Source: Hyalangium ruber
GTDB lineage: Bacteria; Myxococcota; Myxococcia; Myxococcales; Myxococcaceae
DNA: 64,000 bases
Assembly: GCF_034259325.1 (NCBI RefSeq)
Contig: NZ_JAXIVS010000002.1
Span: 310,001 to 374,000, forward strand
Direction: 5' to 3'
Shown here: positions 1 through 64,000 of the stretch, one piece after another
How the letters are laid out: each line of letters begins with the position of its first letter
Numbering within the stretch: position 1 is the stretch's first letter
Notes under the pieces: model-generated
Database searches by the model: none
Told to the model about the DNA's origin: nothing
Seen by the model: the letters and a program-made list of their open reading frames with translations, nothing else
Program-made: the position numbers and the translations under genes

Positions 1-320
1 TCAACGGGACGCAGGTGCCCGGCTACCGCATCGAGTACGTGGACAAGCCGGTCCACCACTGCGCCTCGGGGAACGAGATTCCGGTGGCGGGCCAGGGCGT
101 GCTCCAGGTGAGCCTCACCCCTGCCCAGGCGCACGAAGGCGGCCAGGTGACAGTGGCCGAGCGGGAGCGCAAGTCCTCGCTGCCGGTCATCCAGGAGCTG
201 AAGCTCACCTGCGACTTCGAGGGCGAGGTGACGTGGGTGCTCGGTAACGCGAGCCCGAAGAAGTACCGGGTGATGGAGTTGCGCGAGCCCACCCGCCTCG
301 TGGTGGACGTGCAGCACTGA
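1..320 (+). CDS. AMIN-like domain protein, C-terminal part (5' end outside window)
   Basis: The frame is open from base 3, so the gene begins upstream and only its last 105 or so residues are seen. The tail contains a segment of the type FEGEVTWVLG followed by YRVMELREPTRLVVDVQH; this order, a short beta-rich stretch ending in a 'P-x-R-L-V-V-D-v' strand, is characteristic of AMIN and AMIN-like domains of envelope proteins in myxobacteria. An internal GTG at 15 is not a start, because the reading N-G-T-Q continues in front of it. The family is exported and probably binds cell-wall or envelope components; no enzymatic residue is visible in this fragment. The gene faces malQ with an 18-base gap. 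Confidence 0.65.
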   Translation, partial: NGTQVPGYRIEYVDKPVHHCASGNEIPVAGQGVLQVSLTPAQAHEGGQVTVAERERKSSLPVIQELKLTCDFEGEVTWVLGNASPKKYRVMELREPTRLVVDVQH

Positions 321-337
321 GGCCCCGCGCCGGGGCC
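321..337. terminator. Hairpin between convergent genes
   Basis: A perfect 7-bp stem, GGCCCCG / CGGGGCC, with a 3-base loop fills the gap between the stop codons of two convergent genes (320 and 339). Its position suggests a bidirectional terminator. There is no clear T-tract on either side, so the function is inferred from stem strength and location. Confidence 0.5.
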
Positions 338-338
338 G

Positions 339-2300
339 CTACGGTTCAGCGGCCAGGCGCTCCAGGCCTTCGATGAGCTCGCGGTGTCGCACGCGGGAGT
401 CGGTTCCTCCCGCGCGAAGGGCCAGGGCCAGGGCCTTGGGCAGGTTGAGCGCAGCGTGGCGGGCGCGCTTCTCGCGGTACTCGCGCGGGTAGTCGGAGGG
501 GACGCGCAGGGTCCAGTTCTCTTCGTTGACGGTGCCGGGCGCGTTGTAGACGTCGTGCAGCCCGAGCAGGTCCGAGAAGAAGATCATCACGTTGCGCGCG
601 CGGCTGGCGAAGAGGTCGGCGAACTTCGCCTGCACCAGCAGCCCGGGCTCCTCCACGAGCTGGCGCGCGAAGGCCTCGCGTCCCTCGGGCTCGGGGTGGA
701 GGCGCCACGCCAGGTATTCGGCCTGCGCGCGGTCCGTGCCGGCCTCCCGCCACGCGGCGGCGACGCGCCACAGGGGCGGCGTGTCGTGGGTGCCCACCAT
801 GACCCAGTCCTCGGGGGCGGCATTCTCGCTGCGGTAGACGTCGGTCGGGTCCTTCAGGTTGGCCTTCTGGGTGACGCGGAAGCGGCCCAAGCCGTACTGC
901 GCCAGCACCCGTTGGAGCGGATAGGGCTGCGTGCTGAGCACCTCGCCGAGCAGGTCCGTGAGTTGGCGGCCGTGGCGGCGCGCGGAGGTGACGATGGTGT
1001 CGAAGAGGACGCTGTACTGGCGCACCTGCTCCGGGGTGAGCGTGCGCACCCAGCCATCGCCGTGGCGCGGCGCCGAGGGGTCGAGCTGCTCGGGCGTGGC
1101 GATGGCGTAGCGGGCCAGCTCCGGGTGGTCGATCAGGTCCGGCGAGTCGAAGAGGCGGGCGCCGGTCTGCACCGCGCGCAACCTGTCTGGCAGCTCGACA
1201 CGGTAGACCCAGGGGCACACCAACCCGTGCGGATGGTCGATGCGGATGCCGTCATACTCGCCGAGCATCTTGTCCATGCGCGCGTCCATGAAGCGCAGCA
1301 CGGGGCCGGCACGATGCTCCGGCGAGGCACCTTCCCGCGGCTCGAAGAACCGGTTCGGGTCCAGCACCGGGTAGTTCCACGGCTGGCCCTCGGGGTTGGT
1401 GCGGCTGGGCGGAGCGCCCATCAGATAGGTGCGCAGGAAGAGGCCCTGCCACGACCAGGCATCCTCCAGCGAGAAGCCGATCTGCAGGTCGCCGTAGAGC
1501 TTCAGCCCTGCCTGGGCCGAGCGGGCTCGCAGCTCGTCGTGGGCTGAATGGACGAGGAACTGATGAAAGGCGTAGCGCTCGAGGAGCTCCGCGTACTTCA
1601 CGCGCAGCGCCTGGCGACGGGCGTCGCTCGCGGCTTCCTCTCCAAGCTCCGGGGCATAGAGCCGCGCATCGAGCGCCGCCTCTCCCTGCCCCGCCCACCG
1701 TCTCCAGTCGCGCTGCCCGTGCTCGACACAGAGCGCCTCGAAGAGGGCGTCCCGCCGCAACCAGCCCCGGTGCTCCTTCTCGAAGTCCTCGAAGCGCCGA
1801 GCCATCTCCCGAAGGGCGGGGCGTGCATCCGCTCGGGTCCGCTCGCGCTGGAAGGTGCTCCACGCCTCATCGAGCGCGGCGTAGGAGGCTCGGAAGGCGT
1901 AGCGGTAGCGCTCACCCGGCCCCGCTGCCGTGGGGCGGGAGGAGATCAGCGCCGCGAGCCGCTCGGGACTCAGCAGCCGGCCGCCCTCTTCCTGCGTGAG
2001 ATTGGCGAGCGGCACATTGAGCACGTTTCGCGAGAAGAGGGTCGCGTCATACGGCGAAGCATTGGACTCGGAGGTCTGCCCCTGGGGACCGAGCTGGATG
2101 CCGTTGAAGCCCAGCTCACGGGCGAAGGCGAGGAAGCGGGCGGCGCCTCGGGTGTACGGCGAGCCACGGCCGGTGTCCTCATCCGGTTCACTGGGGAAGC
2201 TCGGATCGTGGATGCTCAGCACCAGGTTGCGCACGTCCAGCGCATCCAGGGCCGCGGCGACCAGCTTCCGGGACTCTTCGCTGCTCAAGCCCACTGCCAA
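339..2300 (-). CDS. malQ: 4-alpha-glucanotransferase (GH77, amylomaltase)
   Basis: Cytoplasmic enzyme that transfers alpha-1,4-glucan segments during maltodextrin or glycogen metabolism. Family signatures are in order: an N-terminal LGFNGIQLGPQGQT segment, the GIRIDHPHG strand whose Asp is the expected nucleophile, LLGEVL for the acid/base Glu, GTHDT for the third catalytic Asp, and a C-terminal NEENWTLRVP motif. Length is about 653 residues, within the GH77 range. The frame is open to an ATG at 2474, but the added residues look random and start in a region without family similarity. TTG at 2300 has GGGAGG seven bases upstream (2308-2313); GTG at 2294 is the alternative. The gene stands alone, divergent from the GspG-like gene. 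Confidence 0.85.
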   Translation of the reverse strand: MAVGLSSEESRKLVAAALDALDVRNLVLSIHDPSFPSEPDEDTGRGSPYTRGAARFLAFARELGFNGIQLGPQGQTSESNASPYDATLFSRNVLNVPLANLTQEEGGRLLSPERLAALISSRPTAAGPGERYRYAFRASYAALDEAWSTFQRERTRADARPALREMARRFEDFEKEHRGWLRRDALFEALCVEHGQRDWRRWAGQGEAALDARLYAPELGEEAASDARRQALRVKYAELLERYAFHQFLVHSAHDELRARSAQAGLKLYGDLQIGFSLEDAWSWQGLFLRTYLMGAPPSRTNPEGQPWNYPVLDPNRFFEPREGASPEHRAGPVLRFMDARMDKMLGEYDGIRIDHPHGLVCPWVYRVELPDRLRAVQTGARLFDSPDLIDHPELARYAIATPEQLDPSAPRHGDGWVRTLTPEQVRQYSVLFDTIVTSARRHGRQLTDLLGEVLSTQPYPLQRVLAQYGLGRFRVTQKANLKDPTDVYRSENAAPEDWVMVGTHDTPPLWRVAAAWREAGTDRAQAEYLAWRLHPEPEGREAFARQLVEEPGLLVQAKFADLFASRARNVMIFFSDLLGLHDVYNAPGTVNEENWTLRVPSDYPREYREKRARHAALNLPKALALALRAGGTDSRVRHRELIEGLERLAAEP

Positions 2301-2307
2301 CCTCGCA

Positions 2308-2338
2308 CCTCCCACGCATCCCGCAGCGTGCGGGGAGG
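2308..2338 (-). promoter_or_regulatory. Leader hairpin covering the malQ ribosome binding site
   Basis: On the minus strand the malQ leader can fold CCTCCC (2333-2338) against GGGAGG (2308-2313) and ACGC against GCGT, with a 3-base bulge and an 8-base loop. GGGAGG is the Shine-Dalgarno sequence proposed for malQ, so the stem would hide it. This is seen in the sequence; any regulatory role is inference. Confidence 0.35.
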
Positions 2339-2525
2339 CACCATATCCGATGCGGCCAGCCCTCATGCGTCCAGAGGACGCCCGCGTTGTCAGAGTGGCA
2401 CGCGCCTCTGAACGCTCCCGTGACACGACGTCCTGTCCCTCTGCTGACGCGAGGCTCCTCCCCTGGAGAAGCAAGGCGGCACGCGCGTTGAATCGCTCCC
2501 GGGCACACGCAAGGAGCCTCGAGCG

Positions 2526-2948
2526 ATGACGCCCTACCCCAGCCTTTCACGCCAGCCTTCCCGGCTCCTGGCGCAGCTCGCCCTCGTGGTGAGCTATGCC
2601 GTGGGCTGCCTCACCCTGGTGAGCCTGCTCTCCTTCGGCTTGGCGGTCTTGCACGGCTGCTTCCATCGAAACGGGCGGGTGGATCGCGCCCAGCTCGACA
2701 TCAAGAACATCCAGCTCGCGCTCAAGCTCTACCGGCAGCACCAGGGACGCTATCCCTCGACCGAGGAGGGCCTGCGGGCGCTCGTCCAAGCCCAAGCGCT
2801 CGAATCTCTCCCGAGAGACCCATGGAACTTCGAGTACCACTATGCCCTGCGCGGAGGTGCGCCCCAGATCTGGAGCCTCGGAGCGGACGGAGCCCCCGGG
2901 GGAGAAGGGCGCGACGCCGACATCTTCAGCCGGCCCCCTCCTCCCTGA
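2526..2948 (+). CDS. GspG-like (type II secretion pseudopilin-like) membrane protein
   Basis: 140 residues. The C-terminal 85 match the major pseudopilin GspG: a helix with LKLYRQHQGRYPSTEEGLRA, then LPRDPWNFEYHY, then SLGADGAPGGEGRDADI, the pattern that forms the GspG calcium loop. The N-terminus is not that of a prepilin: there is no G/FTLIE cleavage motif after a short basic leader. Instead a longer hydrophobic segment spans about residues 17-45. The protein is probably anchored in the inner membrane with the pseudopilin-like head outside, but would not be processed by prepilin peptidase. No other type II secretion genes lie nearby. The head similarity is strong; its function here is unknown. 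Confidence 0.7.
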   Translation: MTPYPSLSRQPSRLLAQLALVVSYAVGCLTLVSLLSFGLAVLHGCFHRNGRVDRAQLDIKNIQLALKLYRQHQGRYPSTEEGLRALVQAQALESLPRDPWNFEYHYALRGGAPQIWSLGADGAPGGEGRDADIFSRPPPP

Positions 2949-2953
2949 GCCCC

Positions 2954-5900
2954 TTACTCCTGCCGGGCCTGAGGCACCGGGCGGGGCTCACCGCCTCCAC
3001 CATGGGTCGGGCCCGACGTGCCCCGCCCGGACAAGCGCCGGAAGAAGCCGAAGAGCCTCGAGCGCGTGTTGGCGAGGATCTCGTAGATCGTCGGAATCAC
3101 CAGCAGCGTCAGGAAGGTCGAGGTGATGACGCCGCCAATCACCGCGCGGCCCAGCGGCGCGCGGAAGTCCGCGCCCTCGCCGCGGCCCAGCGCCACCGGC
3201 ACCATGCCGGCGATAAGCGCCAGCGTCGTCATCATGATGGGCCGCAGACGGATGCGCCCCGCCTCGATGAGCGCGTCGCGCAGCGGCATCCCCTTCTCGT
3301 GGGACCACTTGGCGAAGTCGATGAGCAAGATGGCGTTCTTGGCCACGATGCCCATGAGCAGGATGACGCCAATAAGGCTCATGATGTTCAGCGTGTCGCC
3401 GGTGATGAGCAGCGCCAGCACCACGCCGATGAGCGACAGCGGCAGCGAGACGAGGATGGCGATCGGATCCAGGAACGAGCCGAACTGCATCACCAGGATG
3501 AGGTACATCAGCACCACAGCGATGATCAGCGCTGTCAGCACGCGAGTGAACACCTCCTCCGTGTCCGCCGCTTCTCCACCCTGCGAGAGCACATAGCCCG
3601 CCGGCAGCTGCGTCTTCGCCAGCCGCGCCGTCACATCATTGAGCACCTCCGACAGCGAGCGCCCCTGCACGTTCGCCTGGATGTTGACGACCTTCTCACG
3701 GTTGAGGTGGTTGATCTGCGCGGGGCCCACCGTCTCGCGGATGTCCGCTACCTGTCCGAGGGGCAGCACCACCGGCGCGCCGTTCGGGCCTCCGGGGAGC
3801 ACGATTGGCAGCTGCGCGAGATCGCTCGGGCTCCTGCGGGCCTCGGGTGCCAGCCGGACCATCACGTCGCGCGTCTCACCCGTGGGGTCCACCCAGTCGC
3901 CCGAGTCCAGGCCCGCGAAGGCCGGCCGCAGCGACAGCGCCACCTGCCCCACCGTCACCCCCAGCTGCCCCGCCAGCCCGCGCCGCAGCTCCACCTCCAG
4001 CTCTGGCTTCTGCCCGCGCGTGGACAGGCCCACGTCCACCGCGCCCGGCACCTTCTCCACCTCGTGCATCATCTTCTCGGCCAGGCTGTTGAGCGTATTG
4101 GCGTCCGGCCCGCGCAGCTCGAGCTGGATGGACTTGAACGCCCCGCCGAAGCCGCTGGTGAAGACGGACACCTTCGCCCCACCCACCTTCGTCACCTCGC
4201 CGCGCATGATGTGGCCCAGCGCGTCCTGGCTCAGCTCGCGCGTGTCCTTGGGCTTCAGCCGCACGTACACCAGCGCCTGGTCCACGCCCGGCGAGCGCAG
4301 CGGCAGCGGCGTGCCGATGGAGGAGTACGTATAGGCCACCTCCGGGTGTGCGGAGATGATGCGAGATACCTCCTCCACCTTGCGCCGCGTGTACTCCAGG
4401 TTGGAGCTGGGAGGCGTCTCCACCAGCACTTCCATCTCGCTGTTGTCGCTCACCGGCACGAAGCCCGCGCCGCCGTACATGCCCTGCAGCATCAGCGCGC
4501 CCACGAACGAGCCGACCGCCAGCAGCACCATGGCGATCCGGTGGTCCAGCGCCCAGGCGATGACGCGCTTGTAGTTGTCCGCCTGCCGGTCGAACCAATT
4601 GTTGAAGCGCGAGAGCGCCCGCGAGATGAGGCCCCGCCGCGCCCCATGCTCCACCTGGGGGTCGGCCCAGTACGCCGAGAGCATCGGGTCCAGCGAGAAG
4701 CTCACGAAGAGCGACACCAGCACCGCGCACGCGATGGTGAGGGCGAACGGCTTGAACCACTGCCCGGCCACCCCGTACATGAAGGCGATGGGGACGAACA
4801 CCGCCACGATGGAGAAGGTGGTGGCCGCCACCGCCAGGCCAATCTCGCTGGTGCCCTCGCGAGAGGCCGTCAGGTGGTCCTTTCCCATCTCGATGTGGCG
4901 CACGATGTTCTCGCGCACCACGATGGCGTCATCGATGAGGATGCCGATGGCCAGCGACAGGCCCAGCAGCGACATGGTGTTGAGGGTGAAGCCGAACGCC
5001 CACACGCTGATGAAGGCCGCCAGCACGCTCACCGGCAGGGCCAGGCCCGTAATCACCGTGGAGCGCCACGAGTTGAGGAACAGGAACACCACCAGCACCG
5101 TGAGGATGGCGCCCTCCACGAGCGCCTCCTGCACGTTGAGCACCGCGGCCGCCACGCGCGTGCCGGCGTCGCGGACGATCTCCAGCCGCGCGCCCGCGGG
5201 CAGCTTGGGCTCCAGCGCCTTCACCCGCTCGCGGATCTTGTCCGCCACATCCGTGGTGCTGTAGCCCTTGGACTTCAGCACGTCGATGCCCACCGCCTGC
5301 TTGCCGTTGAAGAGCGACAGCGTGCGCGGCTCCTCCGTGCCATCCCGCACCTCGGCCACCTGTCCCAGCCGGATGGATTGGCCCCCGCGCTGGGCGATGA
5401 CGACGTTGGTGAAGTCCAGGGGGCTCTCCAGCCGGCCCTTGAGGCGGATGGTCTGCTCCTCCAGCGCCTCGGTGATGCGGCCCACCGGCGCGGCGAGGTT
5501 CTGGAACTGGAGCGCCTGCACCACCTCCGCCACCGAGAGCCCCGCCGCCTGGAGCGCCGCCGGCTTGAGCTCCACCGTCAGCTCGCGCTCGATGCCGCCC
5601 ACCACCGTCACCTGCGCCACGCCGGAGATGGAGCGCAGCTCGCGCACCACCATCGGGTCCGCGATGCGCGTGAGCGTCGTGGCCGGCAGCGTGTCGGACG
5701 TCAGCGTCAGCGAGAGGATGGGAATGTCCGCCGGGTCGAACCGCGAGAGGATGGGCTCCTCCATCTCCTGCGGCAGGTCCGCGCGCTTGGTGGAGATGGC
5801 GTCCCGGATGTCCTGCGTGGCCTGCTGCACGTCCTTCTCGAAGTCGAAGAAGACGGTGAACTGGGCCAGGCCGTCGATGGCGCTCGAGGTCGTCTTGGTG

Positions 5901-6136
5901 CCATCCACGCCGCTGATGCTGAAGATGGCGTCCTCGATGGGCTCGACGATCTCCCGCTCCACCACGTCGGGTGAGGCGCCCGGGTAGATGATGGTGACGG
6001 CGACGACGGGCTGCTGGACGTCGGGGAACTCGTCGGTCTGCAGGTTGGCGAGGGCCACGAGACCGAAGATGACCAGCGCCACCATCGAGGTGATGGTGAC
6101 GATGGGGCGTGAGATGGCGAAGTCGGAGATGAACAC
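2954..6136 (-). CDS. Efflux RND transporter permease subunit (HAE1-like)
   Basis: Inner-membrane proton antiporter of a tripartite efflux pump, 1060 residues, the usual RND length. It starts MFISDFAISRPIVTI, the typical cytoplasmic helix leading into TM1, followed by the porter-domain entry QTDEFPDVQQPVV. A TM4 segment near residue 400, LAIGILIDDAIVVREN, carries the paired Asp residues used for proton relay. The second half repeats the architecture, with MSLIGVILLMGIVAKNAILLIDF. The start is GTG at 6136, with GGGAGA five bases before it. The adaptor gene lies 42 bases upstream on the same strand, so the two form an operon. No outer-membrane factor is in the window. Substrates cannot be read from sequence. 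Confidence 0.93.
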   Translation of the reverse strand: MFISDFAISRPIVTITSMVALVIFGLVALANLQTDEFPDVQQPVVAVTIIYPGASPDVVEREIVEPIEDAIFSISGVDGTKTTSSAIDGLAQFTVFFDFEKDVQQATQDIRDAISTKRADLPQEMEEPILSRFDPADIPILSLTLTSDTLPATTLTRIADPMVVRELRSISGVAQVTVVGGIERELTVELKPAALQAAGLSVAEVVQALQFQNLAAPVGRITEALEEQTIRLKGRLESPLDFTNVVIAQRGGQSIRLGQVAEVRDGTEEPRTLSLFNGKQAVGIDVLKSKGYSTTDVADKIRERVKALEPKLPAGARLEIVRDAGTRVAAAVLNVQEALVEGAILTVLVVFLFLNSWRSTVITGLALPVSVLAAFISVWAFGFTLNTMSLLGLSLAIGILIDDAIVVRENIVRHIEMGKDHLTASREGTSEIGLAVAATTFSIVAVFVPIAFMYGVAGQWFKPFALTIACAVLVSLFVSFSLDPMLSAYWADPQVEHGARRGLISRALSRFNNWFDRQADNYKRVIAWALDHRIAMVLLAVGSFVGALMLQGMYGGAGFVPVSDNSEMEVLVETPPSSNLEYTRRKVEEVSRIISAHPEVAYTYSSIGTPLPLRSPGVDQALVYVRLKPKDTRELSQDALGHIMRGEVTKVGGAKVSVFTSGFGGAFKSIQLELRGPDANTLNSLAEKMMHEVEKVPGAVDVGLSTRGQKPELEVELRRGLAGQLGVTVGQVALSLRPAFAGLDSGDWVDPTGETRDVMVRLAPEARRSPSDLAQLPIVLPGGPNGAPVVLPLGQVADIRETVGPAQINHLNREKVVNIQANVQGRSLSEVLNDVTARLAKTQLPAGYVLSQGGEAADTEEVFTRVLTALIIAVVLMYLILVMQFGSFLDPIAILVSLPLSLIGVVLALLITGDTLNIMSLIGVILLMGIVAKNAILLIDFAKWSHEKGMPLRDALIEAGRIRLRPIMMTTLALIAGMVPVALGRGEGADFRAPLGRAVIGGVITSTFLTLLVIPTIYEILANTRSRLFGFFRRLSGRGTSGPTHGGGGEPRPVPQARQE

Positions 6137-6178
6137 GGCGTCTCCCGAAGAAAGGGCGTGGGCGAGCGGAAAGCGGCT

Positions 6179-7363
6179 TCAGCGCGGCGTGGGTGGGGTG
6201 AGGCCCTGCGTCGGCTGCGCCGGTTGCGCCGGGGCCTGCGCCACCTCCACGCGCGTGCCCTCGGCCAGCTCACGCGCCGAGCCCATCACCACCACGTCCC
6301 CCGCCTGGAGGCCGGAGCGGACCTCCACGCGCTGCGCCACATCGTCGCGCAGGCCCAGCTCCACCTGTGCGCGCTCCACCTTGCCGTCCTTCACCCGCAG
6401 CACCGTGGGCGAGGCCGTGCGCAGGTCCACCGCGCCCACCGGCACCGAGAGCGCCTCGCGAGACTCCGAGGCCACGCGCCCTTGGGCGAACAGCCCGGCC
6501 AGCAGCGACTGCTCGACGTTCGGAATGGCGACGTAGATGCGTACCTGCCCGGTGGTCGGATCCACCACCGGGTTGACGCGCTCGATCTTCCCCGTGAAGC
6601 CCTGGTCCCCGTAGCCCGAGACGCGGAAGTCCACGGGAGTGCCGGCCTGGAGCTTGCCAGCGTGCTCGGCGGGGACGGCCGCCTCCAGCCGCAGGCTCGT
6701 GGGGTCCACCACGGTGACCAGCGGAGTGCCCGGGGCGATGACGTCGCCCGCGTTCGCCTGGCGCTCGCTCACCGCGCCGTCGAAGGGAGCGCTGATGCGG
6801 GTGCGGGCGAGCTGCTCCTGCGAGAGCGCCAGGCGCGCCTGGGCCTCGGAGAGCTGAGCCTCGGCCTGCTCGCGCGCCAGCTTCACCCGATCGAAGTCCC
6901 GCTGGGTGATGACGCCCGCCTGGGCCAGCTTCCCGTTGCGCTCCTCCTCGGCCTTGGACACCTGGAGCGCGTTCTCCGCGACCCGCGCCGCGGAGCGCGC
7001 GGCGATGAGCTGATCCTGCAGGGTGGCGTCGTCGATGCGAGCCAGCAGCTCGCCGCGCTTGACCGCTTGGCCCTGCTCCACCTTCATCTCCAACAGGGCG
7101 CCGCCGACCTCGGCGCGCAGGGTGGCCGCGCGGCGCGCCTGCAGGGAGCCGGAGATGACCGGGCCACTCTCCAGCTTGCGCACCTCCGCGCGCGTCACGT
7201 TCTCCGCGCTCAGCGCCACCGGCGCCTCGGCCTGCGGCGCGGCGGGGGCCTCTGCCTTCTGGCCGTCGCAGCCCACCATGGCGGCCACCAACGCCCCCAG
7301 CAGAATGCCCGTCCGGTAGCACTTCCCGGAGGCATCAGGCCTCCCTCCCGGAACCTGTCGCAT
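6179..7363 (-). CDS. Efflux RND periplasmic adaptor lipoprotein
   Basis: Membrane fusion protein linking the RND permease to an outer-membrane channel. A lipoprotein signal runs from a basic start through GILLGALVAAMVGC, with the lipidated Cys near residue 32. A beta-barrel/lipoyl half follows (LRAEVGGALLEMKVEQGQAV), then a coiled-coil hairpin, the returning lipoyl strand with ISAPFDGAVSERQANAGDVI, and a C-terminal RND-specific barrel (FTGKIERVNPVVDPTTGQVR). The start is ATG at 7363 with GGGAG upstream; the frame is open 26 codons further, but that stretch has no signal peptide character. It is the first gene of the pump operon. Confidence 0.93.
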   Translation of the reverse strand: MRQVPGGRPDASGKCYRTGILLGALVAAMVGCDGQKAEAPAAPQAEAPVALSAENVTRAEVRKLESGPVISGSLQARRAATLRAEVGGALLEMKVEQGQAVKRGELLARIDDATLQDQLIAARSAARVAENALQVSKAEEERNGKLAQAGVITQRDFDRVKLAREQAEAQLSEAQARLALSQEQLARTRISAPFDGAVSERQANAGDVIAPGTPLVTVVDPTSLRLEAAVPAEHAGKLQAGTPVDFRVSGYGDQGFTGKIERVNPVVDPTTGQVRIYVAIPNVEQSLLAGLFAQGRVASESREALSVPVGAVDLRTASPTVLRVKDGKVERAQVELGLRDDVAQRVEVRSGLQAGDVVVMGSARELAEGTRVEVAQAPAQPAQPTQGLTPPTPR

Positions 7364-7458
7364 GGACCCTGTCTCCCTGTCTGGAGCGGTTTGGCCTACC
7401 CGCCAGGGTGCCCTCCTAGGCGGATTTGGCCGGAAGGGCAACAGCAGGAACGCAGGAA

Positions 7459-7497
7459 GCCGCTCCCAAGCGCACAGTTCGTGCGCCCGAGAGCGGC
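7459..7497 (-). terminator. Two-tier hairpin downstream of the ADYC gene
   Basis: GCCGCTC (7459-7465) pairs with GAGCGGC (7491-7497); inside it GCGCAC (7470-7475) pairs with GTGCGC (7481-7486). The two stems are separated by a symmetric 4-base internal loop, and the terminal loop is 5 bases. It begins about 30 bases after the stop of the minus-strand ADYC gene and is followed on that strand by a T-enriched stretch, so it probably terminates that transcript before the pump operon. Confidence 0.5.
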
Positions 7498-7526
7498 GGG
7501 CCAGCGGCCTTGTCAGGCCTGTCGGA

Positions 7527-8474
7527 CTACGGCTGGGCCGGCGGAGTCTCGCTGATGAGGAGCGCGCCCGAGGAGAAGTTCGTGCCGCAGTCGTTCACCA
7601 CCATGCCCGAGCCGCACTGGATGGGCGAGGTGGCGCGCGTCTTCGAGGTAACGCAGCTGGCACCGTTGCTCGTCCACTCGGCCTCGGCCACCCAGGACTC
7701 CGAATCCACCTGCACGTTCATCGAGTCGTAGAGGTTCACCCAGTTGCCATCCACCGTATAGGAGGTGCCATCGCCGCAGAAGTCCGCGCGCACCATGCGG
7801 GTGCAGGCCTGGTGGTGCCCCTCCAGGCTGGTGCCGCCCAGCGAGCGCCAGGGGGCGTAGCCGAAGCGCACGCACTTGGCGAGCGCCGCGCCCTCGCACG
7901 CGAAGGTGAAGGCGCTCGCGTCGTAGATCTTCGAGCCGCCGCCCTCCACGCCCTGGCGGTAGTCCCAGCGGTTCTCCAGGGCGATGGCCTTGGCGGGCGA
8001 GCCATCGGCGTTGGTGCAGATGGGGTACCAGTAGCCGTCGGCCGGATCCTGGTACGAGACCCCGTAGCTCCAGATGTCCTGATCGGCGCCCTGGCCCTGA
8101 GTCGCGCTGTCGACCCGCAGCGCCACCGTCTGGCCGTTGTCGAGCTCACCGGTGAAGCGAACCTTCAGGAAATCCAGCCCGGACAGCTCCTCGGTGTCGC
8201 TCAGGCCGTGCAGCACCGAGCCCTCCAGCCACACCGAGTCCATCGGCGTGCTCATGCCCTCGCGCTTGGCGCCGTCATACCGCACCGCAACGAGCATCCG
8301 GTTGAGGAACGAGCCGTTCATGTTCCGGCCGTTCATATTCCGACCATTGGGCGAGGCCAGCTTCGCCACCGCCGTATCCATCGAAGGGGTGGACTCCACC
8401 TGAGGCTGCGACACGCCACACCCCACCGCCACCCAGGCAGCAACCGCTGCCCCCACCACGTGCTTAGCACCCAT
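7527..8474 (-). CDS. ADYC-domain lipoprotein
   Basis: Exported protein of about 315 residues with a lipoprotein signal (MGAKHVVGAAVAAWVAVGC). After the Cys comes a short repeat with the reading NGRNMNGRNMNGSF, typical of this myxobacterial family, then a beta-rich body. The C-terminal half has the family's conserved pattern: WYPICTNADGSPAKAIAL, a stretch with FACEGAALAKCVRFGYAPWR, a segment ending MVRADFCGDG (the ADYC-like motif), and paired cysteines near the end. ATG at 8474 is chosen because GGGGAGG lies five bases upstream; the open frame extends to 8573 but without signal sequence. The family is largely uncharacterised and presumed to be a surface protein. Confidence 0.75.
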   Translation of the reverse strand: MGAKHVVGAAVAAWVAVGCGVSQPQVESTPSMDTAVAKLASPNGRNMNGRNMNGSFLNRMLVAVRYDGAKREGMSTPMDSVWLEGSVLHGLSDTEELSGLDFLKVRFTGELDNGQTVALRVDSATQGQGADQDIWSYGVSYQDPADGYWYPICTNADGSPAKAIALENRWDYRQGVEGGGSKIYDASAFTFACEGAALAKCVRFGYAPWRSLGGTSLEGHHQACTRMVRADFCGDGTSYTVDGNWVNLYDSMNVQVDSESWVAEAEWTSNGASCVTSKTRATSPIQCGSGMVVNDCGTNFSSGALLISETPPAQP

Positions 8475-8650
8475 TGGAACCTCCCCAGCCATCCGTGACC
8501 GCAGGGCCACGGTGTGTACTGGGCTCCAGAGGGACAAGCGGCGCCGAAACACGCAGGCACTTGCACCGTCCACCGGAGGGCACTCGACTGTCCCGAAAGG
8601 ACAATGAGCTCTCCTGCTCAGTTGAGAAGCGAGCAGTGTGCCGCACGAAT

Positions 8651-8667
8651 CCTGGGATGGACCCAGG
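8651..8667 (-). terminator. Hairpin after the kinase-FGE gene
   Basis: CCTGGG / CCCAGG with a 5-base loop begins six bases beyond the minus-strand stop codon at 8674. A second stem, CTGCTC (8614-8619) / GAGCAG (8631-8636), follows. No T-run is present, so terminator function is inferred from position. Confidence 0.4.
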
Positions 8668-8673
8668 GGCCGA

Positions 8674-11600
8674 TCAGCGTCGAGGCTCGGGCAGCTCGGC
8701 GCACACGCGCAAACCGAGCGTCGGGTCTCTCATTCCCGGCTCGGGAAGTTCGCGGTTGGAGGATCGGGCGGTGGTGGCCGCGAAGTAGTAGCTGCCTCCC
8801 CGCACCACCTGCTTGCCGGGCTCCAGCCAGGAGTGTGTCCATTCCCAGACGTTGCCCGCCATGTCATCCACGCCAAACGGGCTGCGCGAAGCGGGGTGGC
8901 TGCCGACTTCGTCCGGGCCGAACCCCCCGGCCTGCTTTCCGTAGGTGTGATCGAAGTTGGCGTCGTCCGGCCGGAGCTTGTCTCCGTGGGGGTACTCGCG
9001 CCCGTCAGCGCCGCGCGCGGCACGCTCCCACTCCAGTTCCGTACACAGACGAGCCCCCGGCACCGCGCCACCTGTCCGACCCAGCCAGTCCGTATAGGCC
9101 TTGGCGCTCTCGAAGGTGATGCCGGACACGGGCATGCGCAGCCAGTCCTGCGCGACGCGTCGGTCCCGCTTGGCGTAGCGCAGCTTCTCTCCGGCGCGCA
9201 CCGTATAGGTGATGGTGCTGGGCTGCATCGTCAGCTGCCAGGCACCGCTCACCTGCTCCAGCTTCACCAGCGAGCCCAGGTTGGGCGTGTGCTTGGCGCG
9301 CTGGTCGGCGGGCAGCGCCTCCAAGAAGGCGATCCAGTCGGCGTACGTCGTCTCGTGGCGGGCGATGAGGAAGCCGCCGGTCTCCACCTCATGGAGCGGG
9401 ACGGCGTTGAAGAAGTCCCGGACGCTGGCCTCGGCGGCGCTTCCGAAGAGCAGCGGCCCTGGAGGTATGTAGACGAAGTCCTCCGGCAGCGAGCCCGCGC
9501 GCGGCAGCGGCAGCTTGAGCTGAAGCTGCTCTCCGCGCGACAGCTTGATCGGCAGGGAGGCGGGCTCACGCCCCGGAGCGAGGACCGTCAGCCGATAGTC
9601 TCCTGGCTGCACGGGCACCTCCTTCCAGGGGCCCGCGGCTGCCGGCAACGGATCGGACAGCACCTCGTGGCCCTCGGCGTCGCGAGACACCTGGCGCAGC
9701 TCCACCGTGGCCTCGGGCACGTCCGCTTCCACGGTGAGGAGCGCTGGGACGTTCCACCGCTTCCAGCGATGCGCGCCGACATCATGGAGCTGGAGCCGCT
9801 GCAGCAGCGCCGGGAGCATGAGCGCCTCTCCCTCCTGTTCGGCCAGGAGGGCCCGCTCATAGAGGTAGTCCGCCAGCGCGGAGCGGACATCCTGGCGCCC
9901 CGGCGCGAGCACCAGCGCGCGCTCGAGCCGATCCGCCACGTGGTCGAAGCTCTGGCGCACCTGCATGCTCCGGGCGGCCGCGTGCGTCCAGGCCTTGTCT
10001 CCCTGCTCCTTGCCGCCGGAGTCGTAGAGCCGGAAGGCCTCCGTGCGCTCGGCGGTCAGCGCCTCGCGCTCCTTCCGGGCCTGATCGAGCACTCGGGTGG
10101 CTTCGGCGAGGTGTGCCTGGACGTCCTGCTCCACCTTCAGCCGCTCTCGCAGCCGGCCACCGCCATATACGAGGGCCAGCAGCCCCAGGAAGCCCGCGGC
10201 CAGCGCGCGGCGCATGCGGCGGCTGCGCACCACCGTGCGGCGCGAGGCCTCCAGGAAGTCCTGCTCGCGGCGCGTCAGCTCGCCCGGATCCAGCACGGCC
10301 GTCTCGGCCAGCTGTCGCGTTCCCCAGAGGACGTCCCGGGCATGCCCCAGCCGCTCCCAGTGGGCGGCCGCCGCCTCGAGCCGGGCCTGCACCTCGCGGC
10401 GCTCGGAGGCCTCCGCCAGCCAGCGCGCCAGGGTCTTCCAGCCCGTGACGAGCGCCTCGTGCGCCACTTCATAGGAGGTGCCCTCTTCCGCCTCCCGGGC
10501 CACCAGCAGGCGCGCGCGCACCAGCGCCTCCAGCGCGGCGCGGTAGCGCGGGTCCTCTCCCACGAGCTCCCGGTCCGTCTTGCGGGCGCGCGTGCCGTCG
10601 GCGGTGATGAGGCGCAGAAGTACCCCGCGCGCGGCCACGCGCTGATCTGGCAGCAGGCTGTCCACCGCCGCGTCCGCGTGTCGCGCCAGCGCTCCGGCAA
10701 CGCCGCCCAGCCCATCCAGCGCCGCCTGGGTAATCACACCGGAGGCCGTGTCCCGCGCCTCCCACAGCTCGGCCAGGGCGAACTGGAGCAGCGGCAGTCC
10801 GCCCTCGGTGGTGGAGGTGGAGGCCACCAGCGTGTCCACCAGCGCCTCGGTCTCGAAGCGCCCGCCCTTGACGCGCGCCGGGCCGACGATGGCCTCGCGC
10901 ATCTCCTCGGGCGTGAGGGCCCGCAGCAGGTACAGCGCGCGCGGAACCTCGCCACCCAGGCCGGGCACCGCCGTGAGTCGCGTGAGGAAGTCGCTGCGCC
11001 CGGTGGCCAGCAGCCTCACGCCGGTGACACCTTCGGCCAGCTCGCCCAGGGCACTGCCCGCCTGCGCCGCTTCCTCGGCGCTGGCGAGCGTCACCAATTC
11101 CTCGAGCTGGTCCATGTAGACCAACAGCCCTTCGCTCGCGCCCAGCTTGGCGCGCAGCCGTCGCGCCAGACCCGAGGGCTCCGTGCGCAGCAGCTCGGCC
11201 AGCGCCTCCTCCTCCATCTCCAGCACGGGGGCCAGCGCGGCGGCGAGCGCGGCCACGGGGCGGCGGCCGGGCACCAGCCGCACGCTGCGCCAGGTGCGTC
11301 CGTCCTCCAACGCCCCGTCAGCGATGATGGGGATGACACCGGCGAGGCACAGCGAGGACTTGCCCACGCCCGAGTCGCCGGTGATGAGCAGGAAGGGTTC
11401 GCCCTTGAGGCGCTCCAGCACCGCGCGCTGCTCGCGCCGTCGGCCGAAGAAGAGGGCCCGGTGCTCCGCCTCGAAGGCCTGGAGGCCGCGGTAGGGATTG
11501 CCCTCGGGGATGGCGCCCGAGGCGCTCTCGTCCCGGCCCAGTTGCTCCAGGGCATCCAGCAGGGCCGCGGCGGACGCGTAGCGCTCGGAGGCCTCGCGCA

Positions 11601-12486
11601 GCAGACAGCGATCGATGACGGCGGCCAGGCCCGCGTCCACTCCTGGCGCGGCCTCCGCCAGGGGCTTGGCGTCGCGCGAGCGCACCATCTCGGACAGCTC
11701 GCGCCAGGGCACGTCGCGGAAGGGGCCCTTGCCCGCGCACAGCTCGTAGAGGATGACGCCCAGCGAGTACACGTCGCTGCGGGTGGTCAGCTCCTCGCCG
11801 GCCCACGCCTCGGGAGACATGTAATAGGGCGTGCCCACCAGCGAGCCCCGGGGCAACGAGGGCAGGAAGACACCATCCAGCGAGCGGGCGCCGAAGCCGG
11901 GGCTCGCGTCCGGGTCCAGCTCCGCAGGCAGCTCCGGCGGCGTGGGAGGCCGAACGGGGCCGGGCTGAGTTCCCGTGGCCGCGGCGGTCGGGTCGAGCAG
12001 CTTGGCGAGCCCGAAGTCGAGCAGCTTCACCTCGCCGCTCTCGGTGAGCACGGCGTTGCCGGGCTTGATGTCGCGGTGGAGCACGCCGCGCCGGTGCGCC
12101 GCGCTCAGGCCGCGCGCCAGGTCCTTGCCGATGGACAGCGCCCGCTCCGAGGGCACGGGCTTGGCGAGCCGGTCCAGGCTCACGCCACGGATGAACTCGG
12201 AGATGAGGTAGGGCTGATCCTCCAGCTGGCCCACGCGGTAGAGGGTGACGACGTTGGGGTGCTGGATGCGAGCGGCGGCGCGGGCCTCGACGAGGAAGCG
12301 CGCCAGGGCGTTGGGTCCCAGGGCGGGGATGAACTTCACCGCCACGGGGCGCTCGAGCAGCGTGTCGTGGGCCAGATACACCCGTCCCGTGCGTCCGCGG
12401 CCGATGAGCCGTATCAGACGATACTCGTCGAACTCCTGAGGAGGAGTCCACGTCTCGGGCGGCGTCGAGGAGGCGGGAGAGGCCAC
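8674..12486 (-). CDS. Ser/Thr protein kinase fused to STAND NTPase and formylglycine-generating-enzyme domain
   Basis: 1270 residues in four parts. Residues 20-315 form a Hanks-type kinase: glycine loop GRGRTGRV at 29-36, Lys51, HRDIKPGN with Asp139, DFGLAK with Asp157, and GTPYYMSPEAW. Residues 330-700 form a novel-STAND P-loop NTPase with Walker A GDSGVGKS at 370-377 and LLVYMDQLEEL as the Walker B region. A hydrophobic helix near 750 is followed by a helical, probably coiled-coil stretch. The last 270 residues are an FGE-sulfatase (SUMF1) domain with the hallmark AGNVWEWTHSW and a C-terminal LGLRVCAE. Kinase and NTPase should be cytoplasmic; the FGE-like part follows the membrane helix. 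The start is GTG at 12486, with AGG eight bases upstream. The substrate is unknown. A receiver-only regulator is encoded 68 bases upstream. Confidence 0.88.
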   Translation of the reverse strand: MASPASSTPPETWTPPQEFDEYRLIRLIGRGRTGRVYLAHDTLLERPVAVKFIPALGPNALARFLVEARAAARIQHPNVVTLYRVGQLEDQPYLISEFIRGVSLDRLAKPVPSERALSIGKDLARGLSAAHRRGVLHRDIKPGNAVLTESGEVKLLDFGLAKLLDPTAAATGTQPGPVRPPTPPELPAELDPDASPGFGARSLDGVFLPSLPRGSLVGTPYYMSPEAWAGEELTTRSDVYSLGVILYELCAGKGPFRDVPWRELSEMVRSRDAKPLAEAAPGVDAGLAAVIDRCLLREASERYASAAALLDALEQLGRDESASGAIPEGNPYRGLQAFEAEHRALFFGRRREQRAVLERLKGEPFLLITGDSGVGKSSLCLAGVIPIIADGALEDGRTWRSVRLVPGRRPVAALAAALAPVLEMEEEALAELLRTEPSGLARRLRAKLGASEGLLVYMDQLEELVTLASAEEAAQAGSALGELAEGVTGVRLLATGRSDFLTRLTAVPGLGGEVPRALYLLRALTPEEMREAIVGPARVKGGRFETEALVDTLVASTSTTEGGLPLLQFALAELWEARDTASGVITQAALDGLGGVAGALARHADAAVDSLLPDQRVAARGVLLRLITADGTRARKTDRELVGEDPRYRAALEALVRARLLVAREAEEGTSYEVAHEALVTGWKTLARWLAEASERREVQARLEAAAAHWERLGHARDVLWGTRQLAETAVLDPGELTRREQDFLEASRRTVVRSRRMRRALAAGFLGLLALVYGGGRLRERLKVEQDVQAHLAEATRVLDQARKEREALTAERTEAFRLYDSGGKEQGDKAWTHAAARSMQVRQSFDHVADRLERALVLAPGRQDVRSALADYLYERALLAEQEGEALMLPALLQRLQLHDVGAHRWKRWNVPALLTVEADVPEATVELRQVSRDAEGHEVLSDPLPAAAGPWKEVPVQPGDYRLTVLAPGREPASLPIKLSRGEQLQLKLPLPRAGSLPEDFVYIPPGPLLFGSAAEASVRDFFNAVPLHEVETGGFLIARHETTYADWIAFLEALPADQRAKHTPNLGSLVKLEQVSGAWQLTMQPSTITYTVRAGEKLRYAKRDRRVAQDWLRMPVSGITFESAKAYTDWLGRTGGAVPGARLCTELEWERAARGADGREYPHGDKLRPDDANFDHTYGKQAGGFGPDEVGSHPASRSPFGVDDMAGNVWEWTHSWLEPGKQVVRGGSYYFAATTARSSNRELPEPGMRDPTLGLRVCAELPEPRR

Positions 12487-12554
12487 GTGAGGTGCCTACG
12501 CGCCCGGACCTCGGCAATCAAGCCTTCCCGGGAGCGGATGGGCGAGCAGGAGAG

Positions 12555-13019
12555 CTAGGGTTTGCCCTTCGCCTTGCTCGGCTTGAGCATGCCGCGGATC
12601 TTGTTCTCGAGGTCTTGCGGCAGACACGGCTTGGCGACGAACTCGTCGGCTCCGGCCTCCTTGGCGTGGTTCTCGCTGCCGGCGAGCACATGCCCGCTGA
12701 GCGCCATCACGGGGATGTCGCGGGTGCGCGAGTCCTGCTTGATGAGGCGGGTGGCCTCCCAGCCATCCATGACGGGCAGGGAGAGGTCCATGAGGATGAT
12801 GTCGGGCGAGGCCTCCTGGGCCTTCTCGACGGCCTCGGCGCCATTGCGCGCGGTCTCCACCTGGAAGCCAGCGAACTCCAGGTACTCGGCATACATCTCC
12901 CGGGCATCATCGAAGTCGTCCACGACGAGCACGCGCTTCTTCGAGCCGTTGGGCTCGGCGCTTGCAGCGAGCTCGGCGAGTTCGGCGAGTGGCAGGACTT
13001 TCTTGGCCGACTGACTCAT
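12555..13019 (-). CDS. Single-domain response regulator
   Basis: 154 residues with only a receiver domain (about 28-145) after a short variable N-terminus. Acid residues Asp34/Asp35 are in LVVDDFDD, the phospho-acceptor is Asp78 in LMDLSLP, a Ser takes the conserved Thr/Ser place in MALSGH, and Lys130 is in FVAKPC. There is no output domain, so it probably works as a phosphate shuttle or binds a partner. The tail is Lys-rich. It lies directly upstream of the kinase-FGE gene on the same strand and may be co-transcribed. The cognate kinase is not evident. Confidence 0.9.
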   Translation of the reverse strand: MSQSAKKVLPLAELAELAASAEPNGSKKRVLVVDDFDDAREMYAEYLEFAGFQVETARNGAEAVEKAQEASPDIILMDLSLPVMDGWEATRLIKQDSRTRDIPVMALSGHVLAGSENHAKEAGADEFVAKPCLPQDLENKIRGMLKPSKAKGKP

Positions 13020-13061
13020 GGCGCGGGGTTCTCCAACAGCTGGGGATCAGTGCCGGGCCAT

Positions 13062-13067
13062 TTTATA
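13062..13067 (-). promoter_or_regulatory. Candidate -10 box for the response regulator gene
   Basis: On the minus strand this is TATAAA, within GTGTATAAAATGG. It is one of the few A/T-rich hexamers in the area and sits about 43 bases upstream of the ATG at 13019. No convincing -35 box is seen at the usual spacing. Confidence 0.35.
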
Positions 13068-13147
13068 CACGGTCTTGCCCAGGCGCCCCTTCCCCCCTGG
13101 ACTCCAGGCGTGCACCAGAGCGCGAAAAGAGTGTCTGGAAAACGACA

Positions 13148-13179
13148 CCGCCCCCTCGGATCAGACTCCGAGAGGGCGG
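13148..13179 (-). terminator. Strong hairpin terminator downstream of the lipoprotein gene
   Basis: Thirteen bases (13148-13160) pair with 13167-13179 with a single mismatch and a 6-base loop; the arms start CCGCCCC and end GGGCGG. On the minus strand the stem is followed by GTGTCGTTTTCC, a short T-run, as expected of a rho-independent terminator about 37 bases after the stop at 13216. Confidence 0.7.
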
Positions 13180-13215
13180 CGACACTGCCTCTAAGCTGAA
13201 ATCAAGACACCTACA

Positions 13216-14913
13216 TCACGGCGTCGCCACGGGCACCGCGATCGGCGTGATGGTCGAGCCGTTGACGGTGATGTCGGCCGTCTGCGAGACACCCCAGCCC
13301 GACTCGTAGGCATCCACCGTCGGATCCAGGGCGGCGAACGCGATGAACATGGGGAAGTTGGAGGTGGGGTTGAGCGACGTGTAGGGCACGGTCGTCGTCC
13401 CGTTGGAGTAATTACCCGTGTACCGGAAGCGGAAGCGGGTCGTGTAGCCCGACGCGGCGAAGTTGAACACCGGCCGCTCCGCCGGGGTCCGGGTGGCGAT
13501 GGGCGCCAGCGGCTCGGCGGACACGAGCGGGAAGCCCGAGTTCGGGCTGAGGGTCTTGCCCGTCAACGGGTTGCGCTCGCCCACAGCGTCACCAATGGTG
13601 TTGCTGTTGTTGAGGTCCGCGTGGAAGTACACGACTGCGAACTGCGTGCCGACACGCGCCTTCATCACCTGGTTGAAGTTGACGTAGACGTCCTCACCGC
13701 CGCCCGCGGTCACGCTCGAGTCGATGGTCCCGTTGTTGGTGTTGTTCGCCTCCTGGAACCGGACGCTCTCGACGCTGATGGGCTGGGGACTGGCAACATC
13801 TCCGCCAAAGAAGGAGATGGTATCGGACGAGAAGCTGTCACCATTCAGCGAAACGGCACGGTAGTAGAGGTTGTACTCCTTGCCCGGCAGAACGCTCTGC
13901 GGGCTGAGCGTCAGGACCGTCCCGCCGTTCGTCACCGCCTTGTTGATGGGCAGGCTCTCCTTGCCGTACTCGTCGGTCAGCCCCACGACGACCGAGTTGG
14001 TCTGCACGGGCTGGTTGAAGACGATGTAGACGCTCTCGCCCGTCTTGAGCATGTTGTACTGCGGCACGGTCGAGCCACCCCGGAGCACCGCGAGGTTGCT
14101 GTGCTCGACCGCGAGAGCCTCGACCGGGTCGTAGGTGAAGGCCAGGCTCAGCGGCTTGGCGTTGGCGCCCGTGAGCAGGCCCGAGCCCGAGTAGGACACC
14201 GTGCGGCCATTGGACTCGAGGATGCCGTCGCCATTGGCGTCATGCGCGTAGACGATCAGCTTGTAGACCGCCGACGTGGTGATGCGGTCGATCTCGGCCG
14301 GGGGCGGCACGTTGTTGAAGGTCACGATGCCCTGGTTGTCCGCGGTCGCCTCGGCCACCACCGTGCTCGAGGTCGAGTCCGTCGGCCCGAAGAGCACAGT
14401 GCCCGCCGACTCCACCTGCAGCGTCGCCCGGACGCCCTCGGCCGGACGGCCCGTCGGAGAGATCAGCGTGAACTTCACCGTGCCGTTGCTCTCGCTCAGC
14501 ACCACGGGGCCAAAGCTGGCGTTGCCGTCGTTGATGGGGATGTTGCCCGCCTCGACCGGCACGCGGCCCACCGCGCGCAGCGGCGCGTAGCCGTCCTTGG
14601 CGAAGGTCAGCAGCACCTGGGCGCCGCCCGGAATGTCCTTGAACGCGAAGTTGCCCTCGGCGTCCGTCTGCGCCACCTTCGTGGCCAGATCGCTGCCGAT
14701 CGTCATCGAGACGTTGGCGCCCGCCAGCGGCTTGTGCTGCGTCGTCAGCACCTGGCCCGACACGGTGCCCTTCGGCTTGGCCGGCACCACCACCGACACG
14801 TTGTCCGGCGTCTGAACCCCGTCGGCGATGCCATCACCGTTCGCGTCCACAGGGTCATCGCCGCAGCCGAAAGCCAGGAGCGGTACGACTGCAGCCATTA
14901 CCAGCTTCTTCAT
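13216..14913 (-). CDS. Lipoprotein with carboxypeptidase-regulatory-like domain
   Basis: 565 residues. The N-terminus MKKLVMAAVVPLLAFGC is a lipoprotein signal. Next comes a short DANGDGIADG segment of thrombospondin type 3/dockerin-like character, and then at about 45-125 a carboxypeptidase-regulatory-like (transthyretin-type) beta-sandwich with GTVSGQVLTTQHKPLAGANV and DAEGNFAFKDIPGG. The remainder is beta-rich, Ser/Thr/Asn-rich and resembles tandem Ig-like domains (for example VYIVFNQPVQ and VYVNFNQVMK, Ig-like 'SbsA' type). It is probably an outer-membrane-anchored surface protein; no catalytic motif is seen. ATG at 14913 is preferred, with AGG eight bases upstream; GTG at 14922 is also in frame. 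A strong terminator follows the gene. Confidence 0.72.
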   Translation of the reverse strand: MKKLVMAAVVPLLAFGCGDDPVDANGDGIADGVQTPDNVSVVVPAKPKGTVSGQVLTTQHKPLAGANVSMTIGSDLATKVAQTDAEGNFAFKDIPGGAQVLLTFAKDGYAPLRAVGRVPVEAGNIPINDGNASFGPVVLSESNGTVKFTLISPTGRPAEGVRATLQVESAGTVLFGPTDSTSSTVVAEATADNQGIVTFNNVPPPAEIDRITTSAVYKLIVYAHDANGDGILESNGRTVSYSGSGLLTGANAKPLSLAFTYDPVEALAVEHSNLAVLRGGSTVPQYNMLKTGESVYIVFNQPVQTNSVVVGLTDEYGKESLPINKAVTNGGTVLTLSPQSVLPGKEYNLYYRAVSLNGDSFSSDTISFFGGDVASPQPISVESVRFQEANNTNNGTIDSSVTAGGGEDVYVNFNQVMKARVGTQFAVVYFHADLNNSNTIGDAVGERNPLTGKTLSPNSGFPLVSAEPLAPIATRTPAERPVFNFAASGYTTRFRFRYTGNYSNGTTTVPYTSLNPTSNFPMFIAFAALDPTVDAYESGWGVSQTADITVNGSTITPIAVPVATP

Positions 14914-14989
14914 CTTCCCCACCTTTAAGTTTTTCTGAAGCGTCAGCGCCGCGACACACGGCGGCGTGTGGACACTCTCCGACTCACCC

Positions 14990-15003
14990 CCTTGACGTCA
15001 AGG
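14990..15003. promoter_or_regulatory. 14-bp perfect palindrome between divergent genes
   Basis: CCTTGACGTCAAGG is an uninterrupted palindrome in the gap between the lipoprotein gene (start 14913) and the HIT gene (start 15118). It contains a TTGACG -35-like hexamer on both strands; on the plus strand AATAAC follows 19 bases later. It could be an operator overlapping a promoter. No regulator can be named. Confidence 0.4.
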
Positions 15004-15039
15004 TGGTGCCGCTCCGAATAACCCAAGGCGTCCCCTCGG

Positions 15040-15091
15040 CTGGATCAGCCTGACTTGGATGCCTGCCCTGGATCATCCCTGGATCAGCCTG
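15040..15091 (+). repeat. Short direct repeats upstream of the HIT gene
   Basis: CTGGATCAGCCTG occurs at 15040-15052 and again at 15079-15091, with a partial copy CTGGATCATCC at 15068-15078. The three copies lie 27 to 78 bases before the HIT start codon, where activator or repressor sites would sit. Confidence 0.45.
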
Positions 15092-15117
15092 GACCGTTCC
15101 ACTGGTACGGTTCTCCT

Positions 15118-15573
15118 ATGTCCGACGTGAATGAGCCGTGCCTGGGCTGTGCCATCGTCCGCGGTGACACCCGCCCGGTGGGAGGAGTCCTCGCTCGACT
15201 GCCTGGGCTGGTGCTCCATGGCGTCGCCGGGCCCAGTCCCGTGCGGGGCTGGGTGGTCATCTCCAGCGAGCGGCACGCGCGTGCCCTCTATGATCTGGAC
15301 GAGCCAACGGCGCGTGAGCTGGGCGCCCTCGCCGCCCGGGTGATGCGCGCCCAGCGCGAGGTGCTCGGCGCCGAGCATGCCTACGCCTTCGCCATCGGCG
15401 ATGTGCTGCGCCACTGTCACCTGCACCTGGTACCGCGCTTCGCCGACACCCCTCGCCACCTCTGGGGCCGAGCCGTCTTCGAGGCCACTCCCGCCGAGCA
15501 CCTCCCCGCCGAGGAGCTGGAGGCCGCCGCCCGCACCCTCGCCGCCGCGCTGGCGATGCCCCCCGCTCCCTAA
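15118..15573 (+). CDS. HIT family protein
   Basis: 151 residues of the histidine-triad nucleotide hydrolase/transferase superfamily. A cysteine pair near the N-terminus (CLGCAI) may bind zinc, as in many bacterial HIT proteins. The active-site segment reads HCHLHLVPRF, in which the triad histidines alternate with hydrophobic residues. GWVVISSERHARALYDL matches the strand and helix before the catalytic region. Expected activity is hydrolysis of a nucleoside phosphoramidate or dinucleoside polyphosphate; the substrate is unknown. ATG at 15118 is chosen because similarity begins there, although the frame is open to 15055. Confidence 0.8.
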   Translation: MSDVNEPCLGCAIVRGDTRPVGGVLARLPGLVLHGVAGPSPVRGWVVISSERHARALYDLDEPTARELGALAARVMRAQREVLGAEHAYAFAIGDVLRHCHLHLVPRFADTPRHLWGRAVFEATPAEHLPAEELEAAARTLAAALAMPPAP

Positions 15574-15631
15574 CCCCGCCTGCCTGCCTGGACCCGCTCG
15601 GAGGCGATTTTCGCGAGCCGGCCCGTGGACC

Positions 15632-15652
15632 TCTCCCCTTCAGGTGGGGAGA
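15632..15652 (+). terminator. Hairpin between the HIT gene and the receptor gene
   Basis: TCTCCCC (15632-15638) pairs with GGGGAGA (15646-15652) across a 7-base loop. It lies 59 bases after the HIT stop and ends 14 bases before the receptor ATG, so it may be a weak terminator or a structured leader. There is no T-run. Confidence 0.3.
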
Positions 15653-15666
15653 ATGTCGTAGCCCCC

Positions 15667-18552
15667 ATGACATCGCTTCGCCCCGGTCTGCTCATCCTGT
15701 CGCTGCTGCTTGCTCCCTGCCTCGCGCTGGCCAACAACACCGCGGATGAGGCGGATGTCGCCTTCGAGCTGGGCAACGAGGCCTACGCCAAGGGCAACTA
15801 CAACGAGGCCCTGCGCTCCTACTTCAACAGCTACCGCCTGGTGCCCAACCGCAACGTCCTCTTCAACATCGCCCGCTGCTACGAGGCCCAGAACCGCTTC
15901 AACGAGGCCTACCGCTACTACAACGACCTGGCCAGCGAGGCGCTGCCGGACGAGGACGCTGTCGAGATTCGCCGCTCGCTGGAGCGGCTCCGCCCCAAGG
16001 TCGCCCTCGTCCGCGTCACCACCACCCCCGAGGGCGCCGAGGTCTACATCGACCGCATCGACCTGGGCAGCCGAGGACGCTCGCCCCAGACGCTCGCGCT
16101 GTCGCCCGGCCGCCACAAAGTCATGGTGAAGAAGCAGGGCTACCGCCCCGCCGAGGCCAGCGTCACCTTGTCTCGCGGCAAATCCATGCCGCAGGACTTC
16201 GACTTGACCCTCATCACCGGCACCGTGGAGCTCACGGGAACCCCCGCCGGCGCCGAAGTGCGCACCTCCCCGGATGGGCCCGTCCTGGCCCAGGTGCCTG
16301 GAAAACTCGCCCTGACTCCTGGCCAGCACGTGCTCCACGTACGCGCCCCTGGCCACGCCACCGCGCAGCTCGTGGTGGAGGTGCCCGCCGATGGCAGCGT
16401 CAACGCCCAGGTGGCGCTCGGGCCCCAGGCCAGGCCCACCGGCCGCCTCGTCGTCACCGCCAACCGCGACAACGCCTCCGTGCGCGTGGACGGCAAGCCC
16501 GCTGGCTTCACCCCCACCGTCGTCACCCTCCCCGAGGGCGACCACGTCCTCGAGGTGGAAAGCCTCGAGGTGCGCCCCCTGCGCCGCACGGTGAAGGTGG
16601 TGGCCGAGCAGGAAGTCAAAGTCCACGCCGAGCTGCGTTATGTCCCTCCGCCCGTGCGCGCCGCGTCCAAGGGCCTGACGGCCGTGGACGAGGCCCCCGC
16701 CTCCACCACCGTGCTTACCCAGGAGGAGCTGCGCTCCTTCGGCTGGCGGACGCTCGCCGAGGCGCTATCCGGCGTGCGCGGCTTCTTCCTCTCCGATGAC
16801 CGCAACTACACGTACGTGGGCGTGCGCGGCTTCTCCCCGCCGGGAGATCTCAACAACCGCATCCTCATCCTCTGGGATGGCCACTCGATGAATGACGTGT
16901 GGGCCGGCCAGGGTTACGCGGCGCATGATCTCTCCGTGGACCTGGAGGAAGTCGAACGCATCGAGGTGGTGCGCGGCCCTGGCAGCGCGCTGTATGGCAC
17001 CGGCGCCTTCTTCGCCGTCATCAACGTGGTGCCTCGCGACTCACTGGGCACCCAGCGGAATGTGGAGGTGACGGGCACGGTGGGCGCGCTGGGGGCCGCG
17101 GGCATCCACGCCGCCGGCGCGTGGGAGGACGGCGAGGACCGCTCCGTGCTGGTGTCGCTCGCGACGATGCATGCCTCGGGCGCCGACATCACCCTGCTGG
17201 GGGCCGCCGCGCCAGGAGAAGAGGACACCTTGGTGCAGGGCCTGGACGGCGAGCGCGCCATCGGCGGCTCCCTGCGCGCGCGCTTCGGCCACCTCACGCT
17301 CATGGCCCAGCTCCACAGCCGCGTGAAGGAGATCCCCACCGGCCCGTTCGACACCGTCGTCAACGTCCAGGGCACCCAGGTGCAGGACGTGCGCGGCTTC
17401 GCCGAGGCGCGCTACGAGCGCCCCCTCAACGAGCGCGTCAGCCTCTCGCTGCGCGGCGCCTTCGACCTGAGCCGCTACCGGGGCTATTGGATGTACGAGG
17501 AGGACGGAAGCGACACGCTGCGCCGAGACACCGACGCCGGCCGGGCCGACTGGCTCTCGGCCGAGGCGCGCGTGCTGCTCTCTCTCACCGAGACCAACCG
17601 CCTCACGGTGGGCCTGGAGGGCCAGGGCCAGGTCCGCGTGGAGCAGGAGAGCTTCGGCGGAGGCGGAGAGCCGCTGCCCACCAAGACGCGCACGCTGCTG
17701 TCGCTCTACCTGATGGACGAGTGGCGCCTCCACCCGAAGGTGAGCGTGTCCGCCGGCCTGCGCGTGGACAAGTACCTGGACCTGGACGCGCTGCCCATCA
17801 CCCCGCGCCTGGCCGTCATCGGGCGACCGTATTCCAACGGCCTGACCAAGCTCGTCGCCGGCCGCGCCTTCCGCGCGCCCACAGTCTACGAGCTGTTCTA
17901 CGACGACCGACTCCTCACCCAGCGCCCCGCGGAGGAGCTGGACCCGGAGACCATCTCCACCTTCGAGCTGGAGCACTCGCACGACCTGACGGACGAGCTG
18001 CGCTTCACCGTCGCCGGCTACCACAACCGCATCTCCAACCTCATCACCCTGGAGGTCGACGAGCTGGCCACGCCCATGTGCGGCACGCCGCAGGGCAGCG
18101 TGCAATGCATCGTCTTCAAGAACAGCCGCAACGAGACGCTCGCCTGGGGCGCCGAGGCGGGCGTTCATTGGCAGCCCGGACGCTACCTGCTGGTGGACCT
18201 GAGCTACTCCTACGTCAGCCTGCGCCACGCCTCGGACGAGGTGAAGGCCGCCCGGCCCGCCCACCTCATCTCCGGGCGCGCGCTGCTGCCGCTGGGAGAT
18301 GGCCAGGTGCGCCTGGCCTCCCAGGCCACCTACCAGAGCGCTCGCGGCGCCGGCGTCGGCGGACCCGAGAACGGCGAGGCGGTGCTGCTGAGCCTCGGCG
18401 TCTCGGGAGAGCTCTCCCGCTTCCACTACTTCGCCGGCGTGCAGAACCTGCTCGATGAGCGCTACGTGCTGCCCGTGAGCGCGGAGACCTCCAAGGCCGC
18501 GGTGCCGCAGTACGGCCGCACCTTCACGTTGCAGCTCTCGGGCTCCTACTGA
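15667..18552 (+). CDS. TonB-dependent receptor with N-terminal TPR and PEGA domains
   Basis: 961 residues. A signal peptide (residues 1-22) is followed by a TPR-like helical region (31-95, ELGNEAYAKGNYNEALRSY) and three PEGA-type beta-sandwiches at about 115-180, 185-250 and 257-322 (VTTTPEGAEVYIDRIDLG; VTANRDNASVRVDGKPAG). A TonB receptor plug follows (342-455) with VLTQEELRSFGWRTLAEAL, VGVRGF and VEVVRGPGSALYG-like readings, and then a beta-barrel to the C-terminal aromatic residue (GSY). It should act in the outer membrane as a TonB-gated importer, with the extra domains in the periplasm, where PEGA modules may touch peptidoglycan or partner proteins. The start is placed at the ATG that begins the signal peptide. 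The Nudix gene follows with no gap. The ligand is unknown. Confidence 0.87.
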   Translation: MTSLRPGLLILSLLLAPCLALANNTADEADVAFELGNEAYAKGNYNEALRSYFNSYRLVPNRNVLFNIARCYEAQNRFNEAYRYYNDLASEALPDEDAVEIRRSLERLRPKVALVRVTTTPEGAEVYIDRIDLGSRGRSPQTLALSPGRHKVMVKKQGYRPAEASVTLSRGKSMPQDFDLTLITGTVELTGTPAGAEVRTSPDGPVLAQVPGKLALTPGQHVLHVRAPGHATAQLVVEVPADGSVNAQVALGPQARPTGRLVVTANRDNASVRVDGKPAGFTPTVVTLPEGDHVLEVESLEVRPLRRTVKVVAEQEVKVHAELRYVPPPVRAASKGLTAVDEAPASTTVLTQEELRSFGWRTLAEALSGVRGFFLSDDRNYTYVGVRGFSPPGDLNNRILILWDGHSMNDVWAGQGYAAHDLSVDLEEVERIEVVRGPGSALYGTGAFFAVINVVPRDSLGTQRNVEVTGTVGALGAAGIHAAGAWEDGEDRSVLVSLATMHASGADITLLGAAAPGEEDTLVQGLDGERAIGGSLRARFGHLTLMAQLHSRVKEIPTGPFDTVVNVQGTQVQDVRGFAEARYERPLNERVSLSLRGAFDLSRYRGYWMYEEDGSDTLRRDTDAGRADWLSAEARVLLSLTETNRLTVGLEGQGQVRVEQESFGGGGEPLPTKTRTLLSLYLMDEWRLHPKVSVSAGLRVDKYLDLDALPITPRLAVIGRPYSNGLTKLVAGRAFRAPTVYELFYDDRLLTQRPAEELDPETISTFELEHSHDLTDELRFTVAGYHNRISNLITLEVDELATPMCGTPQGSVQCIVFKNSRNETLAWGAEAGVHWQPGRYLLVDLSYSYVSLRHASDEVKAARPAHLISGRALLPLGDGQVRLASQATYQSARGAGVGGPENGEAVLLSLGVSGELSRFHYFAGVQNLLDERYVLPVSAETSKAAVPQYGRTFTLQLSGSY

Positions 18553-19062
18553 ATGCGGCCCGAGACCGACAACCGCTCCGCGGCGCGCCAGGTGACCGAC
18601 GCCCTCACGCGCGTGGCCTACCGGGGCGCCTACTCGCTGGCCATGGCGTACTGGTTCGTGCGCCGCCCGGCCACCCAGGGTGTCTTCGTCGCCGTGTGGT
18701 GCGGCCAACGGGTGCTGCTCCTGCAGAACTCCTACAAGCGCCTCTTCAGCATGCCCGGCGGCGGAGCCCACCCGGGCGAGTCCCACGTGCAGACCGGCAC
18801 GCGCGAGCTCCGCGAGGAGGTGGGCCTCTCCGTGGAGGCCGCCTCCCTGCGCCCCGCCTTCGACGTAGAAGACCGGGGAGAGTTCAAGCGCGACCACGTC
18901 TACTTCCTGGAGCTGGAGGTGAAGCACGAGCCTCCGCTCTCCATCGACCACCGCGAGGTGGTGTGGGCCGACTTCATCGACCTGGAGGCCGCGCTCCGGC
19001 TGCCCCTGGCCCCCACCCTCCGTGCCTACCTCACCCACCGCCTCGAACAGACCCATGGATGA
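18553..19062 (+). CDS. Nudix hydrolase
   Basis: 169 residues. The Nudix box is complete: G-G-G-A-H-P-G-E, seven residues, then RELREEVGL, fitting GX5EX7REUXEEXGU. Roughly 45 residues of amphipathic helix precede the Nudix fold (SLAMAYWFVRRPATQGVFVAVW), a layout common in Nudix genes placed beside polysaccharide genes. Its ATG directly follows the receptor's TGA, so the two are translationally coupled, and it overlaps the next gene by eight bases. It probably hydrolyses a nucleoside diphosphate derivative; the substrate is unknown. Confidence 0.85.
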   Translation: MRPETDNRSAARQVTDALTRVAYRGAYSLAMAYWFVRRPATQGVFVAVWCGQRVLLLQNSYKRLFSMPGGGAHPGESHVQTGTRELREEVGLSVEAASLRPAFDVEDRGEFKRDHVYFLELEVKHEPPLSIDHREVVWADFIDLEAALRLPLAPTLRAYLTHRLEQTHG

Positions 19063-19507
19063 CACCGAGCTGCTCTTCATCCACCCCGAGCACCCCCTCT
19101 ATCCCGAGGAGCTGGAGCTGCGCTTCCGCGTGCTGCGCGAGCCGCTCGGCTTCCCGCGCTCCGCGGTGGCCTTCCCCTTCGAGGCCAACAGCCTCCACCT
19201 CGTGGCGCGCCAGTCTGGCGCCGTGGTCGGCTGCGTCCTCTTCAACCCCGAGGATGCCCACGGTGGCCGCCTCTTCCAGATGGCCGTCACCCCGACGCTC
19301 CAGGGCCAGGGACTGGGCGCGCGCCTCGTCACCGCCCTGGAGGCGGAGCTTCAGCGGCGAGGCTTCACACACGTACACCTCCACGCGCGCGCTCCCGTCG
19401 TCCCCTTCTACGAGCGCCTCGGCTATGCGGTCTACGGTGAGCCCTTCACCGAGGTGAACATCCCCCACCGCCATATGCGCAAGTCACTCAGGAGTGCGGA
19501 GGCATGA
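19055..19507 (+). CDS. GNAT family N-acetyltransferase
   Basis: 150 residues with the GNAT acetyl-CoA signature FQMAVTPTLQGQGLGARLV (Q-x-x-G-x-G/A loop) and a C-terminal VPFYERLGYAVYGEPF motif typical of the family. The start is the ATG inside ATGGATGA, overlapping the end of the Nudix gene; an in-frame upstream ATG would enlarge the overlap without adding family similarity. The N-terminal part resembles the ElaA/YjcF-like subgroup (LELRFRVLREPLGFPR). The acetyl acceptor is unknown. It sits in a tight run of coupled genes. Confidence 0.85.
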   Translation: MDDTELLFIHPEHPLYPEELELRFRVLREPLGFPRSAVAFPFEANSLHLVARQSGAVVGCVLFNPEDAHGGRLFQMAVTPTLQGQGLGARLVTALEAELQRRGFTHVHLHARAPVVPFYERLGYAVYGEPFTEVNIPHRHMRKSLRSAEA

Positions 19508-20295
19508 CGGCTACTTCCCCGGACCGCACGCTGGCCCAGCGCACCCAGGACTTCCTGGCGCTGCACGAGCGCATCCAGAGCATCGATGACGAGCCCGCGG
19601 CGCAGGCGCTCCTCGAGGCGCTGCAGCGCCCTTCGCGCCCGTACATCGTCTCCTTCGTCAACGCGCACGCCGCCAACCTGGGGTGGAACACGCCCTCCAT
19701 GCTGGAGAGCCTGCTGCGCTCGGACCTGCTGCTGCGCGACGGCATCGGCGTCAAGCTGGGCATGAAGGCCTTCGGCCGTGAGCCGGGCCTGAACATGAAC
19801 GGCACGGACTTCATCCCCAAGATTGCCCGCGCCTACCAAGGTCGACGCGCTGCGTTGTTCGGCACCCGCTCACCCTGGCTCGACACCGCCCGCCAGAAGC
19901 TGGAGGCCGAGGGCCTCGTGGTGGTGGCCTGCCATGATGGTTTCTCACCGCCCGAGAAATACCTGGAGCTGGCCGCCGAGACGAAGCCGGAGCTCATCCT
20001 GCTCGCCATGGGCATGCCCAAGCAGGAGGACATCGCGGTGAAGCTGCGGGAGCGGCTCTCCCACCCGGTGCTCATCGTCAACGGGGGTGCCATCCTGGAC
20101 TTCCTGGGGGGCAAGGTGACGCGCGCCCCCGAGCTCATGCGCAACACGGGCCTGGAGTGGGTGTACCGCCTTTACCTGGAGCCCAAGCGCCTGGCCAGCC
20201 GCTATCTGCTCGGCATCCCGGTGTTCTTTTCCCATGTGGCGGTCACTCGCCTGGCTGGTCCACGAGCCTCCGAGGGTGGCGAGAAGTCTCCGTGA
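19504..20295 (+). CDS. WecG/TagA/CpsF family glycosyltransferase (GT26)
   Basis: 263 residues. Family marks are NAHAANLGWNTPSM, LLLRDGIGVKLGMK, LNMNGTDFIPKI with the catalytic Thr/Asp region, LLAMGMPKQED and a C-terminal NTGLEWVYRLYLEPKRL. Members transfer a sugar (often ManNAc or its uronic acid) onto a polyprenyl-linked acceptor at the inner membrane face. ATGA overlap couples it to the GNAT gene. The M. xanthus EPS locus has an enzyme of this family (EpsA), and an EPS operon converges on this gene group here, so a role in the same polysaccharide is plausible but inferred. Confidence 0.88.
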   Translation: MTATSPDRTLAQRTQDFLALHERIQSIDDEPAAQALLEALQRPSRPYIVSFVNAHAANLGWNTPSMLESLLRSDLLLRDGIGVKLGMKAFGREPGLNMNGTDFIPKIARAYQGRRAALFGTRSPWLDTARQKLEAEGLVVVACHDGFSPPEKYLELAAETKPELILLAMGMPKQEDIAVKLRERLSHPVLIVNGGAILDFLGGKVTRAPELMRNTGLEWVYRLYLEPKRLASRYLLGIPVFFSHVAVTRLAGPRASEGGEKSP

Positions 20296-20318
20296 CTCTG
20301 TGAGAATATCGGCCGGGC

Positions 20319-20361
20319 GACACCCTCACCCCCGTCCTCTCCCCGCTGGGAGAGGGGTGTC
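20319..20361. repeat. Intergenic hairpin repeat, copy 1
   Basis: CCTCTCCC / GGGAGAGG with a 4-base loop, flanked by an outer GACACC / GGTGTC pair and preceded by CCCTCACCCCCG. A second copy with the same CCCTCACCC...CTCTCCC...GGGAGAGGG plan lies at 54373-54406. This is a dispersed intergenic repeat of the kind common in high-GC proteobacteria-like genomes. Confidence 0.55.
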
Positions 20362-20410
20362 ACGCGGGCCTCTTGTGGCCCGAGGGAAATTACGCGTTCC
20401 TGGCACCCGA

Positions 20411-21535
20411 ATGGATACCGCTCGCGCTCACCAGGAGTTCCAGCGCACCCGCTTCTTCCCTGGGCTCGATGGGCTGCGCTGCCTGAGCATCGTGCTCGTG
20501 GTGGCCTACCACGTCTCCGGCATGCACTCGGGCTTCCTCGGCCGGGGCTACCTGGGCGTCGCCCTCTTCTTCGCCATCAGCGGCTTCCTCATCACCACGC
20601 TGCTGCTGCGTGAGCAGGACTCGCACGGGCAGATCTCCCTGGGCCGCTTCTACGCCCGGCGCTCGCTGCGCATCTTCCCGCTCTATTACGCGGTGCTCGG
20701 CATCTACGTGGTGCTGGTGCTCTTCACCGAGAAGGGAGTGCAGGAGAAGACCGAGTTCTTCACCAACCTGCCGGCCTTCCTCACGTACACCTCCAACTGG
20801 TTCGTCCCGTTGGTGCCCGACAAGCGCATCATCTTCTACTTCGCCTGGTCGCTCGCCACCGAGGAGCAGTTCTACCTGCTGTGGCCCGGCGTCATGCGCA
20901 TGGCCCGCCGGGGCGGTGCCGTAGTCTTCATGGCGGGGCTGCTCGCCATCTCGCTGTGGGCGCCCTGGGCCGTGGAGACGGGGCGGCTCGATGACTCACT
21001 GTTGTGGGTGCGCATCCTCGCCAGCTTCGCCCCACCCATCTGCATGGGGTGCCTGGCGGCCTACGCGGTCCACACGCGCCAGGGCTTCGCGTGGGTGTAC
21101 CGCGTGCTCGGCCACACGTGGGTGCCGCCGGCGGCGCTGGCCCTGGTGCTGGCCGCCGTGGCGACGGACGGCGTGCCCTTCGGGCTCACCTCGCTGCTGA
21201 TGACGGCGCTGGTCGTCTCCTGCTGCATCAGCACCAAGCACCCGCTCATGCCGGTGCTCACCTTCTCGTGGATCCGCTACGTGGGCACGGTCAGCTACGG
21301 CGTGTACCTGCTGCACATGCTCGCCCTGAACCTGGTGCGGCGGCTGGTGCCTGGGCAGGGCATGGCCGTCTACCTGCCGCTGACGCTGGGGCTCAGCGTG
21401 CTGCTGGCGGGCCTGAGCTACCGCTACTTCGAGAGCTGGTTCCTGCGCCTCAAGGACCGCCTGGGCGCCGGCCCCGCACCTGCCCCCCGGGAGTCCCCGT
21501 CCCCGGCGGCTCCAGCATCAAGTCCAGCACCGTGA
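20411..21535 (+). CDS. Membrane acyltransferase (acyltransferase family 3, OafA/YrhL type)
   Basis: About 374 residues with around ten transmembrane helices. The N-terminus has the family pattern FFPGLDGLRCLSIVLVVAYH, whose His is essential in relatives, followed by GYLGVALFFAISGFLIT and FYARRSLRIFPLYYAVL. The C-terminal helices include YVGTVSYGVYLLHM. Members O-acylate (usually O-acetylate) sugars of exported polysaccharides. ATG at 20411 begins the conserved region; the frame is open to 20234 but runs through the repeat and an overlap with the glycosyltransferase gene. Its 3' end overlaps the convergent GH44 gene by 86 bases, encoding a Pro/Ala-rich tail. It probably modifies the EPS made by the neighbouring operon. 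Confidence 0.87.
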   Translation: MDTARAHQEFQRTRFFPGLDGLRCLSIVLVVAYHVSGMHSGFLGRGYLGVALFFAISGFLITTLLLREQDSHGQISLGRFYARRSLRIFPLYYAVLGIYVVLVLFTEKGVQEKTEFFTNLPAFLTYTSNWFVPLVPDKRIIFYFAWSLATEEQFYLLWPGVMRMARRGGAVVFMAGLLAISLWAPWAVETGRLDDSLLWVRILASFAPPICMGCLAAYAVHTRQGFAWVYRVLGHTWVPPAALALVLAAVATDGVPFGLTSLLMTALVVSCCISTKHPLMPVLTFSWIRYVGTVSYGVYLLHMLALNLVRRLVPGQGMAVYLPLTLGLSVLLAGLSYRYFESWFLRLKDRLGAGPAPAPRESPSPAAPASSPAP

Positions 21536-24191
21536 TGGAGTAGGGCGGCAGCCGCGCATCCATGGCCGCCGCGCTCAACCGGGGCGCCTTCTGCTCGCTG
21601 AAGCCCTGGGGCTCACCCGTATACGTCCACACCCGCGCGCTCTTGAGCACCCCGCAGCCCTTGAGCTCTACCCGTGCGTCGCGGGCCGTCTCCGGCTGCA
21701 GGTTGAGGGCGATGGCCACCACGTGCCGCTTGTCCTCGCTGCGCGAGGCGAACAGCGAGGTGCCCTCGGGAGCGCTCGCCGGCACATAGGTGTCCAGGAA
21801 GCGCCCGCCCTGCCCGTCGAAGTTGCGGTAGGCCCGGAAGGCCCACCAGGTGGGGCTCTTCGCCGGTGGGTAGGTGAAGTGGTAGGCCGCCGTGAGCCCA
21901 CCTTCCGCGAAGCGCCCCAGCGCCTCGGCCTGCGCCAGCCCGCCGCTCATGTGCTTCGTGGCGCCGAAGTTGTACTCGCCGATGGCCAGACCCCGCCCCG
22001 GGTAGTTCTCCGACACCATCTTCTTGAGCCGGGGGATGAGCCGCACCGGCTCGTCGATCCACGACTCGTCCTTGTAGTTCGGATCCCACAGCGCGCGCGT
22101 GGAGCGGATGCGCCGCGCCGATGCGTCCGCGTCCGTCCGCCCGCCCTCCTCGAAGCCGATGCCCTCGCCCTGCGGATAGAAATGCACGTCCACCACATCG
22201 AGGATGCGCACCCCCGTCTTCTTCTCGTGCTCGCGCAGCTTGCGCAGGTACCAGGGCAGCAACGGGATGTTGCCGTGCGCCTTGCGGTCCGCGTCCGGCG
22301 AGGCCCCCGGCGCCACGTCCGCCGCCGAGCGGAAGTAGCCCGTCCAGCCCCACTCCGTGGGCCCGGCGATGACAGCCTCGGGGTCCGCCTTCCGCACCGC
22401 GGTGCCATAGGAAATGGTGCGCTCGAGCAGCTCGTCGTAGGTGGTGGGCTCCGGGTGTACGTCCCGATGCGTCGAGTTCCACAGCATCGGCTCGTTATCG
22501 AGGAAGTACATGTGGACGCTGCGCCCGCGCGTCTTGTCCTTCTGCTGGATGGTGCGCACCCACTCGGCGATGAACTCCGGCGGGGCCGCCACGCTCGTCT
22601 GCGTGGGCATGGGTGACGGCAGCTTGCGGCCTCCGGAGGCAATGCCGTTGCCCGCCTCCGGCATCTCCGGCGCCACCTTCTCCTGCGCGCCGAGCTTCGA
22701 CACCGGGAAGCTCACCGAAGTCGTGTCCTTGGCCACCCAGCCGAGTATCGGCAGCGTGAGCGCCGACTGGAGGCCGTGGGCCCGGTTCGCCATGAGGAAC
22801 TCCTCATAGGTGAACTTCGCGTCGTCCCCCGGCGCGGTGTTGCGGTAGTACCAGTCGTTGCCCGTGTTCCACGCGTTGAGCTTCCAGTTGTAGCGGCTCG
22901 TGGGGTTGCCGCCCCAGCGGCGCACCGTGGCGCCCATGTCCCACTGGTGGCTGTCCTTGCGCTCGCGCAGGGCGTTGAAGGCGGTGCCGTAGATGAGCGG
23001 GCTGATGAAGTGGCCCGGCGCCGTGCAGTCCACCAACAGGCCCGCCGGCTGCGGCGGCCCCACCGCCACGCGCGCCCCACCCATCGACAGCGCGCCCACT
23101 ACCGCCGCGTTCGTCCCGGTGAAGCCGATCCGGTCCATCTCCACCCAGTCGTTGCCCACGCGCTTGTGCGCCCGGAAGATGACGCGGTCGAAGGGCTTCA
23201 TCCCCGGGTTGAGCTCCGCCAGCGGCACCAGCACCTGGACCCAGTCCTCCTGCCGGTTCACCACGTGCTGGGAGCCCACCCGCACCCGGGGAAACACGTT
23301 GGCGTCCTCGGAGTCGACCCGCACCTCCAGGAACTCGCCGTAGCCGGAAGGTGCGCGGTAGCGCAGCGCCAGCCCGCCAAAGGTGCCCTGCAGCGGCTCT
23401 TTGCGGCGCAGCATCCACCCGCCCAGGTCCGCCATCATCACCCGCGCCGGCCCGGGCCCCTCGACTTCTCGCTCCGTCCAGCCTCCCGCCTCCCAGCCCG
23501 CCTTGGCCCCACCCTCGTAGGCCACCTCCACCACCTCCAGCGAGCCGCTCGGCGCCTCCTCGGACATCTGCGCGCCCTGCGAGGTAAGCCCCAGCTTGTC
23601 CAGCTCCACCCAGTCGTTGCCCACGCGCTTGTGGGCCCGCAGGATGATGCGGTTGAAGGACTTCGCGTTCGGGTTCAGCTCGCTCATGGGAATGAGCAGC
23701 TGCGTCCACTCCCCGTCCTGCCCCGCCACGTGCTTGGAGGCCACCTTCACCCGGGGAAACACGTTGGCGTCCTCGGAGTCGAGCCGCACCTCCAGGAACT
23801 CGCCGAAGCCGGAAGGGGCCTTGAAGCGCATCGCCAGGGCGCCGAAAGAGCCATGCACCGACTCCTTGTGCTTGAGCATCCACCCGCCCAGGTCCGCCAT
23901 CATCACCCGCGCTGGGCCGGGGCCCTTCACCTCGCGCTCGGACCAGCCGGCGTCCTCCCAGCTTCCCTGGAAGCCACCGTCATACGCGGCCTCCTCCAGC
24001 TCCACGGTGAGGCTCGGCTTGGGCGCGGAAGTGCTCCCGGAGCCCGACGAGGGAGCGGAAGAGCGAGGCGAGTCCTGGCAGGCCACCAGCAGCGCGGCAC
24101 ACGTCGCCAGCAAGGCCGTGTACAGCCCCTGGCGCCCTGCCCAGCTTCCGGTCAGGCCCGGCGTGCGGTGCCCTCCGGCTTCGTGCCTCAT
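21450..24191 (-). CDS. GH44-family glycoside hydrolase lipoprotein with duplicated N-terminal domain
   Basis: 913 residues. A lipoprotein signal ends LLATCAALLVAC with Cys38. Two copies of a 145-residue beta-rich domain follow (60-204 and 217-360), each with GPGPARVMMADLGGWML and DSEDANVFPRV. The GH44 catalytic barrel begins near 385. Expected catalytic glutamates are Glu567 in MYFLDNEP (acid/base) and Glu739 in AIGEYNFG (nucleophile). A beta-sandwich closes the protein (HVVAIALNLQPETARDARVEL). The family cleaves beta-1,4-glucan-type chains, so this protein may trim the exported EPS. Start ATG at 24191 overlaps the preceding gene's stop (ATGA). It is last in the EPS operon; a similar glycosidase (EpsB) belongs to the M. 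xanthus EPS locus. Confidence 0.88.
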   Translation of the reverse strand: MRHEAGGHRTPGLTGSWAGRQGLYTALLATCAALLVACQDSPRSSAPSSGSGSTSAPKPSLTVELEEAAYDGGFQGSWEDAGWSEREVKGPGPARVMMADLGGWMLKHKESVHGSFGALAMRFKAPSGFGEFLEVRLDSEDANVFPRVKVASKHVAGQDGEWTQLLIPMSELNPNAKSFNRIILRAHKRVGNDWVELDKLGLTSQGAQMSEEAPSGSLEVVEVAYEGGAKAGWEAGGWTEREVEGPGPARVMMADLGGWMLRRKEPLQGTFGGLALRYRAPSGYGEFLEVRVDSEDANVFPRVRVGSQHVVNRQEDWVQVLVPLAELNPGMKPFDRVIFRAHKRVGNDWVEMDRIGFTGTNAAVVGALSMGGARVAVGPPQPAGLLVDCTAPGHFISPLIYGTAFNALRERKDSHQWDMGATVRRWGGNPTSRYNWKLNAWNTGNDWYYRNTAPGDDAKFTYEEFLMANRAHGLQSALTLPILGWVAKDTTSVSFPVSKLGAQEKVAPEMPEAGNGIASGGRKLPSPMPTQTSVAAPPEFIAEWVRTIQQKDKTRGRSVHMYFLDNEPMLWNSTHRDVHPEPTTYDELLERTISYGTAVRKADPEAVIAGPTEWGWTGYFRSAADVAPGASPDADRKAHGNIPLLPWYLRKLREHEKKTGVRILDVVDVHFYPQGEGIGFEEGGRTDADASARRIRSTRALWDPNYKDESWIDEPVRLIPRLKKMVSENYPGRGLAIGEYNFGATKHMSGGLAQAEALGRFAEGGLTAAYHFTYPPAKSPTWWAFRAYRNFDGQGGRFLDTYVPASAPEGTSLFASRSEDKRHVVAIALNLQPETARDARVELKGCGVLKSARVWTYTGEPQGFSEQKAPRLSAAAMDARLPPYSITVLDLMLEPPGTGTPGGQVRGRRPGGP
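23112..24014 (-). repeat. Tandem duplication inside the GH44 gene
   Basis: Unit 1 spans 23580-24014 and unit 2 spans 23112-23543. They encode domains of about 145 residues that align almost without gaps, including identical EDANVFPR and RAHKRVGNDWVE segments. The DNA copies are also very similar, which points to recent duplication or gene conversion. A carbohydrate-binding role is likely from position but not proved. Confidence 0.8.
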
Positions 24192-25291
24192 GGCTCTCCG
24201 TTCGAGTCCTTCCGCGACGGCTCTTGGGACGCAGCTCCCGCCCGCGCGGAGGCCTGCCGATAACGCGCGATGCGCCGGGCCACTTCCCGCCACGAGCCCG
24301 CCTCGGCCCGCGCCCCGCGCAGGTATTCCATCGTGTAGGCCACCGAGGTGCTCTTGAACGCCACCCCCGCCAGCCCCAGCCGGTCGGCCATCCGCGCCGC
24401 GCCCATCAGCGCCTCGGTCACCGGCTTGGTCGGCCCCGGCAACATCACCGCCGTGGCCAGCAGCGGCCGCGCCAGCGCGTTCATCTCGAAGAGCATCCGC
24501 CACGGATCCACCTGCGGCACGTCCGAGTGACGCTCCGACAGCCGCGAGTCCATGATGCCGTAGCGGTGCGCCCGCGCCAGCCACTTCTCGAAGCTGGTGT
24601 GGTCCGAGCCGTGGAGCACGTACGAGTCATTGCAGAAGCGCACGCGGCAGCCGGACTTCTCCAGGCGGATGCCCAGCTCGATGTCCTCCGACTGCTTCAG
24701 GTTCGGATCGAAGCCGCCCACCGCCACGTAGTCCTCGCGGCGGAACGAGACGTTGCCCGTGTAGAGGTTCCACCCGTGGGCGCCCTCTTCGTTCAGTCGC
24801 CGCGCCAGCCGGTCGTGCAGGTACGCGTACCAGCGCTCGAACAGCGGCATGTCGTCGATGGCCGGATCCGAATCAATGCGCCCCAGCACCACATGGCGCG
24901 AGCCGTCCGGGTGCTGCTCCAGGTGCCGCTGCACGAAGTCCTCGGGCACCTGCATGTCGTCGTCGGTGATGATGACGACATCGCCGCGCGAGGCCAGCAC
25001 GCCCCGGTGCCGCGCCGCCGCCGCGCCCGCGTTCTTCTGCGTCTCCACGCGCAAGGCGTAGGGCAGCTCCTTGGCCAGCTCGCGCAAGGGGCCTTCCGCC
25101 GGCTCCTTGGAGCCGTCGTCCACCACCATCACTTCGTAGTCACTGGGAGGCAGCGTCTGGCGCGCGAGCTGCCGCAGCAGCCGAGGCAACAGGGTCAGCC
25201 GGTTGTACGTGGCCATCACCACGCTCACCCGAGGCCGCTGCGCTTCGGTCCGCGGCGGCGCGTTGGCGCCGGCCGAGGGTCCGTCGCTCAC
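24188..25291 (-). CDS. Glycosyltransferase family 2
   Basis: About 367 residues. The GT-A fold starts VSVVMATYNRLTLLPRLLRQL, with VMVVDDGS as nucleotide-binding strand, the metal-binding DXD in IITDDDMQVP, and GNVSFRREDYVAVGGFD followed by KQSEDIELGIRL, typical of acceptor-side residues in GT2. No transmembrane helices are evident, so it should work on the cytoplasmic face. The start is GTG at 25291, formed within GTGA at the stop of the previous gene; upstream codons in this frame have no family similarity. It lies between the BY-kinase-like and GH44 genes of the EPS operon and should add a sugar to the repeat unit. Confidence 0.87.
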   Translation of the reverse strand: MSDGPSAGANAPPRTEAQRPRVSVVMATYNRLTLLPRLLRQLARQTLPPSDYEVMVVDDGSKEPAEGPLRELAKELPYALRVETQKNAGAAAARHRGVLASRGDVVIITDDDMQVPEDFVQRHLEQHPDGSRHVVLGRIDSDPAIDDMPLFERWYAYLHDRLARRLNEEGAHGWNLYTGNVSFRREDYVAVGGFDPNLKQSEDIELGIRLEKSGCRVRFCNDSYVLHGSDHTSFEKWLARAHRYGIMDSRLSERHSDVPQVDPWRMLFEMNALARPLLATAVMLPGPTKPVTEALMGAARMADRLGLAGVAFKSTSVAYTMEYLRGARAEAGSWREVARRIARYRQASARAGAASQEPSRKDSNGEP

Positions 25292-25929
25292 TTCTTGCTC
25301 CCCACCCGTTGCTGCAGCGTCACGCTGCCCAGGAAGCGCGCCTTGCCAATCATCTCCAGCGTGTGCTTGGCGGCGGAGAACTGCGTGGAGCCCAGCGGCA
25401 CGCACAACAGCGCGCGCTCGGCGGCCAGCGCCACCTCGAGCCCCACCGGATTGGTGATGACCGAGTCGATGCAGGTGACGACCATGCCGCCCTGCTCGAC
25501 GATTCCGCGGATGTCACGCACTAGCCGCGAGCCGGCGCCCGGAGGCAGCCCCTGCGCGTCGATGAGGCGGATGGGCCGCTCGCGGTACTGGCTGCCCACG
25601 GTGACGATGGCGCGCCCGGCGTCCAGACCCGAAGCTCCCGGCTGCGCGGGCACCACCACCAGCGAGGACCACTTCTCGCGCTGGGTGAGCAGCGTCCACA
25701 GGTGCAGCAGCTCGTTGGGAATCGGCTCCGCGGGAGCGGGAACGACTTCGTTCTGAACAGGGAGCTCTTCGGGCGCCAGGGGAATCGGCGTCGGAGTGCC
25801 CCTCACCACGGACCAGGGGCGTGGACGCGCCGCGTTGGGCTTGGGCGCATTGCCGTCGCCCCCCCGCGGAGGTCCTCCACCGCCCGGATTGTCCGTCGGC
25901 TCGTACATAGAGAGCCCCAGTCTACTCAT
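25288..25929 (-). CDS. Degenerate BY-kinase (CpsD/Wzc kinase-like) protein of the EPS operon
   Basis: 213 residues. A Pro/Gly-rich linker (15-60) precedes a domain with the layout of bacterial tyrosine kinases: LHLWTLLTQREKWSSLVVV at the first strand, IRLIDAQGLPP in the Walker A' place, and ALLCVPLGSTQFSAAKHTLE...FLGSVTL resembling the C-terminal strands. The Walker A is lost (VPAQPGASGLDAGRA lacks GKT/S), A' lacks the usual double acid, and no Tyr cluster ends the protein, so it is probably not an active kinase. An in-frame ATG at 26043 overlaps the wzy stop (ATGA), but the extra 38 codons have only about 60% G/C at third positions, against roughly 90% in real genes here, so ATG at 25929 is preferred; 25908 is also possible. 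Confidence 0.6.
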   Translation of the reverse strand: MSRLGLSMYEPTDNPGGGGPPRGGDGNAPKPNAARPRPWSVVRGTPTPIPLAPEELPVQNEVVPAPAEPIPNELLHLWTLLTQREKWSSLVVVPAQPGASGLDAGRAIVTVGSQYRERPIRLIDAQGLPPGAGSRLVRDIRGIVEQGGMVVTCIDSVITNPVGLEVALAAERALLCVPLGSTQFSAAKHTLEMIGKARFLGSVTLQQRVGSKK

Positions 25930-26039
25930 TTTCCGGTCGCTGCCCAGTGTGGCAACAGGATCATGTGTGCGCTCATGGCTACTGCTGGACGTCGCCTCGC
26001 GGCGCCGTTCCGCTCGGGATGAATGAGCACCTTTGCGGC

Positions 26040-27587
26040 TCATGTGCGCCTATATCCTTCCTGCTCCACGGCACCAGATTCCGCGGGGTTGGCGGAGGGC
26101 GCTGGGCCGGTGCTGCGCCAGGCCCCGGTGAGGGTCGCCAGCTTGCCCGCGATGGTGACGGCCAGGGCCATGAGGATGGTGCAGTACCAGCTGGTGATGC
26201 CCATGTCTCCGAAGCACTGGTTCGTGTAGGCGACGACAATCGCGACGGCCACCAGCGCCCCGGCGCGCCACTGCGGCACATGGGCCCGGTGGTAGGCGCG
26301 TACGGCGAAGAAGACGGTGAACGCCACGAAGAGCCACACCCCGGTGAAGCCCACCACTCCGCCGAAGGCCAGCAGGCCCAGCACCGAGTTGTGCGGATGG
26401 TAGAGGTAGTCCTCGAAGAGGTGAGAGATGTCCGCGAGCTTCATCACCTCGTCAAAGCCGTGGCCATAGCCCGTGCCGAGCATGGGGTTCTTCTGCCAGG
26501 TAGCGATGACGTTGAAGTTCTCCACGTCGCGGTAGTCCATCACGCCGGTGTCGTTGTGCTCGCCGACGATCATCGACTTGAACGTGTTCACAGGCGAGAA
26601 AATACCCGTCGGATTGGCCCAGCCCACGGCGACGTAGAGCAGGAACAGCGGCGCCATGAGGATGCCCGCGCGCGTGGCGTAGACCTTCACCTTCGACCAG
26701 GGGCTGATCAGATAGATGGCGACCAGGCACTGGTTGAAGCTGGCGTATGCCAGACGGCGGTCGTTGTAGTTCATCCCCATGAAGATGACGCCGCACACGA
26801 TCAACATGCGCCAGAAGTTCTTCCGGTTGGGCTCCTCGGCCCAGGAGGCCACGGCGAGCGACAGCCCCGTCACGTAGATCATCGTGTCCGAGTGCGTGGT
26901 GGCGTACTCGGTGTAGAGCCCTCCGGGCCGGGCGATGACGACGATGAAGAAGGCGCCCAGGAACGCCTTGGTGAAGGCGGCCGCGACGATGATGCGGCCC
27001 AGGACGCGGAAGTCCTGCGGCCCGCGGATGGCCGCGTTGAAGAGCATCACGAACACCGGCATCAGCAGCAGCTTCTGGAGCTGCCACTTGGCCGGGCGCA
27101 TGTCCCCGCCGCGCAGGTAGCCCCAGAGGTACATCCAGCTGATAGTCCCGAGGATGAGCAGCAGGGACATCACCAGCGGCCGGGGCAGCGGGACCACCTT
27201 CTCGTCCGTCTTCAGGCCCACGGCGTTGCGGTAGACGTAGAGCGCGGTGAGGCCGAAGACGGCCAGGTCGATGAGCGTGAAGCCCAGACCGGGCACGCCG
27301 GTGACGACGTTGAGGTTGATGAAGAACAGCCGGCCGACGAAGGACAGTGGCGACTTCCAGAGGCCCGAGTAGGGGTTCTCCACCGCGCAGTCGACGATCA
27401 GCAGGATCGCCAGCAGGGTGAGCACGGGGTAGCGGATGGGCACCTTGGCCAGCACCCACACCAGGATGGCCGCCACCATGGGCAGCATCGCCACGGGCGG
27501 AAAGAGGACGAGCAGGCCCAACGTGGCCATCACCACGCCCGCGATCAGCGTGAGGAACACCGGGGTGCGGGAGAGGAAGGCTTCCAT
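26040..27587 (-). CDS. wzy: O-antigen ligase/Wzy-type polysaccharide polymerase
   Basis: 515 residues with about twelve hydrophobic helices and a large non-membrane loop between about residues 325 and 395 that holds NPMLGTGYGHGFDE and YLYHPHNSVLGLLAFGG, the paired motifs of the Wzy_C (O-antigen ligase/polymerase) family. It would polymerise undecaprenyl-linked repeat units at the periplasmic face. ATG at 27587 has GAGG six bases upstream. Its place in an operon with Wzx, Wzc-like and OPX genes favours a polymerase over a ligase. M. xanthus has a comparable Wzy in its EPS pathway. Confidence 0.85.
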   Translation of the reverse strand: MEAFLSRTPVFLTLIAGVVMATLGLLVLFPPVAMLPMVAAILVWVLAKVPIRYPVLTLLAILLIVDCAVENPYSGLWKSPLSFVGRLFFINLNVVTGVPGLGFTLIDLAVFGLTALYVYRNAVGLKTDEKVVPLPRPLVMSLLLILGTISWMYLWGYLRGGDMRPAKWQLQKLLLMPVFVMLFNAAIRGPQDFRVLGRIIVAAAFTKAFLGAFFIVVIARPGGLYTEYATTHSDTMIYVTGLSLAVASWAEEPNRKNFWRMLIVCGVIFMGMNYNDRRLAYASFNQCLVAIYLISPWSKVKVYATRAGILMAPLFLLYVAVGWANPTGIFSPVNTFKSMIVGEHNDTGVMDYRDVENFNVIATWQKNPMLGTGYGHGFDEVMKLADISHLFEDYLYHPHNSVLGLLAFGGVVGFTGVWLFVAFTVFFAVRAYHRAHVPQWRAGALVAVAIVVAYTNQCFGDMGITSWYCTILMALAVTIAGKLATLTGAWRSTGPAPSANPAESGAVEQEGYRRT

Positions 27588-27622
27588 CGTCGTCCTCGGG
27601 GGCTACGCGCCACGCAAGGCCC

Positions 27623-28816
27623 TCAGGGCTTGCGCGCCTCGCGGGTGGTGCGCACCCACTCCCCCTTCTTGTCTCGAGGACCCACGGCCATCAGCCACAC
27701 CTTCCACACGACGTAGAAGGGCGCCCGCGCCAGGGCCAGCAGCCCCTGCACGCCCATGCCGGACACCCACCAGCCACGAAACACGTAGAGGCCCAGGCTG
27801 GCCACGCAGAAAGCCGCCGCGTACGCGCTGAAGGCCACCCGGTCCTGCCACACCGAGAGCGCGCCCGCCGCCCCGGCCACCGCCAGCGCGCCGAGCACCA
27901 CGTAGCTCAGCGGCGGCACCAGCAGGTCCATGGCCAGGTCCAGCAGCACGGGGTTGCGCTTCTCGAGCGCCTCGTCCAGCAGCGGCACGCCGAACTGCTT
28001 CGTCATCGCCCAGCGCCCGCCCTCCCAGCGGCGGCGCTGCGAGCGCGAGGCCTTCTCCGAGGAGACCATCTCTCCCAGCACCTCGGCCTCCCACGCGTAA
28101 TGAACGCGGTGGCCGGCCCGGCCCAGGCGGATGCCGTACTCCAGGTCCTCCACGATGGAGAACGCGTCGTGCGGCACCTCGCGGATGACGCGGTGGCTGA
28201 AGCACATGCCGTTGCCGCGCAGGCCGCAGGAGACCTCCAGCCGCTCGCGCCCCTGCGAGCGCACCTTGTGGAACAGCGCCATGCCGATGGCCATCAGCCG
28301 CGTGCGCCACGAGTCATTCGGGTTGAGCACACCGTAGTGCGCCTGGATGGCCTGAGCGCCCGCCTCCAACCGCAGGCCGAAGGAGTGCAGCAGGTGCGGG
28401 GACACCTCGGTGTCCGCGTCCACCACCACCACCGCGTCGGCGAAGCCGTCCTTCAGGCTGTGCTCGAAGGCGTGCGCCAGCGCGAAGCCCTTGCCCCGCT
28501 TCTCCGTGTCGTAGCGCACCAGCACCGTGGCGCCCGCGTCGCGCGCCCGCTCCGCCGTGGTGTCCGAGCAGTTGTCGGCCACCACGAGGACGCGCCGCAG
28601 CTCCGCCGGGTAGTCCAGCGCCAGCAGGTTGCGCACCGTGCGGGCGATGCCCGCCTCCTCGTTGTGCGCGGGGACGATGATGTCGAACCGCAGCCGGGGC
28701 GCCACCCGCGGGGGCGTTGGCAGGTTCGCTGACAGCAGCGTCAGCAGCAGCAGATAGCCGCACGCCAGCACCACCGGCAGCGACAGCACCAGCAGCAGCA
28801 CGTCCATCCAAGTCAC
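27623..28816 (-). CDS. Membrane glycosyltransferase family 2
   Basis: 397 residues. One N-terminal helix (about 5-28) is followed by a GT-A domain: FDIIVPAHNEEAGIARTV, DNCSDTTAERA, VVVDADTEVSPHLL carrying the DXD, then ISF-like EDLEYGIRLGRAGHRV and SQRRRWEGGRW, equivalent to the Q-x-x-R-W motif. Three C-terminal helices follow. This layout is that of membrane-bound GT2 enzymes that extend lipid-linked or processive glycans. The start is GTG at 28816 with GAGGTG five bases upstream. In M. xanthus an enzyme of this type (EpsU) lies next to the Wzc-like gene, as here. Donor and acceptor sugars are unknown. Confidence 0.87.
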   Translation of the reverse strand: MTWMDVLLLVLSLPVVLACGYLLLLTLLSANLPTPPRVAPRLRFDIIVPAHNEEAGIARTVRNLLALDYPAELRRVLVVADNCSDTTAERARDAGATVLVRYDTEKRGKGFALAHAFEHSLKDGFADAVVVVDADTEVSPHLLHSFGLRLEAGAQAIQAHYGVLNPNDSWRTRLMAIGMALFHKVRSQGRERLEVSCGLRGNGMCFSHRVIREVPHDAFSIVEDLEYGIRLGRAGHRVHYAWEAEVLGEMVSSEKASRSQRRRWEGGRWAMTKQFGVPLLDEALEKRNPVLLDLAMDLLVPPLSYVVLGALAVAGAAGALSVWQDRVAFSAYAAAFCVASLGLYVFRGWWVSGMGVQGLLALARAPFYVVWKVWLMAVGPRDKKGEWVRTTREARKP

Positions 28817-28847
28817 GGCGTCACCTCGGCCCGGGACTCCATCTGCC

Positions 28848-30341
28848 TCACCCCTGGCCCCGATCCAGCTCCGCCAGCACCGGCAGCCCCAGACCGCGCT
28901 CCACCTGCCAGCTCTCCAGCACCCGGCCGCTGAGCACGTCTCGCGCCAGCGCCGCGAACACCGCCAGCAGCAGCCCCGCCACCACCCCGCCCACCGCGAT
29001 GATGAGCGCGTTGGGCTTGATCGGCTTGCGCGGGAACTCCGCGGGCGTCAGCTCCGTGAAGCGGTACTTGAAGGACTTGTCGGCGATCTCCCGCTCCAGC
29101 TTCGCCGCGTCGATGCGCTTGAGGATCATCTGCTGCGCGTTCAGCCGGCTGCGCAGCCGCTCCAGCGTCACCGCCGCGCTCGGGTTCTCCGACACCGCCG
29201 GCAACAGCCCCATCAGCACGCGCTCCAGGCCATACGGGTCCGGCACCGGCTCGTCCGGGAACGGCAGCGACTTGCCGCCCATGTCCGCGTACTCGGCCAG
29301 CATCTCCTTCTCCTCGGCCTGCAGCGCCTTCATCTGCGGCGAGCCCGCCCGCAGCGAGGCCACCTTGCTCTCCAGGTCCACCACCGTGGGATGGTCTGGC
29401 GCGTACATCTCCCGCTTCTGCGCCAGCTCGTCCTGCAGCTCCGTCATCCGCTGGTTGTGCTGCACCTGCGTGTCGGCGATGGCCCGGCGCTTGGCGCGGA
29501 TGAGGAAGCGCAGCTGCGCCAGCTCCTGGTCCGTGGAGGAGAAGCGCGGCAACAGCCGGGGGTCTCCCACCACGCGCCGCCGCTCGAGCATGATCGACGA
29601 GAACGTCTTCTCGAATTCGTCGTAGGACTCGCGGACGGCCTCGCCCGCCTGCTGCTCGTGCGCCTGGAGGATGGCGATGGCGTCATCCACGCTGGCCAGC
29701 TCCTCCTTCTTGCGCGCCTCCAGGAAGCTCTGCTTGGCCGCGTCCACCAGCTCGTACGCCAGCTGCGGGTCGCCCCACTCCACGCCGATGGCCACCTTGC
29801 CATCGTCCGTGTTCACCCGGAGCTTCTTCTCCAGCGTGCCCACCATGCCATCCATGCGCGCGTCCTCGTCCGGCGGCGAGGAGATCATCCGCATCACCGT
29901 GTCCTTGGCGCGCAGCAGCGGCGGGCGCGTGGCCTCCCACCGGTCCAGCAGGTTGATCTTCTTGATCAGGGCAATGAGGTTGTCCTGGCGCAGCACCGCC
30001 TCGGCGGCCGCGCGCGTCTGCGCGTCCACCTCGTTGGGCGGGCGCATGGGGTTGGGCGGATCCGGGTTGAGGATGTTGGCGCGCTCGGGGTTCACCAGCG
30101 CGGCGATGGTGGCCGCGCGCCGGGGCAAAAGCTTCGTCTCCGAGTACCACGTGCGCGGCAGGAGCTTGGCCGCCGACAGCGCCAGCGTCGCCGTCACCGC
30201 GAAGGTGGCCAGCGCCAGCACCCGGTGCCGCTGCACCGCGTGGCGCACGTAGCCCACGTAGTCCTTGATCTGCTCCCAGTCGAAGATCTGCGCCTGCTGG
30301 CGCTCCACTTCGGGCAGTTTGTCCTCATGGGGTGCGGACAT
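28848..30341 (-). CDS. epsV: Wzz/Wzc-type polysaccharide co-polymerase without kinase domain
   Basis: 497 residues with one helix near 41-60 and another near 442-464, a long periplasmic region with extended coiled coil between them, and a Wzz-type N-terminal segment (DYVGYVRHAVQRHRVLALATF). The family regulates chain length and links Wzy polymerisation to the outer-membrane exporter. The cytoplasmic tail after the second helix is only about 30 residues, so there is no tyrosine kinase domain; a separate degenerate kinase-like gene lies further down the operon. ATG at 30341 has GGGAGG eight bases upstream. It overlaps the receiver gene by 17 bases. The symbol rests on likeness and synteny with M. 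xanthus EpsV. Confidence 0.83.
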   Translation of the reverse strand: MSAPHEDKLPEVERQQAQIFDWEQIKDYVGYVRHAVQRHRVLALATFAVTATLALSAAKLLPRTWYSETKLLPRRAATIAALVNPERANILNPDPPNPMRPPNEVDAQTRAAAEAVLRQDNLIALIKKINLLDRWEATRPPLLRAKDTVMRMISSPPDEDARMDGMVGTLEKKLRVNTDDGKVAIGVEWGDPQLAYELVDAAKQSFLEARKKEELASVDDAIAILQAHEQQAGEAVRESYDEFEKTFSSIMLERRRVVGDPRLLPRFSSTDQELAQLRFLIRAKRRAIADTQVQHNQRMTELQDELAQKREMYAPDHPTVVDLESKVASLRAGSPQMKALQAEEKEMLAEYADMGGKSLPFPDEPVPDPYGLERVLMGLLPAVSENPSAAVTLERLRSRLNAQQMILKRIDAAKLEREIADKSFKYRFTELTPAEFPRKPIKPNALIIAVGGVVAGLLLAVFAALARDVLSGRVLESWQVERGLGLPVLAELDRGQG

Positions 30342-30753
30342 CGCTCTTGCCTCCCGAGGCCAGCTCGGCCGCCCGCGCCAACAGTCTCACCACCTGCTGG
30401 TTGAACTCTTCCTGAGTAAAGGGCTTGGTCAAGTAACCATCCGCCCCCACTTCTTCTGCCTGAGCCCGGTCCAAAAGCGTTCCGCGCGCGCTGATCATCA
30501 GCACCGGCAGGCCCTCCAGCTCTGACTGCCCGCGGATGTACTCGCACACGTCGTACCCAGACACGTCCGGCAGTGTCAGGTCCAGGCACACCAGGTCCGG
30601 CCGGCTGTGCGCCAGCTGCTCGATGGCCGCGCGCCCGTTGGACGCCTCCACGAGGTGGCGTACGCCCAGCGCGTGCAGGAACTCGCCCACCATCTTCCGG
30701 AACAAGGGCGAGTCCTCCACCACGAGGACCGTTTGTTGCGAGACGTCCACCAT
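30325..30753 (-). CDS. epsW: Receiver-only response regulator within the EPS operon
   Basis: 142 residues, a single receiver domain: LVVEDSPLF with the acid pair, phospho-acceptor Asp in LVCLDLTLPDVSGYDV, MISARGT with the Ser/Thr switch residue, and GYLTKPFTQEEF with the conserved Lys. No DNA-binding or enzymatic output is present. It ends inside the Wzc-like gene (17-base overlap), so production is tied to the export machinery. In M. xanthus a single-domain regulator (EpsW) has the same place in the EPS locus; the symbol is assigned on that basis. It may tune synthesis or export through protein contacts. Confidence 0.82.
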   Translation of the reverse strand: MVDVSQQTVLVVEDSPLFRKMVGEFLHALGVRHLVEASNGRAAIEQLAHSRPDLVCLDLTLPDVSGYDVCEYIRGQSELEGLPVLMISARGTLLDRAQAEEVGADGYLTKPFTQEEFNQQVVRLLARAAELASGGKSDVRTP

Positions 30754-30774
30754 GGAGTGCTTCCGGGTCCTCTC

Positions 30775-30948
30775 CTAATCGTCCAGCTGGGGCCAGATGA
30801 CCAGCACGGCGAAGGCGTAGCAAAGGTTGAAGACGACCATCATCAGGATGGCCTTCTTGACGCCCCGGACCTGGTGGCGTTCACGCGCCGCCAGGCTCGG
30901 AAGCAAAATGATGGAGTACAACACCGATAGCAGCAGGAACTTCTTCAT
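30775..30948 (-). CDS. Small membrane protein in the EPS operon
   Basis: 57 residues with two hydrophobic helices, LLLSVLYSIILLPSLAA and ILMMVVFNLCYAFAVLVIW, joined by a basic loop (RERHQVRGVKK). It fills the gap between the EpsX-like and receiver genes, 16 and 21 bases from its neighbours on the same strand, so it belongs to the operon. ATG at 30948 begins the first helix; a longer in-frame start at 30978 would overlap the EpsX-like gene. I do not recognise a family. A structural or assembly role in the inner-membrane complex is possible. Confidence 0.65.
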   Translation of the reverse strand: MKKFLLLSVLYSIILLPSLAARERHQVRGVKKAILMMVVFNLCYAFAVLVIWPQLDD

Positions 30949-30964
30949 CCATCGCCTGGTGGGA

Positions 30965-32170
30965 TTAAAGCCTACCATTCTCCTGACGGATCACCAATCC
31001 AACGCCCGCGAACCACTTATAGATGGGGTCGTCATCGATCAGAAATTCTCTCAACCTCAAGAGTCGACCGGACGCCACTACGGCCGAGGAGCGAGTAACC
31101 GGCCATTGGACCTTGAAGGACAGGCGCTCCTCGCCATCGCGGCGGTGGAAGCCGTCGGTGCGGGCCTGGGCAGCGGACAGCTCGACATTCACCTGGGCCT
31201 TGCGGCGCCCCTTCCACTCGAAGCCGAAGGCGCCCTCGGTGCGGGGGAAGACGTCGGTGGTGAAGGCGTTGACGAAGGGCACGTAGCGGGCCGTCAGCTT
31301 GGCCTTCACCGGCCAGTGGAAGCCCACCGGCACTGGCACGGAGAGGCTGGCCTCGCCCGTGGGGTGGAGGATGGACTCGGTGGAGTGCCGGTAGGGGGTG
31401 TCCTGCGGGCGCCGCTCGCCGACCGCCACCCCGGCCTCCAGCCGACCTTCGATCAGCGGGTGGAACTTGTACTGCAGCACGGGCATGGCCTGGAGCAGCG
31501 AGAGCCGCGCGTCGGTGGAGAAGTTCACCTCGCGGGCATACACGTGCATGCCCAGCACCAACCGGCGGGTGGCGGAGTGGAAGACCAGGGCCCGCACCTC
31601 GGGGCCAATCTGTGAGGGGGTGACGCGGTCACCTCGCGGGCGCACGTTCTCGGGCGCATCCAACAGGCCGTTGACGACCAGGCCGCCCATGACGCCGATG
31701 TACGTGCGCCGGATGCTCGTCACGTCGAAGCCCACCATGCTCTCCGAGTAGACGTACTGGCTGGCGTCCAGCAGGCGCACGTCTCCCTCGATGGTGGGCG
31801 CCGGCACCCGGAAGTCCTCGAAGGGGAAGGAGCCGTACGTCATCGACTCCATGGCCCACACCTTGAAGCCGCGCGTGAGCTGGTACTCGCCGCGCAGGAA
31901 CAGGAAGGTGAGCACCTCCAGCGTGGGCTGGGTGAAGGCGCGGCGCATCATCAACTGCGGCTCGAGGATGGCCTTCACCTCCATGCGCGGCGCATAGAGG
32001 ATGACCTCTCCTCGCGGGGTGATGACGAAGTCCTGCAGCACGTCGCTGTCGGCGCGCTCGGTCAGGTTCGGCGTACGGACGAAGGTCTCCGTCCGCACGG
32101 CGGACGAGTAGCGCATGGCCGGAGTCGTGGCCAGCACCAGGCTCGTCATCAGCGCGGGCAGCATCGCCAT
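30965..32170 (-). CDS. epsX: EpsX/WzpX-type outer-membrane beta-barrel for EPS export
   Basis: 401 residues. A short cleavable N-terminus (MAMLPALMTSLVLATTPA) leads into an alternating hydrophobic/polar beta pattern throughout, with aromatic strand ends (for example FKVWAMESMTYG, LVLGMHVYAREVNF, LSFKVQWPV). No enzyme motif appears. The gene directly follows the OPX gene by four bases, as in the myxobacterial EPS, spore-coat and biosurfactant loci, where integral beta-barrels complete OPX proteins that lack their own outer-membrane helix. The start is ATG at 32170 with GGTGGAG upstream. Function is inferred from fold pattern and synteny. Confidence 0.72.
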   Translation of the reverse strand: MAMLPALMTSLVLATTPAMRYSSAVRTETFVRTPNLTERADSDVLQDFVITPRGEVILYAPRMEVKAILEPQLMMRRAFTQPTLEVLTFLFLRGEYQLTRGFKVWAMESMTYGSFPFEDFRVPAPTIEGDVRLLDASQYVYSESMVGFDVTSIRRTYIGVMGGLVVNGLLDAPENVRPRGDRVTPSQIGPEVRALVFHSATRRLVLGMHVYAREVNFSTDARLSLLQAMPVLQYKFHPLIEGRLEAGVAVGERRPQDTPYRHSTESILHPTGEASLSVPVPVGFHWPVKAKLTARYVPFVNAFTTDVFPRTEGAFGFEWKGRRKAQVNVELSAAQARTDGFHRRDGEERLSFKVQWPVTRSSAVVASGRLLRLREFLIDDDPIYKWFAGVGLVIRQENGRL

Positions 32171-32174
32171 CCGC

Positions 32175-32825
32175 TCACTCCACCACCACGACGTCGCCGG
32201 TGCGCAGGCGGAAGGAGGCACCCTTGCCCTGGGTGCGGATGACGGCCTCGTAGTCGAAGCGGATGCGCATCGGCGCGGGCGACTCCGCCTGGCGCCGCAG
32301 CACGTAGATGCCGTCGAGCTGGGCGTAGTCCGTGAAGCCGTCGGCCTGGGCCAGCGCCTGCAGCACGCCGGAGCCCGGGTCCAGCTCCTTCATGCCTGGG
32401 TCCTTCACCTCGCCCAGCACCGCCACCTTCAGCGGCTCGGCCTTGGCCACCGTCACCGTGACGACGGGGTTGCTCACCAGCGGCTTGAGCAACTCCTCCA
32501 GCCTGCGGGCGAGCACGGGCGGGGTGAGCCCCTCGGCGTCCACGTCGTTGAGCAACGAGAGGGTGATGCGGCCGTCCTCGCGCACCTGCGTCTGCGTGGA
32601 CATCTCACGCTGGTTCCACACGTTGATGGCGAGGATGTCGCCCTTGCGGATGATGTAGCCCTCGTCCTGAAGAGAGGGCGGCTCGCGGTAGTCATCCACC
32701 CAGACGAAGCGGCCCGGCATGTAGCAGGCCGACAGCAGCAGCAGCGCGGCGGGCAGCAGGGCCCGGAAGAGGAACACAGGAGTGGAGCGGTTCAAACGGC
32801 GCATAGAAGAGAGGCTCCGGCTCAT
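32175..32825 (-). CDS. epsY: Polysaccharide export (OPX/Wza-like) lipoprotein, short form
   Basis: 216 residues. A lipoprotein signal ends ALLPAALLLLSAC (Cys34). The poly_export domain follows (about 55-140: YIIRKGDILAINVWNQREMS, VREDGRITLSLLNDVDAEG), then one SLBB domain (about 145-210: KVAVLGEVKDPG, ADGFTDYA). The protein stops there, with no C-terminal amphipathic helix such as E. coli Wza uses to cross the outer membrane, so it needs a partner pore; the next gene encodes a beta-barrel. ATG at 32825 overlaps the wzx stop (ATGA). It corresponds to EpsY in M. xanthus by order and size. Confidence 0.88.
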   Translation of the reverse strand: MSRSLSSMRRLNRSTPVFLFRALLPAALLLLSACYMPGRFVWVDDYREPPSLQDEGYIIRKGDILAINVWNQREMSTQTQVREDGRITLSLLNDVDAEGLTPPVLARRLEELLKPLVSNPVVTVTVAKAEPLKVAVLGEVKDPGMKELDPGSGVLQALAQADGFTDYAQLDGIYVLRRQAESPAPMRIRFDYEAVIRTQGKGASFRLRTGDVVVVE

Positions 32826-34357
32826 GCGGCGGACGCCTGGACTGGAGCGCCCCGACGGCGCACCACGCGCAGCAGGCCTTGCAGCTCGTCCAGGCGCACC
32901 GCGCCGGTAGCGAACACGAGGAAAAGATAGAGCGCGGCACCGACGGCCAGCCGCACCGGTCCCAAGCCCGAGAGCGACAGGTGCGCGCCCGTCACCACCG
33001 CGCACACGGCGAGCGTCTTGCCCAGCCGGGTGAGGCTCTGCCGGTCGAAGGCCCGCCTGCCCACCGCGCTCACCAGCAGCGTCACGGTGACCGCCTCGCA
33101 GGTAAACAGCGCCAGCGCCGAGGCGCACGCGCCGCCCACCGGGCCGAACCACGCCAGGAAGGGACGCGCCAGCGTGAGGTTCAGCGTGGAGTTGAGCACC
33201 ATGGACACCACCGAGGTGCGCGTCACCCACCAGCCCTTGCCCGTCACCGTCAGCACGCTGGCGCACACCATGGCCACGTACGTCAGCGTCAGGATGGGAG
33301 CCTGCAGCCGCAGCACCGCCGCGGCCGGCGCGAAGGCCTCGCCGTACACCACGCCGATCCACACGTCCGCGCCCAGCCCCATGGCCAGCGTCAGCGGAAT
33401 GGAGAAGGCCAGCACCGCCTCCAGCGTGCGGCGGGTGAGCCGGTCGAGTTCCTGCGGAGAGTGAGCCGAGGCACGCGACAGCAGCGGAATCATCACCCAG
33501 GTGAGCACCGGCGCCGCCATCAGCGTCATGCCCGCCAGGTTCCACCCGGCGCCGTACCAGCCCACCTCCGTGGTGTTGGTGAGGAAGCCCAGGAGGAACA
33601 CGCCCATGGGCCCGTTGGCCGCCAGCGCCGCCTCGTTGAGGAAGAAGGGCAGCGCCCCGGTGAGCGCCGAGCGCGTGCCCCGCCCGTCCACCCGCAGCTC
33701 CAGCCCGGTGTGGCGGCGCGCCAGGCGGTAGAGCACGACGGCCCGCACCAGCTCCGAGGCCAGAATCGGCACGCCCAGCCACGGCAGCGGAAGCCCCAGC
33801 GCGAGCACCAGGAGCTGCCCGCCGCCCCACACGCACTTGGTGGCGATGTTGGCCACCGAGAGCCCGTCCACCTTCTCGCGCGCGTGCAGCACCGCCGCCA
33901 GCGTCCCGTTGCACCGGAAGAAGAGCTGGTAGACGCCCAGCAGCAGCACCAGCAGCTTCAGGTGCGCGGGCTTGCCCTCCAGGTGCATCAGCCCCTGCAT
34001 CGCTCCCAGGAGCCCGATGGCCAGGAGGACCTGGAGCAGCAGCGTGCCGCCGAAGAACTCGCTGGCGTGGTGCGGCCGCAGGGCCACTTCCTTGCGGATG
34101 TAGACCTCCAGCCCCAGGCCGGCCAGCACGAAGAAGACGGCGGTGAAGCCCTCCGAGGCCCAGTTGAACTGGCCGAAGGCCTCCGGCCCCAACACCCGGG
34201 GCAGCATCAGCCGCACCGTCATGGCGATGCCGTACGTCACCATGAGCGAGCCGCCCAGCTTCAGGGCGTTGCGCATGGACGTCGTCACGTCCAGCGCGGC
34301 GGGCGGCGGGGCCGACGGGGGCGCCGCGGCGCTCGTGTCAGGGTTCGGCGGGGACAT
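32822..34357 (-). CDS. wzx: Wzx-type polysaccharide flippase
   Basis: 511 residues with 12 to 14 hydrophobic helices. The N-terminal cytoplasmic stretch is Pro/Ala-rich, followed by NALKLGGSLMVTYGIAMTV and RVLGPEAFGQFNWAS, the beginning typical of polysaccharide biosynthesis flippases of the MOP superfamily. A central GALPFFLNEAALAANGPMGVFLLG segment matches the second half-repeat. It should move undecaprenyl-linked repeat units across the inner membrane for Wzy. It is second in the EPS operon, 115 bases after the priming transferase gene, and overlaps the OPX gene by four bases. Confidence 0.88.
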   Translation of the reverse strand: MSPPNPDTSAAAPPSAPPPAALDVTTSMRNALKLGGSLMVTYGIAMTVRLMLPRVLGPEAFGQFNWASEGFTAVFFVLAGLGLEVYIRKEVALRPHHASEFFGGTLLLQVLLAIGLLGAMQGLMHLEGKPAHLKLLVLLLGVYQLFFRCNGTLAAVLHAREKVDGLSVANIATKCVWGGGQLLVLALGLPLPWLGVPILASELVRAVVLYRLARRHTGLELRVDGRGTRSALTGALPFFLNEAALAANGPMGVFLLGFLTNTTEVGWYGAGWNLAGMTLMAAPVLTWVMIPLLSRASAHSPQELDRLTRRTLEAVLAFSIPLTLAMGLGADVWIGVVYGEAFAPAAAVLRLQAPILTLTYVAMVCASVLTVTGKGWWVTRTSVVSMVLNSTLNLTLARPFLAWFGPVGGACASALALFTCEAVTVTLLVSAVGRRAFDRQSLTRLGKTLAVCAVVTGAHLSLSGLGPVRLAVGAALYLFLVFATGAVRLDELQGLLRVVRRRGAPVQASAA

Positions 34358-34472
34358 GGCCTCGGCGGCAGAAAGAGGGACAGGGAAGTGAACGACAGCA
34401 CCGCATCCGCGTCAATTCGCGGACCGCTTCCCCGCCCCTGCCCCGAGCCGCCGGGGGGGCCCCGCCTGCCTG

Positions 34473-35978
34473 CTAGCTGGCCCCGTTGCCGGTGATCACC
34501 ACCGGCACCGTCTTCAGGATGAGGCTGAAGTCGGTCAGCAGGGTCCAGTTATCGATGTACTGCATGTCCAGGTACATCCACTCCTCGAAGGAGATCTGGT
34601 TGCGCCCAGACACCTGCCAGATGCAGGTGAGCCCCGGCCGCACCGACAGCCGGCGGCGCTGCCAGGCCGCGTACTTCTCCACTTCCTTCGGCAGCGGCGG
34701 GCGCGGGCCCACCACGCTCATCTCACCGCGCAGCACGTTGAGCAGCTGCGGCAGCTCGTCGATGGAGTACTTGCGGATGAAGCGCCCGATAGGAGTGATT
34801 CGCGGGTCGTTCTTGATCTTGAAGACCGGGCCGGTCTGCTCGTTCATCGCCTCCAGCTTGGCCTTCAGCTCCTCGGCGTTGACCACCATGGAGCGGAACT
34901 TGAGCATGTTGAAGGTCTTGCCGTGCAGGCCCACCCGCTGCTGCTTGAAGAAGACGGGGCCGCGCGAGGTGACCTTGATGATCAGTGCCACCGCCAGCAG
35001 CAGCGGCGAGAGCACCAGCAGCGCGGCGGCCGAGGCGCTGATGTCGAACAGGCGCTTGATGGCCATCTGGTGCGGCGCGGGCGCGTGGGTGACGAAGTGC
35101 AGGTAGCCGTCGGACACCGCGTGCGTCTGCTCGGGGCGCGCCCGGTCCATGCGGAAGGGATGCGCCGGCAGGGCGAACGGGATACCGAAGCGCTCGCACA
35201 GCTTGATGGCCGCCTGCATCTCCTGGCCGTGCTTCTGCACGTTGCCGGAGATGTAGACGATGTCCACCGGAAGCTGGCAGAGCACCTGCTCGAGCTGATC
35301 CACCCGGCCCAGCTGCGGCTGGGGAGAGGTGGCCGCCACCTTGTCATTGGAGAAGGCCAGGTAGCCGGTGACGCGGCGGCGACCCATGGTGGACAGGTGC
35401 TCGCCGGTGAGCCGGCCCATGGCGCCGATGCCGAGGATGAGCGCCTCGTCCAACGGCTCCTCGCGCACCGCCAGCCGGCGGAACACCATCTGCCGCAGGC
35501 CCACCACGCTCATCCAGAGCAGCAGCGGGAAGAAGCTCAGCGCCACCACCGGCATGCCGCCGGCGATGAGCAGGCGCTCCAGGTAGAGCACCCCCGTGAT
35601 CGACACCACCGTGATGGACACCAGCGCCAGGTCATCCAGCGGCGCGCGGTCCGAGAAGCGCGGGTCATAGAGGCACAGCGCCGTGCCCACCAGCAGCCAG
35701 CCCAGGCCCGCCATGCCCAGCAGCAGCCACAGGTCCAGGTTGCCCACCTGGATGGAGTGTCCCATCAACAACGTCGAGCCCAGCAGCGAGGCCACCACCA
35801 ACAGCAGATCCACCAGCAGGTTCAGCTTCGCGGCGAAGCCCGGCGCCAGCCGCCCGCGCACCGGCTTGGATGGAGCCGCCGCCACGAGTCGAGGCACCTC
35901 TACGACCGCGGGCGGATGCACGGGCTCCACCGAGGCAGTATTTTCGGAGACTTCTTTTGGGACCGATGCGGATTGCAT
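34473..35978 (-). CDS. epsZ: Undecaprenyl-phosphate sugar phosphotransferase (priming transferase)
   Basis: 501 residues. A soluble N-terminus is followed by four hydrophobic helices (about 50-180), a cytoplasmic Rossmann-like region (EALILGIGAMGRLTGEHL), one more membrane segment (SAAALLVLSPLLLAVALIIK) and the bacterial sugar transferase domain with GPVFFKQQRVG, FKFRSM-like MLKFRSMVVNAEE, SIDELPQLLNVLRGEMS, VGPRPPLP and RPGLTCIWQVSGR. It transfers hexose-1-phosphate to undecaprenyl phosphate, the first step of repeat-unit assembly. ATG at 35978 has GGGGAGA eight bases upstream; the frame is open to 36110 without family similarity. It is the first gene of the EPS operon, as EpsZ is in M. xanthus. 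Confidence 0.9.
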   Translation of the reverse strand: MQSASVPKEVSENTASVEPVHPPAVVEVPRLVAAAPSKPVRGRLAPGFAAKLNLLVDLLLVVASLLGSTLLMGHSIQVGNLDLWLLLGMAGLGWLLVGTALCLYDPRFSDRAPLDDLALVSITVVSITGVLYLERLLIAGGMPVVALSFFPLLLWMSVVGLRQMVFRRLAVREEPLDEALILGIGAMGRLTGEHLSTMGRRRVTGYLAFSNDKVAATSPQPQLGRVDQLEQVLCQLPVDIVYISGNVQKHGQEMQAAIKLCERFGIPFALPAHPFRMDRARPEQTHAVSDGYLHFVTHAPAPHQMAIKRLFDISASAAALLVLSPLLLAVALIIKVTSRGPVFFKQQRVGLHGKTFNMLKFRSMVVNAEELKAKLEAMNEQTGPVFKIKNDPRITPIGRFIRKYSIDELPQLLNVLRGEMSVVGPRPPLPKEVEKYAAWQRRRLSVRPGLTCIWQVSGRNQISFEEWMYLDMQYIDNWTLLTDFSLILKTVPVVITGNGAS

Positions 35979-36334
35979 GCCAATCTCTCCCCACGACCCA
36001 GGAACTGCCCCGGGATGACACCGCCCACCTTGCGAGAGGTGGGCGAAATCACGGCACCACCACGCTTTGGACCAGCGAAGATTGTACGGGTCCTCGAAAA
36101 GTGCACGCAAGCGCGCCAGGGATCCTCTTCGTCACCCTACCTGTCAGGTCGGGCCATCGCCGAGACACACCGTAAAGTCGATGCAGAACAAGGGCTTGCC
36201 GGGCCGTCTGGGTAACAACACGAATGTGAACTTTTTTTCCCTATCGGAACTCTCGGGATTGGAGCTTGGAACCCCAACAGGTCTTTCCTGAGTTGTCTCA
36301 GCCAGGATTTTCCGAAGTATTTTAATGCGACGTG
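35979..36334. other. Intergenic leader of the EPS operon
   Basis: A 356-base gap without a credible gene lies between the GT4 gene and the EPS priming gene. The part from about 36215 to 36335 is much richer in A/T than its surroundings and contains a run of seven A on the minus strand (GGAAAAAAAGTT). This is where the EPS promoter should be, but I cannot assign -35/-10 or -24/-12 boxes with confidence. Short open frames here have no coding character. Confidence 0.6.
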
Positions 36335-37360
36335 TCAAAACGGGCTGAGGATGCGCTCCACGTAGCGCTCCACGGAGAAGTCCCGCTCCGCCTTCTGTCG
36401 CGCGCGCTGGCCCATCGCCTCGGCCTCCTGGGGATGATCCAGCAGCCAGCGGATGCGCTCACGCAGCTGATCAGGGTTGCCAGGCTCCACGTGGAAGCCC
36501 GTCACCCCGTCCTCGATGAACCCCTCCACATAGGGGTTGCGGGTGAGGATGACGGGCTTGCCCATGGCCATGCCCTCCAGGGCCACGGTGATGCCGCTGA
36601 TGATGGGGCGGGCCAGCGGCACCACCACCGCCCGGGACTCGGCGTAGAGCTGGCGCAGGTTGGCGTAGTTGCCCCAGGAGCGCATCTCCACGTTCGGCGG
36701 CAACGCTCGCGCCTGGGCCTCGCTCTTGCCCGCGACCGAGTAGCGCCACGCCGTGTCCGCGGCGATCTTCACCTCCGCGTCCAGCCCCTCGGCCGCGCTG
36801 ATCAGCGACTCGTAGTCGCGGTTCACCGCGCCGGCCGCGCACACCAGACGCTTGCTCGGCTGCTCGGGCTGGGGCTGGAAGTAGGCTGTGTCCACCCGCG
36901 AGTAGAGGACGGTGATTCGCTCGCGGGGGATGCCGTACTGCTCCACCAGCACGTCCCGGCTGTGCGGCGACAGGCACAGTACGTGGTGCAGCCGCCGGGC
37001 CAGCCCCAGCTTGGAGAGCGCCAGCCAGCGCTTCTTGCTCGACACGTTGTGGACCAGCAGGACGATGCGGCGCTTGCGGCGGCTCAGCAGCGCGTCCCAC
37101 GCCAGGAACTGCAGGCCCGGGAACTCCTCGCCCAGGAGGATGTTCTGGCGCTCGCGCGTCGCGCGCCACGCCTCCAGCGCGAACCGGGCGCAGTCCACGT
37201 TCGAGGCCGGGTTCAGCCCACGCTGCGCCATGGAGAGGACCTGGGTGAACACCCCGCGGCTCATCGCCGCGAACTCGCCCAGTGGGCCCTTCTTCTCCAG
37301 CGCGTCGTTGACGCGGCTCAGCGGCTCGCCCACGGCGATGAATGCGGAGTCTTGCGGCAT
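36335..37360 (-). CDS. Glycosyltransferase family 4
   Basis: 341 residues with a GT-B fold. The first half contains IVLLVHNVSSKKR and VLCLSPHSRDVLVEQYGIPRERI, in which a loop leads to the donor half. The second half has the family's donor-site region, VPLARPIISGITVALEGMAMGKPVILTRNPYVEGFIEDGVTG, including the E-x7-E-like pattern, and a C-terminal GNPDQLRERIRWLL. It is cytoplasmic or peripheral. ATG at 37360 has GAGGG upstream. It follows three histidine kinase genes by 67 bases and precedes the EPS operon, so it probably adds a sugar to the EPS repeat unit. Confidence 0.85.
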   Translation of the reverse strand: MPQDSAFIAVGEPLSRVNDALEKKGPLGEFAAMSRGVFTQVLSMAQRGLNPASNVDCARFALEAWRATRERQNILLGEEFPGLQFLAWDALLSRRKRRIVLLVHNVSSKKRWLALSKLGLARRLHHVLCLSPHSRDVLVEQYGIPRERITVLYSRVDTAYFQPQPEQPSKRLVCAAGAVNRDYESLISAAEGLDAEVKIAADTAWRYSVAGKSEAQARALPPNVEMRSWGNYANLRQLYAESRAVVVPLARPIISGITVALEGMAMGKPVILTRNPYVEGFIEDGVTGFHVEPGNPDQLRERIRWLLDHPQEAEAMGQRARQKAERDFSVERYVERILSPF

Positions 37361-37427
37361 CGGTCCCTCTGGCCGTTTCCGGCGCGTGTGGCCGGAATCT
37401 AAGCCGTTTGGGCGCGCCGCGGGGGCT

Positions 37428-39053
37428 TCAGGAGCGCTGGATGGGGCGGGCCGGCAAGGCCACCGTGAAGATGGTGCCTACCCCCTTCACGCTGCTCACC
37501 TCGATGTCCCCGCCCAGCCGGCGCACGATGTCCCGGCTGATGGACAGCCCCAGCCCCGTGCCCGTCGTCAGCCCCTTGGTGGTGAAGAAGGGCTGGAAGA
37601 CCCGCGACAAGTGCTCGGGGGCAATCCCCGGTCCCGTGTCCGCCACCTCCACCACCACGCGCTCGCCCATCAACCGCGAGGTGACGCGCAGCTCGCGCCG
37701 CGGGCCACTCCACTCCGACAGCGCCTGCGCCGCGTTGATGATGAGGTTGCTGAACACCTGGGAGACCCGCCCTGGGCTGCCCTTCACCTCCAACCCCTCG
37801 GCCAGCTCGACAATCACCGTGGCCGCCGGCGTCGCCTCCGCCCGCGTGATTCGCAGCGCCGAGCGGATCGCCTCGTTCAGGTCGAACCACCCCGCCGACG
37901 CATCGTCCATCCGCGAGATGGTCCGCATGTCCCGGACGATTTCGCAGATGCGCTTGATGCCCTCGTACGCCTCGGCCACCGCCTGCTGCACCCCCTCGAA
38001 CTCCTCCTGCTGGCGCGGCCCCCACGCGAGCACCTCGCCCCAGGCCCCGCTCGGCTCCTGGCCCATGCTCCGGCCCATCGCCGTCAGCCCCTGCTGGATG
38101 TAGTTCAGGTTGCTGAGCACGTAGGAGGCGGGGTTGTTGATCTCATGGCTGATGCCCGCCGCCACCAACCCCATCGAAGCCATGCGCTCGGAGGCCGAGA
38201 GCTGGCCCGCCATCCGCCCGTTCTCCAGCGCCAGCACCGCGTGCGCGATGAGCAGCGAGGCGCGGTCCAGCTCGCCCCGGTTCAGCGGGCGACTCCGGGA
38301 GCGTCGCAGCACCACGAGCAGCCCCAGGAAGCGCTCCCCGGCCACCAGCGGCAACAACAGCATCGACAAGTCGGGCGGCAGCGGCGGGAACTTCTCGAAG
38401 CGCCAGTCGGCGCCCAGCGGCCCGAGCACCGCGGGCGTGCGGTCGGCCGACAGCGTGCGGGAGATCTGCTCCCCCAGCGACAGGCACAGAGCGCTCTCGG
38501 CCTCGTCCACGAGCCCGTAGGCGTGTGCCACCTGGAGCTTCCCGTCCGCGTCCGGCAGCGCCAGCATCGCCGCGTCCGAGACCATGAAGGAGCGCACGCT
38601 CTCGGCGATGGCGCGCGGCAGCTCCTCCAGCGTGTTCTTCTCGAAGAGCGCCTGGCTCAGCCGCACCAGCTCCGTGGACACGTTGAAGCGGCGCCGGTCG
38701 AGCGCCCGGGACACGCAGGTGAACAGCTCCTGCAACTGGAACGGCTTGCGCAGCAGGTCGAAGGCGCCCGCACGGATGCACGCGATGGCCGTGTCCAGCT
38801 CCGCGTACGCCGTGGCGACGATCACCTCCGTGGAGGGAGACACCTCGCGCACCCGGCGCAAGAGCTCCAACCCGTTCATGCTCGGCATCCGCACATCCGT
38901 CATGACCAGGTCGAACGAGGCCCCGCGCAGCCGCTCCATCGCCTCGGCCCCGTTGGCCGCTTCGGTCACCTCGTGACCTTCTCCGGAGAGCATCTCCAGG
39001 AGGAGCCGGCGGATGTCCCTCTCGTCATCGACGATCAGAATCTGTCCGGCCAT
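37428..39053 (-). CDS. Hybrid response regulator-GAF-histidine kinase
   Basis: 541 residues: receiver domain (1-120; Asp53 in VMTDVRMP, Lys103 in LRKPF), GAF-like region (about 130-275), HisKA with His303 in AGISHEINNPASY, and a complete HATPase domain (NLIINAAQAL, DTGPGIAPEHL, GTGLGLSIS). There are no transmembrane segments, so it is cytoplasmic. With the receiver ahead of the kinase, it can accept phosphate from another kinase and modulate its own output. It follows the next kinase gene by four bases on the same strand. Ligand and target are unknown; no DNA-binding output protein is encoded nearby. Confidence 0.88.
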   Translation of the reverse strand: MAGQILIVDDERDIRRLLLEMLSGEGHEVTEAANGAEAMERLRGASFDLVMTDVRMPSMNGLELLRRVREVSPSTEVIVATAYAELDTAIACIRAGAFDLLRKPFQLQELFTCVSRALDRRRFNVSTELVRLSQALFEKNTLEELPRAIAESVRSFMVSDAAMLALPDADGKLQVAHAYGLVDEAESALCLSLGEQISRTLSADRTPAVLGPLGADWRFEKFPPLPPDLSMLLLPLVAGERFLGLLVVLRRSRSRPLNRGELDRASLLIAHAVLALENGRMAGQLSASERMASMGLVAAGISHEINNPASYVLSNLNYIQQGLTAMGRSMGQEPSGAWGEVLAWGPRQQEEFEGVQQAVAEAYEGIKRICEIVRDMRTISRMDDASAGWFDLNEAIRSALRITRAEATPAATVIVELAEGLEVKGSPGRVSQVFSNLIINAAQALSEWSGPRRELRVTSRLMGERVVVEVADTGPGIAPEHLSRVFQPFFTTKGLTTGTGLGLSISRDIVRRLGGDIEVSSVKGVGTIFTVALPARPIQRS

Positions 39054-39057
39054 GTCG

Positions 39058-40905
39058 CTACGCCTGTTCCGTCGCGGGGAGCATCAGCCGGAAGACGGTG
39101 CCGCGCACCGCTCCCGGAGTCACCGACAGGTCCGCGCCCATGCGGCTCAACAGCCGCCACGCCAGCGCCAACCCCAGGTTCAGCCGCATCGTGCGGCCCC
39201 GGCGTGCGTCCACCTGGATGCGGGGATCGAAGAGCTCCGCGCGCAGCGCCTCGGACAGCTCCAGCAGCGGATCCTCCAGCCAGATGCAGGGCCGGCCCGC
39301 CTCGTGCCCCACGCGCAGCACCAGCGCCGGGGCTCCCTCGTCCCGCGCGCCCGGCGTCTCGCACAGGAAGTCCAGGATGCGCCCCAGGCTGGCCTGGAGA
39401 TCACCTCGGCCCACGCGCGCGTAGATGGGCTCGGCATCCTCCACCCGGACGGGCCGGGGCAGGGTGCCCTCTCCCTTCCACGCGCCCAGCAGCGCCACCA
39501 CGTCCACGCGCTCGACTGGGGAGACCGGGCTTCCTCCGGACAGGGCCCGCAGCTCGATGAGCAGCTCCTCCACGCGGCGGATGCCGTCCACCGCGTCCGC
39601 CGCCGCGTCCTGCGCGTCCTGGATGGAGGTCTCCGTCTCGGCGCCTCCCACGGTGAGCAGCTTGCGCGCCAGCTCCGCGGAATGCGGGTCGTCTCGCCGG
39701 GCCAGCTCCGCGGCCACATCCCGCGTCACCGTCCACAGGGAATTCACCGCGCGCGAGTAGGCCGACAGCGAGTGGAAGCTCGCCTTCGTGAAAGCCAGCG
39801 GGTTGCTCAGCTCGTGGGTGAGGCCCGCCGCCAGCTTGCCCACCGCCGCCAGCTTCTCAGCCTTCACCAGCTCCTCGCGCGTGGCCTCCAGGTCCTTCAC
39901 CCGCGCCTCGAGCTCCCCGTTGAGCCGCGCCGTCTCCAGCGCCAGCGCGAGCTGGGCGGCGAACAGGCTGCCCCGCTGCAGCTCGGAGATCGAAAACAGG
40001 GGCTGGCCCACGCCGCGCAAGAGGATGAGGCAACCGGCGGGCGCATCCCCTACCTGCAGCGAGTACGCCAACGCCGCGCCCAGCCTCGACACGGTAGCGA
40101 AGGGCCAGTCGCGCGAGGTCTGCGTCACCGACACCGGCTCCTGGCCGTCGATGGCCCGCCGCGCCAGCTCCCGCAGCACGGCGGGGGACAGCTCCAGCCC
40201 GTCCGAGGAGTTGCAGATGCTCAGCTCGTCCGTGCCCGGCTCCGGCAGCAGCAGCCGGAAGGCCTGGTGCGGGATGAGGTCCAACGTCAGCTCGCCCAGG
40301 TGCGTGAGCACCTCGCTCCGGGTCCGCAGCGAGAGCAGCGCGCAGCTCACCTCGTACAGGGGCACCAGCGAGCGCAGGCGCCGCTTCTCCACCGCGCGCA
40401 TGATGAGGTGGCGCAGCTCGGCGATGTCGTACGGCTTGCGGATGTAGTCGTAGGCCCCGTGCTTCATGCACGCCAGCGCCGTCTCCAGGCTGGCGTAGCC
40501 GGTGGCGACGATGACCTCCATGTCCGGGTCCAGCTGCCGCAGCGCCGAGACGGTCTCCACCCCGTTCATGCCCGGCATCTTCAGGTCCGTGATGGCGACG
40601 TCGAAGCGGCGCGTGCCCAACAGCTCCACCGCCGCCCGGCCTCCGTCGGCCGTCACCACCTCGAACTCCGTGGAGGGCAATGAGAACGAGAGCATCTCGC
40701 GCATGTCCGGCTCGTCGTCGATGACGAGCACGGAGATGCTGCCGGCGGGCGCCAGCTCCTGCAGGCTGCGCCGGGAACCCGTCGTGGAGGCACCGCGCGA
40801 GGCGGTGGAACCCGAGGGGCCGGCCTGCCAGGACTCCTGCAGCGAGCCCACCACGGCGGCGTCCTGTAGCTGCACTCCCCGGTGGACTTTGAGATTCACT
40901 TCCAT
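39058..40905 (-). CDS. Receiver-GAF-histidine kinase with degraded ATP-binding domain
   Basis: 615 residues: a variable Ser/Gly-rich start (1-55), receiver (57-170; Asp107 in AITDLKMP, Lys157 in IRKPY), GAF-like region (about 185-330), a helix, and HisKA with His364 in GLTHELSNPL. The C-terminal region aligns with HATPase, but its key motifs are missing: the N-box reads LGRILDFLC without Asn, the D-x-G-x-G site reads WLEDPLLEL, and the G2 loop reads LNLGLALAW. It may be a pseudokinase or phosphotransfer partner. ATG at 40905 has CGGAGG seven bases upstream and overlaps the upstream kinase gene by ten bases. Cytoplasmic. Confidence 0.8.
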   Translation of the reverse strand: MEVNLKVHRGVQLQDAAVVGSLQESWQAGPSGSTASRGASTTGSRRSLQELAPAGSISVLVIDDEPDMREMLSFSLPSTEFEVVTADGGRAAVELLGTRRFDVAITDLKMPGMNGVETVSALRQLDPDMEVIVATGYASLETALACMKHGAYDYIRKPYDIAELRHLIMRAVEKRRLRSLVPLYEVSCALLSLRTRSEVLTHLGELTLDLIPHQAFRLLLPEPGTDELSICNSSDGLELSPAVLRELARRAIDGQEPVSVTQTSRDWPFATVSRLGAALAYSLQVGDAPAGCLILLRGVGQPLFSISELQRGSLFAAQLALALETARLNGELEARVKDLEATREELVKAEKLAAVGKLAAGLTHELSNPLAFTKASFHSLSAYSRAVNSLWTVTRDVAAELARRDDPHSAELARKLLTVGGAETETSIQDAQDAAADAVDGIRRVEELLIELRALSGGSPVSPVERVDVVALLGAWKGEGTLPRPVRVEDAEPIYARVGRGDLQASLGRILDFLCETPGARDEGAPALVLRVGHEAGRPCIWLEDPLLELSEALRAELFDPRIQVDARRGRTMRLNLGLALAWRLLSRMGADLSVTPGAVRGTVFRLMLPATEQA

Positions 40906-43067
40906 GTGGTCGCCTCCGTGGGGTGCGCCTGAGCAGGCGCGCCTGCCGCCGGGAGCCACAGCCGGACCGTCGTCCCGGCCCCCGGTGCCGTCTTCACGTC
41001 GATGGCGCCCGCGTGCGCCTCGATGATGTTCCTTGTAATGGACAAGCCCAGTCCTGTCCCCTGCCCCACGGGTTTGGTGGTGAAGAAGGGGTCAAAGGCC
41101 CGCTGTAGCACTTCCTCGCTCATCCCGCTGCCCGTGTCCGTGACGATGAGCTCCACGCCCTGGCCCTGGAGCACCCCGCGCGCGATCACCCGCACCGCGC
41201 CCCCGGCTGGCGTGGCATCCAGCGCGTTGGTGACGAGGTTGAGCAGCGCCGATTCAATCTCCTGGACGCTGATCTCCAGCTCGGGCAGCCCCTGGGCAGG
41301 GGCGTCCACCTCGAAGTGGATGTTGGCGCGCCGGGCCTGGCCCTCCACCAGCTCGCCTACTCGCTCGAAGAGGGCCAGCACCGAGACGCGCTCGCGCACG
41401 GGCACCTTGTCACGAGAGAAGTCCAGCAGCGCCCTCACGAGGTGGGCGCAGCGCTGCGTCTGCCGCTCGATGGAGCCCACCGCCGCGCGGGAGTTCTCAT
41501 CCAGCGTGGTGCGCCGCTGCAGCCCCTGCGCATAGCCGAGGATGATACCCAGCGGGTTGTTGAGCTCGTGCGACAGGCCCGCCACCAGCGTGCCCACCGC
41601 CGCCATCTTCTCCGACTGCACCAGCGACTCGCGCAGGCGTTTGACCTCGCGCTGGTCTCGCACCATGAACACGTGCCCCAGCGACAGACCGGCCGCATCC
41701 GTGATGCGCGTGACGGTGAGCAGCACTGGAATGGGCCCCACCCCCCGCGTCACCAGGCTGAGCTCGGCCTCGGCGGGCACGCCGGTGCTGGCGCGCGAGA
41801 GCAGCTCCGCCACCTGGGTCTGCACGCCCATGGGCACCACGCGCTCCAGGAAGGGGCCCTCGGCGATCTCCTCCCGGCTCCAGCCGAAGAGGCGCTCGGC
41901 CGCCTGGTTCCAGACGCACACGCGCGCCTGGGTGTCGAGCATGACGATGGCGCTGGGCGCCGCGCTGGTGATGTGGGCCAGGAGCGCCAGCTGGTCTCGC
42001 GAGCGCTCCAGCTCCGCGGTGCGGTGCTCCAGCCGCTCCAGCATCTGATCGAAGGTGCGGGCGATGGAGCCCAGCTCATCGTCGGACCGCAGCCGGATGC
42101 GCTGGCTCAGGTCTCCCGCCTCGACGATGTGCCGCATGGTGCCCTCGATTCGCTCGAGCGGACGCAGCAGGCTCCGGGTGCCCCAGACGACCAGCACCGT
42201 GAACAGGGCCGCCATGGCCGCGCCCGTGCCCAGCATGCGCTCGCGCAGCTCCGCCACCGGGCCGGCGATGCGCTCGGCGGGCACCGAGAGCACCAGGGAC
42301 CAGCCCAGGCCGTGCTCCAGCATGAAGCCCTCCAGGGGCTCCACGAGGTAGAAGGTGTCCTCCACCAGGAAGGTGGAGCGATGGCCAGGGCCGGTGCCCA
42401 CCTCTCGAACGCGCTCCAGCACCTCGTCCGAGAGGGCCCCGAAGAGCGGCCCCGGTCGCGAGAGCAGGGCCGCCTCGAAGCCATCTCGCGCGGTGAGCTC
42501 ACGCAACAGCGCCACGTCGAACTCGGCCACCACCGCCCCCTCGGTGCGCTTCTGGTAGAGCACGGGGAAGGCGAGCAACAGGCGCGAGCGGCCCTCTCGC
42601 TCGAGCACCACCGCCGCGGGCTGCCCGTCCCGAACGCTCGGCCACCAGAGCTCGTGCGCGAAGTTCGGGGTGCCCTCCGGGTGCGAGGTATGCACGGTGT
42701 TGCGCGCGATGACGGCGCCCTCGAAGTCCAGCAGCCACAAGTCGGCCTGCTCTCCGCCCATGCCCGGCAGCTGCAGCTGCTGCATGAAGGGCGCGAGGTA
42801 CTCGCCACGGCCCAGCACGTCGATGACGCTGTTGACCATGAAGGTGTTGGAGGCCAGCGACTGCATGAAGGACCACTTGAGGTCCAACTGCTCCTCGATG
42901 TCGCGCGAGGTGATGCGGGCGTTGAGCCGCAGCTGCTCCTCGATCTTCGTCCCCAGCGCCTCGCGCGCGGTGTCGGAGACGGTGACCATCAACACGCCCA
43001 CCGTGGCCACGTCGATGAGGACGAAGAAGAGGAGGATCTTTCCCTGGAGACTCCGGAAGAAACGCAC
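40896..43067 (-). CDS. Membrane histidine kinase (extracytoplasmic sensor-HAMP-PAS-HisKA-HATPase)
   Basis: 723 residues. Helix 1 (ILLFFVLIDVATVGVLMV) and helix 2 (MAALFTVLVVWG, near 285) bound a periplasmic sensor of about 240 residues with a Cache-like plan. HAMP follows (LLRPLERIEGTMRHIVEAGD), then PAS (about 355-480, VCVWNQAAERLFGWSREEI), HisKA (LVAGLSHELNNPLGIILGY) and a full HATPase (LLNLVTNALDA, VTDTGSGMSEE, GTGLGLSIT). The start is GTG at 43067. It is the first of three adjacent kinase genes, followed by a glycosyltransferase and the EPS operon; control of EPS is possible but unproved. Confidence 0.9.
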   Translation of the reverse strand: MRFFRSLQGKILLFFVLIDVATVGVLMVTVSDTAREALGTKIEEQLRLNARITSRDIEEQLDLKWSFMQSLASNTFMVNSVIDVLGRGEYLAPFMQQLQLPGMGGEQADLWLLDFEGAVIARNTVHTSHPEGTPNFAHELWWPSVRDGQPAAVVLEREGRSRLLLAFPVLYQKRTEGAVVAEFDVALLRELTARDGFEAALLSRPGPLFGALSDEVLERVREVGTGPGHRSTFLVEDTFYLVEPLEGFMLEHGLGWSLVLSVPAERIAGPVAELRERMLGTGAAMAALFTVLVVWGTRSLLRPLERIEGTMRHIVEAGDLSQRIRLRSDDELGSIARTFDQMLERLEHRTAELERSRDQLALLAHITSAAPSAIVMLDTQARVCVWNQAAERLFGWSREEIAEGPFLERVVPMGVQTQVAELLSRASTGVPAEAELSLVTRGVGPIPVLLTVTRITDAAGLSLGHVFMVRDQREVKRLRESLVQSEKMAAVGTLVAGLSHELNNPLGIILGYAQGLQRRTTLDENSRAAVGSIERQTQRCAHLVRALLDFSRDKVPVRERVSVLALFERVGELVEGQARRANIHFEVDAPAQGLPELEISVQEIESALLNLVTNALDATPAGGAVRVIARGVLQGQGVELIVTDTGSGMSEEVLQRAFDPFFTTKPVGQGTGLGLSITRNIIEAHAGAIDVKTAPGAGTTVRLWLPAAGAPAQAHPTEATTWK

Positions 43068-43343
43068 GGACCGGACCTATGAATGAACGGGGAGGCGCAC
43101 GCACAGTATCCACAGCGGCCCTGTTCGCATGCAGACCCCCCATGTCGGCCCTTCCAGGCTCGACCTTGCCCGGCTGAAAAGGGAGATAACGCCTCCGACG
43201 ACGGCGCGCAGGAGCTGAACAGAAATGTTGGCGGGGTCCCCCAGAGTCGCTCCGGAGTTCCCAGAGCGGGTGTGACTCATCCCTCGCAATGTATCAGCTA
43301 GAGGACATGTGCCTGCAAGCGGCCGGGGTCTTCGGTAACGTGA

Positions 43344-44189
43344 GTGCCTGTGAGCTCTCCTCGCTTCGTCCCTGGCCATGAGCCTCCCGCCCGCGGGCGC
43401 GAAGGCGCCCTGCTCTTCGCCGCCCATGGAATGGACCTGCTCGTTCAGGAACGAGAGGGCACCGTCGGCATTCCCACCGGGGCCTCGCTGCCCTCGCTCG
43501 CCGAGGGAGCACACTTCCTGGGCACCCTGGATGGGGTGGACTGCTACACCGCCCCCTACCCGAAGGGCCAGGAACCTCCCGAGGGCATGAAGCTGGTGCA
43601 GGCGCGCACCTTGTACCGGAAGGTAGACGAGGCGCTCTTCGCCGTCGCGGGCCGGGCGCTGGCCATCGCCGAGTGGGACGTTACCCACCGCTTCTGTGGC
43701 CGCTGCGGCCAGCCCACCAGCCTGGTGCCCGGAGAGCGCGCGCGGCGCTGCCCTACGTGTCACACCCCGTTCTACCCGCGCATCGCACCGGCGGTCATCG
43801 TGCTCATCACTCGGGGTGACACGATGCTGCTGGCGCGCAACGCCACCTTCCCCGAGCCCTTCTTCAGCACGCTGGCGGGCTTCGTGGATCCTGGCGAGTC
43901 GCTGGAGGAGTGCGTGGTGCGCGAGGTGCGCGAGGAGGTCGGCGTGGAGTTGAAGGACCTGCGCTACTTCGGCAGCCAGCCGTGGCCCTTCGGGCGCTCG
44001 CTCATGGTGGGCTTCACCGCCGAGTACGCGGGCGGCGAGGTGCGCGTGGATGGCAAAGAGATCGCCGAGGCCTTGTGGTTCACCGCCGACAACCTGCCGC
44101 GCATCCCTCCCCGATTGAGCATTGCCCGCCACCTCATCGATTCGTTCATCGAGCGGGTGAAGGGGAGCTCCGGCTCCTCGGGGCCATGA
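43344..44189 (+). CDS. nudC: NAD(+) diphosphatase (NADH pyrophosphatase)
   Basis: 281 residues. A four-Cys zinc ribbon lies mid-protein (FCGRCGQPT ... RRCPTCHTPFYP). The Nudix box GFVDPGESLEECVVREVREEVGV follows in pieces fitting GX5EX7REUXEEXGU, and the NudC-specific SQPWPFGRSLMVGF motif comes after it. NudC cleaves NADH to NMNH and AMP and removes NAD caps from RNA. The start is GTG at 43344 (GTG at 43350 is an alternative). It is divergent from the kinase operon, with a 276-base gap in which I recognise no clear site. Confidence 0.92.
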   Translation: MPVSSPRFVPGHEPPARGREGALLFAAHGMDLLVQEREGTVGIPTGASLPSLAEGAHFLGTLDGVDCYTAPYPKGQEPPEGMKLVQARTLYRKVDEALFAVAGRALAIAEWDVTHRFCGRCGQPTSLVPGERARRCPTCHTPFYPRIAPAVIVLITRGDTMLLARNATFPEPFFSTLAGFVDPGESLEECVVREVREEVGVELKDLRYFGSQPWPFGRSLMVGFTAEYAGGEVRVDGKEIAEALWFTADNLPRIPPRLSIARHLIDSFIERVKGSSGSSGP

Positions 44190-44329
44190 GCGCACTCGGA
44201 GAGCAGGAGGGTGGTGGAGCGCTCGCCCGGTGGACGTGGGACGCCTCGGAGCCCCTGGGGTGTTGGGCGGGATTGGACCCCGCTCTTGCGCCCTCGCACC
44301 CGCGCGATTAAAGCGCCCCGCTCACTGCC

Positions 44330-45022
44330 ATGCCCGCCGCGCGTCCCCACATCGAGCCCCACCGCCATCCCACCGCTGACTCCGTGGTGGTGAAGGAGAT
44401 CTACCTCTCCGTCCAGGGAGAGTCCTCTCACGCCGGGCTGCTGTGCTCCTTCGTGCGGCTCACCGGCTGCCACCTGCGCTGCACCTACTGCGACAGCGAG
44501 TTCGCCTTCCGGGGCGGCAACCGCATGAAGAACGCGGAGGTGGTGGCCCAGGTGAAGGCCCTGCGCTCCCCGCTGGTCGAGGTGACGGGCGGCGAGCCCC
44601 TGCTCCAGCCCGGCGTGTACCCGCTCATGGAGGCCCTGCTCGCGGAGGGGCTCACCGTGCTGCTCGAGACGAGCGGCGCCATCGACGTGCGGCTCGTGCC
44701 TCCCGAGGTCCACAAAATCGTCGACGTGAAGACGCCCTCCTCGGGCGAGAGCGACCGCAACGACTACCGCAACTTCCTCTCGATGAACGCGCGTGACGAG
44801 CTGAAGTTCGTCATCGGCAGCCGCGAGGACTACGAGTGGAGCAAGGCGCTCATCGCCGAGCACCGGCTGCTGGAGAAGCCCTACGGGACGCTGTTCTCCA
44901 CCGTGTTCGACAAGCTCCACCCGCGCGAGCTGGCCGAGTGGGTAATCGAGGACCGGCTGCCGGTGCGCTTCCAGCTCCAGATGCACAAGTACATGTGGGA
45001 CCCCGCCGCGCGCGGCGTGTGA
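44330..45022 (+). CDS. queE: 7-carboxy-7-deazaguanine synthase (QueE, radical SAM)
   Basis: 230 residues. Radical SAM cluster motif CHLRCTYCDSEFAF (C-x3-C-x2-C) near residue 48, preceded by VKEIYLSVQGESSHAGLLCSFVR, the canonical QueE entry. VEVTGGEPLLQPG is the GGEP SAM-binding motif. It converts 6-carboxytetrahydropterin to CDG in the queuosine precursor pathway. Other queuosine genes are not in the window. The start is ATG at 44330 without a clear Shine-Dalgarno. The 140-base gap upstream shows no preQ1-riboswitch-like fold that I can recognise. Confidence 0.93.
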   Translation: MPAARPHIEPHRHPTADSVVVKEIYLSVQGESSHAGLLCSFVRLTGCHLRCTYCDSEFAFRGGNRMKNAEVVAQVKALRSPLVEVTGGEPLLQPGVYPLMEALLAEGLTVLLETSGAIDVRLVPPEVHKIVDVKTPSSGESDRNDYRNFLSMNARDELKFVIGSREDYEWSKALIAEHRLLEKPYGTLFSTVFDKLHPRELAEWVIEDRLPVRFQLQMHKYMWDPAARGV

Positions 45023-45029
45023 GCGGCGC

Positions 45030-45419
45030 TCAGTCCACCGTGCCGGAGTACCAGCTGTAGAGGAAGACTCCGAGCCACAGCAGCACCATCAGCAGGTTCG
45101 TCCCCGCCAGCCACCGCGCCACCTTCGCCTGCCGCATGCCGCGCAGAGGGCCCTCGCCCCGGCGGATGCGGTCCAGCTCGCGCGTGGGCAGCCACAGGCC
45201 CAGCGCCGCCACCACGAGGCTGAACACCGGAGGCAGTCCGCACATCAACGGGAAGCTGAGGATGCCGGCGATGCCCAGTCCGATAAGGCCCTGCACCCTG
45301 CGGGAGGGCTTTCCGTGGAGCCTCAGCCGCGCGACGCAGTCGGCGCAGTGGGCGGCCTCGTCCATGACCTCCGTGCAGTCACCGCACAGGAAGGTGCCGC
45401 AGCGCGCGCAGGAGGCCAC
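45030..45419 (-). CDS. Small zinc-ribbon/B-box-like membrane protein
   Basis: 129 residues from GTG at 45419. An N-terminal cysteine-rich segment (SCARCGTFLCGDCTEVMDEA, then HCADC) resembles a B-box-type zinc finger. Two pairs of hydrophobic helices follow (GLIGLGIAGILSFPLMCGL, VFSLVVAALGLWL, LAGTNLLMVLLWLGVFLY). The frame continues upstream and encodes a further C-A-R-H-P-E pair that would complete the zinc site, yet the only codons available there as starts are non-standard; an AUC at 45476 has GGGAG seven bases before it. The real start is therefore uncertain. It converges on queE. Confidence 0.65.
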   Translation of the reverse strand: MASCARCGTFLCGDCTEVMDEAAHCADCVARLRLHGKPSRRVQGLIGLGIAGILSFPLMCGLPPVFSLVVAALGLWLPTRELDRIRRGEGPLRGMRQAKVARWLAGTNLLMVLLWLGVFLYSWYSGTVD

Positions 45420-45501
45420 CGCCGCGGCTTCCGGGTGCCTGGCGCAGCGGGGGCTGGCGGACTCAGGCGTGAGGATGGGCCAGCTCCCGAGCCCGACGGG
45501 C

Positions 45502-45780
45502 TCAGTACTCCGGAGGCATGCCGAAGGTCAGCATGGACAGGCCGTGAGCGCCGATGCCCAGGAACACCGCGGCCAGCAGGGAGCAGCCGAAGAAGCCCGC
45601 GAGGATGAGGTTCTTGCGCGGGTGCTCGAACTGACTGAAGGCGTAGAAGAGGATGTAGAAGGGAATGAGCAGCACCATCATCCCGGTGCCCACGCTGCGA
45701 CGGAACGCGTGGACCAGAAGGAAGGCGGCGCAGACGAAGGTGACGAGCCCGAAGAGGGCGGCGAGCGGCAGGAGCGGCAC
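45502..45780 (-). CDS. Small membrane protein, function unknown
   Basis: 92 residues with three hydrophobic helices (LPLAALFGLVTFVCAAFLLV, MMVLLIPFYILFYAFSQF, LILAGFFGCSLLAAVFLGIG). No family motif is recognised. It lies on the same strand as the zinc-finger membrane protein, 25 bases before that protein's possible AUC start and 82 before the GTG, so the two are probably co-transcribed and may work together at the membrane. Confidence 0.7.
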   Translation of the reverse strand: MPLLPLAALFGLVTFVCAAFLLVHAFRRSVGTGMMVLLIPFYILFYAFSQFEHPRKNLILAGFFGCSLLAAVFLGIGAHGLSMLTFGMPPEY

Positions 45781-45829
45781 GGTGGGACACAGATAACACG
45801 GTCCGGGCTTTGCGGCGGCCCCGTGCGCA

Positions 45830-45835
45830 TATAAA
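45830..45835 (+). promoter_or_regulatory. Candidate -10 box for the gene at 45873
   Basis: TATAAA in the context GCATATAAATGAC, about 37 bases before the ATG at 45873, in an otherwise G/C-rich gap. TTTGCG 15 to 16 bases upstream is a weak -35 candidate. The gap is shared with the divergent membrane protein gene. Confidence 0.35.
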
Positions 45836-45872
45836 TGACGCTCAGTCGCCCCCTACCCGAGGTGCCCACGCC

Positions 45873-46175
45873 ATGGACAAGCTCAAGACGGTGCTCACCT
45901 TCATGCTCGCGGGAGCCTTCCTCGGCAACCTGGTGGCCACGTTCGCCGCGCCCTCGTTCATGGAGTGGTACAACTCCACGCCGCTGGCCTCGCAGACGAT
46001 GTGCAACCTGCCGCAGGTGGTGCGCGATGTGACAAGTCAGCTCGTCCGCGCCCAGTTCATCGGCTCGGGCATCGGCGCGGCGGTGTTCCTGGTGCTGAGC
46101 ATCTTCTTCATCCGCGCCCGGGCCAAGAAGCAGCGCGCGCTGTCGGCCACGCCGCCCTCGCCCACCGCGGTCTGA
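45873..46175 (+). CDS. Small membrane protein, function unknown
   Basis: 100 residues with an N-terminal helix (TVLTFMLAGAFLGNLVATF) and a C-terminal helix (GSGIGAAVFLVLSIFFI), about 45 residues between them and a basic tail (RARAKKQR). ATG at 45873 begins the conserved-looking part; the frame is open to 45810 but that stretch crosses the candidate promoter. No family is recognised. It is transcribed away from the two-gene membrane group at 45030-45780 and converges on a lipoprotein gene. Confidence 0.6.
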   Translation: MDKLKTVLTFMLAGAFLGNLVATFAAPSFMEWYNSTPLASQTMCNLPQVVRDVTSQLVRAQFIGSGIGAAVFLVLSIFFIRARAKKQRALSATPPSPTAV

Positions 46176-46199
46176 TCCGAGACCGAGTCCCCGCGCCCG

Positions 46200-46574
46200 C
46201 TATCGCCGTGGGCTCACGCGGATGAACGTCGCGCTCAGCAGCGAGCCGCCCTCGCCATCCTGGATGTAGACCTTCAGCGTGAACTCCGTCGGCGTCGTCA
46301 CCTCCGGCGCTGTCCAATGCGGCTCTCGCACGTGCGTGTCGCTGTAGGTCCCCGCCGGCTCCTCCGGCGTCTGCATCCACAGATAGGTGATGTCGTCGTT
46401 CTCCTTGTCCGTCACCGTGAGGCGCATCGCCACCTCCGTCCCGGACAGCACGTCGTTGTCGGACACCAGCGGGCCCACGGTCACCACCGGTGACTCGTTG
46501 AACCCTCCACACCCCGTCCCCAGCATCCCCACCCACAACGCCGTGACACCCCAGCGTGTACACGATGCGAGCAT
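46200..46574 (-). CDS. Lipoprotein with PKD/cadherin-like fold
   Basis: 124 residues. A signal peptide with a lipobox (ALWVGMLGTGC) is followed by a beta-sandwich pattern of the PKD/cadherin-like type: PVVTVGPLVSDNDVLSGTEV, LTVTDKENDDITYLWMQTP, EFTLKVYIQDGEGGS. It is probably exported and lipidated. ATG at 46574 is chosen because it starts the signal peptide; the frame is open to 46604. It lies 48 bases downstream of a histidine kinase gene on the same strand. No enzymatic role is visible. Confidence 0.65.
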   Translation of the reverse strand: MLASCTRWGVTALWVGMLGTGCGGFNESPVVTVGPLVSDNDVLSGTEVAMRLTVTDKENDDITYLWMQTPEEPAGTYSDTHVREPHWTAPEVTTPTEFTLKVYIQDGEGGSLLSATFIRVSPRR

Positions 46575-46622
46575 GAACCGGCCTCCCCTCGAACGTGCCC
46601 GCACGTTACCCCGAGCCCCGCG

Positions 46623-47897
46623 TCAGGCCGACAGCAACTCCACCGTGAAGCGCGCCCCGCCCTCCGGCCGGTTCTCCGCTCGCAGCGAGCCGCCAAAGCC
46701 CTCCACGTACTGACGCGACAACGCCAACCCCAGCCCCGTCCCCTTCCCCTTCGCCTTCGTCGTGAAGAACGGCGTGAACAGCCGCGACAGGTGCTCGGCC
46801 GGAAACCCCGGCCCGTTGTCCTCCAGCACCAGCCACACCCGCTGCTCCCGCGCCTGCACCCGCAGCGCCACCTTCGGCCGCTCCACCCGCGACTCCTCCA
46901 GCGCGTCCGCCGCGTTCAACAACAGGTTGAGCAGCACCTGCCCCAACTGCCGCGCGTCCGCCCGCACCGCCGGCACCCCCGTCGGCACCTCCACCTCCAC
47001 CGCCAGCCGCTTCAGCCGCACCGAGGCCACCCGCATGCTCTCCTCGATGACCATCGACAGCGGGCAACTGCCCAGCTCGCGCGGCTGCGTCTCCGCGCCC
47101 CCGCGCGCCAGCGCCGTCAGGTCCTGGACGATCTGCTGGATGCGCACCACCCCCGCCTGCGTCTCCTTCAGCGCCTCCAGGCACTCCTCGCGCGAGCTCC
47201 CCTCGCGCGGCAGCTCCTCCTGCAGGAAGCGCAGGTTCGCCTGGATGAAGGCCAGCGGGTTGTTCACCTCGTGCGCCACCCCCGCCGCCAGCCGCCCCAC
47301 CTGTGCCAGCCGGTCCGCCTCCTGCGCCCGCGTCTGCGTGGCCTCCAGCGCCTCCCGCGTCTGCTGCCGGTCCTCCTCCGCCTTCGAGCGCGCCTGCTGC
47401 AGCTTCGTGTAGAACCCCGAGGACTGCACCGCCAGCAGCCCCGCGCAGGTGATCAGCAGCCCCCACATCCCCACCACCGTCGCGGGCCGGCCCTCCAGCA
47501 CGAGAATCGTCAGCGCCGCCGCCAGGCTCATCCCCGAGCCCACCAGCGAACGCCGCACGCTGCCCAGCGACAGGGTGATGCCCATCAGCGGCATCGCGCA
47601 GAACCAGGCGAACACCGCGCTCTGGCTGCCGCCCAACCGCCAGATGATCAGGCTCAGCGACAGGTTGGGCAACAGCAGCGCCGTGATGGCCCAGCTCACT
47701 CCTGGCCGCTGCACCCTCAGCGCCTTCAGCCCCAGCATGACCCCCACCGAGAGCACCGCCCACGTCACCCGGATGGCCAGCGTGTCCCACGGCACGCGCG
47801 GCAGCACCGCCAGCACGTCCACCGCCCAGAAGGGCAGAATCATCAGGAACAGCAGTCCCATCAACCGCTGCTTCTGCCGCTTCGTGTTGGCGCTCAT
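46623..47897 (-). CDS. Membrane histidine kinase with 6-helix N-terminal region
   Basis: 424 residues. About six hydrophobic helices occupy residues 12-170 (LLFLMILPFWAVDVLAVL ... MWGLLITCAGLLAVQSSGF), with little outside the membrane, so it may sense membrane state or a lipophilic signal. A coiled coil leads to HisKA (LAAGVAHEVNNPLAFIQANL) and a complete HATPase (LLNLLLNAADAL, LEDNGPGFPAEHL, GTGLGLALS). The frame is open upstream to 48221 without similarity; ATG at 47897 begins the first helix. No regulator gene is adjacent, an orphan arrangement that is frequent in myxobacteria. Confidence 0.87.
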   Translation of the reverse strand: MSANTKRQKQRLMGLLFLMILPFWAVDVLAVLPRVPWDTLAIRVTWAVLSVGVMLGLKALRVQRPGVSWAITALLLPNLSLSLIIWRLGGSQSAVFAWFCAMPLMGITLSLGSVRRSLVGSGMSLAAALTILVLEGRPATVVGMWGLLITCAGLLAVQSSGFYTKLQQARSKAEEDRQQTREALEATQTRAQEADRLAQVGRLAAGVAHEVNNPLAFIQANLRFLQEELPREGSSREECLEALKETQAGVVRIQQIVQDLTALARGGAETQPRELGSCPLSMVIEESMRVASVRLKRLAVEVEVPTGVPAVRADARQLGQVLLNLLLNAADALEESRVERPKVALRVQAREQRVWLVLEDNGPGFPAEHLSRLFTPFFTTKAKGKGTGLGLALSRQYVEGFGGSLRAENRPEGGARFTVELLSA

Positions 47898-48067
47898 GCC
47901 AGGGGGCAGGATGGGAGAGGACACGGAATTCGCTCTATTGCCGCGATACGAGCAAAATCCAATCTCATGGGGAGACAGGAGCGTCAAGCCATTGAAAACA
48001 CAGCCGAAAGCTCCCCTGCCAGGCGATCGAGCCCCCCACTCCGGGCCCGCGAAAAGGACGCCTCGGG

Positions 48068-48388
48068 CTAGGGGGTGGCGGGGGCGCGCCGGGCCCGCGC
48101 GGAGGCCTTGGCTCGGGCGCGCGGCGGGGCAATCAACCGCAGCTTCTCGGCGCGGGTCAGGCGCTTGAGCGCGGCTTCCCGGCGCAGGGCGGCGCTCCGG
48201 TCCAGGGCGGGCTCGCTCCACACCAGCGTCACCGGCAGGCGCGCCCGCGTGTAGGCGGCGCCACGGCCCCGGCCGTGGGTGGCCACCCGGCGCTCCAAGT
48301 CGTTGGTCGCGCCGGTGTACAGCGTCCCGTCACCGCAGCGCAGCATGTAGACGGTCCAACCGCCCGAAGCGTCCGACACGCGCGCCAC
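48068..48388 (-). CDS. GIY-YIG nuclease superfamily protein
   Basis: 106 residues of the UPF0213/YhbQ-like group. The GIY-YIG core reads WTVYMLRCGDGTLYTGATNDLERRVATH, with the two conserved Tyr-containing strands and the catalytic Arg, followed by GRGAAYTRARLPVTLVW and a Lys/Arg-rich tail. Start GTG at 48388 (or 48379). The family has weak or unknown nuclease activity. It stands between a histidine kinase gene and a CBS gene on the same strand without overlap. Confidence 0.82.
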   Translation of the reverse strand: MARVSDASGGWTVYMLRCGDGTLYTGATNDLERRVATHGRGRGAAYTRARLPVTLVWSEPALDRSAALRREAALKRLTRAEKLRLIAPPRARAKASARARRAPATP

Positions 48389-48409
48389 TGTACCGCAACG
48401 GCGCGCCGC

Positions 48410-48739
48410 TCAGGTGCCGCTGGCCCGCCCCCGCCCCTCCAAGAGCTGCGCCGCCCGCAACAGCCGCACGGCCTCCAGCTCGTCCTCCTCCTCGGGTGCC
48501 CAGGGAAAGCCACACTCGGCCATCACCTCCGAGACGGGCTGGAGCGGCCCCTCCCCCCAGGCCTGAAGAATGTGCGCCTCGCTCACCAGCCCCAGCAGCA
48601 CACCCGTCTCCTCCACGACAGGCAGGAGCCGCAGGTGGTGCGCCTCCATGACCCGCAGGGCACACAGGAGTGTATCTGTGGGTAAAACGGTGACAGTGGC
48701 GGATGCTGCGGTTTCCTTCTTCGTTCCTTGCTGCCGCAT
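48410..48739 (-). CDS. CBS-domain protein
   Basis: 109 residues. One CBS motif is clear (VTVLPTDTLLCALRVMEAHHLRLLPVVEETGVLLGLVS in pieces), followed by helices that may form a partial second motif (PLQPVSEVMAECGF). CBS pairs bind adenosyl ligands and often act as dimers. ATG at 48739 is preferred because GGAGG lies eight bases upstream; a GTG at 48799 is in frame but lies within an inverted repeat. The partner is unknown. Confidence 0.72.
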   Translation of the reverse strand: MRQQGTKKETAASATVTVLPTDTLLCALRVMEAHHLRLLPVVEETGVLLGLVSEAHILQAWGEGPLQPVSEVMAECGFPWAPEEEDELEAVRLLRAAQLLEGRGRASGT

Positions 48740-48776
48740 CTCAATGGCCTCCGAGCCTTGGATACGGAGGGGTTCT

Positions 48777-48805
48777 GCAACCGGCCTGCCGACCCACACG
48801 GTTGC
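48777..48805. promoter_or_regulatory. Inverted repeat between CBS and hydrolase genes
   Basis: GCAACC (48777-48782) and GGTTGC (48800-48805) form a perfect 6-bp inverted repeat with a 17-base spacer in the divergent promoter region. Arms and spacing would suit a dimeric regulator. The binding protein is unknown. Confidence 0.3.
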
Positions 48806-48884
48806 TCACTTTTCAACAAGGCGTCCGACGTGCCGGGGGCTTAAGGTTTGCAATGTGAGGCGACCCCAGGCGGCCCCGAGGCTG

Positions 48885-49910
48885 ATGCGGATGGCGGAGC
48901 TCTTCTCCCGAGCGGTGAATCGCGGGGGGGAGGGGTTGCTGTCCCTGACCTTCCAACCGGACGAGCTGTACCGCGTCCCGACGGATGACGGGGCGGCCAT
49001 CGCCCTGGGGCGCTACCACCCGCGGGGGGAACGCCGTTACGCCGAGCCGGTCATCCTCTGCCACGGGCTGGGGGCCAACCGCTTCCACCTGGACTTCGAC
49101 GAGCGCTACAGCATGGCCCGCTACCTGGCGCGGGCGGGCTTCGAGGCCTGGGTGCTGGAGCTGCGCGGCCGAGGGCTGGCGGGCGAGTGCGGAGAGTTCA
49201 CTTTCGATGATCAGGCCGAGCACGACGTGCGCGCCGCGCTGCGCACCGTGCTGTCCACGGGCCCCAAGCAGGTGCTCTGGGTGGGCCACTCCAAGGGAGG
49301 CCTCACGCTGTTCGCCCACCTGGCGCGCAACCCCCAGGCGCCCGTGCGCGCGGCGGCGGCGCTGGGCAGCCCCTTCACCTTCGCGGTGCAGCCGGGCCTG
49401 CGCCACTTCATCGGCCGCATCGAGCCGCTGCTGCGGCTCAAGAGCATCCCCACCCGGCGTATTACGAGCCTCGCCTTCTTCGGCGCGCCGCCGGGGCCGA
49501 TGACCCGGTACATGATCCTCGCCGACAACATGGACCCGGAGGTGATTCGAAAGGCGCTGGCCAACGTGCCGGCGGACATCTCCGGGGGCGTGGGGCGCCA
49601 GTTCGCCCGGTGGATCTCCACCAACGCCTTCACCTCCCATGACGGGAGCTTCGACTACCGGGTGCCGCTGGCCGAGGCGCGCATGCCCTTCCTGCTGCTG
49701 GCCGGCAGCCGAGACTTGCTGGCCCCGCCCATGGCGGTGGCGCGGGCCAAGGAGCACCTGGGCGGGCCGGTGAAGCTCGTCATCGCCGGAAGGGCCCACG
49801 GCTTCGCCGAGGACTACGGGCACGCGGACCTGGTGCTCGGCCGCCGGGCGCCAGACGAAATCTTCCCGCTGGTGGAGACGTTCCTCAGCGCGCACGCGAC
49901 CCGGGCCTGA
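48885..49910 (+). CDS. Alpha/beta hydrolase
   Basis: 341 residues. The oxyanion region is VILCHGLGANRFHLDF, the nucleophile elbow is VGHSKGG (Ser), the acid is likely in LAGSRDLLAPP and the His in AGRAHGFAEDYGH. A lid-like insertion occupies about 165-240. No signal peptide is seen. The fold resembles lipases and esterases of the polyhydroxyalkanoate-synthase-like and monoglyceride-lipase-like groups; the substrate is unknown. ATG at 48885 has GAGG just upstream, and ATG at 48891 is an alternative; the open frame further upstream lacks similarity. Confidence 0.8.
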   Translation: MRMAELFSRAVNRGGEGLLSLTFQPDELYRVPTDDGAAIALGRYHPRGERRYAEPVILCHGLGANRFHLDFDERYSMARYLARAGFEAWVLELRGRGLAGECGEFTFDDQAEHDVRAALRTVLSTGPKQVLWVGHSKGGLTLFAHLARNPQAPVRAAAALGSPFTFAVQPGLRHFIGRIEPLLRLKSIPTRRITSLAFFGAPPGPMTRYMILADNMDPEVIRKALANVPADISGGVGRQFARWISTNAFTSHDGSFDYRVPLAEARMPFLLLAGSRDLLAPPMAVARAKEHLGGPVKLVIAGRAHGFAEDYGHADLVLGRRAPDEIFPLVETFLSAHATRA

Positions 49911-49919
49911 GCCCACCGC

Positions 49920-49948
49920 TTGTTGTCCGGACCCGCTCGCCGTGCTAC
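49920..49948 (+). promoter_or_regulatory. Candidate promoter of the chaperone-pdxA gene group
   Basis: TTGTTG (49920-49925), 17 bases, then TGCTAC (49943-49948). The spacing is ideal and the -35 has the TTG core; the -10 match is modest. Transcription would start about ten bases before the ATG at 49965, giving a very short leader. Confidence 0.3.
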
Positions 49949-49964
49949 CCCGAGCGCCGTCTCC

Positions 49965-50993
49965 ATGCCCGCCCGCCGCCCCTTGCTGCTGCTGCTGCCG
50001 CTGACGCTCGCCGCGTGCGAGCGCGCTCCAGCGCCCGGGCATGCCGTGGTGGACGTGCGGCACACTCCTTATAAGGAGGGCAGCGCCACCCCGGTGGCCC
50101 GCTGGCAGGGGGACGTGTTCACCGCCGAGGCCCTGGAGCAGCGCCTGCTGGAGATGAGCCCCGCGCTGCGCGAGCGCTACCAGACGCCCGCGGCCCGGCG
50201 GGAGTACGTGGAGAGCGTGGCCCGCTTCGAGATGCTGGTCCAGGAGGCGCTCGCGCGCGGGCTGCACGAGGACGCCGAGGTGGTGGCCAGCTTCAAGCGC
50301 GCGCTGGTGAGCCGGCTGATGCGCCAGCAGCTCGAGCAGACCGACATCACCGTCACCGACGCCGAGGTGGCCGAGGCCTACGAGCGCCAGCGCGGAGACT
50401 TCGTGCGGCCGGCCCAGGTGCGCCTCTCCCATGTCTTCCTGGCCGCGCCCCGGACGGACGCCGCGCAGGTGGCCGCCGCGCGCCCCCAGGCCGAGGCGCT
50501 GCTGGCCCAGGCCCGCGCCCTGCCACCGCTGGACTTCGGCGCCTTCGGCAAGCTGGCGCGCGAGCACAGCCAGGAGCCGCGCACCCAGCCGCTGGATGGG
50601 GACATGCGCTTCCTGTCCGACGAGGCGCTCGCGCGCGCCTACGGGCCCGAGCTGCTCGAGGCGGTGCGGGGCCTCACCGAGTCCGGCACGGTGGCGGGTC
50701 CGGTGCAGACCGAGGCTGGCTTCCACATCCTCAAGCTCCAGGGGCGGCAGCCCGCGGTGAACCTCTCACTGGAGGATATGCGCGAGCAGCTCACCCAGCG
50801 GCTGCGCAACGAGAAGCAGACGCGGGCCTGGGCGGACTTCCTGGAGTCCGTGGCCCGCCGCCAGCAGCTCACACTCGACGAGGCGGCGCTCGGCCGGGTG
50901 TCCGTGGACCTGCAGGCGCCCATGCGCGCGCCCTCGGGGCCGATGCCGGGGACGGTGCCGGCCCCCTACTCTCCGGGCGGAGGCACGCCATGA
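49965..50993 (+). CDS. Peptidyl-prolyl isomerase lipoprotein (parvulin/SurA-like)
   Basis: 342 residues. The signal LLLLLPLTLAAC gives a lipidated N-terminal Cys. A helical SurA_N-like region (about 55-150) precedes a parvulin (rotamase) domain near 155-265: VRLSHVFLAA, FGAFGKLAREHSQEP, DGDMRFLSDE, TVAGPVQTEAGFHILKLQGR. The start of the parvulin fold and the closing GFHIL strand are well kept. It is a periplasmic or outer-membrane folding factor. The stop overlaps the ATG of an in-frame extension of the next gene, so these genes are closely linked. Confidence 0.83.
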   Translation: MPARRPLLLLLPLTLAACERAPAPGHAVVDVRHTPYKEGSATPVARWQGDVFTAEALEQRLLEMSPALRERYQTPAARREYVESVARFEMLVQEALARGLHEDAEVVASFKRALVSRLMRQQLEQTDITVTDAEVAEAYERQRGDFVRPAQVRLSHVFLAAPRTDAAQVAAARPQAEALLAQARALPPLDFGAFGKLAREHSQEPRTQPLDGDMRFLSDEALARAYGPELLEAVRGLTESGTVAGPVQTEAGFHILKLQGRQPAVNLSLEDMREQLTQRLRNEKQTRAWADFLESVARRQQLTLDEAALGRVSVDLQAPMRAPSGPMPGTVPAPYSPGGGTP

Positions 50994-51067
50994 CGGCCCG
51001 CCTGCCCACCGAGAGAGCCGCTTCCCCCGTTGCCCTTCCGCCGCGTCCTTCGTACAGGAAAGCCTGC

Positions 51068-52051
51068 ATGCGCCTCTTCCCGACCCGCTCCTGTCTGCTC
51101 GCGCTGGCCCTGACGCTGGGGGCCGTGGGGTGTACGAAGCCCCCTCAGCAGGAGCCGGACGCCAACGTGGTGGCCACGGTGAACGGCGAGGTGCTGAGCC
51201 GGGCCGAGTTCGAGCAGGAGCTGGGGCGCGAGCTGGCCTCCGCCGAGGCCCCGGAGCGCACCCCCGAGGAGGTGGAGCCCTACAAGCGCGCCCTGCTGGA
51301 CACGCTGGTGAAGCGCATGCTGCTCCTCCAGGAGGCCAAGCAGCACAACCTCGCCGTCACCCCCGAGGAGGTGGACCGGCGGATGCTGCGGCTGTCGGGG
51401 GACTACCCCACCGACAACTTCAGCGACGTGCTGACGCAGGGGCAGCTCTCGCTGGCGGAGCTGCGCGCCCGGGAGTCCCAGCGGCTGCTCATCGAGAAGC
51501 TGTTCGCCAACCACGTGTACTCGCGCGTGGCCGTCACGGAGGAGGAGCTGCGCGCCTACTATGCGGCCCATGAGACGGAGTTCAACGAGCCCGAGCAGGT
51601 CCACGCCGCGCAAATCGTGGTGAAGGACATGGACGAGGCCCGGCGGGTGCAGGCGCAGCTCCGGGCGGGCAAGAAGTTCGCGGACCTGGCGCGCCGCTAC
51701 TCGCTGAGCGCGGACGCGAAGGTGGGCGGGGACCTGGGCTTCTTCCCGCGCGGGCAGATGCCGCCGGCGTTCGACGCGGTGGTGTTCGCCATGCGCCCCG
51801 GGCAGGTGTCGGACGTGGTGTCCACCGAGTACGGCTACCACCTGTTCCGGGTCATCGAGTTCAAGGCCGCGCGCAAGAAGGACTTCACCGAGGTGCGCTC
51901 GCAGGTGGAGGGGCGGATCGTGAAGCTCAAGCAGGCCGAGGCGCAAGAGAGCTTCGAGAAGGAATTGCAGGCCAAGGCGAAGATCTGGGTGAACGAGCCC
52001 ACGCTGCAGGCCATCCGCGGGCGGCCGGCGCCGCGCGCGGCATCGAAATAG
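51068..52051 (+). CDS. Peptidyl-prolyl isomerase lipoprotein (parvulin/SurA-like)
   Basis: 327 residues. Lipoprotein signal LLALALTLGAVGC, SurA_N-like helical region (VVATVNGEVLSRAEFEQEL, VKRMLLLQEAKQHNL), and a parvulin domain (VHAAQIVVKDMDEARRV, FADLARRYSLSADAKVGGD, LGFFPRGQMPPAFDAVVF, YGYHLFRVIEF). ATG at 51068 has AGGAAAG seven bases upstream and begins the signal; a longer start at 50990 would add 26 non-signal residues. It is the second of three such genes and presumably works on outer-membrane or secreted proteins. Confidence 0.86.
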   Translation: MRLFPTRSCLLALALTLGAVGCTKPPQQEPDANVVATVNGEVLSRAEFEQELGRELASAEAPERTPEEVEPYKRALLDTLVKRMLLLQEAKQHNLAVTPEEVDRRMLRLSGDYPTDNFSDVLTQGQLSLAELRARESQRLLIEKLFANHVYSRVAVTEEELRAYYAAHETEFNEPEQVHAAQIVVKDMDEARRVQAQLRAGKKFADLARRYSLSADAKVGGDLGFFPRGQMPPAFDAVVFAMRPGQVSDVVSTEYGYHLFRVIEFKAARKKDFTEVRSQVEGRIVKLKQAEAQESFEKELQAKAKIWVNEPTLQAIRGRPAPRAASK

Positions 52052-52066
52052 AGAACGAGGGACGAG

Positions 52067-53035
52067 ATGAAGACGAAGCTGGGAGTCATCGCGGCGGTCG
52101 TGCTCGTGTGGAGCGGCGTGGCGCGCGCGGAGATGGTGGACAAGGTGGCCGCGGTGGTGAACCGCGACATCATCGCCCTGTCCGAGGTGCAGCAGCGCGC
52201 GGCGCCGGAGCTGGCGCGGGTGGCCAACGAGCGGGACGCGAAGCGGCGCGCGGACCAACGGGCGCAGATCCTCAAGCAGGCGCTGGATGTGCTCATCGCC
52301 GACAAGCTCATCGAGGCGGAGATCCGCGAGCTGGGGCTCTCGGTGACGTCGGCGGAAGTCGAAGAGGCGATGAAGGACGTGCAGAAGCAGAACGGGGTGA
52401 CGGACGCGACCCAGTTCGCCGAGCTGCTGTCGCGCGAGGGCTACACGCTCAAGAGCTACCGCGAGTTCCTGGGCAAGCAGATCGCCCGCGGCCGGCTGAT
52501 GCAGATGAAGGTGTCCTCGAAGATCAAGGTGTCCGAGGAGGACCTGAAGGCCGCCTATGCGCAGTACTCGAAGGTCGAGGGCGATGAGTACGAGGTCCAC
52601 GCGCGCCACATCCTGGTGACGGTGGACCCGAAGGCGACGCCGGAGCAGGTGGAGGAGGGGCGCAAGAAGGCGGAGGCGATTGCCGCGGAGGCGCGTCGTC
52701 CGGGCATGGACTTCTCGTCGCTGGCGAAGGCGCGCAGCGAGGGCCCGAGCGCGGCGGATGGCGGCGACCTGGGCTTCTTCAAGCGCGGGGTGATGGTGCC
52801 GGCGTTCGAGAAGGCGGCGTTCGCGCTGAAGACGGGCGAGGTGAGCGAGCCCATCCGCACCAACTTCGGCTGGCACGTGCTGAAGGTGGAGGAGCGGCGC
52901 GCGGTGGGTGTCACCCCCTATGAGGAGATGCGCGGCAAGCTGGAGGCGGAGCTGCGGCAGCAGAAGACGGAGAAGTTCGTCGACCAGTACGTGCAGGAGC
53001 TGCGCAAGAAGGCCGTCATCGAAGTGAAGATCTGA
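52067..53035 (+). CDS. SurA-like periplasmic chaperone/peptidyl-prolyl isomerase
   Basis: 322 residues with a cleavable signal (LGVIAAVVLVWSGVARA) and SurA_N domain opening MVDKVAAVVNRDIIALSEV, the closest in the group to classical SurA. One parvulin domain follows (VHARHILVTVDPKATP, FSSLAKARSEGPSAADGGD, LGFFKRGVMVPAFEKAAF, FGWHVLKVEERR). E. coli SurA has two parvulin domains; this protein has one. It is followed 29 bases later by pdxA, as surA is followed by pdxA in enterobacteria, which supports the assignment. Confidence 0.86.
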   Translation: MKTKLGVIAAVVLVWSGVARAEMVDKVAAVVNRDIIALSEVQQRAAPELARVANERDAKRRADQRAQILKQALDVLIADKLIEAEIRELGLSVTSAEVEEAMKDVQKQNGVTDATQFAELLSREGYTLKSYREFLGKQIARGRLMQMKVSSKIKVSEEDLKAAYAQYSKVEGDEYEVHARHILVTVDPKATPEQVEEGRKKAEAIAAEARRPGMDFSSLAKARSEGPSAADGGDLGFFKRGVMVPAFEKAAFALKTGEVSEPIRTNFGWHVLKVEERRAVGVTPYEEMRGKLEAELRQQKTEKFVDQYVQELRKKAVIEVKI

Positions 53036-53064
53036 GGGCCCAGCGCCCCGTGAGGAGTTCATCC

Positions 53065-54069
53065 ATGCGGCTCCCCATCGTGGGCATCTCCCTGGGGGAT
53101 GTGTCGGGCATCGGCCCGGAGGTGACTGCTGGAGCGCTCGCGCTCCCGCGAGTCCGCCGGGCGCTGGTGCCGGTGGTGTTCGGCGATGGGCCGACGCTGG
53201 AGCGCTTCCCCCTCTTCCGAAAGTACGCGCGCGCCACGCCGGAGACGCTGGGCCGGGTAACCGGGCCCACGGTGTGCGCAGTGACGGCGCTGGCCGAGAA
53301 GGAGCGCGTGCCCGGCAAGCCCACGCGGGAGGGTGGCCGGGCGCAGTACGCCTATGTCATGGCGGCCATCGCGGCGGCGCGCGCGGGGCACGTGGACGCG
53401 CTGTGTACGGCGCCGGTGTCCAAGGAGCAGATCTCCCGCGCGGGCATTCCGTTCATGGGGCACACGGAGGTGCTCGCCGAGGCGTTCGGCGCCGAGGTGA
53501 TGATGCTGATGGACGGGCCCCGGGTGCGCATCGCGCTGGCCACCAACCACGTGCCCCTGTCCGCGCTGCCGAAGCTGCTCACGGTGGAGAAGCTCACCGA
53601 GCAGCTCCGGCTGATGTCCCGCGAGCTGGCGCCGGTGGTGGGGCGCCGCCCGCGCATCGCCGTGCTGGGGCTCAACCCGCACGCGGGCGAGGGCGGGCTG
53701 CTGGGACGCGAGGAGGTGGAGATCATCTCCCCGGCCATCCGCAAGGCTCGCGCGGCGAAGGTGGATGCGCACGGACCGGTGCCGGCGGACGGGCTCTTCG
53801 CGCGACCGGATGCCATCGGCTACGACGCGGTGCTGGCGATGTACCACGACCAGGGGCTCATCCCGGCCAAGGCGCTGGACTTCGAGCGCACGGTGAACGT
53901 GACGCTGGGGCTGCCGGTGCCGCGCACCTCGCCGGACCACGGCACCGCGTACGCGCTGGCGGGCACGGGCAAGGCGAGCCGCGTGCCCATGGTGGAGGCC
54001 CTGCTCAAAGCGGCACTGCTCGCCTCAAGTGCTCGACGAGGTCCTCCCCGTCGCGCTCCGGGTCGATGA
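53065..54069 (+). CDS. pdxA: 4-hydroxythreonine-4-phosphate dehydrogenase
   Basis: 334 residues. PdxA family motifs: VGISLGDVSGIGPEV at the N-terminus, TAPVSKEQISRAGIPFMGHTE with metal and substrate residues, LNPHAGEGGLLGREE, and YDAVLAMYHDQGLIPAK followed by GLPVPRTSPDHGTAY. It is an NAD-dependent enzyme of pyridoxal 5'-phosphate synthesis. ATG at 53065 has GAGGAG eight bases upstream; GTG at 53050 is in frame but less likely. Its last 65 bases overlap the convergent [2Fe-2S] protein gene. Confidence 0.92.
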   Translation: MRLPIVGISLGDVSGIGPEVTAGALALPRVRRALVPVVFGDGPTLERFPLFRKYARATPETLGRVTGPTVCAVTALAEKERVPGKPTREGGRAQYAYVMAAIAAARAGHVDALCTAPVSKEQISRAGIPFMGHTEVLAEAFGAEVMMLMDGPRVRIALATNHVPLSALPKLLTVEKLTEQLRLMSRELAPVVGRRPRIAVLGLNPHAGEGGLLGREEVEIISPAIRKARAAKVDAHGPVPADGLFARPDAIGYDAVLAMYHDQGLIPAKALDFERTVNVTLGLPVPRTSPDHGTAYALAGTGKASRVPMVEALLKAALLASSARRGPPRRAPGR

Positions 54070-54307
54070 GCGTCACGTGCGTGTCGTCGAGCGCCTCTTC
54101 TCGACGCACCATCACGCTGACGAGTCCCACGGGGCAGTAGCCCAGACACCCCGTGGGCCCCAGGCGCGTGCGCTCCCGCAGCCCGTGCGCGGCCAAAGTC
54201 TCGCGGATGCGGCGCGGCAGATCGATGCCCCCAGCCTCCGTCCGCAGCCGGAGGAGGCAGCGGTGGCAGAACTTGAGCTGTATGTCCCCGGAGGCCGGTT
54301 CACTCAT
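54005..54307 (-). CDS. Thioredoxin-like [2Fe-2S] ferredoxin domain protein
   Basis: 100 residues. Cysteines at 14 and 17 (FCHRC) and at 54 and 58 (GPTGCLGYCPVG) match the ligand pattern of thioredoxin-like [2Fe-2S] proteins, similar to the NuoE C-terminal region and CbiX-type small ferredoxins. It is probably a cytoplasmic electron carrier or sensor; the partner is unknown. ATG at 54307 has AGGT upstream. It converges on and overlaps pdxA by 65 bases, which encode its C-terminal helix. Confidence 0.77.
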   Translation of the reverse strand: MSEPASGDIQLKFCHRCLLRLRTEAGGIDLPRRIRETLAAHGLRERTRLGPTGCLGYCPVGLVSVMVRREEALDDTHVTLIDPERDGEDLVEHLRRAVPL

Positions 54308-54372
54308 ACGTGACCTGGGTTCAACCCCAGGTCAGCGGGAACATATCCAGTGTGAGGCAGGCAGCCAGCCAA

Positions 54373-54406
54373 ACCCTCACCCGGCCCCTCTCCCACGGGG
54401 AGAGGG
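54373..54406. repeat. Intergenic hairpin repeat, copy 2
   Basis: CCCTCACCC followed by a perfect 9-bp stem, CCCTCTCCC (54386-54394) / GGGAGAGGG (54398-54406), with loop ACG. It shares its plan with the element at 20319-20361. The hairpin begins three bases after the stop codon of the minus-strand AgmX-like gene, so it may also serve as that gene's terminator. Confidence 0.6.
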
Positions 54407-54409
54407 AGG

Positions 54410-55852
54410 TCAGAAGGTGAAGGGGAAGCGGACCGGCTCCTGCTGCTGCACGCGGTGCTTCGGGAACTTCCAGCCGCGCACCAGTCCCTCGAGGCACGTC
54501 GCCAGCGGGGTGCCACGCAGGGCCGAGGTCTCCATCATCGTCCCGTAGGTGGAGCCGTCCGCGTGGACGAACCACCGCATCACGAACTTGCCTCCGCTGC
54601 CCTCGGGCACCGAGTCCTTGAAGCGCCGGAGGCACGAGACGATGGCCGGCTGATTGGCCACCACCACCTGCTGGATGTCCTGCGGCGTGAGCTTCTCCGG
54701 GAGGTTCACGCCAGGCGCTGGCGGGATGTAGACCGCCTTCGGTCCCTTTGACTCCGGCGCGTGGGCGGGCGCGTCATCCGTGAAGCCCAGCTCCCGCGCG
54801 AACTCCTCATCGTATTCCGAGTACCCGTCCTTCTTGCGCGGGGCCGGCGACGCGGGAGTGGCCTTCGCCACCGCGACTGGAGCTGGCGCCGGCTGCTGCT
54901 GCGCGATGAAGGGCGGCTCCTCCTCCGCCTCCGCGAGGGACGGATCCTCGATGAGACGACGAGGCTGCGGCCTCGGCTCGGCGGGTACCCTGCGGGCCTG
55001 CACGGGCTCACGCGGCGCGACGGGCTCCGCCTTCACGCTCGCGGGCTCGGGCTCCGAGGTCCGCGCCACCTCCGCGGGAGGGATGCTCACGGGCACCTCC
55101 GGCACGATGACGGGCGGCGCGGACACCTGCGGGGCAAGCTCCTGCCCAGGCACCACGGGGCCCGGAAGCGCTCCCGCGGAGACCCCCACCACGCCCTGAG
55201 CGCTCTCGCTCCAGTCCACCAGCGTCGGCTCCGACTGGCGCGGGAGTGGCGAGTTCTCCACGAAGAGAACGGACTCGGGGGCAGGCGCGACCGGTACGGG
55301 CGTCACCTCCGCACGCTCGGTCAGCGAGGAGGGAGACATCCACAGCAGACCCGCCGCGAGTACACCGACGACCCCCGCGCCGACCAAGGCCCCCGCGACG
55401 AGCCACCGCGAGCGGTGGACAGGCTCGGGCGCCACGGCCACAGGCGCCATGGGCGGGCTCCACGGCTGCTCCGGGAGCGGCATCATCGCCAGCCCGGGCA
55501 GAGTCGCCTGGGGCACGGGCGACGCGACAGGAGCGGCAGCGCTCACCACCGGCGACGGCTTGGGCTTCAGGTGCTCCGGAACCAGACAGTCGCCGCTCTC
55601 GAGGTCCTTCGAGTTCTCCGCGGGCTCCTCTGGAGCGGGGAGCGTGCGCAGCCACTGCTCCTCTTCGGCCGCCAGCGCGAGCACGCCATGGAGGAGCTCC
55701 GCAGGCTTTTCCACCGTCGCGGGCTTCACCTCCGTCGCGGGCTGGATGAACAGCTCGCGGTCCAGGTAGGCATCCAAGTCTGTGTCGAGCGCGTCATGCA
55801 CATCCGGTTGGACACCGGAGACCGGCTCGAGATTCCACGCTGTCTCTTCCAT
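54410..55852 (-). CDS. AgmX/PglI-type C-terminal domain protein
   Basis: 480 residues. An acidic N-terminal cytoplasmic region (1-140) is followed by one transmembrane helix (WLVAGALVGAGVVGVLAAGLLWM), a long Pro/Ala/Glu-rich periplasmic linker (165-380), and the C-terminal domain with LTPQDIQQVVVANQPAIVSCLRRF, FVMRWFVHADGSTYG and a final VRGWKFPKHRVQQQEPVRFPFTF region. This tail resembles the TonB-like C-terminal domain of AgmX/PglI proteins of myxobacteria, in which a paired Cys pattern is usual. The linker would span the periplasm. ATG at 55852 has GGGGAG four bases upstream. Gliding or energy-coupling roles are known for relatives only. Confidence 0.72.
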   Translation of the reverse strand: MEETAWNLEPVSGVQPDVHDALDTDLDAYLDRELFIQPATEVKPATVEKPAELLHGVLALAAEEEQWLRTLPAPEEPAENSKDLESGDCLVPEHLKPKPSPVVSAAAPVASPVPQATLPGLAMMPLPEQPWSPPMAPVAVAPEPVHRSRWLVAGALVGAGVVGVLAAGLLWMSPSSLTERAEVTPVPVAPAPESVLFVENSPLPRQSEPTLVDWSESAQGVVGVSAGALPGPVVPGQELAPQVSAPPVIVPEVPVSIPPAEVARTSEPEPASVKAEPVAPREPVQARRVPAEPRPQPRRLIEDPSLAEAEEEPPFIAQQQPAPAPVAVAKATPASPAPRKKDGYSEYDEEFARELGFTDDAPAHAPESKGPKAVYIPPAPGVNLPEKLTPQDIQQVVVANQPAIVSCLRRFKDSVPEGSGGKFVMRWFVHADGSTYGTMMETSALRGTPLATCLEGLVRGWKFPKHRVQQQEPVRFPFTF

Positions 55853-56124
55853 ACCGCTCCCCCCACACGCCCCACACAGCCCCGACCCAATCCGGGCGTT
55901 AAAAGTAAGGACGGCTGGAAAGCGCGCCACCTGAGTGTTCACCCCTGCGCAGCACTTCCTTCCGCTACTCACCAACACCGCAAAGAAGCGTTCGGTGTCG
56001 CGTGGGTGGGATGCGCGGCTTCACCCTGGAGGGAGACGATGATGACGTGCCGGAGACACGGAATAGCGCCGCACTTCCCAGGACTACTGAAGCCCATGCC
56101 AGAATTTCTTGTCCCGGAGGGCTC

Positions 56125-56283
56125 ATGCGTTGGGTTGCCACTCTGCTGGCCGTCTTGTGGAGCCTGAGCGCCAAGGCTCAAGAGTCGAAGCTCGAACTGG
56201 CCCAGGTGGCCTGTACGAACACCCATGAATGCTGCCTGCTCCGTAACCCGGGCATGCTCGTGAAGCTTCTCCCGGGCGAATAG
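56125..56283 (+). CDS. Signal-peptide ORF ending in an in-frame amber codon
   Basis: 52 residues: signal peptide (MRWVATLLAVLWSLSAKAQ), then a Cys-rich mature part with ACTNTHECCLLRNPG. GGAGG lies five bases upstream, so translation starts here. It ends TAG at 56281-56283. After two further codons the same reading frame continues from ATG at 56290 for 219 codons. The two together would make one secreted protein of about 274 residues, so this may be the 5' half of a gene split by a nonsense mutation. Base composition is lower in G/C than its neighbours. No family recognised. Confidence 0.55.
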   Translation: MRWVATLLAVLWSLSAKAQESKLELAQVACTNTHECCLLRNPGMLVKLLPGE

Positions 56284-56289
56284 ACAGCG

Positions 56290-56949
56290 ATGGAAGATCC
56301 CTTCACGGCACAGATGCTGCTCCCAGATCTCCCTAATGATGAACCCTGGTTTGAACTGAAGTTCCATCTCCAGGAACTGCATGGGGATTCGCGCGACACC
56401 CTTCAGAAACTCCAGGAGCTGAAGCCGCTACTGGGTATCCGGGGCGAATCCCATCAGCTCCATGAAGAGCTCTTCACTCTCTATGGAGCAGTCCACCACC
56501 ATGCCAAGGACCATGCTCGACGTGCCATGGAACTGGCTGGCCACCTGCTCACCCGCACACCGGAGAGCGTTCCGGAATGGAAACCCGGCGCTGAAGGCAC
56601 CGCGAACTTCGACATCCCCTCCGAGGTCAGCGCCTGTACCTCGCTCGAAGATTCCCGGACCCAGCTGGCCTTTCACATGAACGCGCTGTTTGCCTCCGTG
56701 GACAGGGCACACCATTCGGTTCTTCGAGCCGCAGGCGCACGCGGCTCGATGCGCCAGGTGCTGGAGGCGGTACATGCGGAAGCCAGCGCCGCCTTCGCAT
56801 CGCTCCATGACGATGCGCTGCCTCACGCCCGCGACGCCTATTGCTGGTCCGAGCAGCATTGGCGTCTCGCCGATCCTGAAGCTGCCGCTGCTCACGACCA
56901 ACGCTCGGCGGAGATTGACGCTGAACTCGCTGCCTTGGAGAAGGAGTAG
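56290..56949 (+). CDS. Unknown protein continuing the frame of the signal-peptide ORF
   Basis: 219 residues, mainly helical, His-rich near LFTLYGAVHHHAKDHARRAMEL, with a C-terminal acidic helix (SAEIDAELAALEKE). There is no convincing Shine-Dalgarno before ATG 56290, and the frame is the same as that of the ORF ending in TAG at 56283. Either it is reached by translational coupling or readthrough, or it is the remnant of a longer secreted protein. G/C content is clearly below that of neighbouring genes, which suggests recent acquisition. I do not recognise the family. Confidence 0.5.
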   Translation: MEDPFTAQMLLPDLPNDEPWFELKFHLQELHGDSRDTLQKLQELKPLLGIRGESHQLHEELFTLYGAVHHHAKDHARRAMELAGHLLTRTPESVPEWKPGAEGTANFDIPSEVSACTSLEDSRTQLAFHMNALFASVDRAHHSVLRAAGARGSMRQVLEAVHAEASAAFASLHDDALPHARDAYCWSEQHWRLADPEAAAAHDQRSAEIDAELAALEKE

Positions 56950-56967
56950 CCCCGTGGACCCCCGGGA

Positions 56968-58137
56968 CTACTGAGCCACCGTGGGCAGCGCGGGGAGCGC
57001 GGCGCCCTCTTCCGACGGGAGCGCGGATGACACCGCTCTCCCCGGCGTGAGCCTCCGCATCGAGGCCTTACCCAGCACCACGTCCACCATCTTGCGCACC
57101 CGCGTCCAGACGCTCTCCTGCACGTAGGGCACGCCGTACTTCTCGCACAACGCCCGCACCTTCGGCTGCACCTCGCGGTACTTGAGCATCGGCAGGTCCG
57201 GCCAGATGTGGTGCTCGATCTGGTAGTTCAGCCACAGGTGCGCGAAGTCGTTCAGGTCCCCGCCCGTCCGGTAGTTCGCGCTGCCAATCACCTGCTGCAC
57301 GAAGCGCGCACCCCGGCTCTCGGGCGCCTCATCGAAGCGGTACAGGTCCTCGCCCGTGTGGTTCGGCCCCACCACCAGGAAGGTGTGAACGCTGGTCAGC
57401 AAGTCCGCCAGCACCGAGTTGCACAGCACGCTGAACGCCGCCCACAGTCCCAGCGGCAGGAACAGCGCAGGGAAGAGCACGAAGTAGAACGCCGCGTAGG
57501 GCGCGTAGCACTTCCACACCAGCTCCCACTTCTCGGCGCGCGTCATCGAGGAGCCCTGCCGCCGGCCCTTGCGGCGCAGCGCGCTCAGCGTCTCCGGCGC
57601 GTAGTAGCTGGCACGCCACGTGAGCGCCAACAGCACCAGCTGCACGTAGCGCAGGGCCAGCGGCTGGCGCGGGTTGCGCAAGGTGGTTTCCGCGTTGCGC
57701 TCCAGCAGGTCCGGATCCGCATCCTCGCCCGTGTGCGAGTGGTGCAGGACGTTGTGCTCGTAGACCCATGCCTCCGGGAGCATCCAGTCCAGCCAGTCGA
57801 GGGCACGACGCCGCCCGCGCGCGAAGCCCTTGCTCGTGCGCGCCACCGGCGTACCCGGCACCCGGTCATAGCCGCGATGCCCCACGTGGTGCATGAGCAG
57901 CCAGCGCGTGGAGCGTCCCAGGCTCATCGCCGCCGCGCTCAGCGGGTTGGGCGCCAGCCAGCACGTGGCCACGCCCAGCACCGTGGCCAGCCGGCCCCAG
58001 CGCTCGATCTTCCTCAGGTGTGCCAGGTCCGCCTCGCCGAGCGAGGCATCCACCTGCTCTCGCATGGCCTTCAGCTCGCGATGGAAGCCGTCCATGTCCA
58101 CGGAGGAAGGATCGAAGGTGCGTGCGGCCTGAGACAT
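56968..58137 (-). CDS. Membrane fatty acid desaturase
   Basis: 389 residues. Three His clusters of the acyl-lipid desaturase family: LMHHVGHRGYD, EHNVLHHSHTGEDADPD and NYQIEHHIWPDLP (Q-x-x-H-H, front-end type). Hydrophobic helices lie between the first and second and between the second and third boxes. It introduces a double bond into fatty acyl chains in the membrane, with di-iron at the His boxes. ATG at 58137 is chosen (58095 is an alternative); the frame is open to 58236 but lacks similarity. It is divergent from a Ser/Thr kinase gene, with a 216-base gap holding a perfect inverted repeat. Confidence 0.87.
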   Translation of the reverse strand: MSQAARTFDPSSVDMDGFHRELKAMREQVDASLGEADLAHLRKIERWGRLATVLGVATCWLAPNPLSAAAMSLGRSTRWLLMHHVGHRGYDRVPGTPVARTSKGFARGRRRALDWLDWMLPEAWVYEHNVLHHSHTGEDADPDLLERNAETTLRNPRQPLALRYVQLVLLALTWRASYYAPETLSALRRKGRRQGSSMTRAEKWELVWKCYAPYAAFYFVLFPALFLPLGLWAAFSVLCNSVLADLLTSVHTFLVVGPNHTGEDLYRFDEAPESRGARFVQQVIGSANYRTGGDLNDFAHLWLNYQIEHHIWPDLPMLKYREVQPKVRALCEKYGVPYVQESVWTRVRKMVDVVLGKASMRRLTPGRAVSSALPSEEGAALPALPTVAQ

Positions 58138-58238
58138 TCCGGAAGAATCCTGGGAGAGCGCGTGGGCCTCGGAGCCTACCAGTTCTCCGGACTCCCACCC
58201 GGACGGAAGCACCGGCTCTTGGAGAGCGCTGGGCAAAC

Positions 58239-58257
58239 CTGTCTGACAACCAGACAG
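58239..58257. promoter_or_regulatory. Inverted repeat between desaturase and kinase genes
   Basis: CTGTCTG, five bases, CAGACAG: a perfect 7-bp inverted repeat about 100 bases from each start codon. A second palindrome, GGATCGATCC, lies at 58309-58318, overlapping CCTACAAGGTAGG (58298-58310). Arms and spacer suit a dimeric helix-turn-helix regulator; none can be named. Confidence 0.4.
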
Positions 58258-58353
58258 CTCGGTGAGGAGAGCCTTCGGGAGGGTGTTTCATTTGCGACCT
58301 ACAAGGTAGGATCGATCCGGACGGATGCAGGTCTCCCGGATGGGCAGGGCTTC

Positions 58354-59775
58354 ATGGACACACCTTCACTGATGGTGGAAGCAGGCCCGGACGCCTTGCG
58401 GTCCGGTACGCGCATCGGGAACTGGAGGCTGAGCGCGCTTCGCGGCCGGGGCACCTACGGCGCGGTCTACTCCGCCGTCAGCGCGGACGTGGAGCTCGCG
58501 GCCCTCAAGCTGGCCATCTACCCGAGAGATCCGCGCTTCGAGCGCGAAGTGGAGCTGCTCTGTCGCATCCGCCACCCGGGCGTGCCCCGGTTGCTCGATG
58601 CGGGATGGTGGCGGCACCCGGTGGGCCGGCTTCATCCCTACCTCGTCATGGAATGGGTGGAGGGGGTGTCGCTGTACGCATGGGCCGCGGCGCGCAATCC
58701 CTCCTCGCGCCAGGTGCTGGGACTGCTGGCCCAGGCAGCGCGCGCGCTTCAAGCCACCCACGAGGTGAGCGGCGTGCATCGAGACATCAAGGGCACCAAT
58801 GTGCTGGTGCGACCCACGGATGGTCGGCTGTTCCTCACGGACTTCGGCTCGGGGTACTTCTCCGGCGCCTCGCGACTGACACCCCTGCCCATGCTGCCCG
58901 GTACCCCGGCCTACCGCAGTCCCGAGGCCTGGTACTCCATCCAGAGCGCGGGACCGCTGGCCACCTCCCCCGCGCTGGCTCGGCCGGCGGATGATGTCTT
59001 CTCCCTGGGCGTCATGGCCTACCGGTTGGTAACGAATGAGTACCCGCCCTTCACCAACCCCCACTTGGAGGAGGGACGATGCTGGCGGCCCGGGGGCGGC
59101 GGTCCTCGGCCTCCGAGGCAGCTCAACCCTCGGGTGGATGCGCAGCTCAACGCGCTCATCCTGCGCATGCTGTCGGTACAGCCAGCGGAGCGTGGCACCG
59201 CGGGCGAGCTGGCCGAGGCGATGGAGCGCGGCGTGGCACATGCCGGACCCTCGGCGGATGCGCCGCTGTTCGAGCGGGAGACGCGGGCCCCCGAGGCCGC
59301 ACAGGCAGATGCCACCGCGCACGACCACGGAGAGCAGCGACAGGCCGAGGAACCCGCCCGAACCGTGGTGTCCAGGGTCCGAAGATGGCTGCCCTGGCTC
59401 ACAGCGGTGGGAGCTCTGTGGCTGTGGCCCGCCGAGCCAGGCTCGGTGCGCACTGAGGAGTACCCCTCGATGGCGCACGATGCGAAGAGGGCCACCTCGG
59501 TCGGGGACACCGCGCTGAGCGCTTCCGCTGCCTCCTCGAATGTGCCCAACCGGGAAGCCATCGCCTTGGAGATTCCCAAACAGCCTCTGCCAGGACAGCG
59601 CAAGCCGGACGGGAAGGGCCGATGCATCAAGCATCAGATCGCCCTCAACGGTGGATGCTGGTGGAAGGTGGACCTCGAGGTCGATGACTGCCCGGGGACC
59701 GGCTACGTGTACCAGGGGGGATGTTACATCCCCATCTTCTTGCCGGGACGCCAGCCAACCTCTGCTCCCAGATAG
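58354..59775 (+). CDS. Ser/Thr protein kinase with C-terminal Cys-rich segment
   Basis: 473 residues. Hanks kinase domain (about 21-285): GRGTYGAV at 31-38, Lys52, HRDIKGTN with Asp144, TDFGSG with Asp163, GTPAYRSPEAW. A hydrophobic helix follows (LPWLTAVGALWLWP, near 370), so the last 90 residues probably lie outside the cytoplasm; they include four Cys in a GGCWWKVDLEVDDCPGTGY-like stretch. It could sense an envelope signal. The start ATG at 58354 is preferred; the same frame runs open for over 1100 bases upstream only as the antisense of the desaturase gene. Confidence 0.83.
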   Translation: MDTPSLMVEAGPDALRSGTRIGNWRLSALRGRGTYGAVYSAVSADVELAALKLAIYPRDPRFEREVELLCRIRHPGVPRLLDAGWWRHPVGRLHPYLVMEWVEGVSLYAWAAARNPSSRQVLGLLAQAARALQATHEVSGVHRDIKGTNVLVRPTDGRLFLTDFGSGYFSGASRLTPLPMLPGTPAYRSPEAWYSIQSAGPLATSPALARPADDVFSLGVMAYRLVTNEYPPFTNPHLEEGRCWRPGGGGPRPPRQLNPRVDAQLNALILRMLSVQPAERGTAGELAEAMERGVAHAGPSADAPLFERETRAPEAAQADATAHDHGEQRQAEEPARTVVSRVRRWLPWLTAVGALWLWPAEPGSVRTEEYPSMAHDAKRATSVGDTALSASAASSNVPNREAIALEIPKQPLPGQRKPDGKGRCIKHQIALNGGCWWKVDLEVDDCPGTGYVYQGGCYIPIFLPGRQPTSAPR

Positions 59776-59814
59776 CGCGTCTCTCCAACACCAGGGAGCG
59801 TAAGCTGGCCCCCC

Positions 59815-60276
59815 ATGCTCACCGCCCTCCTTGCCCTGTCTCTCGCCACCGCGCCCTCCGTGGATGAGTTCTTCCGCGAACCAGAGCGGGTGCAGATCTT
59901 CCTCGCGGAGCTGGACCAGGAGATGCTCACGCCGCGCGAGAACGACACCCGCCCCCGTAGCGGCGTGTTCCTCCTTACCCGCGAGGGCCCTGAGCTGAAG
60001 AAGGAGGATCGCGAGGCCTTGTCGAAGATCTGGGTGCCCGCGAAGGACCACACGCCCAGGCCGCCGAGAAAGTGCATGTTCAACCCGGACATCGCCCTGC
60101 GCTTCTGGCGCGGCAAGACGTGGGTGGACGCGGTGGTGTGCTTCAGCTGCGAGCAGATCGCCTTCCGCGGTCCCAAGGGCGAAATCATCAAGCCGGGCTT
60201 CCTGGACGACTTCTCCGTGCTACACCAAGTCGCCAAGCAGGCGTTCCCCGACGGGAGCTATCACAAGGGATTGTGA
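59815..60276 (+). CDS. Hypothetical exported protein
   Basis: 153 residues. The start MLTALLALSLATAPS reads as a short signal peptide. The body is mixed and ends with a segment containing CMFNPDIALRFWRGKTW and VVCFSCEQIAFRGPKG, with three Cys, resembling small uncharacterised myxobacterial exported proteins. No catalytic motif. It lies 39 bases downstream of the kinase gene on the same strand, so it may be part of the same transcript. Function unknown. Confidence 0.65.
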   Translation: MLTALLALSLATAPSVDEFFREPERVQIFLAELDQEMLTPRENDTRPRSGVFLLTREGPELKKEDREALSKIWVPAKDHTPRPPRKCMFNPDIALRFWRGKTWVDAVVCFSCEQIAFRGPKGEIIKPGFLDDFSVLHQVAKQAFPDGSYHKGL

Positions 60277-60315
60277 TGTCGGGTTGTACGACTCGAGCGC
60301 CCGAGGGCATTGGGA

Positions 60316-61317
60316 ATGCACTGGATGGATGCACTGGCCGCGCGCCTCATGGCGCGTCGGCCCCGCTTCTTCGAGGATGGGTGGGGTGCCCAATCGCTCC
60401 TCGAGCGGCTCACCCGGAGTCCGCAGGGCTTCGCGCTCCCGGAGCTTCAAGAGGTCATCCTGAGCGCTCCTCGACGAGAGGGACGCATCCTCGTCCAGGA
60501 GGGGCGCTTCCCCAGCCCCGCCGCCGTCGGGCCCCTGCCCGCCTCCTGCGCCGAGGCTCGCTTCCAGCTCCTGCTGCCCGCTGACGCCGGTCCGCGTCCC
60601 CCCGTCTGCCTCTTCCTGGCCTCGTCCGGGGACCATGGCTTCGGCATGCGCCGCTTCCTGACCAAGCCGCTCCTCGCCCAGGGCGTGGGCGCGGTCCTGC
60701 TGGAGAACCCTTACTACGGCTCGCGTCGCCCCCCCGGTCAGCAAGACGAGGCGCTGCGCACCGTGGTCGACCTGCTGCTCATGTTCCGAGCCACCGCCGT
60801 CGAGGCCGTCGCGCTCCTGGGCTGGCTGCTGGCGCGCGGACACCCCAAGGTGGGCATCTCCGGCTACAGCATGGGTGGCAGCATGGCCGCCTACGCCGCC
60901 AGCCTCTTCCCGCTCCCGCTGGCCGTCATCCCCCTGGCCGTGGCGCACTCAGCGGCCCCCGTCTTCACACAGGGTGTCCTGTCCGCCGTGCCAGACTGGG
61001 AAGCGTTGGGGCGCGACTTCGGAGGCCCGGAGGCGGCACGCAAGCGGCTGGCCGAGTTCCTCGAGCCCCTCTCCATTACTCAGCTCCCACCTCTGCCCAA
61101 CCCGCGCCGCGCCATCATCGTGGCCGCGCGCAAGGATGGCTTCGTGCCTTCCGCCTCCACCCTGCGCGTGCTGCAGCACTGGCGCGGCGCCGAGCTGCGC
61201 TATGTGTCCGGTGGCCACGTGAGCGGCCTCGTCACCGGCCGACGCGTCATCACCCGCGCCATCCTCGATGCCTTCTCGCGCATCGAGGCCATCGAGCTGC
61301 CTCCCGAAGCCGGATGA
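60316..61317 (+). CDS. Alpha/beta hydrolase (ABHD18-like)
   Basis: 333 residues. Family features: WGAQSLLERL near the start, PPVCLFLASSGDHGF for the oxyanion strand, LLENPYYGSRRPPGQ, and the nucleophile elbow GISGYSMGGSMAAYA with Ser. IIVAARKDGFVP carries the likely acid and SGGHVSGLV the likely His. No signal peptide. ATG at 60316 is preferred over TTG at 60310. The 3' end overlaps the SUKH-3 gene by four bases (ATGA), coupling the two. ABHD18-type hydrolases are poorly characterised; lipid or ester substrates are possible. Confidence 0.78.
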   Translation: MHWMDALAARLMARRPRFFEDGWGAQSLLERLTRSPQGFALPELQEVILSAPRREGRILVQEGRFPSPAAVGPLPASCAEARFQLLLPADAGPRPPVCLFLASSGDHGFGMRRFLTKPLLAQGVGAVLLENPYYGSRRPPGQQDEALRTVVDLLLMFRATAVEAVALLGWLLARGHPKVGISGYSMGGSMAAYAASLFPLPLAVIPLAVAHSAAPVFTQGVLSAVPDWEALGRDFGGPEAARKRLAEFLEPLSITQLPPLPNPRRAIIVAARKDGFVPSASTLRVLQHWRGAELRYVSGGHVSGLVTGRRVITRAILDAFSRIEAIELPPEAG

Positions 61318-61799
61318 AGCGCCTCGACGAGCCACTGAGCCCAGAGGTCCTCGCCAGCCTGCGGTCCGCGGGGTGGGCTCCTGAGCGCTCCGCGCCCGTC
61401 GAGCCCGCGCGCCAGGCACTCCTTCAAGAGGGCGTGGTCCTCCATCCCGTGGCCGAGCAGGTGCTCCAGTCCCTCGGCGGACTGTCACTTCGCAGCGGGC
61501 CTGAACGGGGCGCGCGACGCCTCCAGGTGGATGCCGTGGAGGCCTGCCGGTGGATTGCCGAGGAGGACTGGCCCTACATCCAGAAGCTATTCTCCCCTTC
61601 CGCCTGCCCGGTCGCGAGCGGCGAGGGCATGCTGCACTTCGTGTCCGCGGAAGGCCGGTGGCTGGCGCTCCATGAAAGATGGACCGTCTGTTACTTCCTG
61701 CCCGACCTGGACTCGATGCTGCGCTTCGCGGTGTTCGGAGGAGCCGTCACCTTCGAGAGCAGGGGGCTTAACGGGAACGAGGTGCCGCCCGGCTACTGA
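61314..61799 (+). CDS. SUKH-3-like immunity-family protein
   Basis: 161 residues. The N-terminal half follows the SUKH-3 plan: SLRSAGWAPERSAPVEPARQ, LLQEGVVLHPVAEQVLQSLGGLSL, with Trp/Gly at the diagnostic positions, then a later WLALHERWTVCYFLPDLDSML. SUKH-family proteins usually neutralise polymorphic toxins. Its ATG overlaps the hydrolase stop (ATGA), so the two are translated together. Whether the hydrolase is a toxin is unknown. It is also followed, after 117 bases, by a large P-loop ATPase gene. Confidence 0.72.
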   Translation: MKRLDEPLSPEVLASLRSAGWAPERSAPVEPARQALLQEGVVLHPVAEQVLQSLGGLSLRSGPERGARRLQVDAVEACRWIAEEDWPYIQKLFSPSACPVASGEGMLHFVSAEGRWLALHERWTVCYFLPDLDSMLRFAVFGGAVTFESRGLNGNEVPPGY

Positions 61800-61872
61800 G
61801 GTCCGGTGCCACCCTCCGCGCCCACCAGGAACTTCCGCCCCTGCTCGCCTGCGTCCAGAATCCGGGCCACGA

Positions 61873-61891
61873 GCACGGCTTCAGGCCGTGC
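61873..61891 (+). other. Hairpin before the ATPase gene
   Basis: GCACGGC, loop TTCAG, GCCGTGC: a perfect 7-bp stem, 73 bases after the SUKH-3 stop and 25 before the ATPase ATG. It may be a terminator or a structured leader; there is no T-run. Confidence 0.35.
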
Positions 61892-61916
61892 CCGTGCTGT
61901 CTGACCGACCCGGGCC

Positions 61917-64000
61917 ATGTCCAACACGAACCCCAAGTCTCCCTTCCAGCCACGCACCGAAGCACGCATCCTGCTGCCCAAGGAGCTCACCGAGGATCAG
62001 CTCAAGGCGGGGACGCGTGCCACCGGATTCCTCCGCGAGTTGGCCGAGGCGCCCTTCACCCCCGCCAAGGGCAGCAAGGCCCACGGGTATCTGCCTCTCA
62101 TCGAGAAGAAGCGCCTCAACCCCACGGTGCTCATCGATGGGCGCAGGGGCTCGGGGAAGTCCGCCCTACTCGTCACCTTGTTGAACCTTTACAACAAGGC
62201 CGCGACGAACAAGGTGAAGACCCTGCGCGACTTCCGGCCCGAGTCCTGGGACATCGAGCCGGGCTACCCCATCGTGCCGGTGGGCCTGGTCGACCTCGAG
62301 CCCCTGCCCGAGACCACCAACCTGCTCCTCCACCTCGTCGGGCACCTGGAGCGGGTGGTCGCCGCGCTGGAGGGTGGGGAGGACGCGGCGCTCCCCTCCT
62401 CGTCGGCACCATGGCAAGGGGAAGAGGCTCAGGAGAAGCCCTCGCGCAAGAAGTGGCGGGAGTTCGTCCGCGTCACGACCCTGGGCTGGGATGGACCGGA
62501 CATCCGAAAGACTCGGCTCGACCCCGAGGCCTATGCGCTGGAGGCCGAGCATGGGGAGCGGCATCGGATGCGGATGGCCGGAGCCTTCCGGGACTTCCTC
62601 GACGCGCTCGCGGATGACTACCGGCGCTGGCGCCGCTGGGACAAGGGCCACTACCCCCTCTTCCTGCTCGCCATTGATGACGCGGATATGAACCCGCGAA
62701 GGACGCCGGAGCTGCTGTCGCTGGTACGCAAGCTCCATCACCCACGGCTGGGCTTCTTGATGACTGGCGACAGCGCGCTCTTCGAGGACTCGCTCCTGCT
62801 CGACCTCACGCGCAGAGAGAACCTCCCCGAGCATTCACTGCCCCAGCCCCTCAGGAATCTTCCCAGAGCCATCTACGACAAGGTCATCCCTCCGCCGCAG
62901 CGCTGTGAGCTACCACCCATCTCGGTGCGTCGGCGGCTCTCCTTCCCTCGCAACGAGCCCATCCAGGAGCAGCTGAAGCAGTTCCAGATGCCCAGCAGCA
63001 CAAGCCTCCTCGACTACAAGCTGCTCCTGGCAGGGCCGCACGGCCTCGCGCAGGTCCTCCCCGACAGGCTTCGGGACCTGGTGTCGTTGAGGGCCACGCT
63101 GAATGAACTCCTCACCGACGGCACCGCCGATCTTCCGCGTACCGCTCGCGCCCTAATGAAGCTCTGGGAGCTGGCCGTCGAGGCTTCGGATCGAAGCGGC
63201 TCCGACAGGGCAATCCTGCGGAACCTCATCTGGTTGGAGGAGACCGAGACTGGGGAAGACTCCCTCCACGTCGAAGCCCAAAAGTTCAGCAGCGATCTGG
63301 TGGTCCAGACCCTGCCCTGGTCCATTGGTGAGGAATTCTTGATCTCCCTGGGCTACCCGACACAGCTCTCGCTGTACATGCCCGGGATCAACCCGGAGTC
63401 ACGTGCCGTCGATATGGAGATGGCGCGGCTGCCCGAGGGACTCCTGGTGGCCTATGGGCTCGCGAATGACTTCGCCCGTACCGCCGAGCCCTATGGGCAC
63501 TCCACCGGGCCCACCATCAGCAACAGAGACGTGGAGCGGGCTCTCACCCGCATCCGGTGGAAGCGCGTCTTCTCCAGCGAGCCGCAACCGCACGAGGAAT
63601 TTCTCTCTGCTTTGCCCTCCTTTTCCTCGACCATCTCCAGCATCGCGCCGCCCTCGAAAGAGGAGACACGCATCAACGAGCTGGCCTCGTCCTTCACGAT
63701 GCACTGGCCCCTGCCCGACTGGGGGACGCACCAGGACCTGACCCAGTTCATCCAGGCCTGGCGCCAGGAATTGGAGGACGCGCCCACGCCTGTCTCGTGG
63801 CCCTCCGCGTCCACCCCCTCCCCGGATGACCTGGCGTGGCTGTTCTTGCGGCTTGTGATCCAAGTTTCGCGTCGTCAACCCATCGAGGGCATTCAGCTGG
63901 GCAAGAAGCCGAACTGGGGCTGGCTCGCGAAGGAGCTGGGCGCGCTCCAGGAGATGACGGGCTCTGCTCGCGCCAACGCCATCTCCACGTGGGTGCAGCA
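61917..64000 (+). CDS. Large P-loop ATPase of unknown role (3' end outside window)
   Basis: The frame is open from ATG 61917 to the window edge, giving at least 694 residues. Walker A is GRRGSGKS at 75-82 (IDGRRGSGKSALLVTLLN), and a Walker B strand follows in LFLLAIDDADMNP near 250. A sensor-like LGFLMTGDSALFEDS comes next, as in STAND or KAP-like P-loop ATPases. The rest is helical with several conserved Trp; no nuclease, TIR or protease motif is seen in the part available. It lies downstream of the SUKH-3 gene in the same direction with a 117-base gap. A conflict or defence role is inferred from the neighbourhood only. Confidence 0.72.
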   Translation, partial: MSNTNPKSPFQPRTEARILLPKELTEDQLKAGTRATGFLRELAEAPFTPAKGSKAHGYLPLIEKKRLNPTVLIDGRRGSGKSALLVTLLNLYNKAATNKVKTLRDFRPESWDIEPGYPIVPVGLVDLEPLPETTNLLLHLVGHLERVVAALEGGEDAALPSSSAPWQGEEAQEKPSRKKWREFVRVTTLGWDGPDIRKTRLDPEAYALEAEHGERHRMRMAGAFRDFLDALADDYRRWRRWDKGHYPLFLLAIDDADMNPRRTPELLSLVRKLHHPRLGFLMTGDSALFEDSLLLDLTRRENLPEHSLPQPLRNLPRAIYDKVIPPPQRCELPPISVRRRLSFPRNEPIQEQLKQFQMPSSTSLLDYKLLLAGPHGLAQVLPDRLRDLVSLRATLNELLTDGTADLPRTARALMKLWELAVEASDRSGSDRAILRNLIWLEETETGEDSLHVEAQKFSSDLVVQTLPWSIGEEFLISLGYPTQLSLYMPGINPESRAVDMEMARLPEGLLVAYGLANDFARTAEPYGHSTGPTISNRDVERALTRIRWKRVFSSEPQPHEEFLSALPSFSSTISSIAPPSKEETRINELASSFTMHWPLPDWGTHQDLTQFIQAWRQELEDAPTPVSWPSASTPSPDDLAWLFLRLVIQVSRRQPIEGIQLGKKPNWGWLAKELGALQEMTGSARANAISTWVQ

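What the first reader, a model, noticed from the sequence alone, without database searches (positions are those of the whole stretch)
56125..56949. Secreted-protein gene split by an in-frame amber codon
A 52-codon ORF with good Shine-Dalgarno and signal peptide stops at TAG 56281; after two codons the same frame runs 219 codons from ATG 56290, which lacks its own ribosome site. Joined, they make one 274-residue exported protein. The region has lower G/C than its surroundings. It may be a fresh pseudogene, a readthrough gene or an acquired toxin-like gene.
Basis: seen in the sequence. Interest (0 to 1): 0.55.

Follow-up and report, generated by a model that had tools for sequence, protein, structure and literature searches.

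The report
Shield-like gene beside a deleted partner
What looked like one gene cut by a stop codon is really two neighbouring genes of a soil myxobacterium: a probable protective (immunity) gene, still intact, and the stump of its exported, probably toxic partner, most of which has been deleted.

Summary
The 219-codon gene (ORF2, 56290-56949) has relatives in 6 of 95 other genomes of its family. In all six a separate upstream gene (ORF1), or its remnant, ends 6-16 nt before it; in five of six the two lie in different frames. TAG 56281 is therefore the ordinary stop of ORF1. ORF1 is intact in five relatives (173-189 aa): signal peptide, a short Cys module and a conserved C-terminal domain. The window's 52-codon ORF is its first ~43 codons fused in frame to its last few, about 121 codons being lost. 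Another genome (G004) lost ORF1 independently, again keeping ORF2. The Cys module recurs in many exported myxobacterial proteins with other C-termini, usually followed by a partner gene; one partner class matches the Pfam immunity family Imm11, and two module copies follow an Rhs core end. Best explanation: an orphan immunity gene left after deletion of an exported polymorphic toxin. Two genes and the deletion are shown; toxin and immunity functions are inferred, and no known toxin or immunity profile matches ORF1 or ORF2.

The parts
56115..56119 (+). Shine-Dalgarno GGAGG of the remnant ORF
   Evidence: read
56125..56283 (+). Remnant of the exported partner gene (ORF1): signal peptide and first three Cys of the Cys module, fused in frame to the last codons of the gene
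   Evidence: first ~43 residues aligned with five intact relatives; tail matched at DNA level to G040; intact ORF1 of 173-189 aa
56251..56262 (+). Deletion junction (between the residues RNPG and the tail KLLPGE); about 121 codons (363 nt) fewer than in G040
   Evidence: by eye
56281..56283 (+). TAG: native stop of ORF1, 6 nt before the start of ORF2, the same spacing as TAA in G040
56290..56949 (+). ORF2, intact 219-codon protein, predicted all-helical, no signal peptide by eye; probable immunity protein, now orphan
   Evidence: relatives; substitution pattern; model with mean pLDDT 87.8

Best explanation
The locus is the remains of a two-gene cassette. In the ancestor, ORF1 made an exported protein (signal peptide, Cys module, C-terminal domain) and ORF2, starting a few bases after its stop, made a cytoplasmic partner. 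I infer that ORF1 is a toxin passed to neighbouring bacteria and that ORF2 protects the producer and its kin. Here an in-frame internal deletion removed about two thirds of ORF1 (shown against relatives), disarming it, while ORF2 stayed intact (shown). The surviving 52-codon ORF keeps the strong ribosome site and stops 6 nt before ORF2, so it probably now acts only as a leader peptide whose translation delivers ribosomes to ORF2 (inferred). ORF2 would still protect against kin that carry the intact pair (inferred).
For: Two separate genes in 6 of 6 relatives, out of frame in 5. ORF1 intact in G003, G005, G007, G040 and G080; remnants in G000 and G004, with no full copy found elsewhere in either (which scored 24 candidates per genome). 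Empty site in G002; about 570 nt lost in G004 compared with G007. The Cys module is shared (hhalign probability 90, E 1.4e-6, over the module only) with exported proteins carrying other C-termini; 75 of 81 distinct module ORFs among the fetched loci have an ORF of at least 80 aa starting -14 to +60 nt from their stop. Eight of the nine HNH-like-type partners found were scanned: at E 0.01, 8 of 8 match Pfam Imm11 and 7 of 8 Gmx_para_CXXCG. The module follows an Rhs core end in two proteins (TIGR03696, E 1.5e-4 and 1.7e-3). ORF2 average dN/dS is 0.24 against G040.
Against: No toxin or immunity profile matches ORF1 or ORF2 (best chance-level E 0.017). ORF1 has no recognised catalytic motif and its model is poor (pLDDT 44). 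Continued selection on ORF2 after the deletion is not shown: polarised counts are 10 synonymous to 20 nonsynonymous on the window branch against 14 to 21 for G040. The Imm11 match of the first member is just under Pfam's cut-off (21.7 against 22.1 bits), and the two Rhs matches are under the family cut-off (22.2 and 18.8 against 32.5 bits). Partner specificity is only partly shown: the automatic C-terminus clustering lumped several types into one cluster, inside which partners differ (881 of 1960 same-cluster pairs share a partner class). Some of the 75 partners are chance ORFs (for example L040, L121). The tail match is short, and the program alignment did not place it at the end. One isolate only: an assembly error in ORF1 is not excluded.
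Confidence: 0.68

Rival explanations
1. One gene interrupted by a fresh amber mutation, or read through at TAG, making a 274-residue exported protein.
For: The two ORFs share a frame in the window and in G040 and are only two codons apart.
Against: G040 has a stop at the same place (TAA); in G003, G005, G007, G080 and the G004 remnant the two units are in different frames; the upstream protein in five relatives is a complete 173-189 aa protein with its own conserved tail.
Confidence: 0.02
2. ORF1 and ORF2 are an exported protein and a cytoplasmic partner with a non-toxic role (for example an envelope or signalling pair); ORF1 was lost because it was dispensable.
For: No toxin domain is recognised; the commonest partner class of module proteins is the DUSAM domain, of unknown function.
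Against: The mix-and-match architecture, the Imm11-type partner class, the two copies behind an Rhs core end, and two independent losses of ORF1 with ORF2 kept.
Confidence: 0.25
3. The 52-codon ORF is now a functional secreted Cys peptide, not a dead remnant.
For: Start, ribosome site, signal peptide and frame are all kept.
Against: The fourth Cys of the module is lost; none of the six relatives has the same short form; the G004 remnant lacks the signal peptide altogether.
Confidence: 0.05

Closest known systems
SitA/SitI toxin-immunity pairs of myxobacteria (PMC5562445, PMC8546572; passages read)
   Same: Exported protein with a shared N-terminus and variable C-terminus; partner gene directly downstream; accessory DNA within myxobacteria.
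   Different: ORF1 is 173-189 aa, with no room for a ~375-aa escort domain and, by eye, no lipobox; neither ORF matches a Sit model; delivery unknown.
Orphan immunity genes, e.g. T6SS immunity arrays of Vibrio cholerae (PMC5361080; passages read)
   Same: An intact partner gene kept after loss of the effector.
   Different: There effectors are mostly displaced by incoming modules; here an internal deletion leaves a stump that still reaches the native stop.
Imm11 / Gmx_para_CXXCG immunity families (Pfam PF07791, PF09535)
   Same: Partners of other Cys-module proteins (those with a GQNHHIISRP-type C-terminus) match them.
   Different: ORF2 itself does not match; it is predicted all-helical.
DUSAM domain (TIGR02267 / DUF2379)
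   Same: The commonest partner class of Cys-module proteins in the loci looked at.
   Different: ORF2 does not match it.

Membership tests
Read-through or stop-split single gene | Both parts in one frame in relatives, or a sense codon at the stop | tested here: not met
   Gaps of 8, 8, 14, 16 and 13 nt in 5 of 6 relatives; TAA at the same place in the sixth
SitA toxins | Lipoprotein signal with lipobox Cys | tested here: not met
   By eye on the five intact ORF1 proteins; no signal-peptide program was run
SitA toxins | ~375-aa N-terminal escort domain | tested here: not met
   The whole ORF1 is 173-189 aa
SitA toxins | C-terminal nuclease domain | tested here: inconclusive
   No Pfam or NCBIfam match to intact ORF1 of G040 and G003
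SitA toxins | Transfer by outer membrane exchange | not testable with these tools
   Needs a transfer assay
Polymorphic toxin-immunity pair (general) | Shared N-terminus joined to varied C-termini | tested here: met
Polymorphic toxin-immunity pair (general) | Partner gene directly downstream | tested here: met
   Gap of 6-16 nt in the five loci with intact ORF1
Polymorphic toxin-immunity pair (general) | Partner class specific to the C-terminus | tested here: inconclusive
   0 of 668 pairs from different C-terminus clusters share a partner class, but one lumped cluster holds several partner classes
Polymorphic toxin-immunity pair (general) | ORF1 toxic, ORF2 protects | not testable with these tools
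   Needs expression assays
Orphan immunity gene | Partner intact, toxin absent in the whole genome | tested here: met
   No full ORF1 found in G000 or G004 (24 candidates scored in each); ORF2 without internal stop in both
Imm11 / SitI6 | Profile match of ORF2 | tested here: not met
   No match
DUSAM domain | TIGR02267 or DUF2379 match of ORF2 | tested here: not met
   No match

The most novel reading that the evidence does not exclude
Myxobacteria carry an undescribed polymorphic toxin class built on a four-cysteine N-terminal module, with type-specific immunity partners that include the uncharacterised DUSAM family and the all-helical ORF2. In this strain the toxin was disarmed by an in-frame deletion that kept the stump as a translation leader for the immunity gene.
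Probability: 0.4. Interest if true: 0.62.

Novelty: new member of a known kind. Interest (0 to 1): 0.4.

Why it matters
It turns an apparent sequencing oddity into a testable case of toxin loss with immunity kept, seen twice independently. The shared Cys module gives a handle on a large set of exported myxobacterial proteins, and it suggests a function (immunity) for DUSAM-domain proteins, on which two searches of the open-licence library found no paper.

Tried and rejected
Pfam, NCBIfam and PADLOC scans of ORF1 and ORF2: no credible match (best E 0.017, TPR_9). Solved-structure sequence search: best E 0.029. Foldseek of the ORF2 model: nothing at E 0.001 or better; VIA-align 2 best Z 8.7 (rmsd 3.5, 118 aligned) among generic helical bundles, read as a common arrangement only. 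Viral contigs: no relatives of either ORF. First scan of genome contigs with the window protein: none; second with an alignment: two Archangium loci. The ORF1 model was too poor to search with. Neighbourhoods: 66 of 96 genomes have a relative of the desaturase-like gene; of the 30 such loci fetched, only G000 and G040 carry ORF2 beside it. G042 has the PdxA-like and TonB-like side without cassette or desaturase in the 8.2 kb looked at. ORF1 C-terminus against the HNH-like C-terminus: hhalign aligned the N-terminal module only, so no nuclease claim is made. Weak further ORF2 matches (G003:C1:2893096, E 4.2e-4, one TAG inside; G036, E 0.0053) were not followed. Five DUSAM rows not over the family cut-off were dropped before the count, whose chance figure is a rough uniform-placement estimate. 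In one search C-terminus clusters are single-linkage and merge several visible types through a shared linker. In one search nine partners were found; the ninth (L121) has no clear start and was left out of the alignment scanned. Gene names such as desaturase, PdxA, TonB-like, ApaH-like and cytochrome P450 are recalled from the look of the sequences and come from no call.

Full report
OBSERVATION. The two ORFs, the TAG, the two-codon spacer, the strong ribosome site in front of the first ORF and its lack in front of the second, and the low G+C are as described. The window is part of a 10.8-Mb genome, G000.

TWO GENES, NOT ONE. The 219-aa protein (ORF2) has relatives in 6 of the other 95 genomes of the family; a search of 195 genomes of the phylum found no further genome (7 of 195 including its own, E 0.001). 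Upstream of ORF2 each of the six has a separate coding unit: intact ORF1 in G003, G005, G007, G040 and G080, a short remnant in G004. The ORF1 stop lies 6 nt (G040), 8 (G003, G005), 14 (G007), 16 (G080) or 13 nt (G004 remnant) before the ORF2 start; in the window it is 6. Since 8, 13, 14 and 16 are not multiples of three, the units are in different frames in five of six relatives, whatever start codon ORF2 uses. In G080 ORF2 is cut by a contig end, so only its first 55 codons are seen next to ORF1. TAG 56281 is the native stop of ORF1.

WHAT THE 52 CODONS ARE. Intact ORF1 (173-189 aa) has a signal peptide, a module of four conserved Cys, and a C-terminal domain with invariant residues such as H110, W111, W112, E114, K116, N121, K127, R130 and R132 (the G080 start may lie further upstream). 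The window ORF matches the first ~43 residues and then jumps to the tail KLLPGE, which I match by eye to NLLPRE of G040; the DNA alignment pairs the same stretch (its N-terminal part is misplaced), while the protein alignment did not put the tail at the end. The result is about 121 codons fewer than in G040, in frame. No full ORF1 was found elsewhere in G000 or G004 (24 candidates scored in each). In G004 about 570 nt are missing compared with G007, from just behind the preceding gene to the last ~13 codons of ORF1, with ORF2 intact. The two losses are in different genera and have different end points, so I take them as independent. Archangium G002 lacks both genes: its ApaH-like gene is followed after about 90 nt by the right flank, so the insertion includes ORF1, ORF2 and about 350 nt more; G006 shows other DNA there. 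The pair is an accessory cassette, at different places in Archangium and in the window/G040 lineage.

ORF2. It predicts as a confident all-helical protein (mean pLDDT 87.8, three-sequence alignment) and resembles only generic helical bundles. Against G040 pS is 0.58 and pN 0.22 (dN/dS 0.24); the other ORF2 pairs give 0.21-0.47. Polarised counts in the lineages without ORF1 do not differ visibly from their intact sisters (window 10 synonymous/20 nonsynonymous, G040 14/21; G004 13/20, G007 7/10), but numbers are small and do not prove continued selection.

WHAT THE CASSETTE RESEMBLES. The ORF1 profile also hit the N-termini of other proteins (32 of 145 genomes at E 0.05). A profile of the Cys module alone hits 57 of 92 family genomes, with 16 copies in the window's genome, the remnant included. 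It sits behind export or lipoprotein signals, as I read them, in small proteins with several kinds of C-terminus, and twice directly behind an Rhs core end (TIGR03696, under the family cut-off on the pieces scanned), the place where Rhs proteins join their variable domain (established knowledge). Of 81 distinct module ORFs among the fetched loci, 75 have an ORF of 80 aa or more starting within -14 to +60 nt. Of the 73 that could be clustered on both sides, 68 fall in five recurring partner classes: DUSAM-type 39, a DWW-type 15, Imm11-type 8, ORF2-type 4, DUF6968-type 2 (class names from example members). Pairs of loci in different C-terminus clusters never share a partner class (0 of 668), but one lumped cluster holds the DUSAM, DWW and Imm11 types together, so 881 of 1960 same-cluster pairs share a class and strict specificity is not shown. 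Eight Imm11-type partners were scanned one by one: 8 of 8 match Imm11 and 7 of 8 Gmx_para_CXXCG at E 0.01. Their exported proteins end in a conserved GQNHHIISRP...YQKWHR domain that looks HNH-like to me (recalled; no profile matched). hhalign joins ORF1 to that group over the module only.

MECHANISM. Shown: two genes, deletion, intact ORF2, shared module, downstream partners. Inferred: ORF1 is an exported anti-kin toxin, ORF2 its immunity protein, and the stump a translation leader. The stump keeps the ribosome site, the frame and the stop-to-start spacing of G040, so ribosomes ending at 56283 could restart at 56290. An in-frame outcome has a one-in-three chance anyway, so selection for coupling is only a suggestion.

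COMPARISON. It works like the Sit pairs (passages of PMC5562445, and PMC8546572) and like orphan immunity genes (passages of PMC5361080), but I do not file it as a Sit member: no room for the escort domain, no lipobox by eye, no profile match. Literature searches (listings only, except the three papers named) showed no description of this cassette or of a DUSAM function; one search lists one paper that names Gmx_para_CXXCG (PMC8163844, listing only). The library holds open-licence papers only.

VERDICT. A refuted headline with a sound observation, and a moderately interesting real story: a probable orphan immunity gene behind the stump of its exported partner, belonging to a wide Cys-module set of exported proteins.

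Noticed in passing
G000, G036, G040, G002: 19 of 30 DUSAM-domain (TIGR02267) genes over the cut-off have a Cys-module gene within 700 nt upstream on the same strand, against about 0.01 expected by a rough estimate: DUSAM proteins may be immunity partners.
   Followed up: partly
L031/L127 (G090:C267) and L050 (G050:C81): The Cys module follows directly behind an Rhs core end (TIGR03696, E 1.5e-4 and 1.7e-3, both under the family cut-off), followed by an unknown C-terminus.
   Followed up: partly
L136 (G024:C99): A 253-aa open frame joins a Cys-module protein to what looks by eye like its DUSAM partner: a fusion or frameshift case.
   Followed up: no
L014:4654-6327: A 557-aa ORF, ATPase-like by eye, lies between the ApaH-like gene and ORF1 in G003 but not in G005 or G007: a further insertion at the same spot.
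   Followed up: no
L213 (G006), behind the ApaH-like gene: Different DNA (by eye the start of another exported ORF) sits where G003, G004, G005 and G007 carry the ORF1-ORF2 cassette or its remnant, suggesting an integration hotspot.
   Followed up: no
window 54005-54307: A 100-aa Cys-containing ORF on the minus strand overlaps the end of the PdxA-like gene; it is next to that gene in 5 of 10 relatives looked at (G068, G062, G063, G014, G018) and was not found in G036, G039, G042, G007 and G034.
   Followed up: no
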